Source: Acidobacteriaceae bacterium (GTDB taxonomy: Bacteria; Acidobacteriota; Terriglobia; Terriglobales; Acidobacteriaceae). From it: a stretch of 64,000 bases of DNA. A program made the position numbers and the translations under genes. The notes under the pieces are model-generated. The model searched no databases and was not told where the DNA came from. It was given only the letters and a program-made list of their open reading frames with translations. Below, in pieces: positions 1-64,000 of the stretch (position 1 is the first letter of the stretch; each line of letters begins with the position of its first letter). Where the stretch lies: contig JASHRF010000060.1 of NCBI GenBank assembly GCA_030037545.1, forward strand, positions 62,001 through 126,000, written 5' to 3'.

Positions 1-1
1 G

Positions 2-43
2 TGGCGGATTCTTGTTCGCCGTATGGCATTACGTTCTCAATAA
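2..43 (+). CDS. C-terminal tail of an upstream gene (partial)
   Basis: An open frame runs from the window edge to a TAA at 41-43, encoding a basic tail (WRILVRRMALRSQ). The stop lies against the ribosome binding site of the next gene, as expected for the preceding member of an operon. With 13 residues no family can be assigned. Confidence 0.35.
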   Translation, partial: WRILVRRMALRSQ

Positions 44-52
44 GGAGGAAAA

Positions 53-805
53 ATGGCAGATCAAGCTCTGGCTCAAGCTGGCGCGCTGAAGCTGCCGGCC
101 GGGCAAAGCTCAGGCCCGCGATATACGCTGCGTTATAAGCTCGCCTGGAGATGGAGAGCGTGTCGAAGCTGGGCGCACTACGTGCTCGTCGGAAGGCGCA
201 AGGGCCTGCCCGCGCTGCTCGATTTTGTTCTCGGAAACCATTACCTTAAGGCGTGCCAGGTACCCGGCGAGCTGGCGGCTCTTGGTGAAATCCTTGCCGA
301 GCACCGGCCGGGCAGAGCGCTTGAGATCGGTACCGCTGGAGGTGGCACACTTCTTTTTCTCGCCCGCCTGGCAAGTCCGCACGCGACGATTGTGAGCGTC
401 GATCTGAGGGGCGGGATGTTCGGCGGAGGCTACAGCGCCTGGCGCAGGTGGCTCTATCAGCGCTTCGCCTGCCGCGGCCAGCGGATGTGCCTTCTTCAAG
501 GCGATTCGCATTCCGCGGAGATGCTCGAACGGGTCAAGGCTGCGCTTGCAGACCAGCCACTGGATTACCTTTTTATTGACGGCGATCACCGGTATGACGG
601 CGTAAAGCGTGACTTCGAGATGTACGGGCCGCTGGTCCGGAAAGGCGGGTTGATTGCCTTCCATGACATCGTGGAAGGACCTTCCGATGCCGTTGGAGGC
701 GTGCCGCGATTTTGGCGCGAGGTTAAACCACAATACCACCATCGAGAGATTATCAATGACCCGCTCCAGGGCGGATTCGGAATCGGACTCCTTTGTGTGG
801 AATAG
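53..805 (+). CDS. Class I SAM-dependent methyltransferase (Methyltransf_24 type)
   Basis: A 250-aa Rossmann-fold methyltransferase, probably modifying a sugar or other small substrate of the neighbouring polysaccharide pathway. SAM-binding motif I is seen as ALEIGTAGGGTLLFLA near residues 80-95, followed by IVSVDLRGG and the family-typical LFIDGDHRYDGVKRDF segment near residue 174, then GGLIAFHD. The start is set by a near-perfect AAGGAGG at 42-48, spaced for ATG 53. It is the first complete gene of a plus-strand block of glycosyltransferases. The methyl acceptor cannot be deduced from sequence. Confidence 0.85.
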   Translation: MADQALAQAGALKLPAGQSSGPRYTLRYKLAWRWRACRSWAHYVLVGRRKGLPALLDFVLGNHYLKACQVPGELAALGEILAEHRPGRALEIGTAGGGTLLFLARLASPHATIVSVDLRGGMFGGGYSAWRRWLYQRFACRGQRMCLLQGDSHSAEMLERVKAALADQPLDYLFIDGDHRYDGVKRDFEMYGPLVRKGGLIAFHDIVEGPSDAVGGVPRFWREVKPQYHHREIINDPLQGGFGIGLLCVE

Positions 806-887
806 CTGCGCCGCAAGGCGACCATCACTGTCACGAATCCTGCGCCTTATGCATCGATTCTCATCATCCGGATTAGGCATTTGATTT

Positions 888-1883
888 ATGGCGCCGCCAA
901 GCGCAAAACCGCACTTGATGAATGAGGCTATGGAGAAGGGTGATGGTTTTATTACCCGCGCCGTGGACTCCAATCGTTCCTTGGAGCAATGGGAGCGTGT
1001 GGCGGGGTGGTGTGCTTCGTCGCTTTTAAGACGGGCGATGCCAGCCGCGCTTAGAGACGTACTGCGGGAACCAGTGACACGGATATTGGCTCGGCATGCA
1101 ACACGCCATTTACCACGGGACAAAGAGTTCGATCAGCCAGTGGAATATGCCGCTGCGAGCGCGTACTTATCTATTATTGTGCCGGTCCACGATGCGCCGG
1201 AGGTAACCGGGCGCTGCCTGATCGGCTTGCAGAAGTATGCTTCAAAAGCAGAGATTATTCTGGTCGACGACGCCTCAAAACTCGATGAGACCATCGAACT
1301 CATTGACAGCTTCGCAGAGCGCAACAACTGGAAGGTAATTCGCCACTCGAAAGCGCTGGGGCACAGCGCAGCTTGCGGCGCCGGGGCCAGTCTTGCTACC
1401 GGGACCTATCTTTGTCTTTTGAACTCCGACACAGTTGTTACCCCGTGGTGCTGGCGGCCCATCGTGCAAGCATTCGAGGACAATCCGGATATCGGTGTGG
1501 CTGGGCCTTCGACGAGTTTTTCAGGAACCCCGCAAAGCCTCCCCTTGGCGTTCTCTGCGCGCTTCTATCTAAATGACAGTCAGGTCTGCGAGTATGCAAG
1601 GCGCTTGTTAGCGCCACACTTGAACGCCGTTCTCAGAGATCTGCCATGGGTTTCCGGATTTGCCTTTTTCATAAGGCGTAGCCTTTGGGAACAGCTTCGC
1701 GGCTTTGACCGCAATCTTCCTGATTTGGGCAATGAAGTTGAACTTTGCATACGCGTTCTGCGGATGGGGCATCGCGTGGTATGGGTTCGCAACTCCTATA
1801 TTCATCACCTCGGCGGCGCGAGCTACAGCAAGACGACCGGCGACACCTATGTTGGCGCGATCGAGTCGATGCAGATTATCTGA
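888..1883 (+). CDS. Glycosyltransferase family 2 protein
   Basis: A GT-A fold enzyme transferring a sugar from a nucleotide donor to a growing surface glycan at the cytoplasmic face of the membrane. The GT2 core starts at YLSIIVPVHDAPE near residue 88, with AEIILVDDAS, then the metal-binding acidic motif as LLNSDTVV and a C-terminal acceptor-side block (PWVSGFAFFIRRSLWEQLRGFD, split here by eye) ending in a NEVELCIR segment. The 331 aa contain about 85 N-terminal residues without a recognisable domain. Start ATG 888 and ATG 918 are both possible and neither has a good ribosome binding site. The frame continues after the stop into a glycosyltransferase-like remnant, so the 3' end may have been altered. 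Confidence 0.85.
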   Translation: MAPPSAKPHLMNEAMEKGDGFITRAVDSNRSLEQWERVAGWCASSLLRRAMPAALRDVLREPVTRILARHATRHLPRDKEFDQPVEYAAASAYLSIIVPVHDAPEVTGRCLIGLQKYASKAEIILVDDASKLDETIELIDSFAERNNWKVIRHSKALGHSAACGAGASLATGTYLCLLNSDTVVTPWCWRPIVQAFEDNPDIGVAGPSTSFSGTPQSLPLAFSARFYLNDSQVCEYARRLLAPHLNAVLRDLPWVSGFAFFIRRSLWEQLRGFDRNLPDLGNEVELCIRVLRMGHRVVWVRNSYIHHLGGASYSKTTGDTYVGAIESMQII

Positions 1884-2130
1884 AGCAGAAATGCCGCTGT
1901 TGTGACCCTTGGAGGCACCGGCGTGATCTATCCTCCGCGTGACCTGGAGGCGGTAAAGCGCGCGGGAACTGCCTTTGAGAGTTGCTGTCCCACGCACGCA
2001 CGACGTGTGGCATCATGTGATGGCGATTCGCTCTGGGTGCAAGGTCCAGTTGGCAGTTATAGATAAAGAGCAGCCCTTTGAGACCTATCTCGCAGAAGAC
2101 TTGATCGTGTCCGCCACATTCGCGGTTCCA
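1884..2130 (+). pseudogene. Remnant of a glycosyltransferase C-terminal region, frameshifted
   Basis: Reading on past the previous stop gives VTLGGTGVIYPPRDLEAV...ESCCPT. A +1 shift near 1990-2000, in an ACGCACGCACGACG run, then gives THDVWHHVMAIRSG...KEQPFETYLAED. Joined, these resemble the conserved tail GGxGVLYPP...CPTADDVWxxxMAxxxG found in a group of polysaccharide glycosyltransferases (recognised from memory of the family). The fragment has no start and no N-terminal catalytic part, so it is a truncated and frameshifted relic. It overlaps the 5' side of the frame used by the next gene, which makes that gene's start uncertain. Confidence 0.5.
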
Positions 2131-2166
2131 CAATATCGAGTTTCCTCAGGGCGCCGCTCGAAGGCT

Positions 2167-3339
2167 GTGATCGGCCACCCCCGGCTTGGATTTGGCGGCT
2201 CCGAAGCGGTGGTTATGTGGCTGATCGAGGCGCTGAAGGGCGACCATGAAGTGACGGTACTAACAACCGCAGGATGGAACCTCGCGGAGCTCAATGCTTC
2301 CTACGGAACACAGGTAAGGGAAAGCGAAGTAAAGGTACGCATCGCTCCCGTGCCTCGGCCAATACGTAATTGGAGCGTGGCCGCACTGCGCGGCGCCTGC
2401 TTTCAGCGCTTCGCGCGCAAGATTGCCGGCGATTACGACGTGCGCATCAGCGCCTACAATCCCACCGACTGGGGCCTGCCGGCGATCCATTTCGTCGCCG
2501 ACTTCAGTTGGCACAAGGAACTTCGCGAGCGGCTCAACCCGTTGGCGCCAGGATTCATCTACCGGGATTCTATCGTTCGCAAAGCGTATCTAGGCATGGC
2601 AGCCGCATGGGGCAGTCCCTCGGGCCGCGACTTGCTCAGAGACGATGTGGTGATTGCAAACTCAAAGTGGTCGGCAGACCTTATCCGGCAGGCGTGTGGC
2701 GCGAGCTGCGCGGCCGTCATCTATCCGCCCGTCTGGGCGGAGTTTCCCCAGGTTCCGTGGGAGGAAAAGGAGAATGCGTTTGCGATGATCGGCCGCATTG
2801 CTCCGGAAAAACGAATCGAAGAGGCAATTGCTATTCTCGATGCGGTGCGTCAGCGCGGCCATGCCGTCCGCCTCCATCTCTGCGGGCAGATTGGCAACGA
2901 TTTATATGGCCGAGAAATTGCCAAGCTCTGCACGAAACATGCCGGCTGGATCGTCTCGGAAGGTCATGTGGGCGGGGAAAGAAAGGCTCAGATTCTTGCC
3001 CGGTGCCAATTTGGAATTCAAACCTGTAAGGCGGAAGCCTTCGGCATCTCGGTGGCTGAAATGGTCAAAGCCGGCGCGGTTGTTTTCGCTCCCGACAGCG
3101 GCGGCCAGATCGAGATTCTTGACCACCCCAGTCTTCTCTTCGCCAACGCCAATGAGGCCTCAGAAAAGATCGACAAAGTGCTGAGCAGGCCATCCGCGCA
3201 AGCGGTGTTGCGGGCCCACCTTTGTCAGCGCGCAAATCTTTTCAGCGCCCGAACCTTCATGAGAGAGACGCAAGCGGTTTTCCATCGCATGGAATCGCAG
3301 CGGGAGCATTCTACAGAGCAGCAGGTCTATTGCCGATGA
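2167..3339 (+). CDS. Glycosyltransferase family 4 protein
   Basis: A GT-B fold retaining glycosyltransferase. The N-terminal Rossmann domain begins at IGHPRLGFGGSEAVVMW with LKGDHEVTVLTT. The C-terminal donor domain carries FAMIGRIAPEKRIEEAI, the HVGGERKAQIL segment and the donor-binding EAFGISVAEMVKAGAVV, the GT4 E-x7-E motif. An open frame extends upstream to 1975, but that part reads as the tail of a glycosyltransferase relic. GTG 2167, giving about 390 aa, fits the family N-terminus better, though its ribosome binding site is poor (AAGG three bases away). The stop overlaps the next start as ATGA. Confidence 0.8.
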   Translation: MIGHPRLGFGGSEAVVMWLIEALKGDHEVTVLTTAGWNLAELNASYGTQVRESEVKVRIAPVPRPIRNWSVAALRGACFQRFARKIAGDYDVRISAYNPTDWGLPAIHFVADFSWHKELRERLNPLAPGFIYRDSIVRKAYLGMAAAWGSPSGRDLLRDDVVIANSKWSADLIRQACGASCAAVIYPPVWAEFPQVPWEEKENAFAMIGRIAPEKRIEEAIAILDAVRQRGHAVRLHLCGQIGNDLYGREIAKLCTKHAGWIVSEGHVGGERKAQILARCQFGIQTCKAEAFGISVAEMVKAGAVVFAPDSGGQIEILDHPSLLFANANEASEKIDKVLSRPSAQAVLRAHLCQRANLFSARTFMRETQAVFHRMESQREHSTEQQVYCR

Positions 3340-4265
3340 ATGACAAAATCTCGCTGGTGATCGCCACCAAAGACAGGCCGGAGGATATACGGCGGCTTCT
3401 CGATAGCTTGAACCGCCAAACCGCGCCGCCTGACGAGATTGTTGTCGTCGACGCAAGCCGGGAGCCGGTCGAGCCGGTGGTAAAGGAGTTTTCAGAACTC
3501 GCCGTCAGGTACCTGAGGCATTGGCCGCCATCGGCATCCGCACAGCGAAACGCCGGCATCCGGGCCTGCGGCCCGGCTGCGACGCTCATTGGGTTTGCCG
3601 ATGACGATACCACCTTCGAGCCGGAAGCATTTGCTCAAATGCGCAACTTCTGGAAAACGGCAGGACCCGATGTCTTGGGCGCCGGATTCAATATCCGCAA
3701 TTGTCCACACCGCGGCGGTTCGTTCTTGAAGCACAGCCGCTTGGCCGAATGGCTTGGCTTGTATTCCTCCCGGCCCGGCAGCGTGTCCCGCAGTGGCTGG
3801 CAAACCGTAACCGGCGAGATAGCGAAGACGCAATCCGTCGATTGGGTCCCATCTGGTGCTGCGCTCTTTCGCCGCGAGGTATTCAGTACGAAGCTTTTTG
3901 ATGAAGCCTTTGAAAGTTACAGCTATCTTGAGGATCTTGATTTGAGCTATACCATCAGCCGTATGGGACAACTGGCTATCGTTGCCGATGCGGGCTTTTT
4001 TCACTGCCCCTCCGCTGGAGGCAGGGTGTCCGCGCGCCGGTTCGGCCGGTTCGAGGTGCGGAACCGTCTGTATTTTGTCCGCAAACACGGTCTTTCTGTT
4101 GGCCGGTGTTATCTCGGCCTTGTCATACGGATGGCGATGTCGGCTTGCAGCGGCATAATACGCGCAGACTTCGGACTTCTCGTTCGGGCTCTTGGCAATG
4201 TAGAAGAATTGATTGAGCCAGTCGCGGCTGGGACGCTCCATGAGCCGTCCGCTGCGTCGCCATGA
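3336..4265 (+). CDS. Glycosyltransferase family 2 protein
   Basis: A GT2 enzyme of 309 aa. The sequence opens directly with the fold (KISLVIATKDRPEDIRRLL), followed by DEIVVVDAS, SAQRNAGI, the DxD-like metal motif as GFADDDTTFEP and VDWVPSGAALFRREVF with YLEDLDLSYTI, typical of the acceptor side. ATG 3336 overlaps the previous stop (ATGA), so translation is probably coupled. The frame is open upstream to 3222, but the coupled ATG coincides with the family N-terminus. It belongs to the same polysaccharide assembly block; donor and acceptor are unknown. Confidence 0.88.
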   Translation: MNDKISLVIATKDRPEDIRRLLDSLNRQTAPPDEIVVVDASREPVEPVVKEFSELAVRYLRHWPPSASAQRNAGIRACGPAATLIGFADDDTTFEPEAFAQMRNFWKTAGPDVLGAGFNIRNCPHRGGSFLKHSRLAEWLGLYSSRPGSVSRSGWQTVTGEIAKTQSVDWVPSGAALFRREVFSTKLFDEAFESYSYLEDLDLSYTISRMGQLAIVADAGFFHCPSAGGRVSARRFGRFEVRNRLYFVRKHGLSVGRCYLGLVIRMAMSACSGIIRADFGLLVRALGNVEELIEPVAAGTLHEPSAASP

Positions 4266-4396
4266 TTGGCTCTGGCCCGCGGTTGGAACCCTGAACAGCG
4301 AAAAGAGAGAAAGAGTTTCCTCTATGAGTTCGCGATAGGCCGGCAGAGCCTGTGGGTCACGGGATTCAAGCAAAGAAAGAGAGGGATCTTTAAGCA

Positions 4397-5731
4397 TTGT
4401 TCGTGAAGCAACTGCATCCAAATCGATCTCACCGGGTTTCAGCCTGTGCAACGTTTCCGCTGATACTTTGGACGTGCCTTTGGCTGAATTTGAACTCCGG
4501 GTTCTGGAATATCCAGCAACCGCAAAGCGCGGACGACTTCGAGCTTCTCATCCGGGCGGTTCTACCTTTCGCCGTACTTCCCGTGGCTGCCTTTTTGCTT
4601 CTTAGCCACAGGCAAATTCGTCTGCCTTGGAGTGGTCCGTCGCGGCTGCTGCTCATTTATGGAGCATTCACCGCGTTCGCAACGCTCTTTTCTCCGGTGC
4701 CAACGTGGTCCGCGTACTGGTCTATGGCTTTTCTTGCGACCATTCTTGTCGGCTCCCTCTTTGCCGCCAAGAACGATCCTGTAGGGTCCACGCGTGCTTT
4801 GTTGCAGATCACTTGGGTGGCGACATTTATTGTTGCGGCGATTCTTGCCTATAGAACAGGCAGCGTAGTGTTCGGCGATGCGCCCACAGCTTATGGGATC
4901 GTCGGTGAGTTGAACGGCCTCAGCCGCTCCTCCGGCGTTGCCCGCTGGGCGGCGGTGCCGGGCCTGGTATGCATTGTAAGGGCGTTCCATAGCCGCAAGA
5001 TCGTGCACATCGCCTTCTACCTTGGCATGGCCGCCGTCGCCTTCTACATTGTTTACCGGATGCAATCTCGCGGAGCGGTCTTCGGCGCTGTCGCGGCTCT
5101 GCTATTCATTCTTCTCGTCTCCAGCCGCATGCGCCGCTACGCTCTACCCTTCGCGGTCGTCGCGGTGGCCGGCCTCGTCCTCATAGAAACTCCCGACGTG
5201 GCTTCGAATCGAGTTTCAGGTTATGTCAGGCGCGGCCAGACCCCGGAGCAATTCCGCAGTATGACAGGTCGTACCGAACTCTATGAAGAGGGACTCGAAG
5301 CCTTTACCGAGGCCCCGATTTTTGGCCGCGGCCAGTGGGCCGACCGCCTGACTGGAGTCGGGCATGTCCACAACTCCTATCTCCAGGCTCTGCTCAATGG
5401 TGGAATCGCCGGCGCTATTCCTTACTGCTGTTCCTGGATCGCCGGCTGGCTGCTCTTCTTCCGGCTGTATAAACGCCGTGCCTGCCTTGCCCCGCAAGAC
5501 CGCCTATCCGTCCTTGAATGCGGCACGGTGATGATGTTTTTTACAATCCGCGCTATTCCTGAAACTACCACCGCCAGCTTTGCCGTCGATCTCCTAGTCA
5601 TGGTGGCCGTGTATATCTACCTGGAGACGCTCTCCGCTGTTCTTTCACGCCGGTTCGTTCAGCGAATAGTTCTTGTGCCGCGCCGGCCTTCTATGCCGGA
5701 ACGGGTTGCGGGGCTTCCACAGGCGAGTTAG
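4397..5731 (+). CDS. O-antigen ligase / Wzy-like polymerase
   Basis: A polytopic inner-membrane protein of 444 aa with about ten hydrophobic segments. The Wzy_C signature is visible in the second half: QSRGAVFGAVAALLF, a long periplasmic loop with MTGRTELYEEGLEAF, then IFGRGQWADR and HVHNSYLQALLNGGI. Proteins of this family join lipid-linked oligosaccharides into polymer or transfer them to an acceptor at the periplasmic face. The annotated start is TTG 4397, without a clear ribosome binding site. The 130-bp gap before it is non-coding. Polymerase and ligase cannot be told apart from sequence alone. Confidence 0.8.
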   Translation: MFVKQLHPNRSHRVSACATFPLILWTCLWLNLNSGFWNIQQPQSADDFELLIRAVLPFAVLPVAAFLLLSHRQIRLPWSGPSRLLLIYGAFTAFATLFSPVPTWSAYWSMAFLATILVGSLFAAKNDPVGSTRALLQITWVATFIVAAILAYRTGSVVFGDAPTAYGIVGELNGLSRSSGVARWAAVPGLVCIVRAFHSRKIVHIAFYLGMAAVAFYIVYRMQSRGAVFGAVAALLFILLVSSRMRRYALPFAVVAVAGLVLIETPDVASNRVSGYVRRGQTPEQFRSMTGRTELYEEGLEAFTEAPIFGRGQWADRLTGVGHVHNSYLQALLNGGIAGAIPYCCSWIAGWLLFFRLYKRRACLAPQDRLSVLECGTVMMFFTIRAIPETTTASFAVDLLVMVAVYIYLETLSAVLSRRFVQRIVLVPRRPSMPERVAGLPQAS

Positions 5732-5779
5732 TCGCGGCCATCCCATAATCTTGTCGTTAAGAACACGCAGAACCTGAAA

Positions 5780-7138
5780 ATGCAGCAAGCGACTCTTCCT
5801 TTCGCGCCGCCCGATGCCATGGACTGGGCCGCGGCGCCGCCGGAACCTGGCGAGCCGCCGGCCCGCCTCAATGTTCTGGTCGGCGCCTACGCGTGCAGCC
5901 CATTCGAAGGGTCGGAGGCGGGCGTTGGTTGGGGATGGGTTGAAGCTATCTCAAGGCACCATAACCTGTGGGTTCTCACGGGCGCGCATTTCCGTGAACC
6001 CATAGAGGAAGAGCTTCGACGCAGGCCCGAACTGCAGGAAAGACTCCACTTCAGCTATATTCCGCGAACCCGTTACCGCGCCGCTGAAAAGATTTGGCCG
6101 CCTGCTTACCTCTACACTTATCAACACCAATGGCAGAAAGACGCATTTAAAGCCGCAAGGCAGTTGCTGGAACGAATTGGCTTCGATATCGTGCATCAAC
6201 TCACTTACGTCGGGTTCCGTGCTCCAGGTCATTTGTGGAGATTAGGGGTGCCGTTTGTCTGGGGGCCCATTGGCGGCCTCGAACAGGTCACATGGTCGCT
6301 GATTCCGTGGCTAGGCCTGCGCGGCGGACTCCACTTTGCAGCAAGAAACCTGCTCAACGAATGGGACAAGCGATTCGCTCGGCTGCCCCGAAAGGCATTC
6401 CATGCTGCCGAAAGCGGAATCATTTCCGCAACGACTGGGATCCAACGAGAGATTCTAAGATTCTACGCGCGTCGGTCTACAGTAATCAGCGAGATCGGAC
6501 TCCCGCCAACCACTTTGCCGGTTCCCTGCCGTCGCTCCCCACTCGAGCCATTGCGTTTGCTCTGGTGCGGTAACTTCAATCCAGGGAAGGCGCTCCACTT
6601 TCTGCTCTCTGCTCTGTCACTTATATCTTCGGACTTGAACTGGAAACTAACTATCATTGGCGATGGGCCTTGCGCAACCAAGTGGAAGACCCTTGCCCGG
6701 CGAAGCGGCTTGGCGGATAGTTGTGATTGGCTGGGACAAATGTCTCGCCAAAACGTCCTTCGCCAAATGCAGAAGGCGCACGCACTGGTTGTCACCAGTG
6801 CTTACGATCTGACCTCGACGGTGGTTATCGAAGCGTTGGCCAACGGCTTGCCGGTTGTGTGCCCGGATCACTGCGGATTCAGAGACGCAGTGACTCCCGA
6901 GTGCGGCATTCGCGTAAATGCCTCCAGCAAACAAGCAATTGTCATGGAACTGCACGGCGCTATCGTCCGCATTGGTGACGAAAAGTTTCGTTTTCAACTG
7001 GCCCAGGGCGCGCTTGCCCGAAGCCAATACTACGAATGGGAGCGGAAAGCACGCGTAGTGGACGACATCTATCGGACTAAACAACGCGATGGAGGTAATC
7101 AGATAATATCGGAATGCCTGGTCGGGGAAATTCGATGA
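5780..7138 (+). CDS. Glycosyltransferase family 4 protein
   Basis: A 452-aa GT-B enzyme. After about 30 proline-rich residues the N-terminal domain starts at LNVLVGAYACSPFEGSEAGVGW and includes the family block PFVWGPIGGLEQV. The donor domain has LRLLWCGNFNPGKALHFLL, LTIIGDGPC, the linker DWLGQMSRQNVL and the donor-binding motif STVVIEALANGLPVVCPD. The EGSEAGVGWGW start is shared by a subgroup of exopolysaccharide transferases. It sits 48 bp after the Wzy-like gene, and its stop overlaps the next ATG, so both are probably in one transcript. Confidence 0.88.
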   Translation: MQQATLPFAPPDAMDWAAAPPEPGEPPARLNVLVGAYACSPFEGSEAGVGWGWVEAISRHHNLWVLTGAHFREPIEEELRRRPELQERLHFSYIPRTRYRAAEKIWPPAYLYTYQHQWQKDAFKAARQLLERIGFDIVHQLTYVGFRAPGHLWRLGVPFVWGPIGGLEQVTWSLIPWLGLRGGLHFAARNLLNEWDKRFARLPRKAFHAAESGIISATTGIQREILRFYARRSTVISEIGLPPTTLPVPCRRSPLEPLRLLWCGNFNPGKALHFLLSALSLISSDLNWKLTIIGDGPCATKWKTLARRSGLADSCDWLGQMSRQNVLRQMQKAHALVVTSAYDLTSTVVIEALANGLPVVCPDHCGFRDAVTPECGIRVNASSKQAIVMELHGAIVRIGDEKFRFQLAQGALARSQYYEWERKARVVDDIYRTKQRDGGNQIISECLVGEIR

Positions 7139-8064
7139 GACGGCGCCTTTCCGTTATTCTGGCCGTGTACAACGGGATGCCATACCTGCCCGAAGCGGTA
7201 GAAAGTATTCTGAGTCAAACGTTCAAAGATTTCACGTTCGTTATTGTCGATGATGGATCTACAGACGGGACGCGAACCTACCTGCAGTCTCTCCGCGACG
7301 ACCGGATCGTATTGTTCCACCAGGCCAACGCAGGGCAAGCAGCAGCACTGAACTTTGCCCTGAATCATTGTCAAACTGAATATGTGGCAAGAATGGACGC
7401 GGACGACCTTTCTCTTCCCGATCGTCTGCTCTCCCAGGTGGAATATTTAGACGTACACCCGGACGTGGCCGTGGTCGGGACTCAGATTCGGTTTATTGTG
7501 AACGGAACGATTCAACAGGCGTTTTGTGCTCCGACGGAGCACCGGGAGATCGAGAAGCGATTTCTGCAAGGGCAGGCCGGAATGTGCCATTCAAGCATTA
7601 TGATGCGCCTTTCATCGGCACGTGCTGCAGACTTCTATCCGGAAGGCATCCTCGGAGAGGACATGGGATTCTGCCTGCGTCTGTGCGAGCTGGGGCGCAC
7701 GGCAAACCTCGACAAGATCCTCGTAAGCTATAGGATTCATGCTTCGTCGATATGCGTCACGAAGAGCGAAGAATTGATTCGCGCTAACCATTTTGCATCC
7801 CATCGCGCAATCTGCCGGCGCGACGGCCTTCCTGAGCCGTCATTCGATGCATTTCTTCGCAATGCATCCTGGATCGACCGCTTGCGTTGGTCCGTGGAAG
7901 CACAGGCGCTTCTCCTATACAGAACAGGCAGAGTCCGGATCGCCACTGGCCATCCGGTCGATGGGCATGTCCGATTGATTCTTTCGGGATTGTGCCGGCC
8001 ACTCGCGAGTGCGCGCCGGGCCTCATCTATGATTCGAGACAGCCTAAAAAGCAGCGCCTGTTAA
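7135..8064 (+). CDS. Glycosyltransferase family 2 protein
   Basis: A GT2 enzyme of 309 aa with a textbook N-terminus: LSVILAVYNGMPYLPEAVES, then FVIVDDGSTDGT, NAGQAAALNFAL and the metal motif YVARMDADDLSLPDRL. The acceptor-side part includes EDMGFCLRLCELG. ATG 7135 overlaps the preceding stop (ATGA) and starts right at the fold; the frame is open a little upstream to 7114. It is the last glycosyltransferase of the block and is followed by about 530 bp without a convincing gene. Confidence 0.9.
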   Translation: MRRRLSVILAVYNGMPYLPEAVESILSQTFKDFTFVIVDDGSTDGTRTYLQSLRDDRIVLFHQANAGQAAALNFALNHCQTEYVARMDADDLSLPDRLLSQVEYLDVHPDVAVVGTQIRFIVNGTIQQAFCAPTEHREIEKRFLQGQAGMCHSSIMMRLSSARAADFYPEGILGEDMGFCLRLCELGRTANLDKILVSYRIHASSICVTKSEELIRANHFASHRAICRRDGLPEPSFDAFLRNASWIDRLRWSVEAQALLLYRTGRVRIATGHPVDGHVRLILSGLCRPLASARRASSMIRDSLKSSAC

Positions 8065-8595
8065 GTGAATCTGCATTATTGAATTGCCGGTTCGGCTATA
8101 TGGCCGAAAGTGTATGCCGTGAATTAGTCGCATGGCGCCATTTATCAGAACGATTTTATAGGAAGGCACGACAGATGGGAGGCAAGTACAAAAATGGTGA
8201 CTAACGGCTCTCTACGCTTTGCTGTGTTGCAGTTACGGTCCAACGCGCGCAGTGACCGTTCATTGCTAGAAGCTGTTTCATAACCCTGTTTTGAAAGGGC
8301 ACGGCTTCAGCCGTGCCGATAAGTTCCCCAAAAACGTGGGGCTTCAGCCCCTGAGGGACGGTTACAGAAGACGATGTTTGGATAGGGTATGGAACGAAGG
8401 TTATGTACAGGAGTAAGAGTCGGCAGACGCGCAGTAGTGGCGGCGGTTTCATTGGTCGTTAAGGATGTCGAGCCATATACGATTGTTGGCTGCGTACCCT
8501 CTGTATGTCTCAAGCGAAGGTTCACGGCAGCAGAGATTATTCAACATGAGGCCGTCCCTTTCCGGCGATTCCATCTAATTGAGTAGAAATCCACA
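8065..8595. other. Intergenic region with a palindromic repeat
   Basis: No convincing gene is seen. The middle (8267-8370) is a dispersed palindromic element described separately. Short frames of 65-100 codons cross the region, but they lack family signals and ribosome binding sites. Confidence 0.5.
8267..8370 (+). repeat. Dispersed palindromic element, copy 1 (right end degraded)
   Basis: Begins TAGAAGCTGTTTCATAACCC and carries two hairpins: GGCACGGCT-TC-AGCCGTGCC and GGGGCTTCAGCCCC. The same order and spacing occur at 20011-20133. The left terminal sequence is kept, but the matching inverted repeat at the right end is not recognisable, so this copy is eroded. It separates the glycosyltransferase block from the WecA-like gene. 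Confidence 0.75.
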
Positions 8596-10005
8596 GTGTA
8601 CTCACTCATCTTTCTCGGCTTAACGTCCGCTGCTATTTCGCTGGTGCTGACTCCGCTGGTGAGGGGCCTGGCGTGGCGGTTTGGGCTGGTGGATCAGCCG
8701 GACCAGCAGCGCAAGATCCATATCGCGCCTACACCGCGCATGGGCGGAGTCGCGATCTTCGCGTCGGTTCTTTGTGCTTACGCCTTGTTGCTTGCAGTCA
8801 GGCTCAGCTCCGGCCATATTGTCTGGGAGGATTTGCCTCTGGTCACCAGGCTGGCGCCTGCTTTTGCCTTTGTCTTTACGGTCGGACTGATCGACGACAT
8901 CGTCACCGTGCGTCCATCGATCAAGCTCATTGCGCAACTCCTGGCGGCGAGCTACGCATGGAGCACCGGCATTCGCGTAAGTGCTTTTGCCGATCATCCC
9001 TTTGCCGGCTTGGCCAGCTTCCTGGTCACGGTCTTTTGGATCGTTCTTTGTACCAACGCCATCAACCTTATCGATGGAGTCGACGGGCTTGCGGCCGGGG
9101 TGAGCCTGTTTGCCGCACTTACAATGACCGGCGCGGCGCTGCTCACGCATAACTTCGCAATGGCCCTGGCCGCCGTGCCGCTGGCCGGCGCGCTGCTCGG
9201 GTTTCTCCGCTATAACTTTCACCCGGCCAGCGTCTTTCTTGGCGACAGCGGCAGCCTGACTCTGGGCTTTCTACTGGGCTGCTCTGGCGCCGTGTGGAGC
9301 GAGAAGTCGGCCACTGTGCTCGGCCTGACTGCCCCGCTGCTGGTCCTCGCAGTTCCCATTTTTGATGTCTGCGTCGCTGTTGCGCGCCGACTTATCCGCG
9401 GACGGCCTCTCTTCAGCGGGGATCGGGCGCACATCCACCACAAGCTTCTGGCTCTCGGTTTTGCACCTCGACATCTCGCCTTAGTCATCTACGGCATATG
9501 CACGATTGACTCCGCGGCGGCCCTTCTGTTGACTGTCTACCATGACCGCTATCGCGGCTTTGTCCTCGTGCTCGTTTGCCTCGCTGCGTGGCTCGGCTTG
9601 CAGCACTTGGGTTACAGCGAGTTCAGCATTGCCGGCAAGGCTGTTTTTGGCGGCGCCTTGCGCGGTGTACTGGGCGCTCAGTTCGCTCTGGACCAATTCG
9701 AACGCGAAGTCCGCGAAAAGATGAGCGAGCAGTTGTGTTGGGAGATACTTTGCCGGGCCTGCCCTCAGTTCGGGTTTTCCGGGGCTACCTGCAGCCTTGA
9801 CAATGAGTTCCACCGATGGGGACTCAACGCGGGCTGGCAGGTTCGCATTGATTTTCCGGGACATGGGCACATCAACCTTTGGCGCGACTTCGGGGCGAAG
9901 AGCCGTGGCATCGCCGCCGTTCTGTTTATCGATTCTGTCGCGCGCGTCTTTCGGGAAAAATTAGCGAGCGGCGAATCCGTAACTGTAAGGAGCGGCACCC
10001 AATGA
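8596..10005 (+). CDS. MraY/WecA-family undecaprenyl-phosphate sugar-1-phosphate transferase
   Basis: A multi-pass membrane enzyme that loads the first sugar phosphate onto undecaprenyl phosphate and so starts lipid-linked glycan assembly. Family motifs occur in order: RKIHIAPTPRMGG, VGLIDDI, the Mg-binding CTNAINLIDGVDGLAAG, SVFLGDSGSLTLGFL and the cytosolic GDRAHIHHKLL loop. Start is GTG 8596. At 469 aa it is about 110-130 residues longer than typical WecA. The extra C-terminus after the last membrane helix (from about residue 355) is soluble, with a REKMSEQLCWEILC stretch, and has no domain I recognise. The stop overlaps the next ATG. Confidence 0.88.
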   Translation: MYSLIFLGLTSAAISLVLTPLVRGLAWRFGLVDQPDQQRKIHIAPTPRMGGVAIFASVLCAYALLLAVRLSSGHIVWEDLPLVTRLAPAFAFVFTVGLIDDIVTVRPSIKLIAQLLAASYAWSTGIRVSAFADHPFAGLASFLVTVFWIVLCTNAINLIDGVDGLAAGVSLFAALTMTGAALLTHNFAMALAAVPLAGALLGFLRYNFHPASVFLGDSGSLTLGFLLGCSGAVWSEKSATVLGLTAPLLVLAVPIFDVCVAVARRLIRGRPLFSGDRAHIHHKLLALGFAPRHLALVIYGICTIDSAAALLLTVYHDRYRGFVLVLVCLAAWLGLQHLGYSEFSIAGKAVFGGALRGVLGAQFALDQFEREVREKMSEQLCWEILCRACPQFGFSGATCSLDNEFHRWGLNAGWQVRIDFPGHGHINLWRDFGAKSRGIAAVLFIDSVARVFREKLASGESVTVRSGTQ

Positions 10006-10409
10006 ATAATCATCTGCGCTTGCGCTACGCGTGGGGCGCGCTCGCCGCGGGAGTTCTGATCATGTCCGCGCTTCCCGGCCGGATCTGGATCGGCCCAGTC
10101 ACGCTCCCATATTGTCCAAGCCGCTGGGTACATTTTCTCGTTTACGTCGCGGTCACTTCGATTCCCTGTGCCGCATGGCGCACGAAAAGCGGCGTGCTGT
10201 GCTGTCTCTCGGTCATCGCTTTCAGCGTGGTGCGTGTCTTCTTCTTCGCGGTCGCGGGTAGCACGGCGAACGGCCTGGAGAATGTCTTCTCAGACCTTTT
10301 CGGTATCGCCGCCGGCATTCTTCTCGGCCTGAACCTCCGGGTCATGGGCAGCTCCGCGGGAACAGTCGCCGGCATGAAACAGAACCGGCGTCGGACAATG
10401 ACGCGTTAA
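10002..10409 (+). CDS. VanZ-like small membrane protein
   Basis: A 135-aa protein with four predicted hydrophobic segments. VanZ-like features are an aromatic/His-containing second helix (RWVHFLVYVAV) and a final SDLFGIAAGILLG helix, corresponding to the D-x-(L/I)-G-x2-x-G pattern of the family. ATG 10002 overlaps the WecA-like stop (ATGA), so the two are probably coupled. VanZ-like proteins are frequent in exopolysaccharide loci; their molecular role is not settled. Confidence 0.6.
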   Translation: MNNHLRLRYAWGALAAGVLIMSALPGRIWIGPVTLPYCPSRWVHFLVYVAVTSIPCAAWRTKSGVLCCLSVIAFSVVRVFFFAVAGSTANGLENVFSDLFGIAAGILLGLNLRVMGSSAGTVAGMKQNRRRTMTR

Positions 10410-10491
10410 AAGCCCTTCGCAGGTGAGTGCGGCGCATGGCGGAAAAGCCGCGCCCTCTTAGGCTTACAGGATAGGACAGGAAGGAGAAACG

Positions 10492-11487
10492 ATGAAAAGA
10501 ATATTGGTCAACGGGGCAGGCGGATTCATCGGAGGGCACTTGGTGAAGCGGCTGAAAGCCGAGGGATGCTGGGTGCGCGGGGTGGATATAAAGCATCACG
10601 AATTCGCCGTTTCCCACGCCGACGAGTTCATCATTGGCGATCTAAGAGATCAAAGGATCATGGCGGACGTGATGAAGGGGATCGACGAGGTCTATCAGCT
10701 CGCCGCTGACATGGGCGGCGCGGGGTTCGTATTTACTGGAGAGCATGATGCCGATATTATGTACAATTCCGCTACCATCAATCTCAACACGCTTCATTTT
10801 GGCGTCAAAGCCGGCGTACAAAAATTCTTCTATTCCTCTTCTGCGTGCATTTATCCCGAATATAACCAGACGGACCCCCTGAACCCGGAGTGTTCTGAAG
10901 ATTCTGCGTATCCCGCAGCGCCGGACAGCGAGTACGGATGGGAGAAGCTGTTTAGCGAGCGCTTATATCTCACTTACATGCGCAATTATAAAGTCAGGGT
11001 GAGAATTGCCCGCTTCCACAACATCTTTGGACCTGAAGGCACTTGGACCGGCGGGAGAGAAAAGGCGCCGGCCGCGCTCTGCCGCAAAGTAGCAAGCGCG
11101 GAGGACGGCGGCGAAATCGAAATATGGGGCGATGGCCGGCAAACGCGCTCTTTCCTGTATATCGACGAATGCCTGGAAGGCGTTCGCCGGCTCATGGAGT
11201 CTGATTTCACGGGGCCCGTGAACATTGGCTCCGACGAGATGGTCACCATCAACCAACTCGCGCAAATGATCATGCGCATTGCCGGGAAGGCGATCGCCAT
11301 CAAACCTGTCCCCGGGCCGCTGGGCGTGCGCGGCAGGAACTCCGACAATCGTCTGATTGCAGAAGAGCTGGGATGGAAACCATCCTGTCCCCTTTACGAA
11401 GGCCTTGAGAAAACTTACCAATGGATACAGGAACAGGTGGCCATCTCGCAGTCGCCGCAACTTACCACGGTCAGCCTTGTGGCGTGA
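10492..11487 (+). CDS. GDP-mannose 3,5-epimerase-like NAD-dependent epimerase
   Basis: An extended SDR enzyme of 331 aa. The NAD-binding motif VNGAGGFIGGHLVKRL is at the N-terminus. The match to GDP-mannose 3,5-epimerase (GME) is unusually specific: AADMGGAGFVFTGEHD, SSACIYPE, YGWEKLFSE (the YxxxK catalytic pair), RFHNIFGPEGTW with GGREKAPAALCRK, WGDGRQTRSFLYIDEC and GPVNIGSDEMVTINQLA. GME converts GDP-D-mannose to GDP-L-galactose or GDP-L-gulose, so this gene may supply an unusual sugar to the polysaccharide. The start has a good ribosome binding site (GGAAGGAGAAACG). Other GDP/dTDP-sugar epimerases are less likely because of the GGREKAPAA block. Confidence 0.82.
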   Translation: MKRILVNGAGGFIGGHLVKRLKAEGCWVRGVDIKHHEFAVSHADEFIIGDLRDQRIMADVMKGIDEVYQLAADMGGAGFVFTGEHDADIMYNSATINLNTLHFGVKAGVQKFFYSSSACIYPEYNQTDPLNPECSEDSAYPAAPDSEYGWEKLFSERLYLTYMRNYKVRVRIARFHNIFGPEGTWTGGREKAPAALCRKVASAEDGGEIEIWGDGRQTRSFLYIDECLEGVRRLMESDFTGPVNIGSDEMVTINQLAQMIMRIAGKAIAIKPVPGPLGVRGRNSDNRLIAEELGWKPSCPLYEGLEKTYQWIQEQVAISQSPQLTTVSLVA

Positions 11488-11652
11488 GTTTCTGCACCAC
11501 AGCCGTTCTTCGAGAACAACCGATTGGGCCTTGCCCGCTCTAACATTGCTTCCTCTACGGCCGTTCTCCACTTATTACGAAGTATCTGGCCTGAAGGCCG
11601 GGATTAGGCAGGCATCCAGAGCGCGGCACAAAGGAACGCGAATTTATGCTAC

Positions 11653-11781
11653 AGCGTGTTTCAAAAATGCTGCTGGGACAATCAAGGAACCATCCCTCAG
11701 CGGCTAAAGCCGCATAAACGACGGATTTTGCATGGCACGGCTGAAGCCGTGCCCTTTCAAAACCTATTTTTGAAACACGCT
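11653..11781 (-). repeat. Dispersed palindromic element, copy 2 (inverted)
   Basis: A 129-bp element flanked by inverted repeats: AGCGTGTTTCAAAAAT at the left and its complement ATTTTTGAAACACGCT at the right. Internally it has GGCACGGCTGAAGCCGTGCC and a GCGGCTAAAGCCGC hairpin. The internal hairpin matches copies 1 and 3 in the opposite orientation. It ends about 80 bp before the beta-propeller gene and could affect that gene's leader. Confidence 0.75.
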
Positions 11782-11862
11782 TTAAGAAGTTATCTTGTAA
11801 TGGCGCGAAAAGCACTTGTCACTCACGGGTCCGGCGCCGGGAGGCCGGTGTTTAGATCGGAG

Positions 11863-13761
11863 ATGCAAATCATGTCGAATGTAATTCGTCTTTCACCGAA
11901 GATTTTGATGTTCGCATTGGCGCTGTCAACGGCTGCTGCCTTAGGCAAGCCGGTATGGGGACAGCAATACCCCGCGCAGGGGACAGGCCTGGTCGAGGAT
12001 TGGAGCGATCATCACCTGATTTTTTCCAACCCCGGCACAGAAAGGGACGCGATCCTGAACGGCACCCACGAGAAGTGGCTGAGGGTCGTTAACGACCCTC
12101 GCTACGTCATGCAGCAATACAAGCGGAAGTCCCAGAATCACGGGCGGACATCCCTATCGCCGGGGCAGCACCGCGACTGGGCCGTCTCCCTGGGAACCGG
12201 CGGGGTGGCGCAGAACATGTTTCCGGCCAAGTTCACGTTTAACACCGACGAAACGCTGACCAGCGCCAGTTGCACGAATGATTTTGTGGTGTATGGATTG
12301 GACGTGGCCGGCACAACAGGCGGCCAGGCCAACCTGGTTGCGCTCAACGAACTTTATACGGGAGCCGGCGACGACGGCTATTGCAGCGGCTATGCGACGG
12401 CGCAGCCGTACTGGGCCTATAATGCCACCACCCACGGCGGAACCGTCACGACCTCGCCGGTGCTTTCCGAGAACGGCGAAGACATCATGTATATCGAGAG
12501 TCATTTGGACGGCGCAACGAGCGCATCCTACCTGCACATTCTGGTTTGGCACAGCGGCGATGACGGGACCCCGACGGATAGCAAGGCGCCCACAAACACC
12601 GAGACCCACATTAGCGCTTGCCCGGCCAATGCTTCCTGCATAATTACGGTCGCGCTAGGCTCGGGCACAGACCACACCATCACCTACTCTTCGCCGTTCT
12701 ACGATTACACCAACGACATCCTTTATGTTGGCGACGACGACGGAGTTCTGTACAAGGTGACGCCCGTGCTCACCGGCACCACGGCTCCGGTGGTAACCAC
12801 GCTGACGGTGGACTCGGGAAGCCCGCTGACGAGTCCCGTGTACGACTCGAATAGCGGCAACGTCTTTGTCGGCGGCTCTTACTACCTCTACGCGGTGAAA
12901 GCCAGCACCCTCGCATTCGCCACCAACGAGGATCTTCAAATTGGCTATAGCGGTACATGCACAACCCCCAACAACGTCCTTTATGCCGGTCCCATTGTGG
13001 ACAGCACCAACGGCTGGGTCTATGAGTACGTCACGGATGGAGCAGCAGGTAACGAGGATGATACAGACACCGAGGTTGTCCAGGCACACACGACCGGCGC
13101 CAACAGCCCGAGCGGAACAAGCTGGACGGCCGCAGTGACCGCGACCGTCGGTATAGGTGACTATCAGTGCATCAGCGCGGGCCTCTTCCCCACCTGGCCC
13201 CCTGCGTTCGATAACAACTACTACGAAGGGACCGTGACCGACGGGCACATGTGGGTGTGCGGCAGGTCATCAACACTCGATGACAGCGAGGCCCAGTTGT
13301 GGGAAATACCCACGAGCGGCACGAACGGAGAATTACTAGGCGGAACATCGGGAGCGGGCACGGCCATTACGGGCATCATTAATACCTCCACGGCCCACGC
13401 TGAGTGTTCCCCAATGACCGAAATCTACAATGGAACGACCGACTATCTCTTCGTCGGGGAAGGCCTGTGGGACAGCTTTGCCGACTTGTACGGCATGACG
13501 ATAAGCGCCGCTGGAACGGCCACGGCTCTTAGCGGCAGCGACGTACCCTATCCATATAGCACTACTACCGGCAGCGCCGCCGACCCGGGGCCTGGTACCG
13601 GCGGCACCAGCGGCATCGTGGTCGACAACGTAAGCAGCGAAGCGCAGGCCTCGAGTATCTACTTCACCACGCTCGCCCCAACCACGACGGCAGGCGAGCC
13701 CTGCGGGACGGCGACCGGGGTTTACTGCGCGATCAAACTGACGCAGGCTGGCTTGAAATAG
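11863..13761 (+). CDS. Secreted beta-propeller-like (PQQ/quinoprotein-like) protein
   Basis: About 632 aa with a signal peptide (hydrophobic LMFALALSTAAALG, then VWGQQ). The mature protein is a string of short beta-rich units with propeller-style turns such as YTNDILYVGDDDGVLYKV, SGNVFVGGSYYLYAVKA and NGWVYEYV, as in PQQ-like repeat proteins. There are several Cys, low Lys, and high Gly/Thr/Ser content, as in exported Acidobacteria proteins. Two ATGs (11863, 11872) are possible; the frame is open upstream into the repeat but that part is not coding. A decayed copy of its 5' end follows at 13764. It directly precedes the RiPP cluster; a functional link is only inferred. Confidence 0.65.
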   Translation: MQIMSNVIRLSPKILMFALALSTAAALGKPVWGQQYPAQGTGLVEDWSDHHLIFSNPGTERDAILNGTHEKWLRVVNDPRYVMQQYKRKSQNHGRTSLSPGQHRDWAVSLGTGGVAQNMFPAKFTFNTDETLTSASCTNDFVVYGLDVAGTTGGQANLVALNELYTGAGDDGYCSGYATAQPYWAYNATTHGGTVTTSPVLSENGEDIMYIESHLDGATSASYLHILVWHSGDDGTPTDSKAPTNTETHISACPANASCIITVALGSGTDHTITYSSPFYDYTNDILYVGDDDGVLYKVTPVLTGTTAPVVTTLTVDSGSPLTSPVYDSNSGNVFVGGSYYLYAVKASTLAFATNEDLQIGYSGTCTTPNNVLYAGPIVDSTNGWVYEYVTDGAAGNEDDTDTEVVQAHTTGANSPSGTSWTAAVTATVGIGDYQCISAGLFPTWPPAFDNNYYEGTVTDGHMWVCGRSSTLDDSEAQLWEIPTSGTNGELLGGTSGAGTAITGIINTSTAHAECSPMTEIYNGTTDYLFVGEGLWDSFADLYGMTISAAGTATALSGSDVPYPYSTTTGSAADPGPGTGGTSGIVVDNVSSEAQASSIYFTTLAPTTTAGEPCGTATGVYCAIKLTQAGLK

Positions 13762-13763
13762 CA

Positions 13764-13904
13764 GGTCCGGCGCCGGGAGGCCGGTGTGGGATCGGAGATG
13801 CAAATCATGTCGGATGCAATCCGTCCTTTCGTCGAAGGTTTTGATGTTCGCTTTGACGCCGGCAGATCAGATCGAGGATTGGAAAGAGAGATGAAGAGGT
13901 CAAC
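13764..13904 (+). pseudogene. Decayed duplicate of the preceding gene's 5' end
   Basis: About 95 bp here closely repeat 11828-11922: the palindrome CCGGCGCCGG, GGAGGCCGGTGT, ATCGGAGATGCAAATCATG and a degenerate signal-peptide region ending TTTTGATGTTCGC. A one-base insertion relative to the first copy shifts the frame, leaving a 36-codon ORF from ATG 13798 that runs into the precursor start. It looks like the remains of a second copy of the secreted-protein gene, and now forms the leader of the precursor gene. Confidence 0.6.
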
Positions 13905-14084
13905 ATGAACTCAACGGAACAGAAAAACCGGCAGCCTTTCTCGGCAGAGGCCAAAGCTACGGCCAAGAAGCCCTACGTGAAGCCGGAGGTGCGTCACGAG
14001 CGCGTCTTCGAGACGCGGGCGCTTTCCTGCGGCAAGGTCCAGACTACGCAGCAAGCCTGTTACTTTAACCGGCGATCCTCGTAG
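13905..14084 (+). CDS. Candidate RiPP precursor peptide (59 aa)
   Basis: A short ORF starting at ATG 13905 with an AGAGG ribosome binding site, immediately before a set of RiPP maturation genes. The leader-like half is charged and contains KKPYVKPEVRHERVFE, reminiscent of the Y-x-x-P recognition element read by PqqD-type RREs. The C-terminal half, ETRALSCGKV followed by QTTQQACYFNRRSS, has two Cys (residues 42 and 52) and ends in Ser-Ser. The Cys and flanking residues are plausible radical SAM targets; the terminal Ser is a plausible target for the HPr-kinase-like enzyme. No named precursor family is assigned. Modification type and cleavage site are unknown. Confidence 0.72.
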   Translation: MNSTEQKNRQPFSAEAKATAKKPYVKPEVRHERVFETRALSCGKVQTTQQACYFNRRSS

Positions 14085-14095
14085 CGCGGCGCGGT

Positions 14096-14560
14096 ATGGT
14101 CTCAGAGGCCCATTTTCAATCGGCGTGCTGCGATCTGGTGGCCGAAGTGGTTCGCGGCGTGGGGTCGGCGAGCCTCAAGGTCACCGGCCTCAGCATGTTG
14201 CCCGCGATCTGGCCCGGCGATGTACTTACGGTGCGGAGTCTTTCTTCGGAACAGCTTCATCCGGGCCAGATCCTCCTCTACCGCCGTTACGGAAAACTCA
14301 CGGCTCATCGCATTATCCACGTTGCGGGCGATCATCTCGTCACGCGGGGCGATTGCATCCCCGCATTTGACCCGCCGGTGCAGGCGAGCGAAATCGTCGG
14401 GCGAGTCGTAGGCATAAGCCGCAACGGCCGCGCGATCAAGCTGCAACCCTCTCTTTGGCAGCGCGCGGCCGCGTGGCTTCTACGGCGTTCGGAAGCCTGC
14501 ACCTGGCTTATGCTGCGCGTGCTTGCCGCCGCGCAGCGGTTTACGGCCGTTTCACGATAA
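14096..14560 (+). CDS. S24/S26 signal-peptidase-like protein (SipW/Sec11 type)
   Basis: A 154-aa protein starting 11 bp after the precursor gene. The N-terminal half carries the signal peptidase I serine box as TGLSMLPAIWPGDVLTV, with the candidate nucleophile Ser33, followed by GQILLYRRYGKLTAHRIIHV. His71 sits where SipW/Sec11-type enzymes use His instead of the general-base Lys. The HLVTRGD and IVGRVVGI strands complete the fold. A hydrophobic segment follows near residues 120-148, so the membrane anchor would be C-terminal. Within this cluster it is the only protease candidate and may remove the precursor leader; this is inference. Confidence 0.75.
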   Translation: MVSEAHFQSACCDLVAEVVRGVGSASLKVTGLSMLPAIWPGDVLTVRSLSSEQLHPGQILLYRRYGKLTAHRIIHVAGDHLVTRGDCIPAFDPPVQASEIVGRVVGISRNGRAIKLQPSLWQRAAAWLLRRSEACTWLMLRVLAAAQRFTAVSR

Positions 14561-14576
14561 AACTGGCTTTCATCAA

Positions 14577-14600
14577 TCGTTTTGAAAGGGCGCGGCTTCG
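14577..14600 (+). repeat. Fragment of the dispersed palindromic element
   Basis: TTTTGAAAGGG-CGCGGCTTC matches the inner left arm of the elements at 8267 and 20011 with one change, then stops at the next ATG. The GAAAGGG part is suitably placed to act as the ribosome binding site for ATG 14601. Confidence 0.45.
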
Positions 14601-15413
14601 ATGCAACTTGCCGGCAGCACGGGAGGCCACAACGTGGTCATTGAAATCGGCGGCCTTCCCATCGAGGTGCAAACCACCGATGCCGGCTTCGAGCACCTCT
14701 TGATGGGGCGTTACGGCAGCTATGTGGCTTCCGGCGTGGCGCCCGAGTTTGCGCTCCGCGTGCGCTTGACCAGCCCGCACTTTTTTGATCCGGATGCCGA
14801 GGCGGAAGTTTGGCTGGAGGACCGCGAGTGGAATATGGTGCGCGGAGATTTCCGGGCGCGATGGAATCCCGGCCAGAAGCGGGGCGAGGTCTTTCAGACG
14901 GCCAATCCCTATTCGATCGATTCGGTGCTGCGCATCGTGCACACGCTGATGCTGGCGCCGAAAGGCGGGTTCCTGGTTCATGCCTCCAGCGCGGTGCGCA
15001 ATGGCAAGGCATTTCTGTTTTCCGGCGTTTCAGAGGCGGGAAAGACGACCATCGCCCGCCTGGCGCCCGCGGATGCGACGCTGCTTACGGACGAGACCTC
15101 GTATGTGCGCAAAGTGGATGGGCGCTACTTTGCCTACGGCACACCGTTTGCCGGCGAATTTGGCGAGCCGGGCAAGAACATTTCGGCGCCCATCGCCGCG
15201 CTTTACCTGCTCGAGAAAGCATCGGAGAATCGCATCGAGGAGCTGGAGCCGGCACTCGCGGTGCAGCGTCTGCTCCGCAATATTCTCTTTTTCGCCCACC
15301 AGGCGGAGATGGTGCGCCAGGTCTTTGAGTCGGCCTGCGCCTTTGTAGCGGCAGTACAGGTATTTCAACTTTCTTTCTTCCCCGACCAACGCGTTTGGGA
15401 TCTGATTGGGTGA
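14601..15413 (+). CDS. HPr kinase/HprK-like P-loop kinase
   Basis: A 270-aa protein related to the C-terminal kinase domain of HPr kinase. It shows GGFLVHASSAVRNGKAFLFSG followed by a P-loop (GVSEAGKTT, residues 142-150, Lys148), then LTDETSYVRKV, equivalent to the metal-binding acidic strand, and YGTPFAGEFG. Such stand-alone HprK-like proteins occur in RiPP loci; in lasso clusters of the paeninodin type the homologous kinase phosphorylates the C-terminal Ser of the precursor. The precursor here also ends in Ser. It lies in an operon, 4 bp ahead of the PqqD gene. A role in phosphorylating the peptide is inferred; a role in carbon control is unlikely given the context. Confidence 0.8.
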   Translation: MQLAGSTGGHNVVIEIGGLPIEVQTTDAGFEHLLMGRYGSYVASGVAPEFALRVRLTSPHFFDPDAEAEVWLEDREWNMVRGDFRARWNPGQKRGEVFQTANPYSIDSVLRIVHTLMLAPKGGFLVHASSAVRNGKAFLFSGVSEAGKTTIARLAPADATLLTDETSYVRKVDGRYFAYGTPFAGEFGEPGKNISAPIAALYLLEKASENRIEELEPALAVQRLLRNILFFAHQAEMVRQVFESACAFVAAVQVFQLSFFPDQRVWDLIG

Positions 15414-15416
15414 CAC

Positions 15417-15725
15417 ATGGCATCGACCGAAACCTATATCGCGCAAAGCCCCGACATCGCAGCCAGCACGCTCGGCGATGACACCATCATCATGTCTACC
15501 CTGGATTCGACGATTTTCATGTTGAATTCGGTGGGCACAGCCATCTGGAAGGCCGCCGACGGCGCTACCCCGCTTTCCCGCATCGTTGGGGAGAAAGTTT
15601 GCGCCGAGTTCGATGTCGCAGAAGACCGGGCGTTGGCTGACGCCGAAGAGTTCGTCGCGCAGCTCGCGCAGCACGGCATACTCTCCGTTTCCGCCCAACC
15701 GGCTTCCCCGCGGGAGGCCCTATGA
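15417..15725 (+). CDS. PqqD-family RiPP recognition element
   Basis: A 102-aa PqqD-like protein, the winged-helix fold that binds precursor leaders and presents them to the modifying enzyme. Visible family features are DTIIMSTLDSTIFMLNSVGTAIW (the strand-turn-helix that contains the LNxxGxxIW core), followed by a three-helix wing with CAEFDVAED and a LAQHGIL end. It starts 4 bp after the kinase, and its stop overlaps the radical SAM start (ATGA), consistent with a stable RRE-rSAM pair. Length is normal for stand-alone PqqD proteins. Confidence 0.88.
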   Translation: MASTETYIAQSPDIAASTLGDDTIIMSTLDSTIFMLNSVGTAIWKAADGATPLSRIVGEKVCAEFDVAEDRALADAEEFVAQLAQHGILSVSAQPASPREAL

Positions 15726-16831
15726 GTCTGCTCGAAGAGATGAACCAAAAGGCGACCGCGCTCGGCGTTCCCCTGAGCGCTCACCTGGATATTACCTGGC
15801 GGTGCAACGAGCGCTGCGTCCACTGCTACCTCGATCACGAAGGAAAAGGCGAGATGACCACGGCCGAGATCAAGGACGCTATCCGCCAGCTTTCGGAGTG
15901 CGGCACCTTCTTTTTGAGCATCAGCGGCGGCGAACCGCTGTTGCGGCGGGATTGTTTTGAAATCCTGGAGTACGCGCGGGGACTGCGTTTGAACGTAAAG
16001 CTGAAGACCAACGCCGTGATGATCGGCCCTAAGGAAGCCGCGCGCATCAAGCAGCTCGGCATCGAGCAGGTTCAAATCAGCCTGTACTCGCACCGCGCCG
16101 AGGTGCACGACGCCATTACCAAGCTGCCCGGGTCGTGGCGCCGCACCATCGATGCGGCCCGGCGGCTGAAGGCCAACGGCGTCAAGGTCTCTCTCACCAA
16201 CGTCCTGATGACGTACAACTCCGGACACGCCAAAGCCGTGAAGCGGCTGGCCGAGGAGTTGGGCGTCGGTTTCGCGGTGGACCCGACTATCACGCCCAAG
16301 CTGAACGGCGACTGGTCGATTACGGGTCTGGGGATTTCGCGCCAGGAGCTTGAAGAGATTTTTCATACCGAGGAATTCGTCGGGGACGTTGCCGAGTATT
16401 GCGCTCCGGTCTCGGGCGTGGACGACGATATTCTCGAAGGGCATAGCTGCAGCGCCGGCCACACATTAGCCTACATCTCGCCGTTCGCTGAGGTATTTCC
16501 CTGCGTGCAGTTCCCCATGGCCTGCGGCAGCTTGCGCGAGCAGAGCTTCCGTGAGATCTGGTGGCACTCGGCGGCGCTGAGCGAATTGCGCTCCGTGCGC
16601 GTGCGCGACCTGCACACCTGCTCGCACTGCGCGCATGTGGCTTACTGCTCCCGCTGTCCCGGTCTCGCCTATATGGAAGGCGATTTTCGCGGGCCGTCCT
16701 CGCAGGACTGCGAAAAGTCCTATGTCCGCACCGGGATTCCTTCCGCAGCTCGGTCAAGGGCGGCGGGCCGTGTTGCCGGCGTTGCCAGCGGTCTGGTTCA
16801 GATCGCTGGAGTTCTTCACGCCGCATCGTAA
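15722..16831 (+). CDS. Radical SAM/SPASM peptide-modifying enzyme
   Basis: A 369-aa radical SAM enzyme. The 4Fe-4S/SAM motif is WRCNERCVHCY (Cys28, Cys32, Cys35, CX3CX2C), followed by the GGE-type SAM contact SISGGEPLLRRDC. A C-terminal SPASM-like domain has Cys in HSCSAGH, FPCVQFPMACGSL, LHTCSHC, AYCSRCPG and SQDCEKS, enough ligands for auxiliary clusters. This architecture modifies RiPP precursors (thioether, C-C or other radical-formed links) or handles PqqE/mycofactocin-type substrates. The overlap with the PqqD gene and the nearby Cys-containing peptide support a RiPP role. After the last Cys there is a 40-residue Ala/Val-rich tail. The chemistry is unknown. Confidence 0.88.
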   Translation: MSLLEEMNQKATALGVPLSAHLDITWRCNERCVHCYLDHEGKGEMTTAEIKDAIRQLSECGTFFLSISGGEPLLRRDCFEILEYARGLRLNVKLKTNAVMIGPKEAARIKQLGIEQVQISLYSHRAEVHDAITKLPGSWRRTIDAARRLKANGVKVSLTNVLMTYNSGHAKAVKRLAEELGVGFAVDPTITPKLNGDWSITGLGISRQELEEIFHTEEFVGDVAEYCAPVSGVDDDILEGHSCSAGHTLAYISPFAEVFPCVQFPMACGSLREQSFREIWWHSAALSELRSVRVRDLHTCSHCAHVAYCSRCPGLAYMEGDFRGPSSQDCEKSYVRTGIPSAARSRAAGRVAGVASGLVQIAGVLHAAS

Positions 16832-16927
16832 CCGGCTCGAGCATCAGGACCGCTTTGCTGCCCGCCCTTTCCCCCTGCCTTATCCCGGACGAGCCTCCCG
16901 AAAGACGCGACGCGCTTCTTCGCCCTC

Positions 16928-18721
16928 ATGCTCATAGACCAGATCGCTCAATTCATCCGCCAGTTGCCCGCGGGGCGCCGCGCCATGGCGCTGGTTTGGA
17001 AGGCGGCGGGATGGTGGACTGTGCTCTGGGCCGTCCTGCTGGTGTGCCTGGGTCTGATTCCCGCCGGCTTGGCATTGCTGCTCAGGACTCTGGTGAACCG
17101 GCTTGTCAGCTCGCCGGGATGGGCCGCCGTGGCTCCTCCGGCCTGTGGAATCGCCGGCCTGTGGGTTGCCGCGCAGCTTTTGTCCAGCCTCCTCGCCTGG
17201 GTTCGTGCGCTGCAGGCGGAGCGGGTGCAGGACGAGGTGCATCGGCTCATCCACGTGCAGGCCTTGCGCCTGGACCTGGCTTTCTACGACCATCCCGAAT
17301 CCTACGATCAGTTGTATCGCGCCCAGGTCGATGCCGTTTCCCAGCCGCTGGAGCTGCTTGAGAGCCTCGGGTCGCTGGCGCAGAACGGGCTGGGCTTTCT
17401 GGTGCTGGCCGGTATTCTCTGGAGCTACGCTGCCTGGCTGCCCCTGCTCCTGGTTGCCACCGCGGTTCCAGGGCTGCTCATGGTGGCGCGTCATATCCTG
17501 AAGGAACACCACTGGCACCTGGACCATACCCACCAGGAACGGCGGGCGCGGTATCTGGACTGGTTGATCACCGATCAGAGCACCGCCGCCGAATTGCGTC
17601 TTTTCGATCTGGGAAACTTCCACCGCAAAGCCTTTGAAAGTTTGCGGGAGAGCCTGAGAGAAGGCAAGCTGGGCCTGGTGCGGCAGGGAGCCGCGGCTGA
17701 GCTGGCGGCTGGTTTGCTGGCTTGGACCGGCAGCCTGGCGGGTCTTGGCTGGGCACTCGAGCAGACTCTTGCCGGAAGGTTGAAGCTGGGCGATTTGCTT
17801 CTCTGTTTCCAGGCCTTCCAGCAAGGCCAGGCTTTGCTCCGGTCGCTGCTGGCAGGCGCGGGCAAAATCTACAAGAGCTTGCTCTTCGTGCAAAACCTGG
17901 ATGATTTCCTAAAGGTCGAACCGGCCATCCTCCCCGGCACGGCCGGAGGGCAGGGGCTGCCCGTAAGGCACTCGATTCGTTTCGAGCGCGTCAGCTTCAC
18001 TTACCCCGGAGGATTCCATTGCGCGCTGGATGAGTTCGATCTGGAGATACCGAAAGGCAAGGTCGTGGCCCTGGTGGGTCGCAACGGGGCAGGCAAGAGC
18101 ACGCTCATCAAACTCCTGTGCCGCTTCTACGATGCCGATGAGGGACGGATTCTTCTGGATGGGGTGGACTTGCGGGCTCTGGATCAGGAAGCCATGCGCC
18201 GCCAGATCGCCGTTCTTTTCCAGGAGCCGGTTCATTATCACGCTACGGTGGCGGAAAATATCGCCTTTGGAGATATCGGCGAGTTCCCCGACCGGGCGCG
18301 CGTATGGAGAGCCGCACACGACGCGGGAGCACTGGAACCGATTGAAAGGCTGCAATGCGGCTTTCAGACGGTGCTGGGCAAGTGGTTTGGAGGCGAGGAG
18401 CTGAGCGTGGGTGAATGGCAGCGGATGGCGTTGGCACGAGCGTTCTTCCGGCGCGCCGCGCTGATCATTTTGGACGAGCCTACCAGCGCCATGGATTCCT
18501 GGGCGGAACAGGACTGGCTCAGCCGTTTTCGCACTCTGGCCGCGGGCAGAACGGCGCTAATGATTACCCACCGCTTTACCACCGCCATGCACGCCGACAT
18601 AATTCACGTGATGGAGAAGGGACGGGTGGTGGAATCCGGAACCCATGCGCAACTTATCGCGTTGGGCGGAGACTATGCCGATTCCTGGGCAGCCCAGACG
18701 CAGGAGATCGCTCATGCCTGA
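16928..18721 (+). CDS. ABC transporter, fused permease-ATPase (peptide/lipid exporter type)
   Basis: A 597-aa half-transporter. The N-terminal membrane domain has about five to six helices (residues 20-330) without a C39 peptidase domain, so it exports but probably does not process. The ATPase has Walker A GRNGAGKS (about 384-391), the Q-loop as VLFQEPVHYHATV, an unusual signature LSVGEWQRMALARA in place of LSGGQ, Walker B ALIILDEPTSAMD and the H-loop ITHRF. It lies 96 bp after the radical SAM gene and overlaps the next gene by 8 bp. The probable cargo is the mature peptide; this is inferred from position. Confidence 0.88.
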   Translation: MLIDQIAQFIRQLPAGRRAMALVWKAAGWWTVLWAVLLVCLGLIPAGLALLLRTLVNRLVSSPGWAAVAPPACGIAGLWVAAQLLSSLLAWVRALQAERVQDEVHRLIHVQALRLDLAFYDHPESYDQLYRAQVDAVSQPLELLESLGSLAQNGLGFLVLAGILWSYAAWLPLLLVATAVPGLLMVARHILKEHHWHLDHTHQERRARYLDWLITDQSTAAELRLFDLGNFHRKAFESLRESLREGKLGLVRQGAAAELAAGLLAWTGSLAGLGWALEQTLAGRLKLGDLLLCFQAFQQGQALLRSLLAGAGKIYKSLLFVQNLDDFLKVEPAILPGTAGGQGLPVRHSIRFERVSFTYPGGFHCALDEFDLEIPKGKVVALVGRNGAGKSTLIKLLCRFYDADEGRILLDGVDLRALDQEAMRRQIAVLFQEPVHYHATVAENIAFGDIGEFPDRARVWRAAHDAGALEPIERLQCGFQTVLGKWFGGEELSVGEWQRMALARAFFRRAALIILDEPTSAMDSWAEQDWLSRFRTLAAGRTALMITHRFTTAMHADIIHVMEKGRVVESGTHAQLIALGGDYADSWAAQTQEIAHA

Positions 18722-19996
18722 GGTTGACTGGCTGCAGGGCGCCAGCCCGGCCTTTCGCCTGACGATCGCCACCTCCTGGCTGGCCCCGGACTCGTGGCGG
18801 CAGAATCAGGAGCGAGCCATCCGGGAAGCTATGGCGGCGGGACCCGATTGGACGGAATTCCTCTCCCTGGTCGTCCGTCATCAGACTCCGGCCCTGGCTT
18901 GGGCCGCACTCAATCGGGTGCCGGAAATCACGATTCCGGATCTCGCCCGGAGGGAATTGCAGAAACTCAGCGATGCTTGCCGCATTCAGGGGATGCAGCA
19001 TTCGCTGCTTTTGGCCGATGTGCTGAAAGGGCTCAACTGCGCCGGGATTCCCGCGATGCCATTAAAAGGCCAGTTTCTCTCCTTAGAGCTATACGGAGAC
19101 CTGGCCTTCGCCATTCCCTGGATCTGGATCTGGAAGTGGCGAGAGAGGATCTCGGCAGGGCGCAAGCCTGCCTGGAGAGCAAGGACTGGCATCTCGATTC
19201 CACTCTCTACTCCCCGAGCCCTCGCCAATGGGAGCGCTTCCTGCGCAACGAGCACGACATGCATTTCGTACATTCCCCTACGGGCCGCTGCCTGGAACTT
19301 CATTGGCGTAACCACTGGGAAGCTCCAGATGCCACCAGCGCGCGGTGGGCCAGAAGCATTCCCTCCATCTGGCACCGGTGTTCGATCCAGGCTATGAGCC
19401 CAGGCGACAGGACGCTCCACCTGTGCAGTCACGGTGGCGTTCATCTCTGGTCTCGTGCCAAGTGGCTGGGTGACTTGGCGTGCGCTCATTCTTTGGGGCT
19501 CCTGGATTGGAGAGCGGCTTTGAACGAAGCCCGGCTATCGGGTCAGGAGCGAGTTGTGCTGGTGGCCTTGTGGCTTTTGCATCAAGTGTATGGGCTTTCT
19601 TTGCCTGATCTGCCGGAGAATGCGTCGATGGTCCGGTCACCGGTCCTCATCAGGATGCCGCTTCAGTCTCTCCAGGATTCTCAATTTCCGGCAGATCGCA
19701 TTGGCCTGGGCAAGCTCCGCAACCGGCTTCGCACCATCCGTTATGAGCGGCTTTTACGGCCTCGAAGGACCTGGCGGGATAGTTTGTCCGAGCTTTTTTA
19801 TTGTCAAGGGGATTTTGCAATGCTTCCTCTTCCGGATCGTCTCTTCTGGGCCTACAAGCCTCTGCGCCCCGTTCTGTGGCTATGGCGATGGGCATGGCAG
19901 GCTGTGCGCATGCAGCGGAACCAGAGTAGATGTATCCCGGAAGCGCGTCAGCCCGGCGGCTTTTTCCTCAAGAAAAAGCCAAATTTCACGACTTAA
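18714..19996 (+). pseudogene. NTP_transf_5-type nucleotidyltransferase gene with a frameshift
   Basis: ATG 18714 opens an alpha-helical N-terminus that reads well to LKGQFLSLELYGDLA. The continuation RHSLDLDLEVAREDL, which holds the DxD catalytic pair, is in another frame. One base appears to be missing near 19106 (CTGGCCTTCGCC), and restoring it joins the two into about 427 aa. The joined protein matches the uncharacterised nucleotidyltransferase family (LKG...YGD...R-x-x-DLDL). In paeninodin/pseudomycoidin-type lasso clusters such proteins accompany the HprK-like kinase and add to the phosphorylated tail. The 3' half is otherwise intact, so a sequencing error or very recent mutation is possible. 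Confidence 0.75.
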
Positions 19997-20010
19997 CGCA
20001 AGGACAAGCT

Positions 20011-20133
20011 TAGAAGCAGTTTCATAACCCTGTTTTGAAAGGGCACGGCTTCAGCCGTGCCAATCAGTTCCCAAAAAACGTGGGGCTTTAGCCCCTGAGG
20101 GACGATTACAGACGGGTTATAAAACCACTTCTA
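20011..20133 (+). repeat. Dispersed palindromic element, copy 3 (complete, MITE-like)
   Basis: A 123-bp element with imperfect terminal inverted repeats of about 20 bp (TAGAAGCAGTTTCATAACCC at the left, the complement TATAAAACCACTTCTA at the right). Two internal hairpins follow, GGCACGGCT-TC-AGCCGTGCC and GGGGCTTTAGCCCC. It lies between the convergent nucleotidyltransferase and DUF427 genes, where its hairpins could also act as a transcript end. Confidence 0.8.
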
Positions 20134-20159
20134 GTCCCGAGCCCCTGTCCCCGGCCTTT

Positions 20160-20444
20160 TCACTTTTCCACTTCTACGCTCCGCCAGAAGGCCACGTAGC
20201 CCTTGATCTTGCGTGCGGCCGGCTTGGGGTCCGGGTAGTACCAGGCGGCGTCCTGGTTGTCCTGGCCTTCGATCAGCAGGCTCATGTAGCGTGCCTGGCC
20301 CTTCCACGGGCAGGTGGAAGTGGTGGTGCTGGGCCGAAAATACTCCCGCTTGAGGCTGGACTCCGGAAAATACACGTTGCCCTCGACCTCAATCGTTTCA
20401 TCGCTCTCGGCTATGACTTTACCGTTCCAGATTGCTCGCGCCAT
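20160..20444 (-). CDS. DUF427 domain protein
   Basis: A 94-aa single-domain protein matching DUF427 throughout: MARAIWNGKVIAESD, EVEGNVYFP, a central STCPWKGQARY, then DAAWYYPDPKPAA and IKGYVAFW. DUF427 proteins are small cytosolic beta-rich folds; their biochemical role is not established. The frame extends upstream to 20522, but ATG 20444 coincides with the family N-terminus. It is transcribed towards the palindromic repeat and away from the next small secreted-protein gene. Confidence 0.88.
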   Translation of the reverse strand: MARAIWNGKVIAESDETIEVEGNVYFPESSLKREYFRPSTTTSTCPWKGQARYMSLLIEGQDNQDAAWYYPDPKPAARKIKGYVAFWRSVEVEK

Positions 20445-20580
20445 GCTCTTTCCGGCCTGCCTAACGTTGCCCGTTTTGCGCGTCCCAGGGCAGGGAGCCC
20501 AAAAAAGGGGCCGGATACACACTAGCAGACTTTGCGCGGCATGGCGAGTCTCCGCGCGCCCGGAGGAACCTCAAAAGAGA

Positions 20581-20901
20581 CTACTTGGCTGCTTCCACCG
20601 AGGAGATGTGCATGCTCTTGTTGGCCGCGTCCTCGGTGGCCGTCACCTTCACCTTGGCCCCGTAGAAGCTGCTATTGACCGCGTCCGGGTTGTCGATGCT
20701 CCACACCTGCTTGTTCGCGTCCACGAAGACCGGCTTCATGCCGCCGTCGATGCACTTCTTCACGCACGTCGCGCCGCTGCCGGCGTGCTTGGCGCCGCAC
20801 ATGGAGTCCGAAATCCAGCCGGTGTGAGTCGCGTCGGCGGCCTGCGCCACGAGAATGGTCAAGGCAAACAAGGCTGCCAGTACAGTACCTACACGCTTCA
20901 T
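20581..20901 (-). CDS. Small secreted Cys-containing protein
   Basis: A 106-aa protein with a clear signal peptide (MKRVGTVLAALFALTILVAQA). The mature part begins THTGWISDSMCGAKHAG and continues with CVKKCIDGGMKPVFV, QVWSIDNPDAV and a KVKVTATED strand. The three-Cys pattern (C, CxxxC) and GWISDSMCG start are familiar from small periplasmic proteins common in Acidobacteria. The fold looks like a small OB/beta domain. Function is unknown. ATG 20901 is chosen because the signal peptide starts there; the frame is open to 20967. Confidence 0.75.
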   Translation of the reverse strand: MKRVGTVLAALFALTILVAQAADATHTGWISDSMCGAKHAGSGATCVKKCIDGGMKPVFVDANKQVWSIDNPDAVNSSFYGAKVKVTATEDAANKSMHISSVEAAK

Positions 20902-21122
20902 GGGAAACCTCCGAGGGAAAATTGGAAAGACTCCACCATCATGCCCCCTGAGCCTGTGTTTCGACAAGGAAAAACGCCATGCGACGCAGCGTTCTTATCC
21001 TGAAACGGCCATTTCCTCAAGGGCCGGGGCGTTCCGGAGCCCAGTTCCTTTTGCGGCCTGAGTCAGGAGGCTGAAGGCTCCTGCTCCTTTCGCTCCGCCA
21101 ATCTTCGGCTCCCCACCGTGCG

Positions 21123-21557
21123 CTACCGCGAGTTGCGCGTCGCGTCCACGCGCTTGAGAACGGCCTCGTAGCGCTGCTGGGCCGCTGAAAACCGGCTCAC
21201 CAGGTCGCTGGTTTTGTTCAGAAATGTGGGAAACCGCTCCCGGATGGCTTCGAGAAGGGGCGAAAACTTGGCCAGCAGGAAAAAGCCCTCGCCGTTGCAG
21301 TCCGCAAACAGCTCGGCTGAGAGCGCGCCGTGCAGCACCATGGCCGCGGCCATCTCCCAGTAGGTGGTCACCTGCCGGAAGTACGCGTTGTGCGGGTCTT
21401 TGGGGTTTTCGGCCACGGCGAAGAACTCTTCCGCCGTCTTGGGCCACCACTCGCCCGTGATCCAGGCGCGCGCCTGACGCATCAGCGGCTCGGTGCGCAG
21501 TTCGTAGAGTCTCAAAATAATGTCCGCGTCGGCCGGTGTGGCCAGCATTCGCTCCAT
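21123..21557 (-). CDS. Conserved hypothetical alpha-helical protein
   Basis: About 144 aa from ATG 21557, predicted soluble and helical (MERMLATPADADIILRLYEL, EPLMRQARAWITGEWWP, LLEAIRERFP). It has no signal peptide, membrane segment or recognisable catalytic motif. The open frame extends to 21881 but that part overlaps topA antisense-frame sequence and has a low-complexity composition. It lies about 100 bp downstream of topA on the same strand. Function unknown. Confidence 0.6.
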   Translation of the reverse strand: MERMLATPADADIILRLYELRTEPLMRQARAWITGEWWPKTAEEFFAVAENPKDPHNAYFRQVTTYWEMAAAMVLHGALSAELFADCNGEGFFLLAKFSPLLEAIRERFPTFLNKTSDLVSRFSAAQQRYEAVLKRVDATRNSR

Positions 21558-21660
21558 GGCGCTCTCCGCAGCCCATGGTAGCAGTTCGTGGCCATCGCCT
21601 GGAAAGCGGGTGCTCAACGGCCCGCTCCTGGGCTGAATCGCCAGCCTGCTGGTCCGCTCT

Positions 21661-24342
21661 TTACGCCGGTTGCAGCTCGTGCTTTTCTTTCTCGGCCACC
21701 GGCCCATGCGTTTCGGGTGTGGGCGGAGGCGGTGCATCGCCGATGCGCTTGGAGTAGGTGCAGACCACGGTTGGTTGCGCGCCCCCTGAAGCGGCTGGCG
21801 CCAGCGGCTTTTTCCCGCGCTTCTTCGCAGCCTCTTCTTCGGCGCTCTTCTTCTTGTTCGGGCACTCGAGGTAGATTCCACTCTTGAGCACCTTCTCGAC
21901 CAGGTACGGGCTCTTGCACTTGGGGCACGGCTTCGGCACGGGCTTTAAATTCGACGTGAAGTCGCACTTGGGATAGTTCGTGCAGCCCCAGAAGACGTTG
22001 CCGCGCCGCGCCTTGCGCTCGGCAATGTCGCCTTCGCCGCACTTCGGGCATTTCATGCCTTCGATCAGGTTCTGCTTCACATACTTGCATTTCGGATAGC
22101 CGGAGCAGGAGACAAACTCGCCGTACGCGCCCTGTCGCAGCACCAGCGGTTTGCCGCACTGCGGGCAGTCTTCACCCGTAGGTTCAGGCGGCTTCTGCTG
22201 CTGCTTCTGGCTCAGCTTGCGAAACGTCTTGCAGGGCGGATCGGCGTTGTAATCCGGGCAGCTCATAAACGGCCCGAAGATTCCACGCCGCATCACCATC
22301 ACCTTGCCGCAGTTCTCGCAATACTCCTCGGTGTCGCCCGCCTCCTGCGCCTCGGGCGTGTTCAGGTCGGGCTTGGAGGCGATATTTTCCTTGGTGAAAG
22401 TGCAGCTCGTGGGGTCTTTCTTGTTGTAGGCGGAGCACGCGAAGAAGGTGCCGAACTTGCCCCACTTCAGAACCAGCGGCGACCCGCACAGCTCGCACTT
22501 CTCGTTGGTCATCTGCTCCAGACGCTTGATGTTGCGCATCTTCTTGCCCGCATCTTTGAGCTCCTTCTCAAAGTACCCATAGAAGCCGTTGAGCAGATCG
22601 GTCCACCTTTCCTTGCCCTCTTCAATGTCGTCCAGCTCTGTCTCCAGCTTGGCTGTGTAGGCGGTATCAAAGATGTACGGGAAGCTTTCGACGAGCAGGT
22701 CGCAAACCACCACGCCAATCTCGGTAGGGTAAAAGCGCCCGCGCGAGCCTCCGTGCTTGACCACGTACTCGCGATCCTGGATGGTGTTGATGATCGACGC
22801 GTAGGTCGATGGCCGTCCGATGCCGCGCTCTTCCAGCTCTTTCACCAGCGAGGCTTCGTTGTAGCGCGGCGGCGGCTGCGTGGAGTGCTCTTCGGGCAGC
22901 AGCTCGTCCAACTCCAGCCGCTTGACGCCGTCAAGGTTCGGCAGCCGATTGGCGCTTTCATCGTCCTCGTCCTTCTTTTCCTCGGCAACTTCATAAACCT
23001 TCAGGAAGCCGTCGAAGCGAAGCACCGAGCCGCTCACGCGGAAGTCGTACGTCTTGCCGTTCTTTTTCGATTTTGCCTCGATGTTGGCCGTGGTCACATC
23101 GTAAATCGCGGGCACCATCTGCGAAGCCACAAAGCGCCTCCAGATGAGCGTGTAGAGCTTCAACTGCTCGTCGCTCAGATAGCGCGCGATCGACTCCGGC
23201 GTGCGCGCGGCGTCCGAGGGACGGATGGCCTCGTGCGCGTCCTGCGCGTCCTTTTTGCCGCGGTAGGAATTCGGCTCCGCGGGCAGATACTTTTCGCCGA
23301 GATTCTTCGCAATCCACTCCCGTGCCGCCACTTTGGCTTCCGGCGCCACGCGCGGCGAATCGGTGCGCATGTAGGTGATGAGGCCGGTGGTTCCGTCAGC
23401 GCCCAGGTCCACGCCCTCGTATAACCGTTGTGCCACGCCCATGGTGCGGCGCACGTTGAAGCCCAGTTTGTTGGCCGCGTCGCGCTGTAACTGGCTGGTG
23501 ATGAACGGAGGCAGCGGGCGGCGCTGTTGCTCGCGCGCCTGCACGCCGGCCAGGCGCCACTCCGCATTTTCCAGAGCCGACTGCGCCTCGTCCATCGACT
23601 TCTTGTTGGGCAGCGCATTGGCAATGAACTGGTCTTTTCCGTCCTTGTCTTTGCCATTCGGTACACGCGCCGGCTCACCGTCGACGCCGATGAATTTCGC
23701 TTTGAATTTTTTCTCGCCCTCCCGCTCGGGATGAAGCAGTGCTTCGAGCGTCCAGTACTCGACCGGCTGAAACGCGCCGATCTCGCGCTCGCGCTCGACA
23801 ATCAGGCGCAGCGCGACGGTTTGCACGCGGCCGGCGGAAAGCCCGCGCCGCACCTTGTCCCATAGCAGCGGAGAAATCTGGTAGCCCACCAGCCGGTCGA
23901 GCACGCGGCGGGTCTGCTGCGCGTCCACAAGATTTTGATCGATGTTGCGGGCATGCTGGAATGCGTCCTGCACCGCCTTCTTGGTGATTTCGTTGAAAGT
24001 CACGCGGCGGATTTTCTTGCGCTCCCTGGCATTGGTGCCAAGCTGCAGCGCCAGGTGGTACGCGATGGCCTCGCCTTCGCGGTCCGGGTCGGGCGCCAGG
24101 TAAATCTCGTCGGACTTGGCCCCCAGCTTCTTCAGTTGATCGACAACTTTTTCCTTGCCCGGAGACACAATCAGCTCCGGCTCGAAAGTGCGCTTCTTAA
24201 GCTCCACGCCAATATCGTTCTTGGGCAGGTCCATGATGTGTCCGATGGACGCGCGCACCTCGAACCCCTTGCCCAGATATTTCTCGATCGTCTTGGCCTT
24301 GGCGGGGGACTCGACGATCACCAGTGCTCTGCTCGTTGCCAT
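21661..24342 (-). CDS. topA: DNA topoisomerase I
   Basis: An 893-aa type IA topoisomerase that relaxes negatively supercoiled DNA by a transient 5'-phosphotyrosine link. The Toprim domain starts ALVIVESPAKAKTIEKYL, with the acidic triad segment LAPDPDREGEAIAYHL. The active-site Tyr is in GLITYMRTDS (about residue 324). The enzyme core ends near residue 600. It is followed by about five zinc-ribbon motifs (CELCGSPL, CENCGKVM, CPQCGKPL, CPKCGEGD, CPKCKSPY), giving a longer C-terminus than E. coli TopA. The tail is Lys/Pro-rich. Upstream on the same strand is dprA, the same neighbour order seen in many bacteria. Confidence 0.97.
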   Translation of the reverse strand: MATSRALVIVESPAKAKTIEKYLGKGFEVRASIGHIMDLPKNDIGVELKKRTFEPELIVSPGKEKVVDQLKKLGAKSDEIYLAPDPDREGEAIAYHLALQLGTNARERKKIRRVTFNEITKKAVQDAFQHARNIDQNLVDAQQTRRVLDRLVGYQISPLLWDKVRRGLSAGRVQTVALRLIVEREREIGAFQPVEYWTLEALLHPEREGEKKFKAKFIGVDGEPARVPNGKDKDGKDQFIANALPNKKSMDEAQSALENAEWRLAGVQAREQQRRPLPPFITSQLQRDAANKLGFNVRRTMGVAQRLYEGVDLGADGTTGLITYMRTDSPRVAPEAKVAAREWIAKNLGEKYLPAEPNSYRGKKDAQDAHEAIRPSDAARTPESIARYLSDEQLKLYTLIWRRFVASQMVPAIYDVTTANIEAKSKKNGKTYDFRVSGSVLRFDGFLKVYEVAEEKKDEDDESANRLPNLDGVKRLELDELLPEEHSTQPPPRYNEASLVKELEERGIGRPSTYASIINTIQDREYVVKHGGSRGRFYPTEIGVVVCDLLVESFPYIFDTAYTAKLETELDDIEEGKERWTDLLNGFYGYFEKELKDAGKKMRNIKRLEQMTNEKCELCGSPLVLKWGKFGTFFACSAYNKKDPTSCTFTKENIASKPDLNTPEAQEAGDTEEYCENCGKVMVMRRGIFGPFMSCPDYNADPPCKTFRKLSQKQQQKPPEPTGEDCPQCGKPLVLRQGAYGEFVSCSGYPKCKYVKQNLIEGMKCPKCGEGDIAERKARRGNVFWGCTNYPKCDFTSNLKPVPKPCPKCKSPYLVEKVLKSGIYLECPNKKKSAEEEAAKKRGKKPLAPAASGGAQPTVVCTYSKRIGDAPPPPTPETHGPVAEKEKHELQPA

Positions 24343-24807
24343 TCTGATACTGCTTCCTCTCTATCCCAGCTCCAGCGCTTCGCCCTGCCGGTCTTCCACT
24401 TCTATCTGATCCATTGCGGCCGATTGCCGGTGCGGCCGATTCAGCCGACGGGGCCCGTTTTTCGGGACCCCGGCAAAATTGGTCCGCAAGTGTTGCACCC
24501 TACCACGGAATACCGTTCCATTTCCACTCGCGCCAGCCATTTGCTGCCATCCGGTTGCCCGTTTCCAGGTGCAAAAACTCCTCCTTCTCCCACCAGCGGC
24601 TTCCGCAACACATTGATAACACTGCCGGTTCTGGATGGGATTTGCACCTGCCCAAAACTTTCTCAGAAGGAAGGCTCTCTCAGGAATTAGACGATGGAAT
24701 CGAAATTCGATTTGCCGGCCGTTGTTTCCCGGCCCCATGGCACAATGTCCCAGTTCCCGTCTGCTTGGTCCGCCGGGTTCCCGGTCCCAGGGCCCTGGCG
24801 CCTGCCT
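24343..24807. other. Intergenic region between dprA and topA
   Basis: No gene is supported. Notable are a direct repeat GCGGCCGATT (two copies near 24416-24441) and a hairpin GGGGTCCCG-AAAAA-CGGGCCCC, read on the minus strand, near 24452-24475. The hairpin has no following T-run on the minus strand, so it is not a standard terminator. Confidence 0.4.
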
Positions 24808-26007
24808 TCACATCGTGCGCACGTAGTTTTTTCCCGGCAAACACCGGATGCGGCCCGCCATTTCAAGCTCAAAGAGCGCGGTAAACACCTCTGAGGACGT
24901 GAGTTGCGTTTCCAGAGAATCCAGAATCTCGTCGATCTGCAGGCTTTCGTCGGTGCGCAGAACCTCAAGCACCAAGGCTTCTTCGGGCCGCAGCACGGGA
25001 TCAGGCAGTAAGGATGCTTGAGCCTCCGCTTTGGATGCAGCGGGCGCTTCCGCCTCCAGCTTGAGCTGCACCTGCGAGGGCAATTCCTCCCACACGTCCT
25101 CCCACGTGGCTACCAGCTTCGCGCCCTGTTTAATCAGTGTGTTAGGGGTCCAGGAGCCCTTGCTGGTTACATTGCCGGGCACGGCAAATAGATCGCGGTT
25201 CTGCTCCGCCGCGCAACGCGCCGTCACCCGCGTGCCCGAGTTTTCGCCCGCCTCCACCACCAGCACGGCCACGCACAGACCGCTCAGGATACGGTTGCGG
25301 CGCGGAAAATTCTGCGGCGCGGGAAACGTTCCCATGGGCATTTCGCTCACAATGGCGCCGCCGATGGCCAGGATTTCCTCGGCCAGCTTGCGGTTCTCCT
25401 TGGGATAGACCACGTCGATTCCCGTGCCCCACACGGCCACGGTGGGCATGCGCGCGGCCAGCGCGCCCTTGTGGGCGCAGGAATCGATGCCACGCGCCAT
25501 TCCACTCACAATCAGCAGCCGCCGCGCGGCCAGGTCGCGCGCCAGCAGCTCGGCAATGCCGGTCCCGTAGGGCGTGGGGTGGCGCGTTCCCACCACCGCA
25601 ATCGCCGGCCGGCTCAGCAATTGCGCATCGCCGCGCACCCACAGCACCGGCGGCGGATCGTAAATCTCCTTGAGCTGCTCCGGATACTCGGCGCAATCGA
25701 AGCTCACAATTGCCGCGCCCTGCGTGATCGCCCGTTTCCATTCCGCTTCCGCGGCCTGCCGCGCCTTGCCGTCAAACACGAACTGCGCCACTGCGGCGGG
25801 AAGGCCCAGGCCTTCGAGAGCGGTCAGCGGCAGTTCCAGGATCCGGCTTGCGGAGCCCGCCTGCGCAACCGCATCCAGAATGCGCTTCGGTCCCAGCCCC
25901 GGCGTGAGCGCCAGCGCCAGCCACGCCAGCCGGTTCTCGTCCAATTCCCCTGCGTGTGCCGTTGGGTACGCTTGCGCTTCCGCTTTCATGCTGCCTTTCC
26001 GCGGCAT
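24808..26007 (-). CDS. dprA: DNA-processing protein DprA
   Basis: A DprA/Smf protein that loads RecA on incoming single-stranded DNA during transformation. After an N-terminal helical domain (WLALALTPGLGPKRIL) comes the Rossmann core: AIAVVGTRHPTPYGTGIA, LIVSGMARGIDSCAHKGAL, AVWGTGIDVVYPKENRKLA, SEMPMGTFPAPQNFPRRNR and VVEAGENSGTRVTA. A C-terminal winged helix (QIDEILDSLE...MAGRIRCLPG) is present. ATG 26007 and ATG 25989 both have good ribosome binding sites; the frame is open to 26079. Length of about 390-400 aa is typical. Confidence 0.95.
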   Translation of the reverse strand: MPRKGSMKAEAQAYPTAHAGELDENRLAWLALALTPGLGPKRILDAVAQAGSASRILELPLTALEGLGLPAAVAQFVFDGKARQAAEAEWKRAITQGAAIVSFDCAEYPEQLKEIYDPPPVLWVRGDAQLLSRPAIAVVGTRHPTPYGTGIAELLARDLAARRLLIVSGMARGIDSCAHKGALAARMPTVAVWGTGIDVVYPKENRKLAEEILAIGGAIVSEMPMGTFPAPQNFPRRNRILSGLCVAVLVVEAGENSGTRVTARCAAEQNRDLFAVPGNVTSKGSWTPNTLIKQGAKLVATWEDVWEELPSQVQLKLEAEAPAASKAEAQASLLPDPVLRPEEALVLEVLRTDESLQIDEILDSLETQLTSSEVFTALFELEMAGRIRCLPGKNYVRTM

Positions 26008-26124
26008 ACTCCCGCTCCGGTATATCGCGCACTGCACGCGATTCCGCTCCGATCGCATCTCTGGGGAATTTGCGCTCACGTTAGCCCTCGGCTGGCCCTC
26101 GTGTCAAGCGGCCCTGGGGGATAC

Positions 26125-26275
26125 ACCCAGGGCAATCGCACTTCAAAAACCACCAATCCTCTTGAAGGATTCCTCTTCTCCGCCTTGCCGATGTCAAGTC
26201 CTTGCCAAGGCCGCATCGCCCGCATCTGAAATCAACATTGCCGGCGCGCCTTTCCAAGTGCGATTGCCATGGGGT
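26125..26275 (+). repeat. Dispersed element with terminal inverted repeats
   Basis: A 151-bp element bounded by ACCCAGGGCAATCGCACTT and, inverted, AAGTGCGATTGCCATGGGGT (about 17 of 20 positions pair). Its right half matches two separated blocks at 43429-43463 (31 of 35 identical) and 43725-43766 (39 of 42 identical). It lies in the roughly 420-bp gap between divergently placed dprA and lipoprotein genes, which otherwise holds no supported gene. Confidence 0.65.
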
Positions 26276-26426
26276 ACGCCAGCGGATCTCGACAACAAGA
26301 ATTGCAAAATGCGCGCTGGAATTTCCGACCGATCGGGAAACGGGCACGCGCGCCACGGACAGTGAGACAAGGGGATTATGAGTGCTTCGAGCGGCCGCCA
26401 GCACTGGCCTCGAGTCCCTGCGTACT

Positions 26427-27572
26427 TCAGCCTCTGCGTCCCTGCTTCTGCGCCTTTTTATTCTTCTCTTCTTCGCGCTTGGTGGGGATGGGAGCGGTGT
26501 CTGGGCCGATGCGCTTGACCACCGTCTCGATCATCTCGTACTCAATGGTGCGCGGCGTGGCCGGGCGCATCACGCCGGTCTGGGGATTGGTGATGACATG
26601 ATCGTCCGCGGCCAACTGGAAGCTGAAGGCGGGCACGGGCCCCTGCGGCGTGGGCGCGATGAAGATCTTTACCGGCAGAAAGCCGGCAATGGGATGGAGC
26701 CGGAAGCCGGTCTCGTAGCGGTGATGGATTTTGCTCCAGGTGAAGACACGCACCTGGTCGAAATCGAACGGCAGTCCATACTTGGGTGGCGCCATGAGCG
26801 TCAGGTACTCGGGAGCCTCGTGATTGGGAAAATCGGATTCGGGATCGTTGACGGTGGCGATCTTCCACGCGCCGACGAAGCGCTGGCCCTCGCCGTACTG
26901 CTCAATATCGAGCGGCACGTCCACGTCCACGTAGTTGGCCAGCATCCATCCGGTGCGGCCTTGCGCATCGCGCGTCAGCCACCAGTCTTCCATATCCGGT
27001 GCAGGCGGCACCGGAGCAGCCTGTCTGTCCGAAATTGTCCTCGTGCCCGCCGGTTTTGTCTGCGCCAGCCGGGCCAGCGGCGCGGGGGCGGGTCCGCCCG
27101 GCGTCTCGCGCGGGACGGAGGCGCGCTCCAGCAGCTCTACCTTTGTATTTTCCGGCAGCCGGTAGAAACGATCCGTCTCGCGGCCCGGCAACACGTGCAT
27201 GTAGAGATCGTAGAGCAGCGTCGCGGTGGCGAAGGGCTGATCCTTCTTGTGCTCGGCTGCCAGCTGGGCAAAGGCGTCGTAAACTTTCTGGTCGATGACC
27301 ATGTGGTCTTCGATCCAGCCAATCTCGTTCCTGGGCGTCTTTACCTTGGTGAAGCGATGGCCGTGCTCGATCACCACCAGCGGCTCGCCGTTGGCGACCT
27401 CGGCCACGCGGTTGGAAACCTCGGCCACGCGGTCGCGCAGAAAGGTCTCCTGCGCCGAGACGTAGACCATCTCCGGTGGCTGACGATGAAAGCGTCCGCA
27501 TCCGGCGGCCAGCAGGAATAAGGCAAGAAGAGGCAGGAAAACCGCGCTCAACGCGATACGTCGCACAGTCAC
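26427..27572 (-). CDS. Lipoprotein with SH3-like domains
   Basis: An exported lipoprotein of about 381 aa. The signal peptide is VRRIALSAVFLPLLALFLL, with lipobox LAAGC. The N-terminal mature part (VYVSAQETFLRDR to IGWIEDHMV) looks like a bacterial SH3 domain; a second one may end at RTGWMLANYVDVDVPLD. The remainder is a beta-rich domain with no family I recognise, and a Lys/Glu-rich tail. Start is uncertain: GTG 27572 gives a standard lipoprotein signal length, while the frame opens at GTG 27635. Role unknown; SH3-like domains often bind cell-wall peptides. Confidence 0.72.
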   Translation of the reverse strand: MTVRRIALSAVFLPLLALFLLAAGCGRFHRQPPEMVYVSAQETFLRDRVAEVSNRVAEVANGEPLVVIEHGHRFTKVKTPRNEIGWIEDHMVIDQKVYDAFAQLAAEHKKDQPFATATLLYDLYMHVLPGRETDRFYRLPENTKVELLERASVPRETPGGPAPAPLARLAQTKPAGTRTISDRQAAPVPPAPDMEDWWLTRDAQGRTGWMLANYVDVDVPLDIEQYGEGQRFVGAWKIATVNDPESDFPNHEAPEYLTLMAPPKYGLPFDFDQVRVFTWSKIHHRYETGFRLHPIAGFLPVKIFIAPTPQGPVPAFSFQLAADDHVITNPQTGVMRPATPRTIEYEMIETVVKRIGPDTAPIPTKREEEKNKKAQKQGRRG

Positions 27573-27783
27573 ACGGCGGCAAAATGAGAAGCAGGTGAGC
27601 ACAGCCGGAGGGAGCGTCCTTATTGAGGATAGCACTTTTGCAGGGGTCAGGGTTCAGGCGTCAGAGGGTCAGGGCCCGGTGGACAGGGAACGACGATCGG
27701 CACCAGTCGTCGTCTTTCGATGACAAGGCGCGCGGCGAAGTGAACCGATAACTAACGCCGGGTCTGGAACCTGAGGCCTGCTT

Positions 27784-28986
27784 TTACGGCGCGGCTACGA
27801 TTGCTACCGGCGCGGCTCCTGTGTTCGCGGTGATCTGAATATCGAGCAGGCCTGCCGTGGTGGAGTCGAAGGTATAGGACAAGAAGCCGGGACTGTAGCC
27901 TTCAGTGGCAGCGAGGATGAAGTTGTCTTCGGAGTCCTCAGCAAGCGCAAGGGGCTCGTATGCCGAAACCGTGCTCCCTGTGGCGAGGGTGTAAGTGGAG
28001 CTGCCGGAGGAAGTACTGGGAGTAACCGAGATCGACGTGATGTTGCCGCTGGACGCATTGGCCACATAGATGTAACTGCCTGAGGCGGCGTCGCCAACCG
28101 GCAGAATAAAGTTCGGCCCAGCGCCGCCGCTGCCGATGGGCGAACCGGAGACATTGGTCACGGTGGGCAGAGCGCTGAACTGCAACGCGCGAATGCCTCC
28201 GGTGTTGGTCGTCGAGCTCGCGTTCAACAATGTTTCGCCGATGTAGACCAAAATCCCGCCCGGATCCACGGCCACGGAGAGCGCCGAGGCGCCGCTGGTT
28301 ACCACCGGGATCAAAGGCGCAGAGGTTGAAGACCCAAACGGATTCGTCGTGGCAGAGTCCCCCGGAGCGAAGGGGAAATAAATCGTTCCTCCTGTGCCCA
28401 GAGAGACAAAGACCGTGGTGCCGTCGGGCGTAAGCGCCATCTGGCCGGTCTCTACGGACGGTAAATTTGTCGTGGCTATGAAGGGCGCGGTCTGTATCGT
28501 GCCGTTAATGCTCCCATTCGTAGAGTTGAGCGGGACGGCATTGAACATGACTTCTCCCGTTTCCTGTACTGCTTCGATCAGCCAATTGCCGTCCACCTGC
28601 ATCGCATAGACAGTGGTATCGGCGCTATCGATTTGCGTAGCCGTTCCCAGCGATCCGCTGGTGATGGGGTACATGTAAACGCCGGCTTCGGTGCTCACGT
28701 AGAGATAGTTTCCGTTGGGCGTAATGGCCATGGTCCAGGGCTTGTACGTCACATCCCAGGGGCTGCCGGAGATGGCGGTCAGGACGCCGGACACAATCGA
28801 CTCGCCCTGCACCTGCGGCGTGGATCCGCCAGCCAGTATGTAAAAGTTGCCGCTGCTATCGGTAGTGCAGTCGGTAGTGCAGCCCGAGCTTGTGCTGGTG
28901 CTATTTGGGTTCTGCCAGAAGCCCGCACACCCGGTGAGCAGCGGAGCCGCCAGCAGCAAAACACGCACAACCTTGCCAAAATTCAT
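27784..28986 (-). CDS. Beta-propeller-like lipoprotein
   Basis: A 400-aa lipoprotein with signal VVRVLLLAAPLLTGC (lipobox LLTGC). The mature part is a series of propeller-like strands typical of lactonase/YVTN-type repeats: PWTMAITPNGNYLYVSTEAGVYMYPI, TGQMALTPDGTTVFVSLG, LSVAVDPGGILVYIGE and SYIYVANASSGNITSISV. Ser/Thr/Gly content is high, as in many exported Acidobacteria proteins. ATG 28986 is preferred because a GAGGA site lies six bases ahead. No catalytic residues can be assigned. Confidence 0.75.
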   Translation of the reverse strand: MNFGKVVRVLLLAAPLLTGCAGFWQNPNSTSTSSGCTTDCTTDSSGNFYILAGGSTPQVQGESIVSGVLTAISGSPWDVTYKPWTMAITPNGNYLYVSTEAGVYMYPITSGSLGTATQIDSADTTVYAMQVDGNWLIEAVQETGEVMFNAVPLNSTNGSINGTIQTAPFIATTNLPSVETGQMALTPDGTTVFVSLGTGGTIYFPFAPGDSATTNPFGSSTSAPLIPVVTSGASALSVAVDPGGILVYIGETLLNASSTTNTGGIRALQFSALPTVTNVSGSPIGSGGAGPNFILPVGDAASGSYIYVANASSGNITSISVTPSTSSGSSTYTLATGSTVSAYEPLALAEDSEDNFILAATEGYSPGFLSYTFDSTTAGLLDIQITANTGAAPVAIVAAP

Positions 28987-29369
28987 TGCCATTCCTCGAA
29001 TTCGTCCGAGCCACACCGAGGATACATTGGGGTGCCGCTCCAGCGCGGGCACAAGGCCGCCGCGCAGGGCAAAGTTGCCGGAAACTCGCTAGTTGAGACG
29101 CAGAAAGGCGGTCAAACGCTTACGCACCCTGGCCCCGGAGCGGGACGGGCAGCTATGGCGTTTGGATTCTGAGCTTTGATGAGACTCTGCGAGGCCCTTC
29201 GTTGGGAAATGCCGCCTTGCAATCGTCGTGCAATGTCAACAGAGTGAACTACAGAAGTCTTTACGGACACGAAGAATGGTGTCTGAACCGGACTTGCCGC
29301 CGGGACGCTATCCTTCATCGGTTCTCGGCGGCAGGACCAGTTGGTTCAGAGGTTTATGCGTTGCCGGAT
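28987..29369. other. Intergenic region
   Basis: Contains the leader of the downstream minus-strand lipoprotein gene and the trailer of the next minus-strand gene. Short frames cross it, but I see no convincing gene, RNA or repeat. Confidence 0.35.
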
Positions 29370-29996
29370 TCAGGCGTTGCCATTGGCGCCGATGGCCAGA
29401 GCCAACTGGCTGCCATCGCTCAGCTTCACGTCTTTCTTGCTGGAGACGAAGGTTCCCGAGTTGTCGCCGCTAATCTGGCTGTGCAGATCGATGCCTGAAA
29501 GCGCGCCCACCTGATCGAACTGCGAAGACCGCCCGTCCCAGGGGCTGAGAATTTGCGTCTGCTGTTGATCGCTGAGCGCTCCATTATTCGGCGGCGCCAC
29601 GCCCACGATGGTGGCCTTGATGGGAACCTGCTTTCCGTCCTTGAGTTTGGCTTCGGTAAAGTTGAGCGTCAGCGTGGATTTGCCGCTCGATTGCAGGCTG
29701 TCGGTTTCCACTTTGCCCATCAGGGTCGTGCCCTTGGGCAGCTCGGTTCCATCCTTCAAGCGAACTTTCTGGGTAAGAACGGCGGCAAAGTCGCCTCCCG
29801 GCTGTTCTTTTCTGGCGTCAATGGTAGTCTTCAATGCGGCTTGCGCCGGAACCATCTGATCGGCGGCGGCCGTGCCGGAGTTCATATTCGTTGCCGGGCT
29901 GGCGGGATCCTGATCCTGCGCGTGTAAAAACGCCGGGCTCACCAGCGCCAGCGAGGCAATTGCTAAGGAAAAAGTCAGAATGGGCTTGGATTTCAT
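29370..29996 (-). CDS. Secreted protein with a VirB10/TrbI-like beta domain
   Basis: A 208-aa protein with a signal peptide (KPILTFSLAIASLALVSPAFLHAQ). The mature part reads LKTTIDARKEQPGGDFAAV, VRLKDGTELPKGTTLMGKV and LNFTEAKLKDGKQVPIKA, a pattern resembling the beta domain of TrbI/VirB10-type proteins and found in stand-alone secreted proteins of Acidobacteria. No other secretion-system gene is near, so a conjugation role is not supported. ATG 29996 coincides with the signal peptide start. Confidence 0.65.
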   Translation of the reverse strand: MKSKPILTFSLAIASLALVSPAFLHAQDQDPASPATNMNSGTAAADQMVPAQAALKTTIDARKEQPGGDFAAVLTQKVRLKDGTELPKGTTLMGKVETDSLQSSGKSTLTLNFTEAKLKDGKQVPIKATIVGVAPPNNGALSDQQQTQILSPWDGRSSQFDQVGALSGIDLHSQISGDNSGTFVSSKKDVKLSDGSQLALAIGANGNA

Positions 29997-30238
29997 GAGC
30001 ACTCTCCGGGAGGGGATTCGCTTGCGCCTCAGAACCGGCCTTGGCGAGAACCAGTATTCTGGAGGCATTTTTGCTAGGTAGATGTACAAGCGCCCGTCAT
30101 GGTTGCCGGACAGGAAGCCGCCGAAGGCGGGGGTTTGCCCGGCCAAAGATCGATTTGGGCAGGCTTTCAGTTGATCGCAAAGCGCTTGCGGACTTTCATG
30201 AAATCAAATCCAAAACCGATTCGGCGTTAAGTGACCGC

Positions 30239-31105
30239 TTAAGAAACGGCCACCGGAAGGTGGGGGTCGTACTCGGGCAGGATTCCTGTTTCCGCGGCTG
30301 TGCGGAAAAAGCCTCTCATGCCCTCGAGACATTCTTCGTCGAGCACGTAATGGATGTTCTGGGAGAGATAGGCGCGGATGGTGCTTTCGGGGATGGGCAT
30401 GCGCGCTGCCCACTCGTCGGCCAGCGCCTCAATGTTCTGCATGCCGTGATCGCGGGAGCGAATGAAGTCTTGGGCCGCGCTCTCATCCAAAGCTCTGCTG
30501 CATGCAATGCCCCATACGGCGGAGATGAAGGGCAGGCCGGTGAGCACGCGCCACTCGTGGGCGAGATCGTGGTACACGAGCTCTTCGCCGCTGCGCTCGA
30601 AGCGGTTGGAGCGCTCTTCGAGAGCGAGCAGGGCCGGGTCTCCGATGATGATGGCTGCGTCCGTGCGTTCCAGCATGGCGTCGAGATCGGCGGCGAGAGG
30701 AACGAAAGGAACGTCGGGATTGTTCCACTTATGGAAGAGGATGCGAGCGTAGGCCAGAGTGGTGCGGCTGGCGGTATCGGCGGCCACGGAGCGGAGACGC
30801 GCCAGCGGTTGCGCGGCGCGGCGGACGAGAAGCAGCGAACGGACGTAATCTTTTGATGCGATGGTGCAGCCGGGAAGGATGCGCAGGCCGGGAGTGGAGG
30901 CCAAAGAAGCAATGGGAATAAGGCCAATATCGGCCGTGCCCGCGGCCAGACGCTCGGCGCACTGCGAAGGCGTCATGCGATCGATCGAATAACGTTGCGC
31001 GAGATCCGCATCAAGGGGCGGATGCTCAAAATCCCACATCAGGGGGGCGGGATTGAGAAAGCCGATGGCCGCTACGCGCAGGCGCGAATCGTGCCGGACG
31101 TCCAC
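30239..31105 (-). CDS. mqnA: Chorismate dehydratase (futalosine pathway)
   Basis: A 288-aa periplasmic-binding-protein-like enzyme matching MqnA, which dehydrates chorismate to 3-enolpyruvylbenzoate, the first step of menaquinone synthesis by the futalosine route. Visible features are RVAAIGFLNPAPLMW, CAERLAAGTADIGLIPIASLAS, KDYVRSLLLVRR, TDAAIIIGDPALLAL and HEWRVLTGLPFISAVWG. No other mqn gene is in the window. Length and start agree with the family. Confidence 0.88.
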   Translation of the reverse strand: MDVRHDSRLRVAAIGFLNPAPLMWDFEHPPLDADLAQRYSIDRMTPSQCAERLAAGTADIGLIPIASLASTPGLRILPGCTIASKDYVRSLLLVRRAAQPLARLRSVAADTASRTTLAYARILFHKWNNPDVPFVPLAADLDAMLERTDAAIIIGDPALLALEERSNRFERSGEELVYHDLAHEWRVLTGLPFISAVWGIACSRALDESAAQDFIRSRDHGMQNIEALADEWAARMPIPESTIRAYLSQNIHYVLDEECLEGMRGFFRTAAETGILPEYDPHLPVAVS

Positions 31106-31316
31106 ACGTTAAGAGTATCAATTTTTCAAGGTCCGCTTTCACATACTGCGCGCCGGGACGTACCGGCAACGCCACCCTCCGCGCGGCATGGTTTGCCTGC
31201 CGTGACCTGCGCTGGCCGGCCCCATCCAATGAGGCGACGCCGGATTTCAATTGCACTCCAAGCGAAAGAGTGCGCTATACTCTGGCGCAGAGGGTTGAAA
31301 GGATCGACTCGGCCCG

Positions 31317-31757
31317 ATGACCGTTGGCAATTCACTCGCGCACAGGCGCAGCTTCCGGGTTGCGGCAAAGGATCGCAACCACGCTCCACGGTGCCTGAAC
31401 TCGAAGCCACCGGCCGTGGTATTGCTGGGACTGGCCCTGGCAGTCACGCTGTGGGGCGCCGGCTCGAAGTTCTCGCGCTACTACGAGGCGCCTAACGCGC
31501 ATCCGCGGGTCCCGGTGGCCAGGCTCTGGATCGAGCACCGCTTTGGGTTCGCCGACCTCCTCAGCATCGCTACTGCTCCCACCGTCAAGGAGCGCATTTT
31601 CGCCCAGTCCGGTGCGGGCGCGTTCATTGCGCACCCCGCCGAGCTTTATTTGAGAGCGGTTGCGGGCGCTCTGCCCGTCGCCGCCCAGCCACGGCCGATT
31701 CCTTTCTTCCATTCCCCAATCCCTCTCCGTTCGCCGCCTTCTCTCCTGTCTTTCTAA
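31317..31757 (+). CDS. Small hypothetical membrane-anchored protein
   Basis: A 146-aa ORF with one hydrophobic segment (AVVLLGLALAVTLWGAGSKF) followed by SRYYEAPNAHPRVPVARLW. The pattern of one helix, a KxSxY-like motif and a proline/valine stretch resembles small single-pass proteins often seen in Acidobacteria. The C-terminal third is proline-rich and may be less reliable. No function can be assigned; the start ATG 31317 lacks a strong ribosome binding site. Confidence 0.45.
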   Translation: MTVGNSLAHRRSFRVAAKDRNHAPRCLNSKPPAVVLLGLALAVTLWGAGSKFSRYYEAPNAHPRVPVARLWIEHRFGFADLLSIATAPTVKERIFAQSGAGAFIAHPAELYLRAVAGALPVAAQPRPIPFFHSPIPLRSPPSLLSF

Positions 31758-32218
31758 ATCAGGCCGCATCGCGGCGAGTCCCGGTCGGCGCCACGGCGCA
31801 GGGTCTTTTCGGGCATTTTTCTCTGCCGCTTTGGGCCCCGCTGCGCGGTTGCGCAGATTTTGATTCAAACCGCAGTCTCCCCCCGGCTCAATGCGGCGGG
31901 CAAGGGATTTCTGGATAACGCGCAGCACGGCCAAGGCGCAAGCCAGGCAATCCCGCTGCGGAATTGTCCCAGGAAAGGAACGCCGGGTCGTGGCCGGGGG
32001 GATTGGATGAAGGCAGCCGCGCGCATCACGCCGCCCGAGCCCTTGTCAGAGGTCTTCCGGCGGTTGCGCCGGTTTTAGAGCGGCTTCGCAATTGGACTAG
32101 TCGTTTCGAGCGTCAGCCAGATGCGGGTTTTTCCTGATGAAAAGGCCGCTTGGCCGAGGTGGCTTCGGGACAGATTCATCGCGAAACCGTTGCAGCCAAG
32201 GAGTGGGTTCAGACCAAA
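31758..32218. other. Intergenic region upstream of an ECF sigma gene
   Basis: No supported gene, repeat or RNA is visible. An AAGGAG at 32198-32203 is somewhat far from the sigma gene start at 32219. Confidence 0.35.
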
Positions 32219-32809
32219 ATGGCGAGTACGACAGTAACAGCAAATCTCGATATCGATGGAAGTCTCTGGGAGAGCAAGCTGGCCAACTTTGTGGCTGCGG
32301 CGGAACGGCGGCGCGCGCATTTGGTCCGCCTGGCGCGGCGCGTTACGCCCTGCATCGAAGAGGCTGAGGACATTGTGCAGGAGGCGCTTTTGCGCGCTTA
32401 CCGCAGCCTGCCGCGCTTCCGCGGCGAAGCGCAGATGAGCACCTGGCTGCAGGCCATTGTCCAGAACGCGGCGCGGGAATGGCTGCGCGAGCAGAAAGGG
32501 CGTGTGCTGCTGCCGCTGGAGCGGCGAGGCCACGCCGATTGCGCGCCCTTTGAGTTTCCCGACCCCGGCCGCACCCCCGAGGAATGCTGCGAGCGCGCCG
32601 AGATGCGGCGCATCCTGCGCAGCGAGACGGAGAAGCTGAGCGCGGGCTGCCGGCGCGCGGTGCAGCTTTGCATTTTCGAAGAAGCCTCGCAACGCGTTGC
32701 GGCCCAGGAATTGGAGGTGAGCGTGGTGGCCGTCAAGGCCCGCATCTTCACCGCCAAGCGCCTGCTGCGCGAAGCCGTCCGCCAACGCGAAAACGAGCGG
32801 ACGAATTGA
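32219..32809 (+). CDS. ECF-type RNA polymerase sigma factor
   Basis: A 196-aa sigma-70 family protein with regions 2 and 4 only. Region 2 reads ARRVTPCIEEAEDIVQEALLRAYRSL with RFRGEAQMSTWLQAIVQNAARE; region 4 reads LSAGCRRAVQLCIFEEASQRVAAQELEVSVVAVKARIFTAKRLL. No zinc-finger anti-sigma gene is adjacent; downstream is a Gly/Tyr-rich secreted protein. Possible start ATG 32219; the frame is open to 32150. Target promoters are unknown. Confidence 0.85.
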   Translation: MASTTVTANLDIDGSLWESKLANFVAAAERRRAHLVRLARRVTPCIEEAEDIVQEALLRAYRSLPRFRGEAQMSTWLQAIVQNAAREWLREQKGRVLLPLERRGHADCAPFEFPDPGRTPEECCERAEMRRILRSETEKLSAGCRRAVQLCIFEEASQRVAAQELEVSVVAVKARIFTAKRLLREAVRQRENERTN

Positions 32810-32979
32810 AAGAGGCAGGGACTAAGGGGCCGGGGATTCGGCACTCGCGATTCGGGGCTGGCCGTGTCGCGCAAAGGCGCACAGAACTTGAGGCCGGTTC
32901 CCGCAGTTGTGCCGGCGCGCCAGGTGCGTTATGGTAAGAATCGAAGCGGGTCCGTTCCCGGCGTTGGAGCGCGAAGGCT

Positions 32980-33792
32980 GTGAAATGCCATCCCATGAAG
33001 CGATCGGAAAGACATTCGATCTTGTCGCGTCTAATTCCGGTCGTCGCCTTGGCTACGATGCTGGCCTTGGTTCCGGGAGCTCTGGCGCAGCGCTCTGCTA
33101 TGGGCCATTCCGGCGGCTTTGGAGCCGGTCGCGCGGGCGGTTTTTCCGGCGCGGGTTTTAGGGGCGGTTTCTCGGTGCCTCGCTCCTTCGGTCTTGCTCC
33201 GCACGGCTTTGGAACCGCTCCGCGGATGACCTTCACCGCTCCCCGCTACGGCTTTGCCCCGCGGCAAGGTGCTTACATGGGCTACCGTGCGATATTTGAC
33301 AACGCAAATCGCGGTGGCCGGGGCCATCGCCCGCCTTACCGCGGTCCATACGCTGGGTACGTTTACGGTGGTGCTCCTTACGGATACGAACTCCTGCCCT
33401 GGGAGCTTGGCTATCCGGATTTCACCGGTTACGGGGACGACAACGGCGCTGCGGAGTCGAATTCTGCGCAAGAACAGCCGGGGGGTGAAGAACAGCCGCC
33501 GCAGGAGTATGAAGGTTATGGGCCGGAATACGCCTCTCCACCCTACCAGCCGCCGGCCACGCAGGCAGTGGCGCCTGCGCCGCGGCAGAACGAACCCGAG
33601 CTGACGCTGATCTTTAAGGACGGCCACACCCAGGCCGTTCGGAACTACCTGCTCACGTCCAGCGAGCTGATTGACATGGACGAGGCCGCTTCGGGACGCG
33701 AACCGACCATTCCTCTTTCCGAGCTGGACTTGCCCGCCACGGAACGGGCGGCGCGGCAGGCCGGCTTGGATTTCTCACCACCCTCTGCGTAG
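32980..33792 (+). CDS. Secreted Gly/Pro/Tyr-rich protein
   Basis: A 270-aa exported protein. The signal peptide (RLIPVVALATMLALVPGALAQ) is followed by a Gly/Phe/Arg-rich section (GGFGAGRAGGFSGAGFRGGF), a Pro/Tyr-rich section (PPYRGPYAGYVYGGAPYGYE), a Gln/Pro/Glu linker, and a compact C-terminal domain (LTLIFKDGHTQAVRNYLLTSSELIDMDE). Similar proteins occur widely in Acidobacteria; function unknown. GTG 32980 or ATG 32995 may be used; AAGG lies just ahead of the former. Confidence 0.75.
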   Translation: MKCHPMKRSERHSILSRLIPVVALATMLALVPGALAQRSAMGHSGGFGAGRAGGFSGAGFRGGFSVPRSFGLAPHGFGTAPRMTFTAPRYGFAPRQGAYMGYRAIFDNANRGGRGHRPPYRGPYAGYVYGGAPYGYELLPWELGYPDFTGYGDDNGAAESNSAQEQPGGEEQPPQEYEGYGPEYASPPYQPPATQAVAPAPRQNEPELTLIFKDGHTQAVRNYLLTSSELIDMDEAASGREPTIPLSELDLPATERAARQAGLDFSPPSA

Positions 33793-33830
33793 GCATTGGC
33801 GCAACCAGCTTTTAGTGATTGGCCCTCGTC

Positions 33831-35396
33831 TTACCGCTTGCGCAGCGCCAACTCTACCACGCGGTTCATCTCCGACTCGGGGGCGGGTTTGCCGGTCCAG
33901 ATCTCGAACTGGCGCGCACCCTGCTGCACGAACATCTCCAGACCGCTGATGACTACGAGGCCGCGCGCCTTCGCCAGTTGCAGCAGCGGCGTCTCCAGCG
34001 GGCTATAGACCATATCGAAGACCAGGCCGGCATTCAGTTCGTTTTCCTTGACAGGCAGCGCCTGCTTGATGCCGGTCATGCCGCAAGGCGTGGTGTTGAT
34101 GATGGCGTCGAAACGGCTTTTCGCCAGCGCTTCCTGCTTGAGCGACTTGGCGTGGGCTTTGCGCGCGAGTGCAACGGCAGTCTCATGGGTGCGGTTGACG
34201 ATGAAGACCTCCGCGCCCTGCTCCACCAGCCCGAAGACCGCGGCCCGCGCCGCTCCGCCTGCGCCCAGCACCGCGATGCGCGCGCCCCTGAGGCGCATGC
34301 GCTTCTCGAGCGGCCGGATCACCCCAGCCACATCGGTGTTGAAGCCGTAGAGCTTGCCGTCGGCGCCGGTGCGCAGCGTATTGCAGGCGCCGATGCGCGC
34401 GGTCAACGAATCCATATTCGCAAGGTGGGGCAGCACGTCCTGTTTCAGGGGCATGGTTACGGCCACGCCGTCAACCGGCAGGTCGCGCACCACGGTCAGC
34501 AGGTCATCCAGGGCCTTCACCTTGAGCGGCAGCAGGATGGCGTTCACGTTTTCGCGGCGGAAGGCGGTGTTGTGGATCAGCGGCGAAAGCGATTGCCCAA
34601 TGGGGTTTCCGGCCACGCCAAAGATGCGGGTTGCCTGGTCAAGCTGGTCGATGCGATAGAGATCAAGCAGGGTGCGCGCGCTCACCTGGCCGGGCGCGGT
34701 TTCGGTTCCATCGGCAGCCGACGCGAAGGTGAACGCGGCGCCGGCACGCGGACTCAGGACGCGGCTCAGCAGGCCCTCCTCGCCCATGGCGATGCCCACC
34801 ACGTGGGCGGCCAGCGAGTGGTCTTCAATCAGGCGCAGGACGGCCAGGTTGTCGACGAGGGTACGCGCGGTGGAAACCACCTTCACGAAATCGGGATCAA
34901 AGGCCTCGATGCGCCCGGCCGCGTGCTCCAGCCCTTTGGTGCGCGTAAAGTCGTGAAAGCTGATGAGCAGTGCGGCGCCGGCAGCGCGCAGTGCGGCGCG
35001 GAAACGGGCCAGTTGCGGGCGCGTACACTGCTCCGCCGATTCCACTTCCAGATCGACGATCGCGCAGCCTGCTTCGGCGGCTTTTAACAGAAGCTCTAGC
35101 TCCGAGGTCAGTGACCCGACGAATTGGCCGCCATTGGGCTTGCGGCGGCAGGTGGCAATGGTGGTGACGTCGCGGCGCTCGGCCAGGAACTTCTGGATGG
35201 GGGCCAGCGCCGCGGCGGGTTTGGATAGCGCGTCGAGGCGAAACTCCAGAAACCGGGAATCTGCCAGAACTGCCGACGCGCGCTCCAGCAACTCGGCGGG
35301 CGTCGCTCCCCGCACCGCCACGCACACCTTGCCCAGGCGCAGGCGCGGCCCGGCGGCCGGGGCAGGAGTAAGCGGAGGCGACGCGAGAGCAGTCAT
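33831..35396 (-). CDS. aroDE: Fused 3-dehydroquinate dehydratase-shikimate dehydrogenase
   Basis: A 521-aa bifunctional shikimate-pathway enzyme. Residues about 20-230 are type I dehydroquinase: KVCVAVRGATPAELLERA, IATCRRKPNGGQF, IVDLEVES, LISFHDFTRT with the general-base His, and DFVKVVST with the Schiff-base Lys. Residues about 245-520 are AroE: IFGVAGNPIGQSLSPLIHN, VAVTMPLKQDVLPHL with the catalytic Lys, ACNTLR, GFNTDVAGV, the NADP motif AVLGAGGAARA with IVNRTHETA, and FDMVYSPLETPLL. Type I dehydratase followed by dehydrogenase is the order of the plant enzyme. ATG 35396 is taken from the frame; ATG 35414 is an alternative. Confidence 0.93.
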   Translation of the reverse strand: MTALASPPLTPAPAAGPRLRLGKVCVAVRGATPAELLERASAVLADSRFLEFRLDALSKPAAALAPIQKFLAERRDVTTIATCRRKPNGGQFVGSLTSELELLLKAAEAGCAIVDLEVESAEQCTRPQLARFRAALRAAGAALLISFHDFTRTKGLEHAAGRIEAFDPDFVKVVSTARTLVDNLAVLRLIEDHSLAAHVVGIAMGEEGLLSRVLSPRAGAAFTFASAADGTETAPGQVSARTLLDLYRIDQLDQATRIFGVAGNPIGQSLSPLIHNTAFRRENVNAILLPLKVKALDDLLTVVRDLPVDGVAVTMPLKQDVLPHLANMDSLTARIGACNTLRTGADGKLYGFNTDVAGVIRPLEKRMRLRGARIAVLGAGGAARAAVFGLVEQGAEVFIVNRTHETAVALARKAHAKSLKQEALAKSRFDAIINTTPCGMTGIKQALPVKENELNAGLVFDMVYSPLETPLLQLAKARGLVVISGLEMFVQQGARQFEIWTGKPAPESEMNRVVELALRKR

Positions 35397-35527
35397 ATTG
35401 CTTAATTGACGCATCTTAAAGGGACTTGGTCGCAGATGCAATAGATTCTCATCAAAGTTTTCGACAGCCAGGCGCCGCCTAACCCGCTCCGCTATGGCAA
35501 CCTAGAGATTTGGAGGACTTTCTCCCC

Positions 35528-37612
35528 ATGACGCTCGAAACCACCCCTGAACTGCCCTCGGCCATAACCCGCGATCTACACGCCTGGGACGCGGGCGGTG
35601 CCGAATCTGCGCCGGCGCTCACCGCCTGGGTCAGCGCCAGGCTGGCCGCCCACGAAACGGCACTGGCCGCTCTGCTGGCCGTCGAGGGTCCACGGACGCC
35701 GGAAAACACCCTGCGTCTATACGATGCGGCCGCCGAGCAGCTAAGCCTGGCCGGCTCGCAGGCCGGCATTCTCAACTCTGTGGCGGCGGAAAAGGGACTC
35801 CGCGACCAGGCGCAGCAGGAGGCGCAACGAGTCGCCATGGCGGCCACGGCGCTGAATCTGAACCGGCAAGTTTACGATGCGCTGGCGGAGATGAGCGCGG
35901 CGATGAGCAGGGACGGGGCCAGCCCTGCCACCCGGCACTACGTCAACCGGACTCTGCTCCAGTACCGGCTGGCCGGCGTGGACAAGGACCAGGCCACCCG
36001 CGACCGCTTGCAGGCCCTCCACGAGAAGGCCACGCGTCTTTCGCTCGAATTCAGCCGCAACATCCAGGAGGGAGCCAAGAACATTGAAGCCACGACGGAA
36101 GAGCTGGAAGGCATGCCGCCCGATTACATCTCCCGCCATCCGCCGAACGCCGAGGGTCGCGTCATCCTCACCACCGATCAGCCTGATATGCAGCCGGTGA
36201 TGATCTTTGCCGCCAATCCCGCCTTGCGGGAGCGGATGTTCCTGGCCTACAACACCCGCGCCTACCCAGCCAACAAGCAGATTCTGCTGGATTTGCTGGC
36301 CACGCGGCAGGAGATTGCCGGCATTCTGGGCTTCCGTAGTTGGGCCGACCTGGCTACCGCCGACCAGATGATGGCCTCGGCCGCCAATGTGCGCAAGTTC
36401 CTGGACCGGCTCGACAAAGCCAGCCTCGATGGTGGGCGTCACGAGCACCAGCGTGTTTTGGCCTTCGCCCAGAAGCGGCAGCCCGGTCTCGCGGAAATCG
36501 ACATCGTCGGCCGCGGTTACTGGTACGAGCAGTTCCGGCGCCAGACCTTCAACTTCGACTCCAATTCTGTACGCCCTTATTTGCCCTATGCGCGCGTCCA
36601 GGCCGGCGTCCTGGAAACCGCGGAGCGGCTCTTCAACGTGGAATTCCGGCCCGCCGAGGCCCGCGCCTGGCACCCGGCGGTCTCGGTCTTCGACGTGTTC
36701 GACGGCGCTAGAGCGGGGGCGCGGCTAGGCCGCTTTTACCTCGACATGCACCCGCGCGAGGGCAAAGACAAGTGGTTTTCCGCGGCTACCGTGATCGCCG
36801 GCGCGCGCGGGCGCTATTTGCCCGAAGCCGCGCTCATCTGCAACTTCCCGGGCGGCCCGCCCCAGCGACCCGGGCTCCCCGAGCCATCCGCCGCTGGAGA
36901 TCCGGGCGGGGAAGATGGCGATCCAGGTCTCATGCAATACTCCGACGTGGTCACCTACTTCCACGAGTTCGGCCACCTGATGCACGCCATTCTTGGCGGT
37001 CACACAGAATGGGCCGGAATTTCCGGCTTCGCCACCGAGGGCGACTTCGTCGAAGTCCCCTCGCAGATGCTCGAAGAATTCTTCCGCGACGAGAAGCTGC
37101 TTAAATCCTTCGCCCGCCACTATGAAAGCGGCGAGGTGCTGCCATCGAAGCTGATTCGCGACCTGAAGCGGGCCAGCGCCTTCGGCCGGGCAGACTGGGT
37201 CCGCTCCCAACTCTTCTACGCCACCTTAGCGCTCGACCTGCACGACCAGGACCCGGCCGGCCTCGATCTCGACGCCAAGCTGCGGCAGCTCTATGAGTCG
37301 TTCCAGCCCTGGACGTGGATGCCAGGCAACCGGATGTACTCGAGTTTCACCCACCTCACCGGATACTCTTCGAACTATTACACCTACGCTTTCGACAAGG
37401 TGATCGCACTCGATTTTTTTGCCCAGTTCGATCCCGCGGACCTGCTGGCCGGCACCACCGCCGCGCGCTATCGGAAAACGGTATTGGAACAGGGTGGCTC
37501 CAAGCCGGGCCGCGAGATGGTGCGCGATTTTCTGGGCCGCGATGAGGATTTTGCGGGCTTTGCGAGGTGGGTCAACGAGGAATTTGAAGAACAGGTTCCA
37601 GCCGGAAGGTGA
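35528..37612 (+). CDS. M3-family zinc oligopeptidase
   Basis: A 694-aa thimet-oligopeptidase/PrlC-like metallopeptidase that cleaves short peptides. The zinc site is YFHEFGHLMHAIL (HEFGH near residue 479), with the downstream Glu in EVPSQMLEEFF. Flanking family blocks are TRHYVNRTLLQYRLAG, RFYLDMHPREGKDKWF, and MYSSFTHLTGYSSNYYTYAFDKVIA near the C-terminus. A GGAGG at 35512-35516 selects ATG 35528. No signal peptide is seen, so it should be cytosolic. It is divergent from aroDE. Confidence 0.93.
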   Translation: MTLETTPELPSAITRDLHAWDAGGAESAPALTAWVSARLAAHETALAALLAVEGPRTPENTLRLYDAAAEQLSLAGSQAGILNSVAAEKGLRDQAQQEAQRVAMAATALNLNRQVYDALAEMSAAMSRDGASPATRHYVNRTLLQYRLAGVDKDQATRDRLQALHEKATRLSLEFSRNIQEGAKNIEATTEELEGMPPDYISRHPPNAEGRVILTTDQPDMQPVMIFAANPALRERMFLAYNTRAYPANKQILLDLLATRQEIAGILGFRSWADLATADQMMASAANVRKFLDRLDKASLDGGRHEHQRVLAFAQKRQPGLAEIDIVGRGYWYEQFRRQTFNFDSNSVRPYLPYARVQAGVLETAERLFNVEFRPAEARAWHPAVSVFDVFDGARAGARLGRFYLDMHPREGKDKWFSAATVIAGARGRYLPEAALICNFPGGPPQRPGLPEPSAAGDPGGEDGDPGLMQYSDVVTYFHEFGHLMHAILGGHTEWAGISGFATEGDFVEVPSQMLEEFFRDEKLLKSFARHYESGEVLPSKLIRDLKRASAFGRADWVRSQLFYATLALDLHDQDPAGLDLDAKLRQLYESFQPWTWMPGNRMYSSFTHLTGYSSNYYTYAFDKVIALDFFAQFDPADLLAGTTAARYRKTVLEQGGSKPGREMVRDFLGRDEDFAGFARWVNEEFEEQVPAGR

Positions 37613-37883
37613 GATTCCGGCCCCTGCGCAGCCCGCCGGAATCATCATTTGCGCGATATGGGCGCAACATTTCTTCGCAGCGCGGGTCTAAGTAAGCAGA
37701 TTACCAGGAGAGGGGGAGGACGCCTGTCCTCTTTACTCCCAGGAACACCTGCAAGCGCGAATCGGGGACGCAAGCCTCCGGTTACGGGCGCCAGCCTGTC
37801 GCGGTACCTGCTCCTTGCCGAGCACGATTGGCGGAGAGTGCAGAACATCCAGCTGCCTTGGCCTCTTTAGTCAGAGGAGGTAA

Positions 37884-39395
37884 ATGATGCGGAAGAACCT
37901 GTTTCTTCTTTTTGTGTCGGCCATGGCGATGTTGCTGCTGGCCGGATGTGCTACAACCACCGTAAGTCCTTCCTCAGCGGGAGCAGTTCCCGTTTCGCTC
38001 AGCATGACCGACGATCCGCCTGCCGGAGTTTCGGTCTTGTTCTTCCAGATCAGCCTGACGAACGCCACGCTGACCCCTGCATCGGGCACGGCGATTTCGC
38101 TCCTCAGCAACAACACGCCCATACAGATTGATGTGACCCAGCTTCAGGCACTTTCCGCCTTTCTGAGCACGGCGAATGTGACCCCAGGAAGCTACAACAG
38201 CCTGAGTCTGACTTTTTCCAGCCCGGAGCTTGTCATCTTCAACGCCTCAGACAGCTCGATTGCCAGCTCCTGCGCCGTCGGAAGCGTCTGCGAAATCGCT
38301 CCGTCGATCGACGACAATTCCGCCACGGTGAACTTTACGACGTCGCCGTTCCCGGTAACGGTGACTGCCAATTCGCCCCTTGGATTCCTGATCGATTTCC
38401 ACCTCAACACCATCATCCAATCCGATCTTTCCGTGGACCTGGGCGTTTCAAATGGAGTGACGATCGCGGAGCTGCCCCCGGCTCCGTCGTCCCATCAATT
38501 CGGCAACCTTACCGGAGTGGTGCAGAGTGTGAACGCGTCCCAGAACCAGTTCACGCTGCAAACGGCGTGGGGCAGGACGTTCACGATCGACACCACCGCA
38601 AGCACTGCTTTTGACGATTTTCCCAGCAGCGCGTGCACATCCGCGAGCATCTCCTGCCTGAGCGCCGGCCAAATCGTACAGGTTCAGGTTACGAGCGTGG
38701 CCAGCGGCGGAGTATTGCAGGCGGGTCAAGTCACCTGGCTCCAGGCTGCCACGCAGCAGACTGCGCAGGGAACGATCATCGGTCTGCAGACTTCGAGCAG
38801 CGGCACGACCATGAAACTGCTACTGCACAACAATCCATCCAACAATAGTGGTTTGCCTCTGGGCGGGGTGGCGTCAGTCAGTATCGCCAGCGGCGCCACC
38901 TTCTCTGTCGATGCCAATGGCTTCACTTTGCCCACGGGTTTGAGCTTCACCAGCGCCTCCAACCTGTTCATGGGACAGGAGGTTCAGGTAGACGTGGTGG
39001 CGGGGTCGCTGAGCACATCCAGTGCGCACGGTTTCTCGAGCAGTTGGGGACCTCCGCGGTCGCTTTCCTTTACCGCCAGCAGCGTGGAGCTGGAACCGAG
39101 CCAGGTCACCGGAACGATCACCGGGCTCGATTCGCAGGCGCAGAGCTTTACCCTCGGCGGCAATGGAGGGCCATTCTTTTTCCCGTGGCCTATGACTGCT
39201 CCCAACGCCGTTTCGTTCAATGTGCTGACGACCTCCCAGACGACTTACCAGGGATTCAGCACGGATACCTATGACGGGCTCGCCGACAGCGACTTCGTCT
39301 CGGTGAGCGGCTGGCTTTTCCCGCCGGCGAGCAGCAGCGGCCCGCCTACACTGGCAGCCGAAACCGTGGTGATGCGGTCCAACGGGATGTTCTAA
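37884..39395 (+). CDS. DUF4382/DUF5666-type lipoprotein
   Basis: A 503-aa lipoprotein (signal NLFLLFVSAMAMLLLAGC). The N-terminal domain is DUF4382-like: VPVSLSMTDDPPAGVSVLFFQ and LTNATLTP, then IQIDVTQLQAL and PGSYNSLSLTFSSPEL. After a linker come repeated short beta domains of the DUF5666 type (LTGVVQSVNASQNQFTLQTA; AQGTIIGLQTSSSG; GTITGLDSQAQSFTLGG). Such proteins are exported and very common in Acidobacteria; their ligands are unknown. The ribosome binding site AGAGGAGG supports ATG 37884. Confidence 0.85.
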   Translation: MMRKNLFLLFVSAMAMLLLAGCATTTVSPSSAGAVPVSLSMTDDPPAGVSVLFFQISLTNATLTPASGTAISLLSNNTPIQIDVTQLQALSAFLSTANVTPGSYNSLSLTFSSPELVIFNASDSSIASSCAVGSVCEIAPSIDDNSATVNFTTSPFPVTVTANSPLGFLIDFHLNTIIQSDLSVDLGVSNGVTIAELPPAPSSHQFGNLTGVVQSVNASQNQFTLQTAWGRTFTIDTTASTAFDDFPSSACTSASISCLSAGQIVQVQVTSVASGGVLQAGQVTWLQAATQQTAQGTIIGLQTSSSGTTMKLLLHNNPSNNSGLPLGGVASVSIASGATFSVDANGFTLPTGLSFTSASNLFMGQEVQVDVVAGSLSTSSAHGFSSSWGPPRSLSFTASSVELEPSQVTGTITGLDSQAQSFTLGGNGGPFFFPWPMTAPNAVSFNVLTTSQTTYQGFSTDTYDGLADSDFVSVSGWLFPPASSSGPPTLAAETVVMRSNGMF

Positions 39396-39506
39396 AACCG
39401 CTGGACGGCCATCGTTTTTTGGAAATAGGCGGTCGGAGACCAACCCCGGTTTCTGACCGCCGATCTCTCTGTCCAAGATGGTTTCCTCGATCGATAAGGC
39501 CATGCG

Positions 39507-39887
39507 CTATTCCGGTCCCAGGACGAGCGGACCGAAGGAATTATCGATGAGGGTAAGCCACGCGCCATCCGGCTGGCGACGGAAGACAGTGGTCGCGATA
39601 AAGGTCCGCGATACTTCTCCGTTCTTCTCTGTGAACTTCCAGCGCGAAAGAAAAAGTGCGATTCCATCTGCTTCAATTACGTGTGTCTTGAGCTGGCTGG
39701 CTGAGGAACCAGCATGCGCGACCCGTTCGAAGAAGCTTCCCAGTTCGGCTTTTCCCCGCGCCGTTTTTCCGGGCTCCGTGACAAGGACCGCTGCGTCCTC
39801 ATAAAAGCTGAGAACGGCATCGACATCACCGCGGTTGAAGGCTTGATCGAGAGACTGAACAGCTTCTTCAGGGCTTCGCGCGATCAT
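39507..39887 (-). CDS. SnoaL/DUF4440-like small protein
   Basis: A 126-aa NTF2-fold protein of the SnoaL-like/DUF4440 group: SPEEAVQSLDQAFNRGDVDAVLSFYEDAAVLV, GKAELGSFFERV, VIEADGIALFLSRWKF and a DGAWLTLIDNSFGP end. Members bind small molecules or are orphan; no catalytic residues can be assigned here. It lies 20 bp downstream of the S53 peptidase gene on the same strand and may be co-transcribed with it. Confidence 0.8.
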   Translation of the reverse strand: MIARSPEEAVQSLDQAFNRGDVDAVLSFYEDAAVLVTEPGKTARGKAELGSFFERVAHAGSSASQLKTHVIEADGIALFLSRWKFTEKNGEVSRTFIATTVFRRQPDGAWLTLIDNSFGPLVLGPE

Positions 39888-39907
39888 TCCTTATCCGTCG
39901 GATGTTG

Positions 39908-42181
39908 CTAGCGCCTTACTTCAAAGGTAAGGGTTGTGGTTTTCGTAACTCCGCCGCCGCTGCCCGTGATGGTGATGGGATAGGTGCCGGTGGGCGCGGA
40001 TCTCGACACGGTGAGATTGAAATCGACGCTGCCCGAGCCCGGCGCCGCCAGGGAGCTGGGGCTGAAGCTCGAGGTTACGCCCGAGGGCACGCCAGTGGCT
40101 GAGAAGCTGATGGCCGAGTCAAACCCGCCGGAGACCGCAGTCGTCACCACCGCGTAGCCGCTCTGGCCCTGATCGAGATATCCCGAGGTGGGCGATACGG
40201 TGATGGTGAAGGTTCCGGTTGACACGGTGGTCACGGTCAGCGAAACCGTGGTGGTTTCGGTCGTGCTACCGGACTTTCCGCTGACGGTGATGGTGTAGGT
40301 TCCTGCCGCAACCGTCGACGCCACCACGATGCTCATCGTCGAGCTTCCCGTTCCGGTGATCGATGTAGGGTTGAAGGTGATGGTGACGCCGGTGGGCTCG
40401 CCGGAAGCCGACACTGTAACCGCCGAGTCAAAGCCGCCGCTCACCGTGCTGGTAATCGTGGAGCTTCCCGAATTGCCCTGCACAATGGAAACCGAGCCGG
40501 GCGAGGCGGAGAGCGCATAGCCAGGAGTGGTGGACGAAGAGCCGGCCAGCGCGTCGATCAGACCGGAGCCGTTGGGGCTGCCCCAGCCGGTAGCCAGATC
40601 GTAGCCCGTGGTTGCCGAATAACCGTTGCTGCCGCTGCTGATGTCGTGAAAATCGGAGTCGTAGCTCGAGCCTTCGCCGATGGAGTAAAGGCTGGGGTTG
40701 ATGAAGCCAGCCGTCTTGTTGTCGTTGGCCACCGATTGCTGGTTCACCAGCGCCAGGTAGCCGGCCCACATAGGCGTGGCAAAGCTGGTGCCTCCGTACT
40801 CGTTGGCGGTGCAGGTGGTCTGATCGGCGCAAACATAAAACGTAAAGTTGGCGTTGGCGGAAACATCCGGTCCGTTGCGATACGTCTTGGAGCAGCTCGA
40901 GCAATCGCTGGCCGCGGTAGTCTGCCACGAGGGCAGCGCATATTTGTCGGGAGAGATGCCGCCCCCGCCATCGGACCATGCTGTTTCCGAGGCCCACGGA
41001 CCGGCTGCACTGCTGGTCTCCAGATCCGTTCCGCCCACCGAGGTCAAGTAGACGTCGTCGGCCGGGAAAATTTCGGATCTGGTTGTCCACGCGCCGCTGT
41101 CGCCGGCTGCCTGGAACAGGTTCTGTCCCTGCGCGGCAAACTCCTCGAAATACGGATTGTCGGTGCTCGGGTCCGCCGGGCTCCACGTCCACGAGGAACT
41201 CAATTGTGCGTTGAGCGGGCTGGCCGTGGCCATGGCGTTGAAGATGGCTGCGTCCGTCGAGCCCACGTACATCACCAGGCTCGACAATCCCGGCGCCATG
41301 CCAAGCGCCTGCGTCATGTCGATGGTTTGCTCGGTGTCGTCGCAGTCGCCGCCGGCTCGATCGTCCACGCAACTGGTGCTCGTGCCATCGGTCGAAACCA
41401 GGGTGATGGGAACGTTGTTGGTCTGGCCCGCGTTCTTGAAATAGGTATCCAGGTCGCTCAGATCGGTGCCGTAGTACTCCAGCAATCCCAGCGACTGGCC
41501 GCTGCCGGTCAACGTGCCGCCATAATAAGCGGCGCGCATGTCGCTGCCTAGAAACGAGGCGTCGGGGCCGGAGCCGGTGGTTGCGCCCGAAGTGCTTTTT
41601 CCGGACGCGGGCCGCTTGTCCAGGCCGGCGGGATGGGGAATCGAGTAATTATCGAGACCCGAAATGTGCCATAGCGGAAACGGCAAATCCACCGTAGGCT
41701 CGGTCTCGGGAGAGAAGAAGGTGCGGTTTTTTATGGGATCCTGATACTGCCCTATCGTCACATGAAAGGCGCTCTTTACGGCCGAAGCCGGGCCGGATAC
41801 GTTGATGTTCAGCCGGTTGAGTGAGGTTCCGGTGACCGTGAATCCGTGCTCCTGAAGATACGCAATCACCGTGTTGTAATCGTCCTGCGTGGGCCCGTAC
41901 TGCGCCGTGAACTGATCCACGGTCAGAAACTGGTGGTAGGAGGAGCTGTTGGGGTCGTACACCTCCTGGAGGAAATTCTCCAGCCCCGCCTCATTGCGCA
42001 AGGGCAGAGTCACCACCAGGTTCATGGTCTGATTTGCGGGCAAGGGTGCGATGAAAGAAGCCTGGCCGTTGATCGTGGCCGGACGAACGTGGTGTGTCAA
42101 AAAGGTTTGGGCTTGGCAAACGGCAGTCATCCCGAGCGCGACTGCCGCCACTTTGAGCAGATGTGTCCTTGGGGGATGCAC
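39908..42181 (-). CDS. Secreted S53 (sedolisin/kumamolisin-like) serine peptidase
   Basis: A 757-aa exported acid peptidase. After the signal peptide (LLKVAAVALGMTAVCQAQ) there is a pro-kumamolisin activation domain (NLVVTLPLRNEAGLENFL, SSSYHQFLTVDQFTAQYGPT). The S53 catalytic Glu and Asp are in DCDDTEQTIDMTQALGMAPG, the oxyanion Asp in AAGDSGAWT, and the nucleophile Ser in YGGTSFATPMWAG. A Ca-binding segment (SDFHDISSGSNGYSATTGYDLATGWG) follows. The last 200 residues are two or three Ser/Thr-rich Ig-like repeats (TVSGGFDSAVTVSASGEPTGV), probably for surface or substrate binding. S53 enzymes work at low pH, in keeping with an acidophilic lifestyle. Confidence 0.94.
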   Translation of the reverse strand: MHPPRTHLLKVAAVALGMTAVCQAQTFLTHHVRPATINGQASFIAPLPANQTMNLVVTLPLRNEAGLENFLQEVYDPNSSSYHQFLTVDQFTAQYGPTQDDYNTVIAYLQEHGFTVTGTSLNRLNINVSGPASAVKSAFHVTIGQYQDPIKNRTFFSPETEPTVDLPFPLWHISGLDNYSIPHPAGLDKRPASGKSTSGATTGSGPDASFLGSDMRAAYYGGTLTGSGQSLGLLEYYGTDLSDLDTYFKNAGQTNNVPITLVSTDGTSTSCVDDRAGGDCDDTEQTIDMTQALGMAPGLSSLVMYVGSTDAAIFNAMATASPLNAQLSSSWTWSPADPSTDNPYFEEFAAQGQNLFQAAGDSGAWTTRSEIFPADDVYLTSVGGTDLETSSAAGPWASETAWSDGGGGISPDKYALPSWQTTAASDCSSCSKTYRNGPDVSANANFTFYVCADQTTCTANEYGGTSFATPMWAGYLALVNQQSVANDNKTAGFINPSLYSIGEGSSYDSDFHDISSGSNGYSATTGYDLATGWGSPNGSGLIDALAGSSSTTPGYALSASPGSVSIVQGNSGSSTITSTVSGGFDSAVTVSASGEPTGVTITFNPTSITGTGSSTMSIVVASTVAAGTYTITVSGKSGSTTETTTVSLTVTTVSTGTFTITVSPTSGYLDQGQSGYAVVTTAVSGGFDSAISFSATGVPSGVTSSFSPSSLAAPGSGSVDFNLTVSRSAPTGTYPITITGSGGGVTKTTTLTFEVRR

Positions 42182-42536
42182 GAGTAGCCTCCTGAAAACG
42201 CTGTAATGATCGGGGAAAGGGGTCGAGAAACGATGGATTTTGTTTTGTATCCCGGAGACGAGCTATGCTTGTTTCCCTCAGAGATGAACCATTGTTATCC
42301 AAGTCGAGCGCGGGTGTCCACAGAAATCCGCGCGTGGAGGATCGCCGGCGGAAATTGGCGAAGAATCGTTGCGGGCCGCGCTGCACACGGCGTGGAAGCT
42401 GCGCGTGGAGAAGAATCGAAAGTCCGGTAAACGGCCGGTAGTTCAGCCAGTCAGCCTCGGTGAGCCTGTTGATTCCGCTGGCTTGCGGACTTCCTAGCTC
42501 GCTGTCTTGTTCGTCCCGCGCGCTATGATTGCCGCG
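42182..42536. other. Intergenic region between divergent S53 and SDR genes
   Basis: No supported gene, repeat or structured RNA is seen. It should contain both divergent promoters; none is clear enough to call. Confidence 0.35.
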
Positions 42537-43373
42537 ATGACCAATCGTAACCAATTTCGCGGCAAATGGGCACTGGTAACGGGAGCCAGCTCCGGGATCG
42601 GCGCGGCCCTGGCCCGCGAGCTGGCTTCGCGCGGCGCAAACCTCGTCCTGACGGCGCGGCGGCGCGGACGGCTCGAAGCTCTGGCTTCAGAGCTTGGCGC
42701 GCAGGGCGCCAAAACGGGTGTCGACACGCGCATCCTCGTCGCCGATCTCAACGATCCCGCTGCGCCGCGGCAGATCTTTGACGCCACCGAAGGCGCGGGC
42801 CTCACAGTCGACATTGTCATCAACAACGCCGGCCTCGGCCAGTACGGCGCGTTCTACGCGAGCCCGGCGGAGCAGGAGCTGAACCAGGTGCGCGTGAACT
42901 GCGAGGCCGTAGTGCGCCTTTCGCGTCTCTTTGTCCCGCGCATGGTCGAGCGCCGGCGCGGATGGGTATTGATCCTGGCTTCGACGGCCAGTTTTCAGCC
43001 CGTTCCCTACCTCACCACCTATGCGGCCACCAAGGTTTTCGATCGCTTCTTCGCGCTGGGGCTGGCGGCGGAGGTCGCGCGCTTCGGCGTCAAGGTGACG
43101 GTGCTCTGCCCCGGTCCCACGGAGAGCGAGTTCTTTGAGATCGCACACGCCAGCGCCTTCAAGCGCCGCGTGCAGGAGACAGCCATAGTGGCGCGGAGGG
43201 GCGTAGACGCGCTCATCCGCGGCCGGCGCATCGTCATTCCCCCTGCCAGCGGCCGTTTCAATGCATTTCTGGTGCGCTTTGTGCCCGTCGGGCTGATTAC
43301 GCATTTTGTGGAGCGAGTGGCGCGGCCAAGGGAAGCAGGGGCCAAGGGACCAAAGGAACAAGGGAACAAGTAG
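42537..43373 (+). CDS. Short-chain dehydrogenase/reductase
   Basis: A classical SDR of about 278 aa: WALVTGASSGIGAALAREL (TGxxxGIG NAD(P)-binding), LTARRRGRLEAL (Arg suggesting NADP), VDIVINNAGLGQYG (NNAG), then ILASTASFQPVPYLTTYAATKVF, giving the Ser-Tyr-Lys catalytic set (YxxxK as YAATK), and VLCPGPTESEFF. Start may be ATG 42537 or ATG 42525. The last 15 residues (GAKGPKEQGNK) look like read-through of intergenic DNA. Substrate unknown. Confidence 0.88.
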   Translation: MTNRNQFRGKWALVTGASSGIGAALARELASRGANLVLTARRRGRLEALASELGAQGAKTGVDTRILVADLNDPAAPRQIFDATEGAGLTVDIVINNAGLGQYGAFYASPAEQELNQVRVNCEAVVRLSRLFVPRMVERRRGWVLILASTASFQPVPYLTTYAATKVFDRFFALGLAAEVARFGVKVTVLCPGPTESEFFEIAHASAFKRRVQETAIVARRGVDALIRGRRIVIPPASGRFNAFLVRFVPVGLITHFVERVARPREAGAKGPKEQGNK

Positions 43374-43428
43374 GCTGAGTGCCTCATCCTTTGGTGGCGG
43401 AGCGGTGCCGGTTTTTCCCCCTCCTTCT

Positions 43429-43766
43429 TGTCAAGCCCCTGCAAAGGCCACATCGCCCGCATCGCGCTCATTCGGCGGGAAATATATTTTCGCCCTTCGT
43501 TGCGGGTTAATTTCGCCGTTCCGCTATGCTGTGAAGAAACGGTTCCCCAAGCACTCGTGGCCGCTCAAGAATCCAGGGCCGGCACGCGGCAAAAAGCGCA
43601 GGAAAGTTAAGTTACTTGCACAAATCCGCATGTTAATCGCACCTGAAAACGCATCCAACCGTCAGAAAACAAGGAGCTTCATGGCAGAATCCACGCACCC
43701 CCCCCGGGGGGGTACATATGAACCTGAAATCAACCCTGCCGGCGCGCCTTTCCAAGTGCGTTTGCC
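43429..43766 (+). repeat. Split copy of the 26.1-kb repeat element
   Basis: Two blocks (43429-43463 and 43725-43766) match adjacent parts of the element at 26192-26268, but are separated here by 261 bp. The intervening DNA holds an AT-richer stretch, an AAGGAG-ATG start at 43671-43683 and the perfect run C8G7 near 43698-43712. Either this copy received an insertion or the other lost the segment. The rest of the 43374-43847 gap shows no established gene. Confidence 0.6.
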
Positions 43767-43791
43767 CTGCGGAAATGCCGAAGATCATTGA
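43681..43791 (+). CDS. Small ORF with a strong ribosome binding site (36 aa)
   Basis: ATG 43681 follows AAGGAG by four bases and encodes MAESTHPPRGGTYEPEI... ending LPCGNAEDH. The C8G7 run lies inside codons 6-11, and the last 22 codons are repeat-derived sequence also open in the same frame at 26.2 kb. It ends just inside the possible TTG start of the methyltransferase gene. It might be a truncated 5' end of a gene disrupted by the repeat; a true peptide product is doubtful. Confidence 0.25.
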   Translation: MAESTHPPRGGTYEPEINPAGAPFQVRLPCGNAEDH

Positions 43792-43847
43792 CAGGCTCTG
43801 GCCGCGAGGAACATAATCCGATCACTCTTTATTCCTCGGGGGAATCC

Positions 43848-45209
43848 GTGCAAATTCTAGAGTTCCTGGCCGAACTGGCCACTGACACTGAAGTAATGTC
43901 TGCATTCCGGAATGCGCCGGAGGCGGTTTTGCGCGCGCGATGCATCAGCGAACAGGACCGGCTCCTGCTCCTCTCCGGTGATCCCATGGCGATTAGCTCG
44001 GTGGTTACCGCGGAAGTGGCAAGACAGCAGGAAACGGCAAGAACGACAGAAGAATCCGCACGGCATGCGCATGTGCCGGAGTTCCCTGATACGCACCCTA
44101 CCAACTCGCCGCCACCCAAGCCTCGGCCAAAGCCCAAGGCGGACGCGTGGACCAGAGAAGGAACCACGGGGCGTGCGCATGTGCCGGAGCTCCCCGATAC
44201 GCACCCTACCAACTCGCCGCCACCCAAGCCTCGGCCAAAGCCCAAGGCGGACGCGTGGACCAAGGAAGAGTCTTCGCCGTTGGGAAACTCGTTCGTTCCA
44301 CAATCGAGCCAATTTGAGCCTGATGCCGAACCGCTCGATCTGGAGCTTGACCTGGCGCAGGACGCGGTGCTGATCGGGAGTCCCTCCGCCCGCCTGGCGG
44401 ATAGCGAACCCGGCGGCGTGTGGGGCTCGAAGGGATTAACCGTGGTCGGCATGGGGATTCGGGCCGGCCTGCACATGACCCAGGAGACGCGTGTGGCCCT
44501 TCAGCAAGCCGCGAAAGTCCTGTATCTGGTTGCCGATCCCATCTCCGAGGCCTGCATTCTCCAGCTCCAACCGAACGCCACGTCCCTCCGCGCTCTCTAT
44601 GAAATCGGCAAACCGCGCATTGAAATCTACGAAAACATGATCGCCAAAATCCTCAGCGAACTGGAGTCGGCCGGGAATCTTTGCGTGGCGTTCTATGGCC
44701 ATCCCGGGGTGCTCGTATATCCGGCGTGGGAGTCGATTCGCCGCGCCCGCGCCACAGGCAAGCGCGCGCGCATGCTACCCGCCATCTCCACGGAGGACAC
44801 GTTGTTCGCCGATCTGGGGGTCGATATCGCCCGCGCCGGCCTGCTGAGCATCGAGGCTACGCGATTCCTTTACTACAAGTACAACTTCGATCCGAGCGTG
44901 GGCCTGGTGCTTTGGCAGGTGGGCTCGCTGGGCGAGCACGATTGGAATCCTCCCCACACCGCGGCGCGGCCGCGGTTCGAGGTGCTCACCGAGTATCTGG
45001 AGAAGTTCTACGGGCCGGACCATCCCGTGTTCCTCTATCACGCGCCGGAGTATCCTACCAGCCGCCCGCTGGTGGAGCGGGTGCCGTTGCACGCGCTGCC
45101 CAACGCCGAGCTGATCTCCAGTTCGACGCTGTATATTCCGCCGCGCCGCCAGCCGGAGCCCAACGAAGAGGTTCTCCAGGCTCTGGAACGGTTGACGGCG
45201 AGCAAGTAG
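43848..45209 (+). CDS. Borosin-like fusion: BBD-like domain, Pro-rich repeats, alpha-N-methyltransferase
   Basis: About 453 aa. Residues 1-50 (ILEFLAELATDTEVMSAF, then NAPEAVLRARCISEQDRLLLLSGD) resemble the small helical borosin-binding/LigA-like domain of split-borosin precursors such as SonA. Residues about 74-140 hold two 36-aa Pro/Lys-rich repeats. From about residue 197 a tetrapyrrole-methylase-fold domain follows (LTVVGMGIRAGLHM, FYGHPGVLV, MLPAISTEDTLFADLG, WQVGSLG, STLYIPPR) with strong likeness to OphMA/SonM. Tyr251, Arg257, Tyr261 and Tyr283 match OphMA Tyr66, Arg72, Tyr76 and Tyr98 at identical spacing. Borosin enzymes methylate backbone amides of their own or a partner's core peptide. 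GTG 43848, with GGGGGA just ahead, fits the domain start better than TTG 43788. Confidence 0.85.
   Translation: MQILEFLAELATDTEVMSAFRNAPEAVLRARCISEQDRLLLLSGDPMAISSVVTAEVARQQETARTTEESARHAHVPEFPDTHPTNSPPPKPRPKPKADAWTREGTTGRAHVPELPDTHPTNSPPPKPRPKPKADAWTKEESSPLGNSFVPQSSQFEPDAEPLDLELDLAQDAVLIGSPSARLADSEPGGVWGSKGLTVVGMGIRAGLHMTQETRVALQQAAKVLYLVADPISEACILQLQPNATSLRALYEIGKPRIEIYENMIAKILSELESAGNLCVAFYGHPGVLVYPAWESIRRARATGKRARMLPAISTEDTLFADLGVDIARAGLLSIEATRFLYYKYNFDPSVGLVLWQVGSLGEHDWNPPHTAARPRFEVLTEYLEKFYGPDHPVFLYHAPEYPTSRPLVERVPLHALPNAELISSSTLYIPPRRQPEPNEEVLQALERLTASK
44066..44268 (+). repeat. Tandem 108-bp coding repeat (two copies)
   Basis: Two near-identical copies with a period of 108 bp (44066-44173 and 44174-44268, the second slightly short) encode HVPEFPDTHPTNSPPPKPRP and KPKADAWTREG twice, with few changes. 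The high DNA identity indicates recent duplication. They lie between the BBD-like domain and the methyltransferase domain, so they are either a flexible linker or the substrate segment. Confidence 0.9.
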
Positions 45210-45369
45210 CCGGCTCACCGGTTGGCGCGGATTCGGCTTCTCGGAAGGGCGGGATTGCCGTCCTTCCTGTTTTCACTGTCCCCAGGCGGTGCGCATTAAC
45301 TGCGCATCAACTCCTGGACTGTTGGAGCTGCCCTTGCCGCGCGAAGCTGTGATTCGCGGCCGCTTCAAA

Positions 45370-46174
45370 AAGGACGCCGGATGGCTCGGCGACGAGAAGC
45401 ACCCACCCCAATGCACCCTGGCCGCTCAACGCCGTCATTCAGCAGAACCGGCAGACCAGGATCGTAGTCTCCGACGGGAACCTTGCCGCCCTTAGGCTAC
45501 TTGATCGAAAGGAGCTATCCCTTGAGCAATACCTCCAGCCCGACTTTCGGGAGAGCCTGGTTCCACCTCGACTTGATGACAGTCTGGCGCGCATGATGAC
45601 CTTTCTCTCCCGATCGGAACTCACTTCGTTTGCGGACGTGGCCGTCGCTGCAGCTTTGGTCAAGTTGGCCGGGCCAGCCGGAGACCAGGTTTCGCTCTCT
45701 TCGGCGCGCAGTCTCGACCGCCGGGACTTGGAAAAGGGCAGCTATATATTTGTCGGCAGCGCCGTCTCCAACCCGTGGGTTGCGCTATTTGCCGATAAGC
45801 TCAATTTCCAGGTGGTCGAAGAAGGAGTGGACGGGCGAATGTACTTCCGCGACCGCAACCCACTGCCAGGCGAAGGAGAGGATATGAGGCCTGACGCAAA
45901 CCGGTTGCACCGGCGAGGATTATGCCACGATCTCCCTGCTTCCCGGCCGGTTGGACCAGGGGAACGTAATGATTCTGCAGAGGCTTCGCCAGGAAGGTAC
46001 CGAGGCGTTGAGCGTGTTCCTGGCCAATGCGGCCGATCGCGCAAAGCTGCTGAAGGCAGTCGAGCGCAACGCTAAATCGGCTTCGCCTTACTTCGAGGCT
46101 CTGGTCCGCTCTCAGGCCGTGGCCGGCGCGCCGGTTTCAGTCGATGTCGTCGCCGTCCGCAGTATTCAGCCGTA
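45370..46174 (+). pseudogene. Decayed conserved hypothetical gene
   Basis: A continuous reading through shifted frames gives SATRSTHPNAPWPLNAVIQQN, IVVSDGNLAALRLLDRKELSLEQYL, SARSLDRRDLEKGSYIFVGSAVSNPWVALFADKLNF and then, after a frameshift near 45880-45905, GEDYATISLLPGRLDQGNVMILQ and a C-terminal KLLKAVERNAKSASPYFEALVRSQ. I recognise this as a family of Acidobacteria hypothetical proteins (PWPLNAV, IVVSDxNL, NYIFxGSxxSNPW), normally with an N-terminal DNA-binding or membrane part that is missing here. Function unknown. Confidence 0.55.
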
Positions 46175-46374
46175 ACCGTCGAACTTCGAGGACAAAGCCT
46201 CAGGGTCTGTCCGCTTGTCCAGAACGATGTTCTTGACGCGTGCGCGCCGGAATCCGCATACGTTGCCGGCGGAGCGGCCCTTCAAGGATGCCAGGGAGCC
46301 TTCTTCGATGTCTGTGAACATTCCAATGGTTCTCCGCCGATCCTCCCGTGTTTCGGTCATGCACTTGCACGGGA

Positions 46375-47916
46375 ATGGAGATGAAGGCCATCGAATCCAT
46401 TCTCGCCCCAAACAAGTTCACCCCGAAAAGACAGACAACACCCTCCTATCGGGACTTCTGCGAGGCTCTCAACACCGTGGATCGGCGGCTGGCGGCGCAG
46501 CCCGAATCGGTTCAGCTCTTGTTTCTGCGCGGTAATCTGCTGGAGCTGGCCGACCGTAAACCGGAAGCCTTGGACACCTACCGGACGCTGCTCCAGTTCG
46601 ATCCCGTGCATCGCGGCGCATTGATCAATATAGGTAACCTTCTGAGCGCAAGCGGAAAGAATGCTGAAGCGCACGAGGCTTTTTCGCGGGCGGTTGCCAG
46701 CAGTCCCGGCGACCCCATGTGCGAGGTCAGTTATGCGAACAGCCTGCGCAAGAGAGGGGAGTTGGAGAAGGCTCGCCAACATTTCCAGATTGCGCTCAAG
46801 ACCGATCCCGATTATTGGCAGGCGCATCTGGGCATGTCCTCCGTTTTGTGCGACCTGAACCGTGCAGAGGATGGGTATGCACATCGTCGCGCCGCCTTCC
46901 GCGGCCGCTGCATTGTCCCTCTGACCTACCGCGGGAAACAGCCTCCCATCACCGTACTGGAGCTGACGGCAATTGGCCCCGGCAATACGCGGTTCAAGAA
47001 TTTCCTGAGCGACAACATCTTCAAACGGTATCTTGTGGCCGCCGAGTTCTATGATCCCGGCACGCCCCTGCCTCCGCACCAGATCGTGGTCAACTCGATT
47101 GGCGATGCCGACGTGGCGGCCTCGGCACTGTTGGGCGCAGAGACCCTTGTTGGCCACACCGCGGCCCCCGTCGTGAATCAACCGGCAGCCGTGCTGGCCA
47201 CGGGCCGTTGCCAGATTGCACGCCGTCTTTCCGGACTGCCTGGAGTGACTGCGGCCATTACCGTCACTGTGCCGAGGGAATTACTCCTCGCGCCAGGAAC
47301 ACTGGATACTCTGCTTGGCTACGGATTTAGATTTCCTCTGCTGCTGCGCGCCCCGGGTTTTCATCAGGGCCAGCATTTTCTGCGCGTCGAGAACATGGAT
47401 GAATTGCCCGCTGCGCTCGAAACTCTCCCCGGAAATGAATTAACTGTCATGCAATATCTCGATGCACGCGGACGCGATGGAAAATCGCGCAAGTACCGGG
47501 TCATGACGATCGATGGAAATTTGTATCCCCTTCATCTTGCCATTTCGCAGCATTGGAAGATCCACTACTTCAGCGCGGAGATGGCCGACTCGCCCGCACA
47601 TCGAGCTGAGGAGCGGGAGTTCCTCGAGAATATGTCCGGCGTGCTGGGGTCCCGCGCTGTTCGCGCCCTTCAGGCAATTCAAAAGGAGCTCGGCTTGGAT
47701 TACGGCGGAATCGATTTTGGCCTGAATGAAGCCGGCGATGTGCTGCTCTTCGAAGCCAACGCAACCATGGCGGTCATTCCCCCGGCAGAAGAGGCACGCT
47801 GGGATTATCGCCGCCCGGCAACCGCCAGAGTCTGTGAAGCCGTGCACGCGATGCTGCGCCGCAAAATTCAGCGAGTTCGCGAGGAGATGACATGCCGCCC
47901 ATCGGAATGCTCGTAG
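46375..47916 (+). CDS. TPR-ATP-grasp protein
   Basis: About 513 aa. The N-terminal half has four or so TPR units (LLFLRGNLLELADRKPEALDTYRTLLQFDP; ALINIGNLLSASGKNAEAHEAF; ANSLRKRGELEKARQHF). The C-terminal half is ATP-grasp-like: FPLLLRAPGFHQGQHF, ELTVMQYLDARGRDGKSRKYRVMTIDG, and the metal-binding end LDYGGIDFGLNEAGDVLLFEANATM. ATP-grasp enzymes ligate carboxylates to amines or thiols, and in several RiPP systems modify peptides. It is 1.2 kb downstream of the borosin-like gene with a decayed gene between; partnership is possible but not shown. Start ATG 46375 or 46381; neither has a standard ribosome binding site. Confidence 0.75.
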   Translation: MEMKAIESILAPNKFTPKRQTTPSYRDFCEALNTVDRRLAAQPESVQLLFLRGNLLELADRKPEALDTYRTLLQFDPVHRGALINIGNLLSASGKNAEAHEAFSRAVASSPGDPMCEVSYANSLRKRGELEKARQHFQIALKTDPDYWQAHLGMSSVLCDLNRAEDGYAHRRAAFRGRCIVPLTYRGKQPPITVLELTAIGPGNTRFKNFLSDNIFKRYLVAAEFYDPGTPLPPHQIVVNSIGDADVAASALLGAETLVGHTAAPVVNQPAAVLATGRCQIARRLSGLPGVTAAITVTVPRELLLAPGTLDTLLGYGFRFPLLLRAPGFHQGQHFLRVENMDELPAALETLPGNELTVMQYLDARGRDGKSRKYRVMTIDGNLYPLHLAISQHWKIHYFSAEMADSPAHRAEEREFLENMSGVLGSRAVRALQAIQKELGLDYGGIDFGLNEAGDVLLFEANATMAVIPPAEEARWDYRRPATARVCEAVHAMLRRKIQRVREEMTCRPSECS

Positions 47917-48202
47917 TCCAAACCACGCGGCAGTTGGTCGCGTCCGTCCATGATCGTTCTTGAGGGGCCGCGCGGCGACTCGCGACGCTATCGTGAATCG
48001 TCGGACCAGCCATTCGGGTTACTCGAACGCACGCTGGCCGTTGACCATGCGTGATCCGATCACGGGAAGCCCGGAAATGTCCTGGGGTGTCGGGAAAAGG
48101 CCAACGCGCGCATCGAGTGACGGACCGCAATCGGCGTCCTTCTCGGTTTGATACTCGGCGATTTTGCGCTGACTGAGACTGTTGCTCATTGGATCCGGCT
48201 AT
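47917..48202. other. Intergenic region with short ORFs
   Basis: ATG 47892, overlapping the end of the TPR gene, opens a 23-codon frame (MPPIGMLVVQTTRQ...) that may be a truncated gene start. On the minus strand 48189-48019 encodes 56 aa (MSNSLSQRKIAEYQTEKDAD, LPVIGSRMVNGQRAFE); it has no family match and only a weak ribosome binding site. Neither is convincing. Confidence 0.3.
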
Positions 48203-48689
48203 AGCATTTTCACAGATGATGTAATCTTGTAGAGGCGACGAACCGCGAACAGTAGAGAATGGCGCGAGCGTACGCAGATGATTTGCGGCGGAAGTTTCTC
48301 GCCGCCTATGAGTGGGGGGACGGCAGCCTGCGCGCTCTGGCGTTGCGCTTCGGGATCAGCCACGGGTGGGCGCAAAAGATCTGTGCCCGGCGCTGTGGCC
48401 GGGCGACGTGGTGGTGATGGATAACCGGCGCGCGCACCACGATGACGAAGTGCGCGAGTGGATCGAGAAATGCGGGGCGGAACTGCTTTACCTGCCGCCT
48501 TATTCCCCCGACCTGAACCCCATCGAAAAGGCCTGGAGCAAACTCAAGAACCTGCTCCGCCAAGCCCAGGCTCGCACTCAGGAGGCACTGGAAACAGCCA
48601 TCGCCGCAATGCTTCCGCAATCACCCCCAGCGATGCTCAGGCCTGGTTCCGACTCCGCTTCGGTGAATTACACCATCTGTGAAAATGCT
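48203..48689 (+). mobile_element. Internally deleted IS630-family element
   Basis: Bounded by 23-bp inverted repeats: AGCATTTTCACAGATGATGT and AAT at 48203-48225, and its complement with one mismatch at 48667-48689. TA-rich flanks are consistent with the TA target preference of IS630/Tc1-mariner elements. At 487 bp it is less than half the length of a complete IS630. The central transposase portion is missing; both ends remain, so it could still be mobilised in trans. Confidence 0.85.
48259..48666 (+). pseudogene. IS630 transposase, internal deletion and frame change
   Basis: The N-terminal helix-turn-helix is read from ATG 48259 (ARAYADDLRRKFLAAYEWG, LALRFGISHGWAQKI). Near 48375-48400 the sequence jumps, in another frame, to the C-terminal DDE part: PGDVVVMDNRRAHHDDEVREW and ELLYLPPYSPDLNPIEKAWSKLK, which carry the second Asp and the Glu of the catalytic triad. 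The first Asp and the region between are absent, so no active transposase can be made. Confidence 0.85.
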
Positions 48690-49125
48690 TTAAGTTTTCC
48701 CAACTTCTTTCCCAATTTTTCGACCCTTTCTGTCTCCCCGACCGGGGAGGAACAGGTTCAGCCATCAGCGTTGTATTCGTGAGTTCTCGGTAGGATGCGT
48801 AGGTCAGAAGCAGTAGTCTTGGATGATCCAGTAATACCGGTCTTCGATGGCCTTTTTCACGGATCTACGACGTGCCGCCATCGATCGTTGCCGTTCGTTC
48901 GAGGTCGCTTGCGATCCAACGGTCACTCAGCGCATGCGCACGCTGATGGCACAGGAGTACCTGCGCCTTATGGAAAGAACAGCAGAGGAGGTGAGCTGAC
49001 AACGAACGGCGGAAAAGAACAATTGGTGTTGTGCATCACTTTCGATTGAGCCAGGAAATGACTACCTTCATATTGGCCATGCTGGGGAACGTGCAACGAT
49101 GTCATGGCCAAGAGGAGGCGAACAT
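48690..49125. other. Intergenic region after the IS630 remnant
   Basis: No gene with family support is seen. An 84-codon frame at 48795-49049 has irregular composition and no ribosome binding site. AGGAGG at 49111-49116 belongs to the next (broken) gene. Confidence 0.35.
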
Positions 49126-49742
49126 TTGAAAGCCGCCTCACTCGTAATTCCTCCGGGGCCAGTTGAGCGCTTTGGGAATCCGCTGACAGAAGCAGCCCCC
49201 TACGGGATCACTCAGGCGCTCGCTTCAGTAAGCAGGGCGTTTATTTGCTTGGACCCTTCATTCACCGTTTTGCCCGCCTCGCACCTGCTCGATCGTCTCT
49301 TAGGAGAGGGTGCCCCAAAGGCAATATGTGGGCAGCCTGTCGAGGAATTGCTCGGCATCGAGCTATTCGGGCCAAAGGGTCCGCTGAGACAGGCGCTTCT
49401 GGATGAGCAAATGCGCGAGGGTTGGCGCGCGACCCTGAAGTTCAACAGTGCCACTTCCCGGCTGGTTTCCATCACGACTGCGTCGCTCGTATCCAATAAC
49501 ACCGATATCTGCGATCCCCTGGTTCGCTATTTGGTGCTCTTGCGGACGGCTGATGAAGAGGTCGCCTGCCCGAATGCGCCCGTCTTCTATTCCAGTGCGG
49601 TTGCCTGTTCTCCGGCGATGCTTCGTATTTTCCGGATGATCGAGACGCTCCAGCACAGCAAGGCTACTGTGTTGATCGCCGGGGAAAGCGGCAGCGGAAA
49701 AGAAGTGGTGGCCCGCGCGATTCATCAGTACTCAACGCGAGC
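49126..49742 (+). pseudogene. Truncated sigma-54-dependent activator
   Basis: TTG 49126, with AGGAGG nine bases upstream, starts a PAS-like sensory part (ITQALASVSRAFICLDPSF, VEELLGIELFGPKGPLRQALL). It runs into the AAA+ domain of NtrC-type activators: MLRIFRMIETLQHSKATVLIAGESGSGKEVVARAIHQYS, split by eye. The Walker A (GESGSGKE) is intact, but the sequence ends about 50 residues into the AAA+ domain, near 49741. There it is fused to the signal peptide region of a FadL-like gene. GAFTGA, Walker B and the HTH are all missing, so it is inactive. Confidence 0.78.
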
Positions 49743-51028
49743 TTGCCTCTCAGCACCTCAAGTACCTTTTCTTTGGTGTCCTGGGCCACCTTCGCCGCGT
49801 TGCCATTCGCAGGCGGCGCAACCGCGTGGTCCACGAATGGGTACCAGTTTATCGGCGTGGGACAATGCGCGATGAGGATGGGAGGCAGCGTGGTAGCGGT
49901 TCCCTGCGGTCCCATGATCGCCCTCAGCAACCCAGCGGGCATGGCCTGGCTCGTCCCGCAAGTCGCTTTTTCGGGTGAGATCTTCAACCCGACGCGGCGC
50001 GCCAACTATGGATTTGGCGATTTCGGAAGCAATACCAATGTATATGCGGTTCCCTCATTGGGCTGGTTGGCTCCGGCGATTCACCTGAACATCTTTTTGG
50101 GGGACGGCATTTACGGCACATCCGGCATGGGCGTGAATTATCTTCAACCCAACACCCCAATGGGAACGATTCAAGCATACAGCAGCATAAACTTCATGCA
50201 GATAGCGCCAGCCCTGGCTTACAAAAATGGAAGACAAGCTCAGCGTTGGCTTCGCGCTGGACGGCGGTGCCGAGCAGGTTTCCTTCAATCAAACATTCGG
50301 GGGACAGGGCCTTAACCTGACCAGTCCTTCCTGGGCTTGTGGAATCGGCGCCACAGTAGGCTTTCTGTACAAGTACAACAAAATGGCAACTGTAGGAGCA
50401 TCCTACAAGTCCGAGATGGTCTTCACCCAACTGCACTGGAATGAGACTCAGGAATTTCTGCCCACCGGGGTCATAGTAACCCCGAATGGAATAGAGCCTG
50501 TCGGCGTCGAGGGGAGCGTGGGAACCTATACTTCGCGTCTGAATTATCCGCAACAGGTCGCCTTCGGTGTCGCCCTGCATCTGGTGCCTCAGATGATGGT
50601 CAGCACCGAGGAGCAGTGGATCAACTGGCACAAGACCATGAACCAGTTCACTGTTCACGGTCCCTGGACGGGAACGTCTTTTGTGGCCTTGCCCCTGAAC
50701 TGGCAGAACGAATGGGTTGGCAACCTTGGTCTGCAGTATGACACTGGCAAAAGCCTGCAGTGGCGGGCCGGATTTTAACTACGGCGGCAGTCCTATCAAG
50801 TCCGCCGATGTCCAGGCCAACATGATTATGCCAGCCGTTGTGACGACCGCGGTCACCTTCGGCGCTACGCAGAAGCTGCCGATGCGCTGGACCCTGACGG
50901 AAGGATTCATGCACACGTTTCAGAACAGTGTTTCGGGTGGAACTCTGCTGGGAATATCCGGTTTGGAGCCGCCGAAGTACTCCCTGACGGAAAACTCCAT
51001 CGGCTTTCAGATCGGGTACGTCTTCTAG
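49743..51028 (+). pseudogene. FadL/OmpP1-family outer membrane transporter, two frameshifts
   Basis: The sequence begins inside a signal peptide (STFSLVSWATFAALPFAGGA), followed by the FadL N-terminus FIGVGQCAMRMGGSVVAV and ALSNPAGMAWLVP. The reading moves to a second frame near 50222-50230 (KLSVGFALDGGAEQV, GATVGFLYKYNKMATVGASYKSEM). It moves to a third at the T-run 50774-50778, continuing NYGGSPIKSADVQANMIMPAVV to a typical outer-membrane end IGFQIGYVF with a C-terminal Phe. FadL proteins carry hydrophobic compounds across the outer membrane; this copy is not functional. Confidence 0.8.
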
Positions 51029-51221
51029 AAAAACCGCTTTCAAAAACGAACATCCCAATCCACCGGCTGAGGAAATCTGTCGGCCGACACCGGCAAAAAG
51101 TGCTAGCCGGAAAGGCCTCAGCCGGTGCACTCTATTGTATCCCTAAGAAAACAAATAACAATTGCGGGCTTAATCTTCCCAAAAGAGGCATTTCCCGCCC
51201 TATCCCCAGTCAAAAAAACCA

Positions 51222-51251
51222 TTGACCTGAACGCCAAGTTGGGAATATATT
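51222..51251 (+). promoter_or_regulatory. Sigma-70-type promoter for the 6S-like RNA
   Basis: TTGACC at 51222-51227 and TATATT at 51246-51251 are separated by 18 bp in an AT-rich stretch. The predicted start seven bases after the -10 box is A51258, which is exactly where the closing stem of the RNA described below begins. Confidence 0.65.
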
Positions 51252-51257
51252 CACTCT

Positions 51258-51434
51258 AGCCATCCATAGAGGGCTGATTGTGTGCGTTTTTTTCTGCGCG
51301 CATCACCCGATTCCTGCATCATATGTGAGCGTAGGTTCTGCCTTTGACGCCTCGCTGCGTGGATCTTCGCGGAAAACGGGGATAATCGGGCGCCACGAAT
51401 TTCCAGGCAATTGGTCTCCCTATATGGAAGGGCT
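51258..51434 (+). ncRNA. ssrS: Probable 6S RNA
   Basis: A 177-nt region with no ORF that folds like 6S RNA. The ends pair (AGCC-x-CCATA-AGGG at 51258-51273 with CCCT-x-TATGG-x-GGCT at 51418-51434). A second short helix (TGATTG with CAATTGG) encloses a central unpaired region. The apical stem contains CCCGATT paired perfectly with AATCGGG and, further in, CCTG with CGGGG. 6S RNA binds RNA polymerase holoenzyme by mimicking an open promoter. The call rests on hand folding and the promoter position; no covariance search was possible. Confidence 0.55.
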
Positions 51435-51613
51435 TGTTTCATAAGGCGGCACGCGTGCCTGAAAAAGGTTGCACTGCGTGCTTCTGTGGAACGTCTATGA
51501 ATGGGGAACGGAAAATTTCGGGGTTGCCATCGAATATCGGCTTTCCCGGCTGCACCGGCAGCGCCAAGAAGTACTGTTCGGGCAGTGATCTATTAACGAA
51601 GGAGAAGACTGCA

Positions 51614-51832
51614 ATGCGTTCCGATTTGGTTTTTGGGGCACTCTCTCACGTGTCCAACCGTTACCAGCTCTGCCAGTTGGCGAGCAAGGCAACCCGCAAG
51701 CTGCACAAGCCGAACACCCGGCTCCAGGACACCACAAACGAGGTCCTGGGCCGTTTTCGCACGGCCGACCCCGGTGCCCCGGCCAGGGAAGTCCCCGTGG
51801 CTCAGCTCATAGAGCGGCGCCGCGCTGCTTAA
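51614..51832 (+). CDS. rpoZ: RNA polymerase omega-like small protein
   Basis: A 72-aa protein from ATG 51614 with AAGGAG nine bases upstream. The segment VSNRYQLCQLASKATRKLHKPNTRLQDTTNEVLGRF matches the omega pattern (NRxxLxxxAxKxARxL) in the divergent form found in Acidobacteria. Omega helps assemble the beta-prime subunit of RNA polymerase. It lies between the 6S-like RNA and rho, all transcription-related, in the same direction. The C-terminal part (REVPVAQLIERRRAA) is not conserved in classical omega. Confidence 0.6.
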   Translation: MRSDLVFGALSHVSNRYQLCQLASKATRKLHKPNTRLQDTTNEVLGRFRTADPGAPAREVPVAQLIERRRAA

Positions 51833-52094
51833 GCCGCGTGTCGCCCTCCGCATTTCTCAAACTATGGTTTTAGAGCAACTCCCGATCGAGTATGGCGGCG
51901 CTTCCTCGGCGCTTCCATTTCTTCCCGTGAATTCGGGGGGTGCCTTAAAACCGGGGCGCCCAACGACGGGCTTTCGTCGCTGGGGTGGAAGACTGGTTTG
52001 CGCTGCCTGTAGACTTTGATTTCCCGCCCCGGGTTCCTCTGGAGTCCATCCCTTCCCGCAGCTTCCTCCACATCCCGCCTAATTGCAGGTGAAC

Positions 52095-53345
<1,251 letters not shown>

Positions 53346-53557
53346 GCACCTGCGGTGCGGGAGCCGCGCTTCGCGCAAAAAAAAGGCCGGGCAAACATCC
53401 CCGTCCTGTCGTCTTTTCAGGCCCGTCATCTTCTCCGGCCACTTTCATCCTGAACGGTGCCGAAGGATCCGCGGCTGCTCCTCCCACCCGGCGCCGCGCA
53501 TCAAGCCAGCCATCGAGGTCTGGCGCGGAGTTGCCATTGTTGTATGATGGCTGTTTC

Positions 53558-54682
53558 ATGACGCGGGGTTCATTCAGTCGCCGGCAATTCGTCCTCAAGG
53601 CGGCAAACGGCGCTATCGGACTCGCGGCGGCGCAGTTGCTGCCGCGGACGGTCTGGGCTGCGCCGGAGCCAAATTCCGTTGCCGGTGCGGCTGCTGCTCA
53701 CGGGATTCTGGCCGGCTGCGCAGTCAATGGGCCAGGACTGGCGACGGATGCGGATTTTCGCCGTCTGGTAGCGGCGCAGGCAGCCATCGTGGTTGCCGAA
53801 CGAGAGATGAAGTGGCGAGACCTGCGGCCCACGCCGGAGACCTTCGACTATACGGCCGCCGACCGGCTAATGAGCTTCGCGCAGCAGAATGGAATGCTGG
53901 TCCGCGGCCACAATCTTTGCTGGCACGAGGCGCTGCCCGTCTGGTTCGAAGCCACGGTCACGCGCGACAACGCCGCGCAGTTCCTTACCGATCACATCCA
54001 CAACGTGACCACGCATTTTGCCGGACGCATCCATTCCTGGGATGTGGTGAACGAGGCCATCAACGTCGGCGACGGCCGCCGCGACGGGCTGCGCAACTCG
54101 CCGTGGCTGCGCTTTCTGGGGCCCGGCTACATCGATATGGCGTTTCGTGCCGCGCGGGCGGGCGACGCGCACGCGCTGCTGACTTACAACGATTATGGAA
54201 TCGAAGCTGACGACGCCAAGGCGGCGAGGAAACGCGACGCAGTTCTCCACCTGATCAAGACGATGAAGAAACGCGGCACGCCCATCGATGCGGTCGGCAT
54301 CCAGTCGCATCTGCGAGTGCCAGAGACCTATGGCAGCGGGCTGCGCCGTTTTATCCGCGACGCACACAAGCTCGGATTGCAGGCGTTCGTGACCGAATTG
54401 GATGTCGACGATTCCCATGTTCCGGGCAGCTTCGCGGAGCGCGACCGGGCGGTCGCCGAGGTCTACAGCAGTTATCTTGACCTGGTACTGAGCGAAGGGG
54501 TACGGGTGATCGTGACCTGGGGGATTACGGACCGATATTCGTGGCTGACGAACCAGCACCCGCGACCCGACGGCAAACCGGCGCGCGGGTTGCCGTTTGA
54601 CGACAATCTGCAGCCGGTTGATGCGTTCAACGCGATGCTCGGCTCGTTCAGGCGATTGCCAGAGTCTCCGTCGCGGGCCTGA
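53558..54682 (+). CDS. Tat-exported GH10 endo-1,4-beta-xylanase
   Basis: A 374-aa xylan-degrading enzyme. The N-terminus SFSRRQFVLKAANGAIGLAAAQLL is a twin-arginine signal. The GH10 barrel shows EREMKWRDLRPTPETFDY, RGHNLCWHEALPVWF, the acid/base Glu in HSWDVVNEAI (Glu166), LLTYNDYGIE, AVGIQSHL, and the nucleophile in FVTELDVDD (Glu280), ending VIVTWGITDRYSWL. It cleaves internal bonds of plant xylan outside the cytoplasm. It is a single gene without a recognised polysaccharide utilisation cluster. Confidence 0.94.
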   Translation: MTRGSFSRRQFVLKAANGAIGLAAAQLLPRTVWAAPEPNSVAGAAAAHGILAGCAVNGPGLATDADFRRLVAAQAAIVVAEREMKWRDLRPTPETFDYTAADRLMSFAQQNGMLVRGHNLCWHEALPVWFEATVTRDNAAQFLTDHIHNVTTHFAGRIHSWDVVNEAINVGDGRRDGLRNSPWLRFLGPGYIDMAFRAARAGDAHALLTYNDYGIEADDAKAARKRDAVLHLIKTMKKRGTPIDAVGIQSHLRVPETYGSGLRRFIRDAHKLGLQAFVTELDVDDSHVPGSFAERDRAVAEVYSSYLDLVLSEGVRVIVTWGITDRYSWLTNQHPRPDGKPARGLPFDDNLQPVDAFNAMLGSFRRLPESPSRA

Positions 54683-54708
54683 ACAGCAGCCGGCAACGAC
54701 AGTCAGCT

Positions 54709-55353
54709 TCATTCGCGGATGATCTTCACGAGGATGCCGTCGGGCAGCTCGCCCTCGATCAGGTGGACGACACCGTTCTTCACCAGGCCTTCAAAAACCT
54801 GACGTGGCGCCTTCGGCGCTTGAGCCGGTGCGCCAGCCCGCTGACTCGCCGGCCCGCTGAGTTGCTGACCCATCGGCCGGCTCGCACCGCTAACCCCGCT
54901 GGCTCCGCTTCTCTTCGTCCCGCTGTCCATCGCGTCATTCGCCAGCTTGTCAGCTTCCTTATTGCCGCCGCGCAGCGTATGGCTCATCTCGAACCGTTCC
55001 AGCCGCGCCGCGCGCCGCCGCGCTTCTTCCCATAACGGGCGCAACGTGGGGCTGGCTACCTTGTAGCGGCCTTTCATCTGGTTGACCATCAACTCGGAAT
55101 CCGAAATCACCCTCAGGTGCCTCGCGCCGTTCTGGATCGCCCATTCAAGGACGGCCAGCAGGCCATGGTACTCGGCGTAGTTGTTGGTCTGGACGCCGAG
55201 AAACTGGCTGAGCCGGGCCACGGTGCGACCGCCGGGGTCCTGAATGACGGCTCCGTAGCCGGAAGGGCCGGGATTGCCGCGTGAGCCCCCGTCGCAGTAA
55301 GCGGTAAACCAGGCGGGCGGCTCGGCGCGGTTGTCGAAGAGGTTTCCGGTCAT
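54709..55353 (-). CDS. Ribonuclease HI family protein
   Basis: A 214-aa RNase H fold protein. Catalytic acids are visible in FTAYCDGGSRGNPGPSGYGAVI (Asp), NNYAEYHGLLAVLEWAI (Glu), LRVISDSELMVNQMKGRYKV (Asp) and NKEADKLANDAMD (Asp). The short basic protrusion of E. coli RNase HI is lacking, as in other plant/archaea-like RNase HI proteins. The last 70 residues are Ala/Pro/Gly-rich and end in a short conserved-looking VVHLIEGELPDGILVKIIRE. It is expected to degrade RNA in RNA-DNA hybrids. Confidence 0.88.
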   Translation of the reverse strand: MTGNLFDNRAEPPAWFTAYCDGGSRGNPGPSGYGAVIQDPGGRTVARLSQFLGVQTNNYAEYHGLLAVLEWAIQNGARHLRVISDSELMVNQMKGRYKVASPTLRPLWEEARRRAARLERFEMSHTLRGGNKEADKLANDAMDSGTKRSGASGVSGASRPMGQQLSGPASQRAGAPAQAPKAPRQVFEGLVKNGVVHLIEGELPDGILVKIIRE

Positions 55354-55643
55354 CGGTTCCTAGTGTAGCGGAGGGAAGGGGTGAGGTTTCAGGCGTCAGG
55401 CGCCGCCCCTGCGCGCGCGTGCGGGGCAACCCGACGTGATCTCCTCCTCATCCGGACTTGCAAGGGAGCGGCAAATGGCACGAAACGATGACGAAAGAGT
55501 ATGCTCCGCGTCTATACCCGACAGAAGGTGTACCACCGATAGCTGCGACTTGGGCGGAGCGTATATGACAGCAGATGCAGCGGTTTTACCCTTAACGCCG
55601 GCGCCAGCCGGGGGAGCTTTCGCGTGGCCGGGCAGACGGAGGG

Positions 55644-55649
55644 TACAAT
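55644..55649 (+). promoter_or_regulatory. Possible -10 box (TACAAT) near the sigma gene start
   Basis: TACAAT lies 12 bp before ATG 55661. If it is used, the transcript would be almost leaderless for ATG 55661 or have a short leader for ATG 55679. No good -35 box is visible. Confidence 0.3.
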
Positions 55650-55660
55650 CCTCTCCAGGC

Positions 55661-56320
55661 ATGGCTCAGTCGAAAGCAATGGGCGGGTCAAACCGGGAGA
55701 CGGGCCGAGAGAAGGCGAACCGTACCCAGGATCGCCTGCAGGTCCGCGCCGAGGAAATGGACCTCATCCGCGAGGCGCAAGGCGGCTCGCGCGCTGCTTT
55801 CGACGCCCTGGTGCACCATTATGAGCACCAGGTGCTGCGCCTGGCCCTGCACCTGACCGGCTCCGAGCACGACGCCGAGGATATCTACCAGGAAGCCTTT
55901 TTGAAGGCCTACCGGTACATCGGCAACTTCCGCTTCGAGTGCTCGTTTTACACCTGGATATACCGCATCGTCACCAATCTCTGCCTGGACCAGTTGCGGC
56001 GGCGCAAGACGCGGCGGGAGGATCACGCGGTGGTAGTGGACCGCAGCGGCGACGAGATCGACATGCTGGCCACGGTGAGTGACAATCGCTCGTTTTCGAA
56101 TCCGGCGCGGGAGCTGGACCGCAAGGTGCTGGGCGAGAGAATTCAGGAGGCGCTGGGAAAGCTGACGCCTCGGGAACGGATGGTTTTTGAATTGAAGCAT
56201 TACCAGGGTCTCCGGCTGCGCACCATTGGGGAGATGCTGAATACGACGGAAGAAACCGCCAAAAATACGCTCTTCAGGGCGACGAAGAAACTGCGCGCGC
56301 AGTTGGCGGAGTTGAGATAG
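55661..56320 (+). CDS. RpoE-like ECF sigma factor
   Basis: About 219 aa. Region 2: IREAQGGSRAAFDALVHHYEHQVLRLALHLTG, DAEDIYQEAFLKAYRYI, CSFYTWIYRIVTNLCLDQLRRRKTR. Region 4: LTPRERMVFELKHYQGLRLRTIGEMLNTTEETAKNTLFRATKKL. Start could be ATG 55661, 55679 or a point further upstream to 55436; the part before the first sigma helix is not conserved. The next gene is a zinc-finger anti-sigma, followed by a PDZ protein, forming an envelope-stress-like module. Confidence 0.9.
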   Translation: MAQSKAMGGSNRETGREKANRTQDRLQVRAEEMDLIREAQGGSRAAFDALVHHYEHQVLRLALHLTGSEHDAEDIYQEAFLKAYRYIGNFRFECSFYTWIYRIVTNLCLDQLRRRKTRREDHAVVVDRSGDEIDMLATVSDNRSFSNPARELDRKVLGERIQEALGKLTPRERMVFELKHYQGLRLRTIGEMLNTTEETAKNTLFRATKKLRAQLAELR

Positions 56321-56440
56321 ATAGTTTTCAGTGGTCAGTTGTCCGTTATCAGTTCACTTGTGCCAATGGGAAGCCTGGGGCACAACCGGGGAGCGGAAGA
56401 AGCTGACAACTGAAAACTGACAACTGAAAACTGACAACCG
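56321..56440. repeat. Inverted and tandem repeat between sigma and anti-sigma genes
   Basis: GACAACTGAAAACT occurs twice in tandem plus a partial third copy near 56403-56438. AGTTTTCAGTGGTCAGTTGT at 56322-56341 is largely its inverse complement. The two sides enclose about 60 bp and could form a long hairpin in the transcript. Confidence 0.7.
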
Positions 56441-56471
56441 ATCACTGCTTTTGAGGCTTAAGGACGTAACC

Positions 56472-57461
56472 ATGAATTGCGAAGTGGCACATGAGCGGAT
56501 TGTGACAGCGGCCTATGGGGAACTGCCAGACGAGCAGGCACACGAGTTGGAGCGGCATTTGGATGGTTGCGCGGAGTGCCTCCAGGAGCGCGAACAGGTG
56601 CTGGCGCTGCAGGTTCTGGCCCAGGCGTTGCCAGTTGCAGAACCCGACGCGAACCTGATAGCGCGGGCGCGCATGCGGCTGGCTGAGGCGCTGGATGCGC
56701 TGCCGCCGCGGCGCTGGTATGAGCGCTGGGCGCAGCGCATGGGGAATGGATTTGCAGGATTGCGGTCCGCGCCGGTGGCCGCGATGCTGGTGCTGGCCGT
56801 GGGCGCTGGAGCAGGCGGATGGGGTGGTTTCCGGTATGCGCAGCGGCACACGATTTCTCAGGGCGCGACTGCTGCTAAGGCTTCCACGGCCAGCGCCGAG
56901 CAGGCACAGCCATCGGATGCGGCTCTGAATCTAAAAGACGTGGCCAGCGTTTCGAGCATGGTGCGCATGCCGGGGCATGAAATCGACATTGTGTACAACC
57001 AGATGGTTGCGCACCACCTGGTGGGGTCGCTCGACGATCCGTCGATCCGGCAGTTGCTGATGATCGGCACGGAGAATCCGAACTCCGCGCAGGTGCGCGG
57101 CGATGCGGTAAGCCTGCTGGCGGCCGAGTGCCGCGCCGGACACAGTTGCCGGCCTTCGGGGATTCGCGATGCGCTGATCGTGGCGTTGCGCTACGACGCC
57201 AGCCCCGCGGTTCGCGAGCAGGCGCTGGCCGGACTGGAGCCCTACGTGGCCGAGGATGTGCAGGTGCGGGATGCGGTGCTGGAAGCGCTGATGAGCGACA
57301 ACGATCCTAAAATCCGCACCACCAGCATCAGCATGCTGGGCCCGGTGGAGGCGGACACCAGCGTACGCCAGGTTCTGAACACGGTTTCCACTTCGGACGA
57401 GAATCCTTATATTCGCTATGTTTCGCGACAGATTCTGAACCAGGTTCCGGAGATTCAGTAG
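56472..57461 (+). CDS. Zinc-finger anti-sigma factor with HEAT-like repeats
   Basis: A 329-aa membrane protein. The N-terminal ASD/zinc finger is CEVAHERIVTAAYGELPDE with HLERHLDGCAEC-type HxxxCxxC (as RHLDGCAEC). A single transmembrane helix (PVAAMLVLAVGAGAGGWGG) lies near residues 97-115. The periplasmic part is helical: QLLMIGTENPNSAQVRGDAVSLLAAEC, AVREQALAGLEPYVAEDVQVRDAVLEALMSD, NDPKIRTTSISML, in the style of HEAT repeats. It should hold the upstream sigma factor inactive until a signal arrives. Confidence 0.85.
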   Translation: MNCEVAHERIVTAAYGELPDEQAHELERHLDGCAECLQEREQVLALQVLAQALPVAEPDANLIARARMRLAEALDALPPRRWYERWAQRMGNGFAGLRSAPVAAMLVLAVGAGAGGWGGFRYAQRHTISQGATAAKASTASAEQAQPSDAALNLKDVASVSSMVRMPGHEIDIVYNQMVAHHLVGSLDDPSIRQLLMIGTENPNSAQVRGDAVSLLAAECRAGHSCRPSGIRDALIVALRYDASPAVREQALAGLEPYVAEDVQVRDAVLEALMSDNDPKIRTTSISMLGPVEADTSVRQVLNTVSTSDENPYIRYVSRQILNQVPEIQ

Positions 57462-57545
57462 TGCATGTTTCCTGAACTATCGTTTCCGGTTATCGCTCCG
57501 TCAGAAGAGTGAACTGGACGAAGTGAATTGTTGGAGAGGATGCAA

Positions 57546-58808
57546 ATGAAGTATTTTTCGAGGCCGTATCGTTCCTGGTTTCCGGGCCTGGTTGCGCTGG
57601 TTGGAATGGGAGCAGCGTTGGCGTGGTCGCCATCCGTCGCCCGCGGCCAGGCGCAGCAAATTACCCCCCTCTTTGAAGATTCAAGCGCGCAGGCCGCAAC
57701 GGCCGCGCAGGGATATCTGGGCGTCGATATCGCCGATGTGGATGCCGACAAGGTGCAGGCACTGAAGCTCAAAGACACGCACGGGGCGGTGATCACGCTG
57801 ATCGATCACGATGCGCCGGCGGGGCAAATCGGTCTGCGCGTGAACGACGTGGTGCTCGAAGTGGACGGGCAGACGATCCAGAACGCCGACCAGTTCCGGC
57901 GCATCTTGAAGGATCTGCCCGCGGGACGCAAGATCACGCTCCAGATCAGTCGCGACGGCGGCCTGCAATCGATGACGGTGGAGCTGGTGGACCGCAAGAA
58001 AATGGAGCAGAGCGTGTGGCAAAAGCTGGGCGCCACGAGCAGCAACGTGCCGGAGATGGGCATTCTTTCCGGCGACACAATGCCCAGCGGCTTTCACCTT
58101 CCGTCATTCGGCAGCACTCTCAAAGTGGGCGCGCTGGTGGAACCGCTGACCACGCAAATGGCCGCCCATCTGGGCGTGGAGAGCGGCCTGATGGTGAAGC
58201 AGGTGGCGCGCAAGAGCGATGCCGAGAAATCGGGATTGCGGGCATTCGACGTGATTTTGAAAGTGGGTTCCGATTCGATTGCCACTTCGGCGGACTGGGA
58301 CCGGGCCTTGCGCACGAATCAGGGCAAGCCGGTGCAGGTGACCATCCTGCGCGATAAGAAGCAGCAGACGCTCACCTTGCAGGTGGATTCCAAGCACCAG
58401 AAGAAGAGCGAGCTGGAGGAGGAGAATCTCTTCGGGCCCGGCAATGAAGAGTTGATTGCGGAGCTGAACGCGGGCGTCGACCAAGAGCTTGCTGAGCAGA
58501 TTTCCGGGCAGACCGCGGTCGCTGCCCAGTCGGAGCAGGCGCAGGCTGAGGCGCTGCGCCAGCAAATGCAGAAGATGCAGCCGGCCATGAGCCCCGAGGA
58601 CGCGGAGCAGTTGCGCCAGGAGGCGGAAGATCTGGCCGAGAGCATGAAGGATTTTCAGGCCAACCCGCAGCAGATGGAGCAATTACGTCAGGAGATGGAA
58701 GAGTTCCAGGCCAATCCGCAACAAATGAAAGAGCTCCAGCAGCAGATGCAGGAGCTCCGTGAGCAAATGGAAGAGTGGAACGCGCGGATCGAAGGCCGGT
58801 TCGTGTAG
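57546..58808 (+). CDS. Exported protein with two PDZ domains and a coiled-coil tail
   Basis: A 420-aa periplasmic protein. After the signal segment (GLVALVGMGAALAWSPSVARGQAQ), the first PDZ is GYLGVDIADVDADKV, HGAVITLIDHDAPAGQIGLRVNDVVLEVDG; the second is MAAHLGVESGLMVKQVARKSDAEKSGLRAFDVIL. The last 110 residues are Gln/Glu-rich heptad repeats (QANPQQMEQLRQEMEEFQ). No protease triad is present, so unlike DegS/HtrA it cannot cut. GGAGAGG six bases ahead of ATG 57546 sets the start. It probably works with the adjacent sigma/anti-sigma pair. Confidence 0.85.
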   Translation: MKYFSRPYRSWFPGLVALVGMGAALAWSPSVARGQAQQITPLFEDSSAQAATAAQGYLGVDIADVDADKVQALKLKDTHGAVITLIDHDAPAGQIGLRVNDVVLEVDGQTIQNADQFRRILKDLPAGRKITLQISRDGGLQSMTVELVDRKKMEQSVWQKLGATSSNVPEMGILSGDTMPSGFHLPSFGSTLKVGALVEPLTTQMAAHLGVESGLMVKQVARKSDAEKSGLRAFDVILKVGSDSIATSADWDRALRTNQGKPVQVTILRDKKQQTLTLQVDSKHQKKSELEEENLFGPGNEELIAELNAGVDQELAEQISGQTAVAAQSEQAQAEALRQQMQKMQPAMSPEDAEQLRQEAEDLAESMKDFQANPQQMEQLRQEMEEFQANPQQMKELQQQMQELREQMEEWNARIEGRFV

Positions 58809-59033
58809 CGGTTCACCCGGGCCGAGTCGCACAAAGGACACCGCGGCTTTCCCCTGCGTCTCAGCGACATCGGCCCTCAGGAGCGCCCCAAACGGCCGTG
58901 AGGCTGGTTGTCGCTGGCCCTCCTTTTATCGTCCGGCAGCATCTCCACTAGGAGTTTCGTGGGGCTGGGTGTCCGGGCGAGCGATTTTCTTCTCCTCGGC
59001 CAGCGATCCCAAGCACCGCAGGTCATCTCCAGC

Positions 59034-59789
59034 ATGAGAGAGTCCTCAGCAGAGGCGCCGTTGTCCGCCGGCAATCCGCACCACCGGCGCCTGCAAGCCA
59101 AAGGCTTGCCGCATCGCATCACCGTTTGCCCCATCTCGCGGCACCCTGGGTTCGTCGCCACTCTGGAGCGGCTTCTGGGCGGCGCAGAGTTCAAAATCCG
59201 TCCTCTGCGATTGGAGCCGGATTCCGATCGCGGTCCGCGTCTGGTGAGCGGCAAGGTTCCGCAACGCCCGCGCCTGCCGCGCGCATCGGTTTTCGTGCTC
59301 GACTTGAGCTCCACTCGCCTGGAAGCCGAGGCGCTCATCGAACGCATCCGATCTGAGCAGCCGCGGGCGCGCATTGTGGATGTGCAAGAGACGGCCAGCG
59401 ACGAAAAGGTGTTTCCATACTTGCGCCTGGGTGTGCGCGGCGTGGTCCGCTACGTGGATGCGGAGCAGGACCTGGCTAGCGCGGCGCGCGCGGTCATGAG
59501 CGGCGATTTCTGGCTCCAGCCTCGCCAGCTGGCGCGCTTTGTCGACTGGATGCTGGCCATGCCATCGTACCGCGGAACATTGAACGAACCGGCCATGTTG
59601 AGCCGGCGCGAGCGCGAGGTGCTGGTTGCAGTTCTCAGCGGCCTCACCAACAAAGAGATTGCTTTGGGGCTCCATATCTCCGAGCGCACGGCAAAATTTC
59701 ACGTTTCCCATCTGCTGCAAAAACTGGGGGCACACCGGCGCGCCGATCTTATTGCCAAACAATATAAGTTGTGGCCGGCAATCTCCTGA
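59034..59789 (+). CDS. LuxR-family response regulator
   Basis: About 251 aa. The N-terminal part is a divergent receiver domain: HRITVCPISRHPGFVATLERLL, ASVFVLDLSSTRLEAEALIE (candidate phosphoacceptor Asp), FPYLRLGVRGVVRYVDAEQDL. The C-terminus is a clear LuxR HTH: LSRREREVLVAVLSGLTNKEIALGLHISERTAKFHVSHLLQKLG. The acidic pocket is incomplete, so control may not involve phosphorylation. The frame opens at 58908 but conserved sequence starts after ATG 59034. It precedes the exopolysaccharide operon and could regulate it. Confidence 0.85.
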   Translation: MRESSAEAPLSAGNPHHRRLQAKGLPHRITVCPISRHPGFVATLERLLGGAEFKIRPLRLEPDSDRGPRLVSGKVPQRPRLPRASVFVLDLSSTRLEAEALIERIRSEQPRARIVDVQETASDEKVFPYLRLGVRGVVRYVDAEQDLASAARAVMSGDFWLQPRQLARFVDWMLAMPSYRGTLNEPAMLSRREREVLVAVLSGLTNKEIALGLHISERTAKFHVSHLLQKLGAHRRADLIAKQYKLWPAIS

Positions 59790-59883
59790 TTCGCGTCCCG
59801 TCACAGAAGTAACTTATTCCGCATCCAAAGCATTAGCGCGCTTGCGTAACACGTAGTTAGGGCATCCTGACGCCCGCTTTGCC

Positions 59884-60465
59884 ATGATTTACGACTCGCA
59901 CTTAGCCGATACTTATTCTGAAAACATCGAAGCGATACATGAAAGGTGCACGAGCTTGCATGCCGTGGCGCCAGAATGGCACGCCCTCTACACACGCCAC
60001 CAACATGAAAGAGTCGTAGCATTGCATCTGGAACAATTGGGGTGCAAAGTATTTTTGCCGCTTTACCGGGAACTGCGCCTTTGGAGCGATCGCCGTAAAC
60101 AGGTAAGCCTGCCTCTGTTTCCATGCTATGTCTTTTTCTCCGGAGGCATGGAGCGCAAGTTGCAGATCCTCAACACGCCCGGCGTGTGCTCCATGGTTGT
60201 GAGCGGCGGCAAGATTGCTGCTATTCCCGCCGTGGAGCTGGATGCAATTCGAAAAGCCCTGCACGGCTCAAAGGCCGTGGAACCATGCCCATTTCTGCGC
60301 TCAGGCGATCGCATTCGCGTGCGCAGCGGACCCTTGAAAGGGTTGGAAGGCATTGTGGCGCGGGTTAAGGACTCTATGCGAATCGTTCTCTCAATTGAGG
60401 CTCTATGCCGCAGCATGGCGGCGGAAGTGAATGAGGGCGAAGTTGAGCGCCTGCCCCGGCAATGA
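59884..60465 (+). CDS. UpxY/NusG-like transcription antiterminator
   Basis: A 193-aa NusG paralogue. NGN domain: EWHALYTRHQHERVVALHLEQLGCKVFLPLYRE, LPLFPCYVFFSGG. KOW-type C-terminal domain: LRSGDRIRVRSGPLKGLEGIVARV. Specialised NusG proteins of this type (UpxY, RfaH, LoaP) promote elongation through long polysaccharide operons. It lies immediately before wza-like and wzz-like genes with a 390-nt leader between. NusG itself would be found in the secE-rplK region. Confidence 0.88.
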   Translation: MIYDSHLADTYSENIEAIHERCTSLHAVAPEWHALYTRHQHERVVALHLEQLGCKVFLPLYRELRLWSDRRKQVSLPLFPCYVFFSGGMERKLQILNTPGVCSMVVSGGKIAAIPAVELDAIRKALHGSKAVEPCPFLRSGDRIRVRSGPLKGLEGIVARVKDSMRIVLSIEALCRSMAAEVNEGEVERLPRQ

Positions 60466-60854
60466 TCGGATATCCTGCAATCGAGCCTTACAGACTCCCC
60501 GAAAATACCGTAGGTGAGAGACTTGGGGGAACCTATCAGGGTAACTCTGTATCTCGACGTGGAACTTGGCGTGGCCGGGCGCTGCCGACACTTAGGAGAA
60601 GATATATAAGCGCGTCGATTTCTTTTATTGTCCGGGCGATTCGTGTATCTGCACTGCATTGCACCGAATGAGCCGATACGTGATGAATCATATGTGAGGG
60701 GATTAGTCGCAGTCTTGCTGCTGGGCTCCAGTTAAATGCCGTCAAGATAACTTAGCTACGTGGAGAAAAATTTGCAGTTGACGAAAAGATCCAGCCCATT
60801 GGCACAAGCCGTGCCTTACCAGAATTAAGCGCGCGAATACAAGCTTTTTGTGCG
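60466..60854. other. Long leader upstream of the exopolysaccharide operon
   Basis: A 389-bp gap between the UpxY-like gene and the export gene. No ORF with support. Features include TATATAA near 60604, TTGACG near 60778 and a GTGAGAG-ACTTGGGGGAACC stretch near 60514; none forms a named riboswitch or RfaH ops element that I recognise. As the leader of an antiterminator-controlled operon it is the natural site of control. Confidence 0.4.
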
Positions 60855-61628
60855 ATGACGCATCCAACGGAAAGTGGCCGGCTCAAGGATTGCGGCATGG
60901 TCCTGGCACATGGGTCTACGTTGAAACCTATTTTCTCAGTGGTTGCGTCTTGGGGGTTGCTTTTGGGTTTGGTGGCGAGCATGTGCCATGCCCAGGGGGC
61001 CACCGTTCATCCGGTGCCAGTAAATGTGCCTGCGGGCAAAGCCCCGCCGGAGTTGCTCACGCGGCCACGCTACCGCATCGAGCCGGGCGATGTGTTGCAG
61101 CTCAATTTTCCGCTGTCCGCGGACTTCAACCAGACGCTGACTGTGGCGCCCGATGGCTACGTGGCGTTGCGCGGGGTGGGTGATTTCTATGCCGCGGACA
61201 AGACGCTGCCGGAATTGCGCAAGGCTTTGGCCAGCGCCTACTCAGGCATCCTTCACGATCCCATCGTCAACGTCGATCTCAAGGATTTCCAGAAACCGTT
61301 CTTTATCGTCAATGGAGAGGTGGCGCATCCCGGCAAGTTCGACCTGCGCGAGAACATCACCGTCACCGAGGCGCTGGCCATTGCCGGCGGGGAAACGCAT
61401 AGCGCGAAATCCTCGCAGGTACTGCTATTCCGGCGCTTGCCCGGCGGAACGATGGTTGAAGCTCGGAAGCTGGATCTGAAGAGGATGCTGAAAAAAGGGA
61501 ATCTTACGGAAGACGTAGTTCTTCAACCGGGCGACTTGGTGTTCGTGCCCCAGAATGCGCTTTCGAAGATCGAGCGCTTTCTGCCCACGTCTGAAATGGG
61601 CGTATACGGCGCCCCGGGGATACCTTAA
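60855..61628 (+). CDS. Wza-like polysaccharide export protein
   Basis: A 257-aa exported protein of the Poly_export/SLBB family. After the signal segment (SVVASWGLLLGLVASMCHAQ) come the Poly_export domain (RPRYRIEPGDVLQLNFPL, LTVAPDGYVALRGVGDF, ELRKALASAY) and an SLBB-like domain (FFIVNGEVAHPGKFDLRENITVTEALAIAGG) ending DVVLQPGDLVFVPQNALSKIERF. These proteins form the outer-membrane channel for exopolysaccharide. It lacks a lipobox and the amphipathic C-terminal helix is short. Start ATG 60855, or ATG 60897 with a shorter n-region. Confidence 0.9.
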   Translation: MTHPTESGRLKDCGMVLAHGSTLKPIFSVVASWGLLLGLVASMCHAQGATVHPVPVNVPAGKAPPELLTRPRYRIEPGDVLQLNFPLSADFNQTLTVAPDGYVALRGVGDFYAADKTLPELRKALASAYSGILHDPIVNVDLKDFQKPFFIVNGEVAHPGKFDLRENITVTEALAIAGGETHSAKSSQVLLFRRLPGGTMVEARKLDLKRMLKKGNLTEDVVLQPGDLVFVPQNALSKIERFLPTSEMGVYGAPGIP

Positions 61629-61665
61629 GATTCCCGCGATTCGGGAAGACCAGGAGGAAATTCAA

Positions 61666-63312
61666 ATGTCATGGAGCCCTGCCCGGGCGCTGAGCCGGCC
61701 GGAACCAACCGTTCCCGCAGTGCATGAACTTGTGTGCATGGTGGCACGGCAGAGAAGACTGGCGCTGGTTGTGTTTGCGAGCATCTTTGTGTTGGCCATC
61801 GTGTTCGGGCTGCTGCTTTCCGATCGCTACGAGGCGCGCATGGAAATTCTGGTGGAGCAGGCACAGTTGCGCCGTGCCGATCCGGTGCTTACCGGGCAGG
61901 CCGATGCGCAGCCCATCGTGAATCAGCAGAGCACCACCAGCGACGAGATTCTCAACTCGGAGATCGCACTGCTGCGGAGCCAGGATGTACTGCTCCAGGT
62001 GGTCCGGAGGGCCGGCCTGGACCGCAGCCCGGGCCTGTGGTTCGGAACCGTTAGCGCCATGTGGAGGGTTGCGCAACCACTGCACATGACGGGCATGCTG
62101 AGCAGAATCGCAATCGTGCTGCCCATGCTGCGCCAACCGACCCAGGAGGAACTGACCCAGAAAGCGGTGCGGAGGCTGGCCGGAAAACTGCAGATCGAGG
62201 TGGTCAAGCTGAGCGACGTGATTTCGATCGCATACCGCTCCCGCGACCCGCGACAAGCGGCCAACGTGCTGCATGTTCTGGGCGATGTCTATTTGAACGA
62301 GCACGCGCTGGCGCACCGGCCGGCCGGCGAGGTGCAGTTTTTCGAAAAGCAAACTGCGCAGGCGCATACAGCACTGGCCCAAGCCGAGCAGAAGCTGGTG
62401 AGCTTTACCCAGGCCGGCGGAGTTGCCGATGGGGCAACACAGCTGCAGGATGCTTTGAGGCGGCTCAGCGACGGCAAGGCGGCGCAGGATCAGGCGCAGG
62501 CTCAGATTGCGGGAACCATCCACAGCATCAGCGCGCTGGAAAGGCAGGAGAACAGCATTCCACCGCGCGAAACCACGGTGCTGAAGAGTTCCGATAGCGC
62601 GGTGCTGGTGCAGCAGTTGAAGTCGTCATTGCTCAACCTGGAGATGAAGCGCACCCAGCTGCTGACGCAGTATCAACCCACCTATCCCCTGGTGACGGAA
62701 GTGAACCAGCAGATCGCAGAAGCCGAAGCCGCACTGGCGGACGCGGAGAAGTCCCAGTTGGAGGAAAAGACCACGGACCGCGATCCCGCATACGAGCAGG
62801 TGCGCGAGAGCCTGACCCAGGCGCGGGTGGACCTTGTTGGGCTGGAGGCGCGCGCCACTTCGCTGGCCAGCGAATACGCGGCGGACGAACAGCAGGTGCG
62901 CTGGCTGGAGCAACAGGGAATGCAGCAGCAGGACCTGCTCCGCCAGCAAAAGGCCGCCGAAGACAACTATCTTCTGCTGTTGCACAAGCAGCAGGAAGCG
63001 CAAATTTCGGACGCTCTCGACAAGCGGCGCATTTTCAACGTAAGCATCGTTCAAACGGCCTCAATTCCGGCACTGCCCATCCATCCAGGTTGGTGGTACG
63101 TGCTGTATGGTGGACTGCTTAGCATTCTGATTGCGTTTGCGGCCGCGGCTGGAGCGGACCGGCTGGATCCGACGCTGCGCACCACGGACGAAGTGGAGGG
63201 GGCGCTGCTGACGCCGGTGCTGGTGGTGCTGCCTTTGGCGCCGGCTGTGCCCAAGCTGATTGAAGACGGACTCAGCATTGTGCCGCGAGCGAACCGGCAA
63301 CAATGGAGCTGA
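61666..63312 (+). CDS. Wzz/GumC-type chain-length determinant protein
   Basis: A 548-aa inner-membrane polysaccharide co-polymerase. The first membrane helix (LALVVFASIFVLAIVFGLLLSD) precedes the Wzz domain (YEARMEILVEQAQ, DEILNSEIALLRSQDVLLQVV), a long periplasmic coiled coil (residues about 225-440) and the second helix (GWWYVLYGGLLSILIAFAAAA) after a PxxP-type segment ALPIHPGWW. Unlike Wzc, the cytosolic kinase domain is on the next gene. ATG 61666 has AGGAGG eight bases ahead. It controls polymer length and couples to the export channel. Confidence 0.92.
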   Translation: MSWSPARALSRPEPTVPAVHELVCMVARQRRLALVVFASIFVLAIVFGLLLSDRYEARMEILVEQAQLRRADPVLTGQADAQPIVNQQSTTSDEILNSEIALLRSQDVLLQVVRRAGLDRSPGLWFGTVSAMWRVAQPLHMTGMLSRIAIVLPMLRQPTQEELTQKAVRRLAGKLQIEVVKLSDVISIAYRSRDPRQAANVLHVLGDVYLNEHALAHRPAGEVQFFEKQTAQAHTALAQAEQKLVSFTQAGGVADGATQLQDALRRLSDGKAAQDQAQAQIAGTIHSISALERQENSIPPRETTVLKSSDSAVLVQQLKSSLLNLEMKRTQLLTQYQPTYPLVTEVNQQIAEAEAALADAEKSQLEEKTTDRDPAYEQVRESLTQARVDLVGLEARATSLASEYAADEQQVRWLEQQGMQQQDLLRQQKAAEDNYLLLLHKQQEAQISDALDKRRIFNVSIVQTASIPALPIHPGWWYVLYGGLLSILIAFAAAAGADRLDPTLRTTDEVEGALLTPVLVVLPLAPAVPKLIEDGLSIVPRANRQQWS

Positions 63313-63359
63313 GGTTTATCTGCGCATGCCAGCATTTGTCTGAAGGAGAAAGCAAATAT

Positions 63360-64000
63360 ATGCCCACCCGCTCGACATTACGCAGGGTTCTCGATCAATC
63401 GATAGCCGAGGCTGGCGGGAGAGAGCGCCTGCATTCTGAGCCGGCAACGCCGCGTGTGGGGATGCCGGTTCCGTTGAGCGGTTTCACTCCTGAGCCGCCA
63501 ACGCTCGAAGAGCTGCAGATTGTGCAGAGGGTTTTCTTTCTAGCCGGAGATGCGATTCCGCGCGCGGTGGTGTTTTGCGGAGTGGAAGAGGGCGATGGGG
63601 CAGATGCGGTGTGCGCGCGAACGGCGGAAATACTTTCGTCGCTGGTCAGCGAGACCGTGTGCCTGATGGATGCCAATCTGCGGGCTCCGACACTGCACCT
63701 TCGTTACGGAATCGACGAGGCATTCCGGTTCCGGAACACGGCGAAAGGGTGCGAAGGCGACCCTGTCGGCCCCATGCGCGGGCCGAGCCTGTGGGTTTTA
63801 CCGTCAGGCGCGCTAAAGGATGCGCGGCCGGGCTTCTCGCCGGAGCTGGTGCGCGCCCGCCTGGCCGTGTTGCGCGAAAACTTTGGATTTCTGTTAATGA
63901 TCGCGCCGCCTTTGAGCACGGCGGCGGAAGGTTTCCTCCTGGGCCAGATGGTCGACGGTGTGGTGCTGACGGTGATGGCTCACTCCACCCAGAGGGCGAT
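63360..64000 (+). CDS. CpsD/CapB-like tyrosine-kinase homologue (partial)
   Basis: At least 213 aa, cut by the window edge; ATG 63360 follows GAAGGAGAAAG. The fold is that of BY-kinase/ParA ATPases: PTLEELQIVQRVFFLAG, AVVFCGVEEGDG, the Walker A' motif VCLMDANLRAPTLHLRYG and LWVLPSGALKDARPG. The Walker A loop, however, reads GVEEGDGADAV instead of G-x4-GKS/T, so the P-loop Lys and Ser/Thr are missing. The gene may encode an inactive kinase-like partner of the Wzz protein. The C-terminal Tyr cluster, if any, lies outside. Confidence 0.75.
   Translation, partial: MPTRSTLRRVLDQSIAEAGGRERLHSEPATPRVGMPVPLSGFTPEPPTLEELQIVQRVFFLAGDAIPRAVVFCGVEEGDGADAVCARTAEILSSLVSETVCLMDANLRAPTLHLRYGIDEAFRFRNTAKGCEGDPVGPMRGPSLWVLPSGALKDARPGFSPELVRARLAVLRENFGFLLMIAPPLSTAAEGFLLGQMVDGVVLTVMAHSTQRA

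Follow-up and report, generated by a model that had tools for sequence, protein, structure and literature searches.

The 453-residue protein encoded at 43848..45209 on the forward strand of the window (the whole 64,000-nucleotide stretch of Acidobacteriaceae DNA analysed here) is a fused borosin-type protein in which a borosin-binding domain (BBD), a linker and a methyltransferase follow one another in an open frame. We favour, with modest confidence, the reading that it is a precursor and an enzyme in one chain, methylating an internal core peptide on itself. The domain assignments and their order are secure for this frame. The BBD occupies residues 1-53 (43848..44006), as judged from a SonA match, a BBD profile match and the helices of an AlphaFold model; two 36-residue, Pro-rich tandem repeats (AHVPE[FL]PDTHPTNSPPPKPRPKPKADAWT...) were located by TRF at 44062..44262; and the SAM-dependent alpha-N-methyltransferase domain (PF00590), recognised through Pfam and the PDB, spans residues 196-453 (44433..45206), with about nine residues of the protein remaining after the methyltransferase envelope. 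Between repeats and enzyme lies a conserved island, EPLDLELDLAQDAVLIG (residues 161-177; 44328..44378), delimited by paralogue comparison and BLASTP, which is a candidate internal core peptide. The GTG start is backed by a possible ribosome-binding site read from the sequence, GGGGGA at 43838-43843, four nucleotides 5' of it, and by a paralogue whose ATG aligns at the same position and is preceded by a clear GGAGG. The first-pass annotation had placed the BBD first and the methyltransferase last, with any self-substrate internal or in trans, and the domain matches bear out this order.

The identity of the N-terminal domain rests on concordant sequence and structural comparisons. Residues 4-49 match SonA, and when the N-terminal 60 residues alone were compared with the PDB, all seven matches up to E 10 were precursor chains of SonM-SonA (best E 1e-3), several of which are labelled there as LigA-domain protein. 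Smith-Waterman alignment with the SonA stretch gave a score of 72, which none of 20,000 shuffles reached (best shuffle 46). The window protein, its paralogue and SonA were used to build a BBD profile, which matched the window N-terminus at 1.5e-15, the window sequence itself being one of its seeds. The AlphaFold model of the window protein (mean pLDDT 80.6) has N-terminal helices at residues 2-12, 14-22, 24-30, 35-42 and 46-74, the fifth predicted BBD helix thus extending to residue 74. According to the accessible text of PMC8429565, the BBD of SonA, residues 1-53, is a bundle of five helices, and our five-helix assignment combines DSSP of the full-length models with that description. The earlier suggestion of a SonA-type segment is therefore upheld by the PDB matches, the alignment score and the five predicted helices, and the model places the N-terminus in a BBD-like five-helix bundle, not outside that fold. 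At E ≤ 0.1 the window BBD has no Pfam match. Since LigA (Pfam) matches two related fusions described below, L029 (0.013) and L026 (8.7e-6), and NCBIfam IniB_NTERM matches two of six scanned fused proteins (best 2.3e-7), the domain also resembles the LigA and IniB_NTERM families.

The C-terminal part is equally clear in its affinities. Its best phmmer matches in the PDB are SonM (3e-44) and dbOphMA (5.5e-44), and the 32 PDB sequences that reach E ≤ 0.1 include no tetrapyrrole methylase. The sole Pfam domain seen in the protein, TP_methylase (PF00590; residues 197-332, 1.9e-10), covers borosin enzymes and tetrapyrrole methylases alike, and NCBIfam returned only a weak YabN match of 35 bits against a cut-off of 525. 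Structure-based alignments give 34-36% identity to SonM. VIA-align Z values of 18-20 for borosin enzymes and 12-13 for tetrapyrrole methylases were obtained with the window model, in which the methyltransferase halves are misplaced (rmsd about 16 Å to SonM). The PDB ranking and the lower structural Z speak against a CobA/CysG-type tetrapyrrole methylase, and the OphMA/SonM-like enzyme recognised at first sight is confirmed as grouping far closer to the borosin enzymes.

Four residues of this domain, Tyr251, Arg257, Tyr261 and Tyr283 (44598..44696), correspond to what we take to be their counterparts in OphMA, Tyr66, Arg72, Tyr76 and Tyr98. Our alignments comprised 65 rows (A5, among them 61 taken from a set of 80 stand-alone methyltransferase references) and 58 rows (A6); in the four columns, Y, R, Y and Y are found in 63, 64, 65 and 65 of 65 aligned rows. 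The positions proposed in the first-pass annotation therefore stand, and the +6/+4 spacing of the first three residues agrees with dbOphMA, but not with SonM, which has three extra residues there. Catalytic and SAM-related roles are assigned by analogy with residues tested in KchMA, OphMA and SonM, as reported in the accessible parts of PMC11395268 and PMC8429565. Elsewhere in the enzyme, the window protein and its paralogue depart from positions kept in relatives, with, for instance, W294 where 60 of 63 have H, T or S at 318 where 58 of 63 have C, and I327 where 61 of 63 have P. Because of these deviations an altered or lost activity is conceivable on sequence grounds.

The paralogue belongs to the same genome (4.17 Mb in 128 contigs, 88.7% complete). 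It lies on contig C19 (L004:5881-7110, minus strand), has 409 residues in the same BBD-linker-methyltransferase order and is 64% identical to the window protein overall. Identity is 74% in the methyltransferase, 63% in the BBD and 27% in the repeat and linker region, the last figure coming from an uncertain alignment of 63 of the 106 window linker codons. TRF reports one array in the window gene (44062-44262; period 108 bp, 1.9 copies, 96% matches), in agreement with the two Pro-rich repeats noticed at the outset, and the paralogue carries its own tandem repeat of a different sequence (period 81 bp, 1.9 copies, 81% matches). Between the two copies the repeats diverge faster than the remaining parts. 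Within this poorly conserved linker, residues 160-177 are 78% identical to the paralogue and are flanked by stretches of 27% and 33% identity. Differences per site in these codons amount to 0.11 at positions 1 and 2 and to 0.50 at position 3, which indicates, from a sample of 18 codons, that selection acts on the peptide sequence of the island. The enzyme likewise differs more at codon position 3 than at positions 1 and 2, and since enzyme and island differ mostly at third positions, purifying selection has acted on both.

The island is a 17-residue acidic and hydrophobic peptide, as conserved between the paralogues as the enzyme itself. BLASTP aligned EPLDLELDLAQDAVLIG with SKDLDLTITLPPPPPQYDVVVSG of L029, a fusion from Methylocystis, in which the stretch LDLTITLPPPPPQYDVVVSG is aligned with window residues 161-177. 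The alternation of acidic and hydrophobic residues in the island resembles the type III core pattern described in the available portion of PMC11395268. We favour residues 161-177 as the core because no other part of the linker is conserved, because they align with L029 and because their alternation is like that of type III cores. Another possibility is that they act as a structural anchor next to the enzyme.

For the Pro-rich repeats the likeliest role is that of a variable spacer; failing this, they may be additional cores. That they, and not the island, are the cores, with two near-identical units methylated around a motif E[FL]P[DQ], seems to us unlikely. The paralogue does have two copies, of a different repeat with period 81, and repeated tails occur in split precursors: a 5-mer recurs after the BBD in 18 of 61 distinct BBD ORFs, at least four times in 10 of these and up to 23 times, counts in which one gene (L008, L023) appears twice and some repeats are simple Lys, Ala or Pro. 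However, hydrophobic residues are scarce in the window unit, where Pro and Lys abound, and proline has no amide hydrogen. Borosin cores are primarily hydrophobic according to the accessible text of PMC11285071. L029 also lacks a tandem copy. The rapid divergence of the repeats counts against them as well, although variable cores would diverge in the same way. Since the two paralogues share the island but vary freely in their repeats, the location of the core is directly testable.

In the self-methylation reading that we favour, the methyltransferase carries its own SonA-like precursor at its N-terminus, made up of the BBD and a core downstream of it. Like the characterised borosin enzymes, the protein would form a dimer by way of its methyltransferase, and the BBD would dock on the enzyme either in cis or on the dimer partner. 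A linker of about 100 residues may then let the internal core, most likely EPLDLELDLAQDAVLIG (161-177), reach the active site, where its backbone amides would be methylated with SAM. Product release would take two cuts by a peptidase because the core sits between two folded domains. The docking itself cannot be read from the window model because its methyltransferase halves are misplaced; its N-terminal helices are as in the model of L029 (mean pLDDT 86.7), where they span residues 3-12, 14-22, 24-30, 35-43 and 46-54. The L029 methyltransferase superposes on SonM with a TM score of 0.92 by target length and an rmsd of 2.0, and pLDDT falls below 50 at residues 64-101. A more elaborate proposal, which we regard as speculative and rather doubtful, is that the two genes form a duplicated self-methylating pair, each with a fixed internal core held between docking domain and enzyme and with fast-changing repeat spacers or repeat cores, so that one genome would make either a pair of related peptides with N-methylation or a pair of proteins that stay backbone-methylated for good and need no release.

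The distribution of relatives places this protein among uncommon fusions. Single-sequence scans of genome contigs and viral contigs found no relatives, and a scan of named genomes with an 11-row methyltransferase alignment gave 250 relatives from 290 matching stretches; the analysis covers the best 80 relatives. Counting the window's own genome, matches occurred in 14 of 396 sampled genomes of the same phylum, in 4 of 298 of the same order and in 3 of 100 of the same family, one of these being weak and with stops. The gene is patchy, since none of the 20 other listed genomes of the same genus matches. Among the best 80 of 250 loci, the BBD was a separate ORF in 56, fused N-terminally in three and absent from the DNA examined in 21, some of which begin too near the gene to tell; ranking by likeness to the window enzyme may bias these shares. 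The three fusions are L029 (Methylocystis), L093 (Eremiobacterota) and L079 (Streptomyces melanogenes). L029, from the Methylocystis sp. MAG JALHNQ010000023.1 and thus from a different phylum, is the closest outside relative among the matches listed, with 58% identity in the methyltransferase, and its enzyme forms one clade with those of the window pair (SH-aLRT 99). It has the same BBD-linker-methyltransferase layout, but a shorter linker without tandem repeats. Within the order of L029, matches came from 8 of 297 genomes, that of L029 included, and the 8 loci checked there held no BBD-first fusion other than L029. L119, from the window's own order, is a split system.

Mapped on a tree of 104 rows built by a quick method, from which pieces shorter than 190 residues, duplicates and the copies L001, L003, L004 and L009 were omitted, the N-terminal BBD fusion requires three changes, and the starred branches force at least two. 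This suggests that the fusion may have been gained or lost about three times.

The split types IV-X have a separate precursor, bearing its own BBD where there is one, whereas no BBD-carrying partner was found in this 88.7% complete genome. The BBD profile returned nothing further at E ≤ 1 apart from one 11.7-bit match (E 0.97). With just the two fused copies recovered, the genome shows no partner of the split kind, although an assembly of this completeness may lack a trans precursor. Besides the two fused genes, PF00590 matches two others more strongly, making four in all. It is possible, though we think it quite improbable, that the protein resembles class 2, with BBD and methyltransferase fused, the linker a mere tether and the core a separate small protein without a BBD. 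The Figure 1 legend of PMC11395268 lists, in the part accessible, a class with BBD and methyltransferase in one protein and the core in another, and fusions with a short linker or none exist in L093, L079 and L026-L028. Yet these fusions lack the long linker and the island, while our searches recognise only BBD-carrying precursors and so weigh little either way.

Several other arrangements were seen among the relatives. L113:985-2346 (minus strand), from the order to which L029 belongs, holds a 454-residue frame with the methyltransferase followed by a weak BBD match (4.6e-4), which is the OphMA order in a bacterium. L026:1315-2277, with L027 and L028 (same-phylum genomes G163, G127 and G139), has a BBD fused to a methyltransferase without a linker. 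In the enzymes of these fusions, three of the four catalytic positions align with Pro, Thr and His, and the fusion adjoins an apparently intact methyltransferase; a third methyltransferase lies 5' of it in G163 and G127 and on another contig in G139. The L026-type protein is possibly a dead, BBD-carrying subunit serving an active partner. MAGs labelled Thermoplasmata or Methanomassiliicoccus (L037, L039, L044, L059, L080, L108) have a separate BBD ORF just 5' of the methyltransferase, and these archaeal pairs appear, from their sequences, to be split and borosin-like. Split precursors of Myxococcota type (L035:2509-3489 and L032:2509-3489) bear core-like tandem units after the BBD, with 23 copies of VVYAA and 12 of MVYGA.

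The surroundings of the gene offer no shared context. Searching nine window neighbours against the portion of the paralogue region covered by the analysis, where the fused gene adjoins that of DNA polymerase III alpha, gave no match, and neither a common neighbourhood nor a releasing peptidase was found. Window neighbours have three matches elsewhere: one, in L034, is an SDR, and those in L060 and L106 are weaker. Orthologues of the upstream SDR, at 65-76% identity, are present in ten genomes of the same genus, one of which, G429, is listed without a borosin match. As the neighbourhood is not common to both copies and an SDR orthologue occurs in a genome listed without a borosin match, we rejected the neighbours as pathway partners. 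A TPR protein (46348-47916) has a C-terminal region weakly like ATP-grasp (PF14398, E 0.088); most of its matches are to the TPR repeats only, and its C-terminal region has a 47% relative in one same-genus genome. A gene for a pro-kumamolisin-type peptidase (39908-42181; PF09286) was considered as the releasing protease and set aside, as nothing ties it to the locus. In same-genus relatives, DNA matching 36135-37604 lies near the SDR, at about 90-120 bp in L132 and L135 and at 670 bp in L134; because these relatives place the flanks close together, the window has about 5 kb more than they do (37600-42560, with the pro-kumamolisin-type gene in it). At 45300-46175, where two ORFs tested had no Pfam match, fragments that look coding are spread over several frames and are probably a broken gene. 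Further downstream are a partial DDE_3 transposase (48312-48782) and an ORF (49099-49875) that stops early within a sigma-54 activator AAA domain, both pointing to insertion and to decay of genes close to the locus.

These remnants, the absence of matches in the 20 other same-genus genomes and the unusual residues at conserved enzyme positions would fit a borosin fusion that was acquired horizontally and has since decayed or taken on another use, no longer yielding a product and possibly methylating itself without release. We nevertheless consider this very improbable, as all four catalytic residues are kept and third codon positions differ more than the others in enzyme and island, the mark of purifying selection.

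Several known borosin types can be set beside the window protein. The accessible text of PMC11395268 lists types 0-X and adds a new type XI. It describes type 0, credited to Lee et al. 2024, as having the core N-terminal and the methyltransferase C-terminal. The window protein is alike by that description, with its precursor part N-terminal and its methyltransferase C-terminal in one protein, and the island at 161-177 is the candidate for a core N-terminal to the methyltransferase. The first-pass suggestion that the reversed layout might be undescribed is thus overtaken by the type 0 borosins, as PMC11395268 presents them in the part available. With SonM-SonA, the type IV split system of Shewanella oneidensis (PDB 7LTC; PMC8429565, in its accessible portion), it shares the BBD sequence, the predicted five-helix layout and the methyltransferase. 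That system, however, keeps its precursor apart from the enzyme, with the core as the precursor's C-terminus; the window protein fuses the two, and any core that it has is internal. Types I-III (OphMA, dbOphMA and the bacterial KchMA) are likewise single-chain precursor-enzymes with the same catalytic residues, but in the order methyltransferase, clasp and C-terminal core. The window order is the reverse, and the roughly nine residues behind its methyltransferase leave no clasp or core there. Type XI XulAM also has a C-terminal methyltransferase, but its N-terminus is a domain of unknown function where the window protein has a BBD, a comparison made from the description in the accessible text of PMC11395268.

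The window protein is therefore a real, well-supported member of a rare layout already reported, and its reversed order is not new at the level of type. The accessible texts of PMC11395268, PMC8429565, PMC11285071 and PMC12710340 describe neither this lineage, nor the paralogue pair, nor such an island. What is new here is the lineage, a duplicated gene pair whose repeats diverge, and a candidate core inside the chain. If active, the protein would carry its own substrate within a self-contained module for backbone N-methylation, and could show whether borosin enzymes methylate a doubly tethered loop and how such a core leaves.
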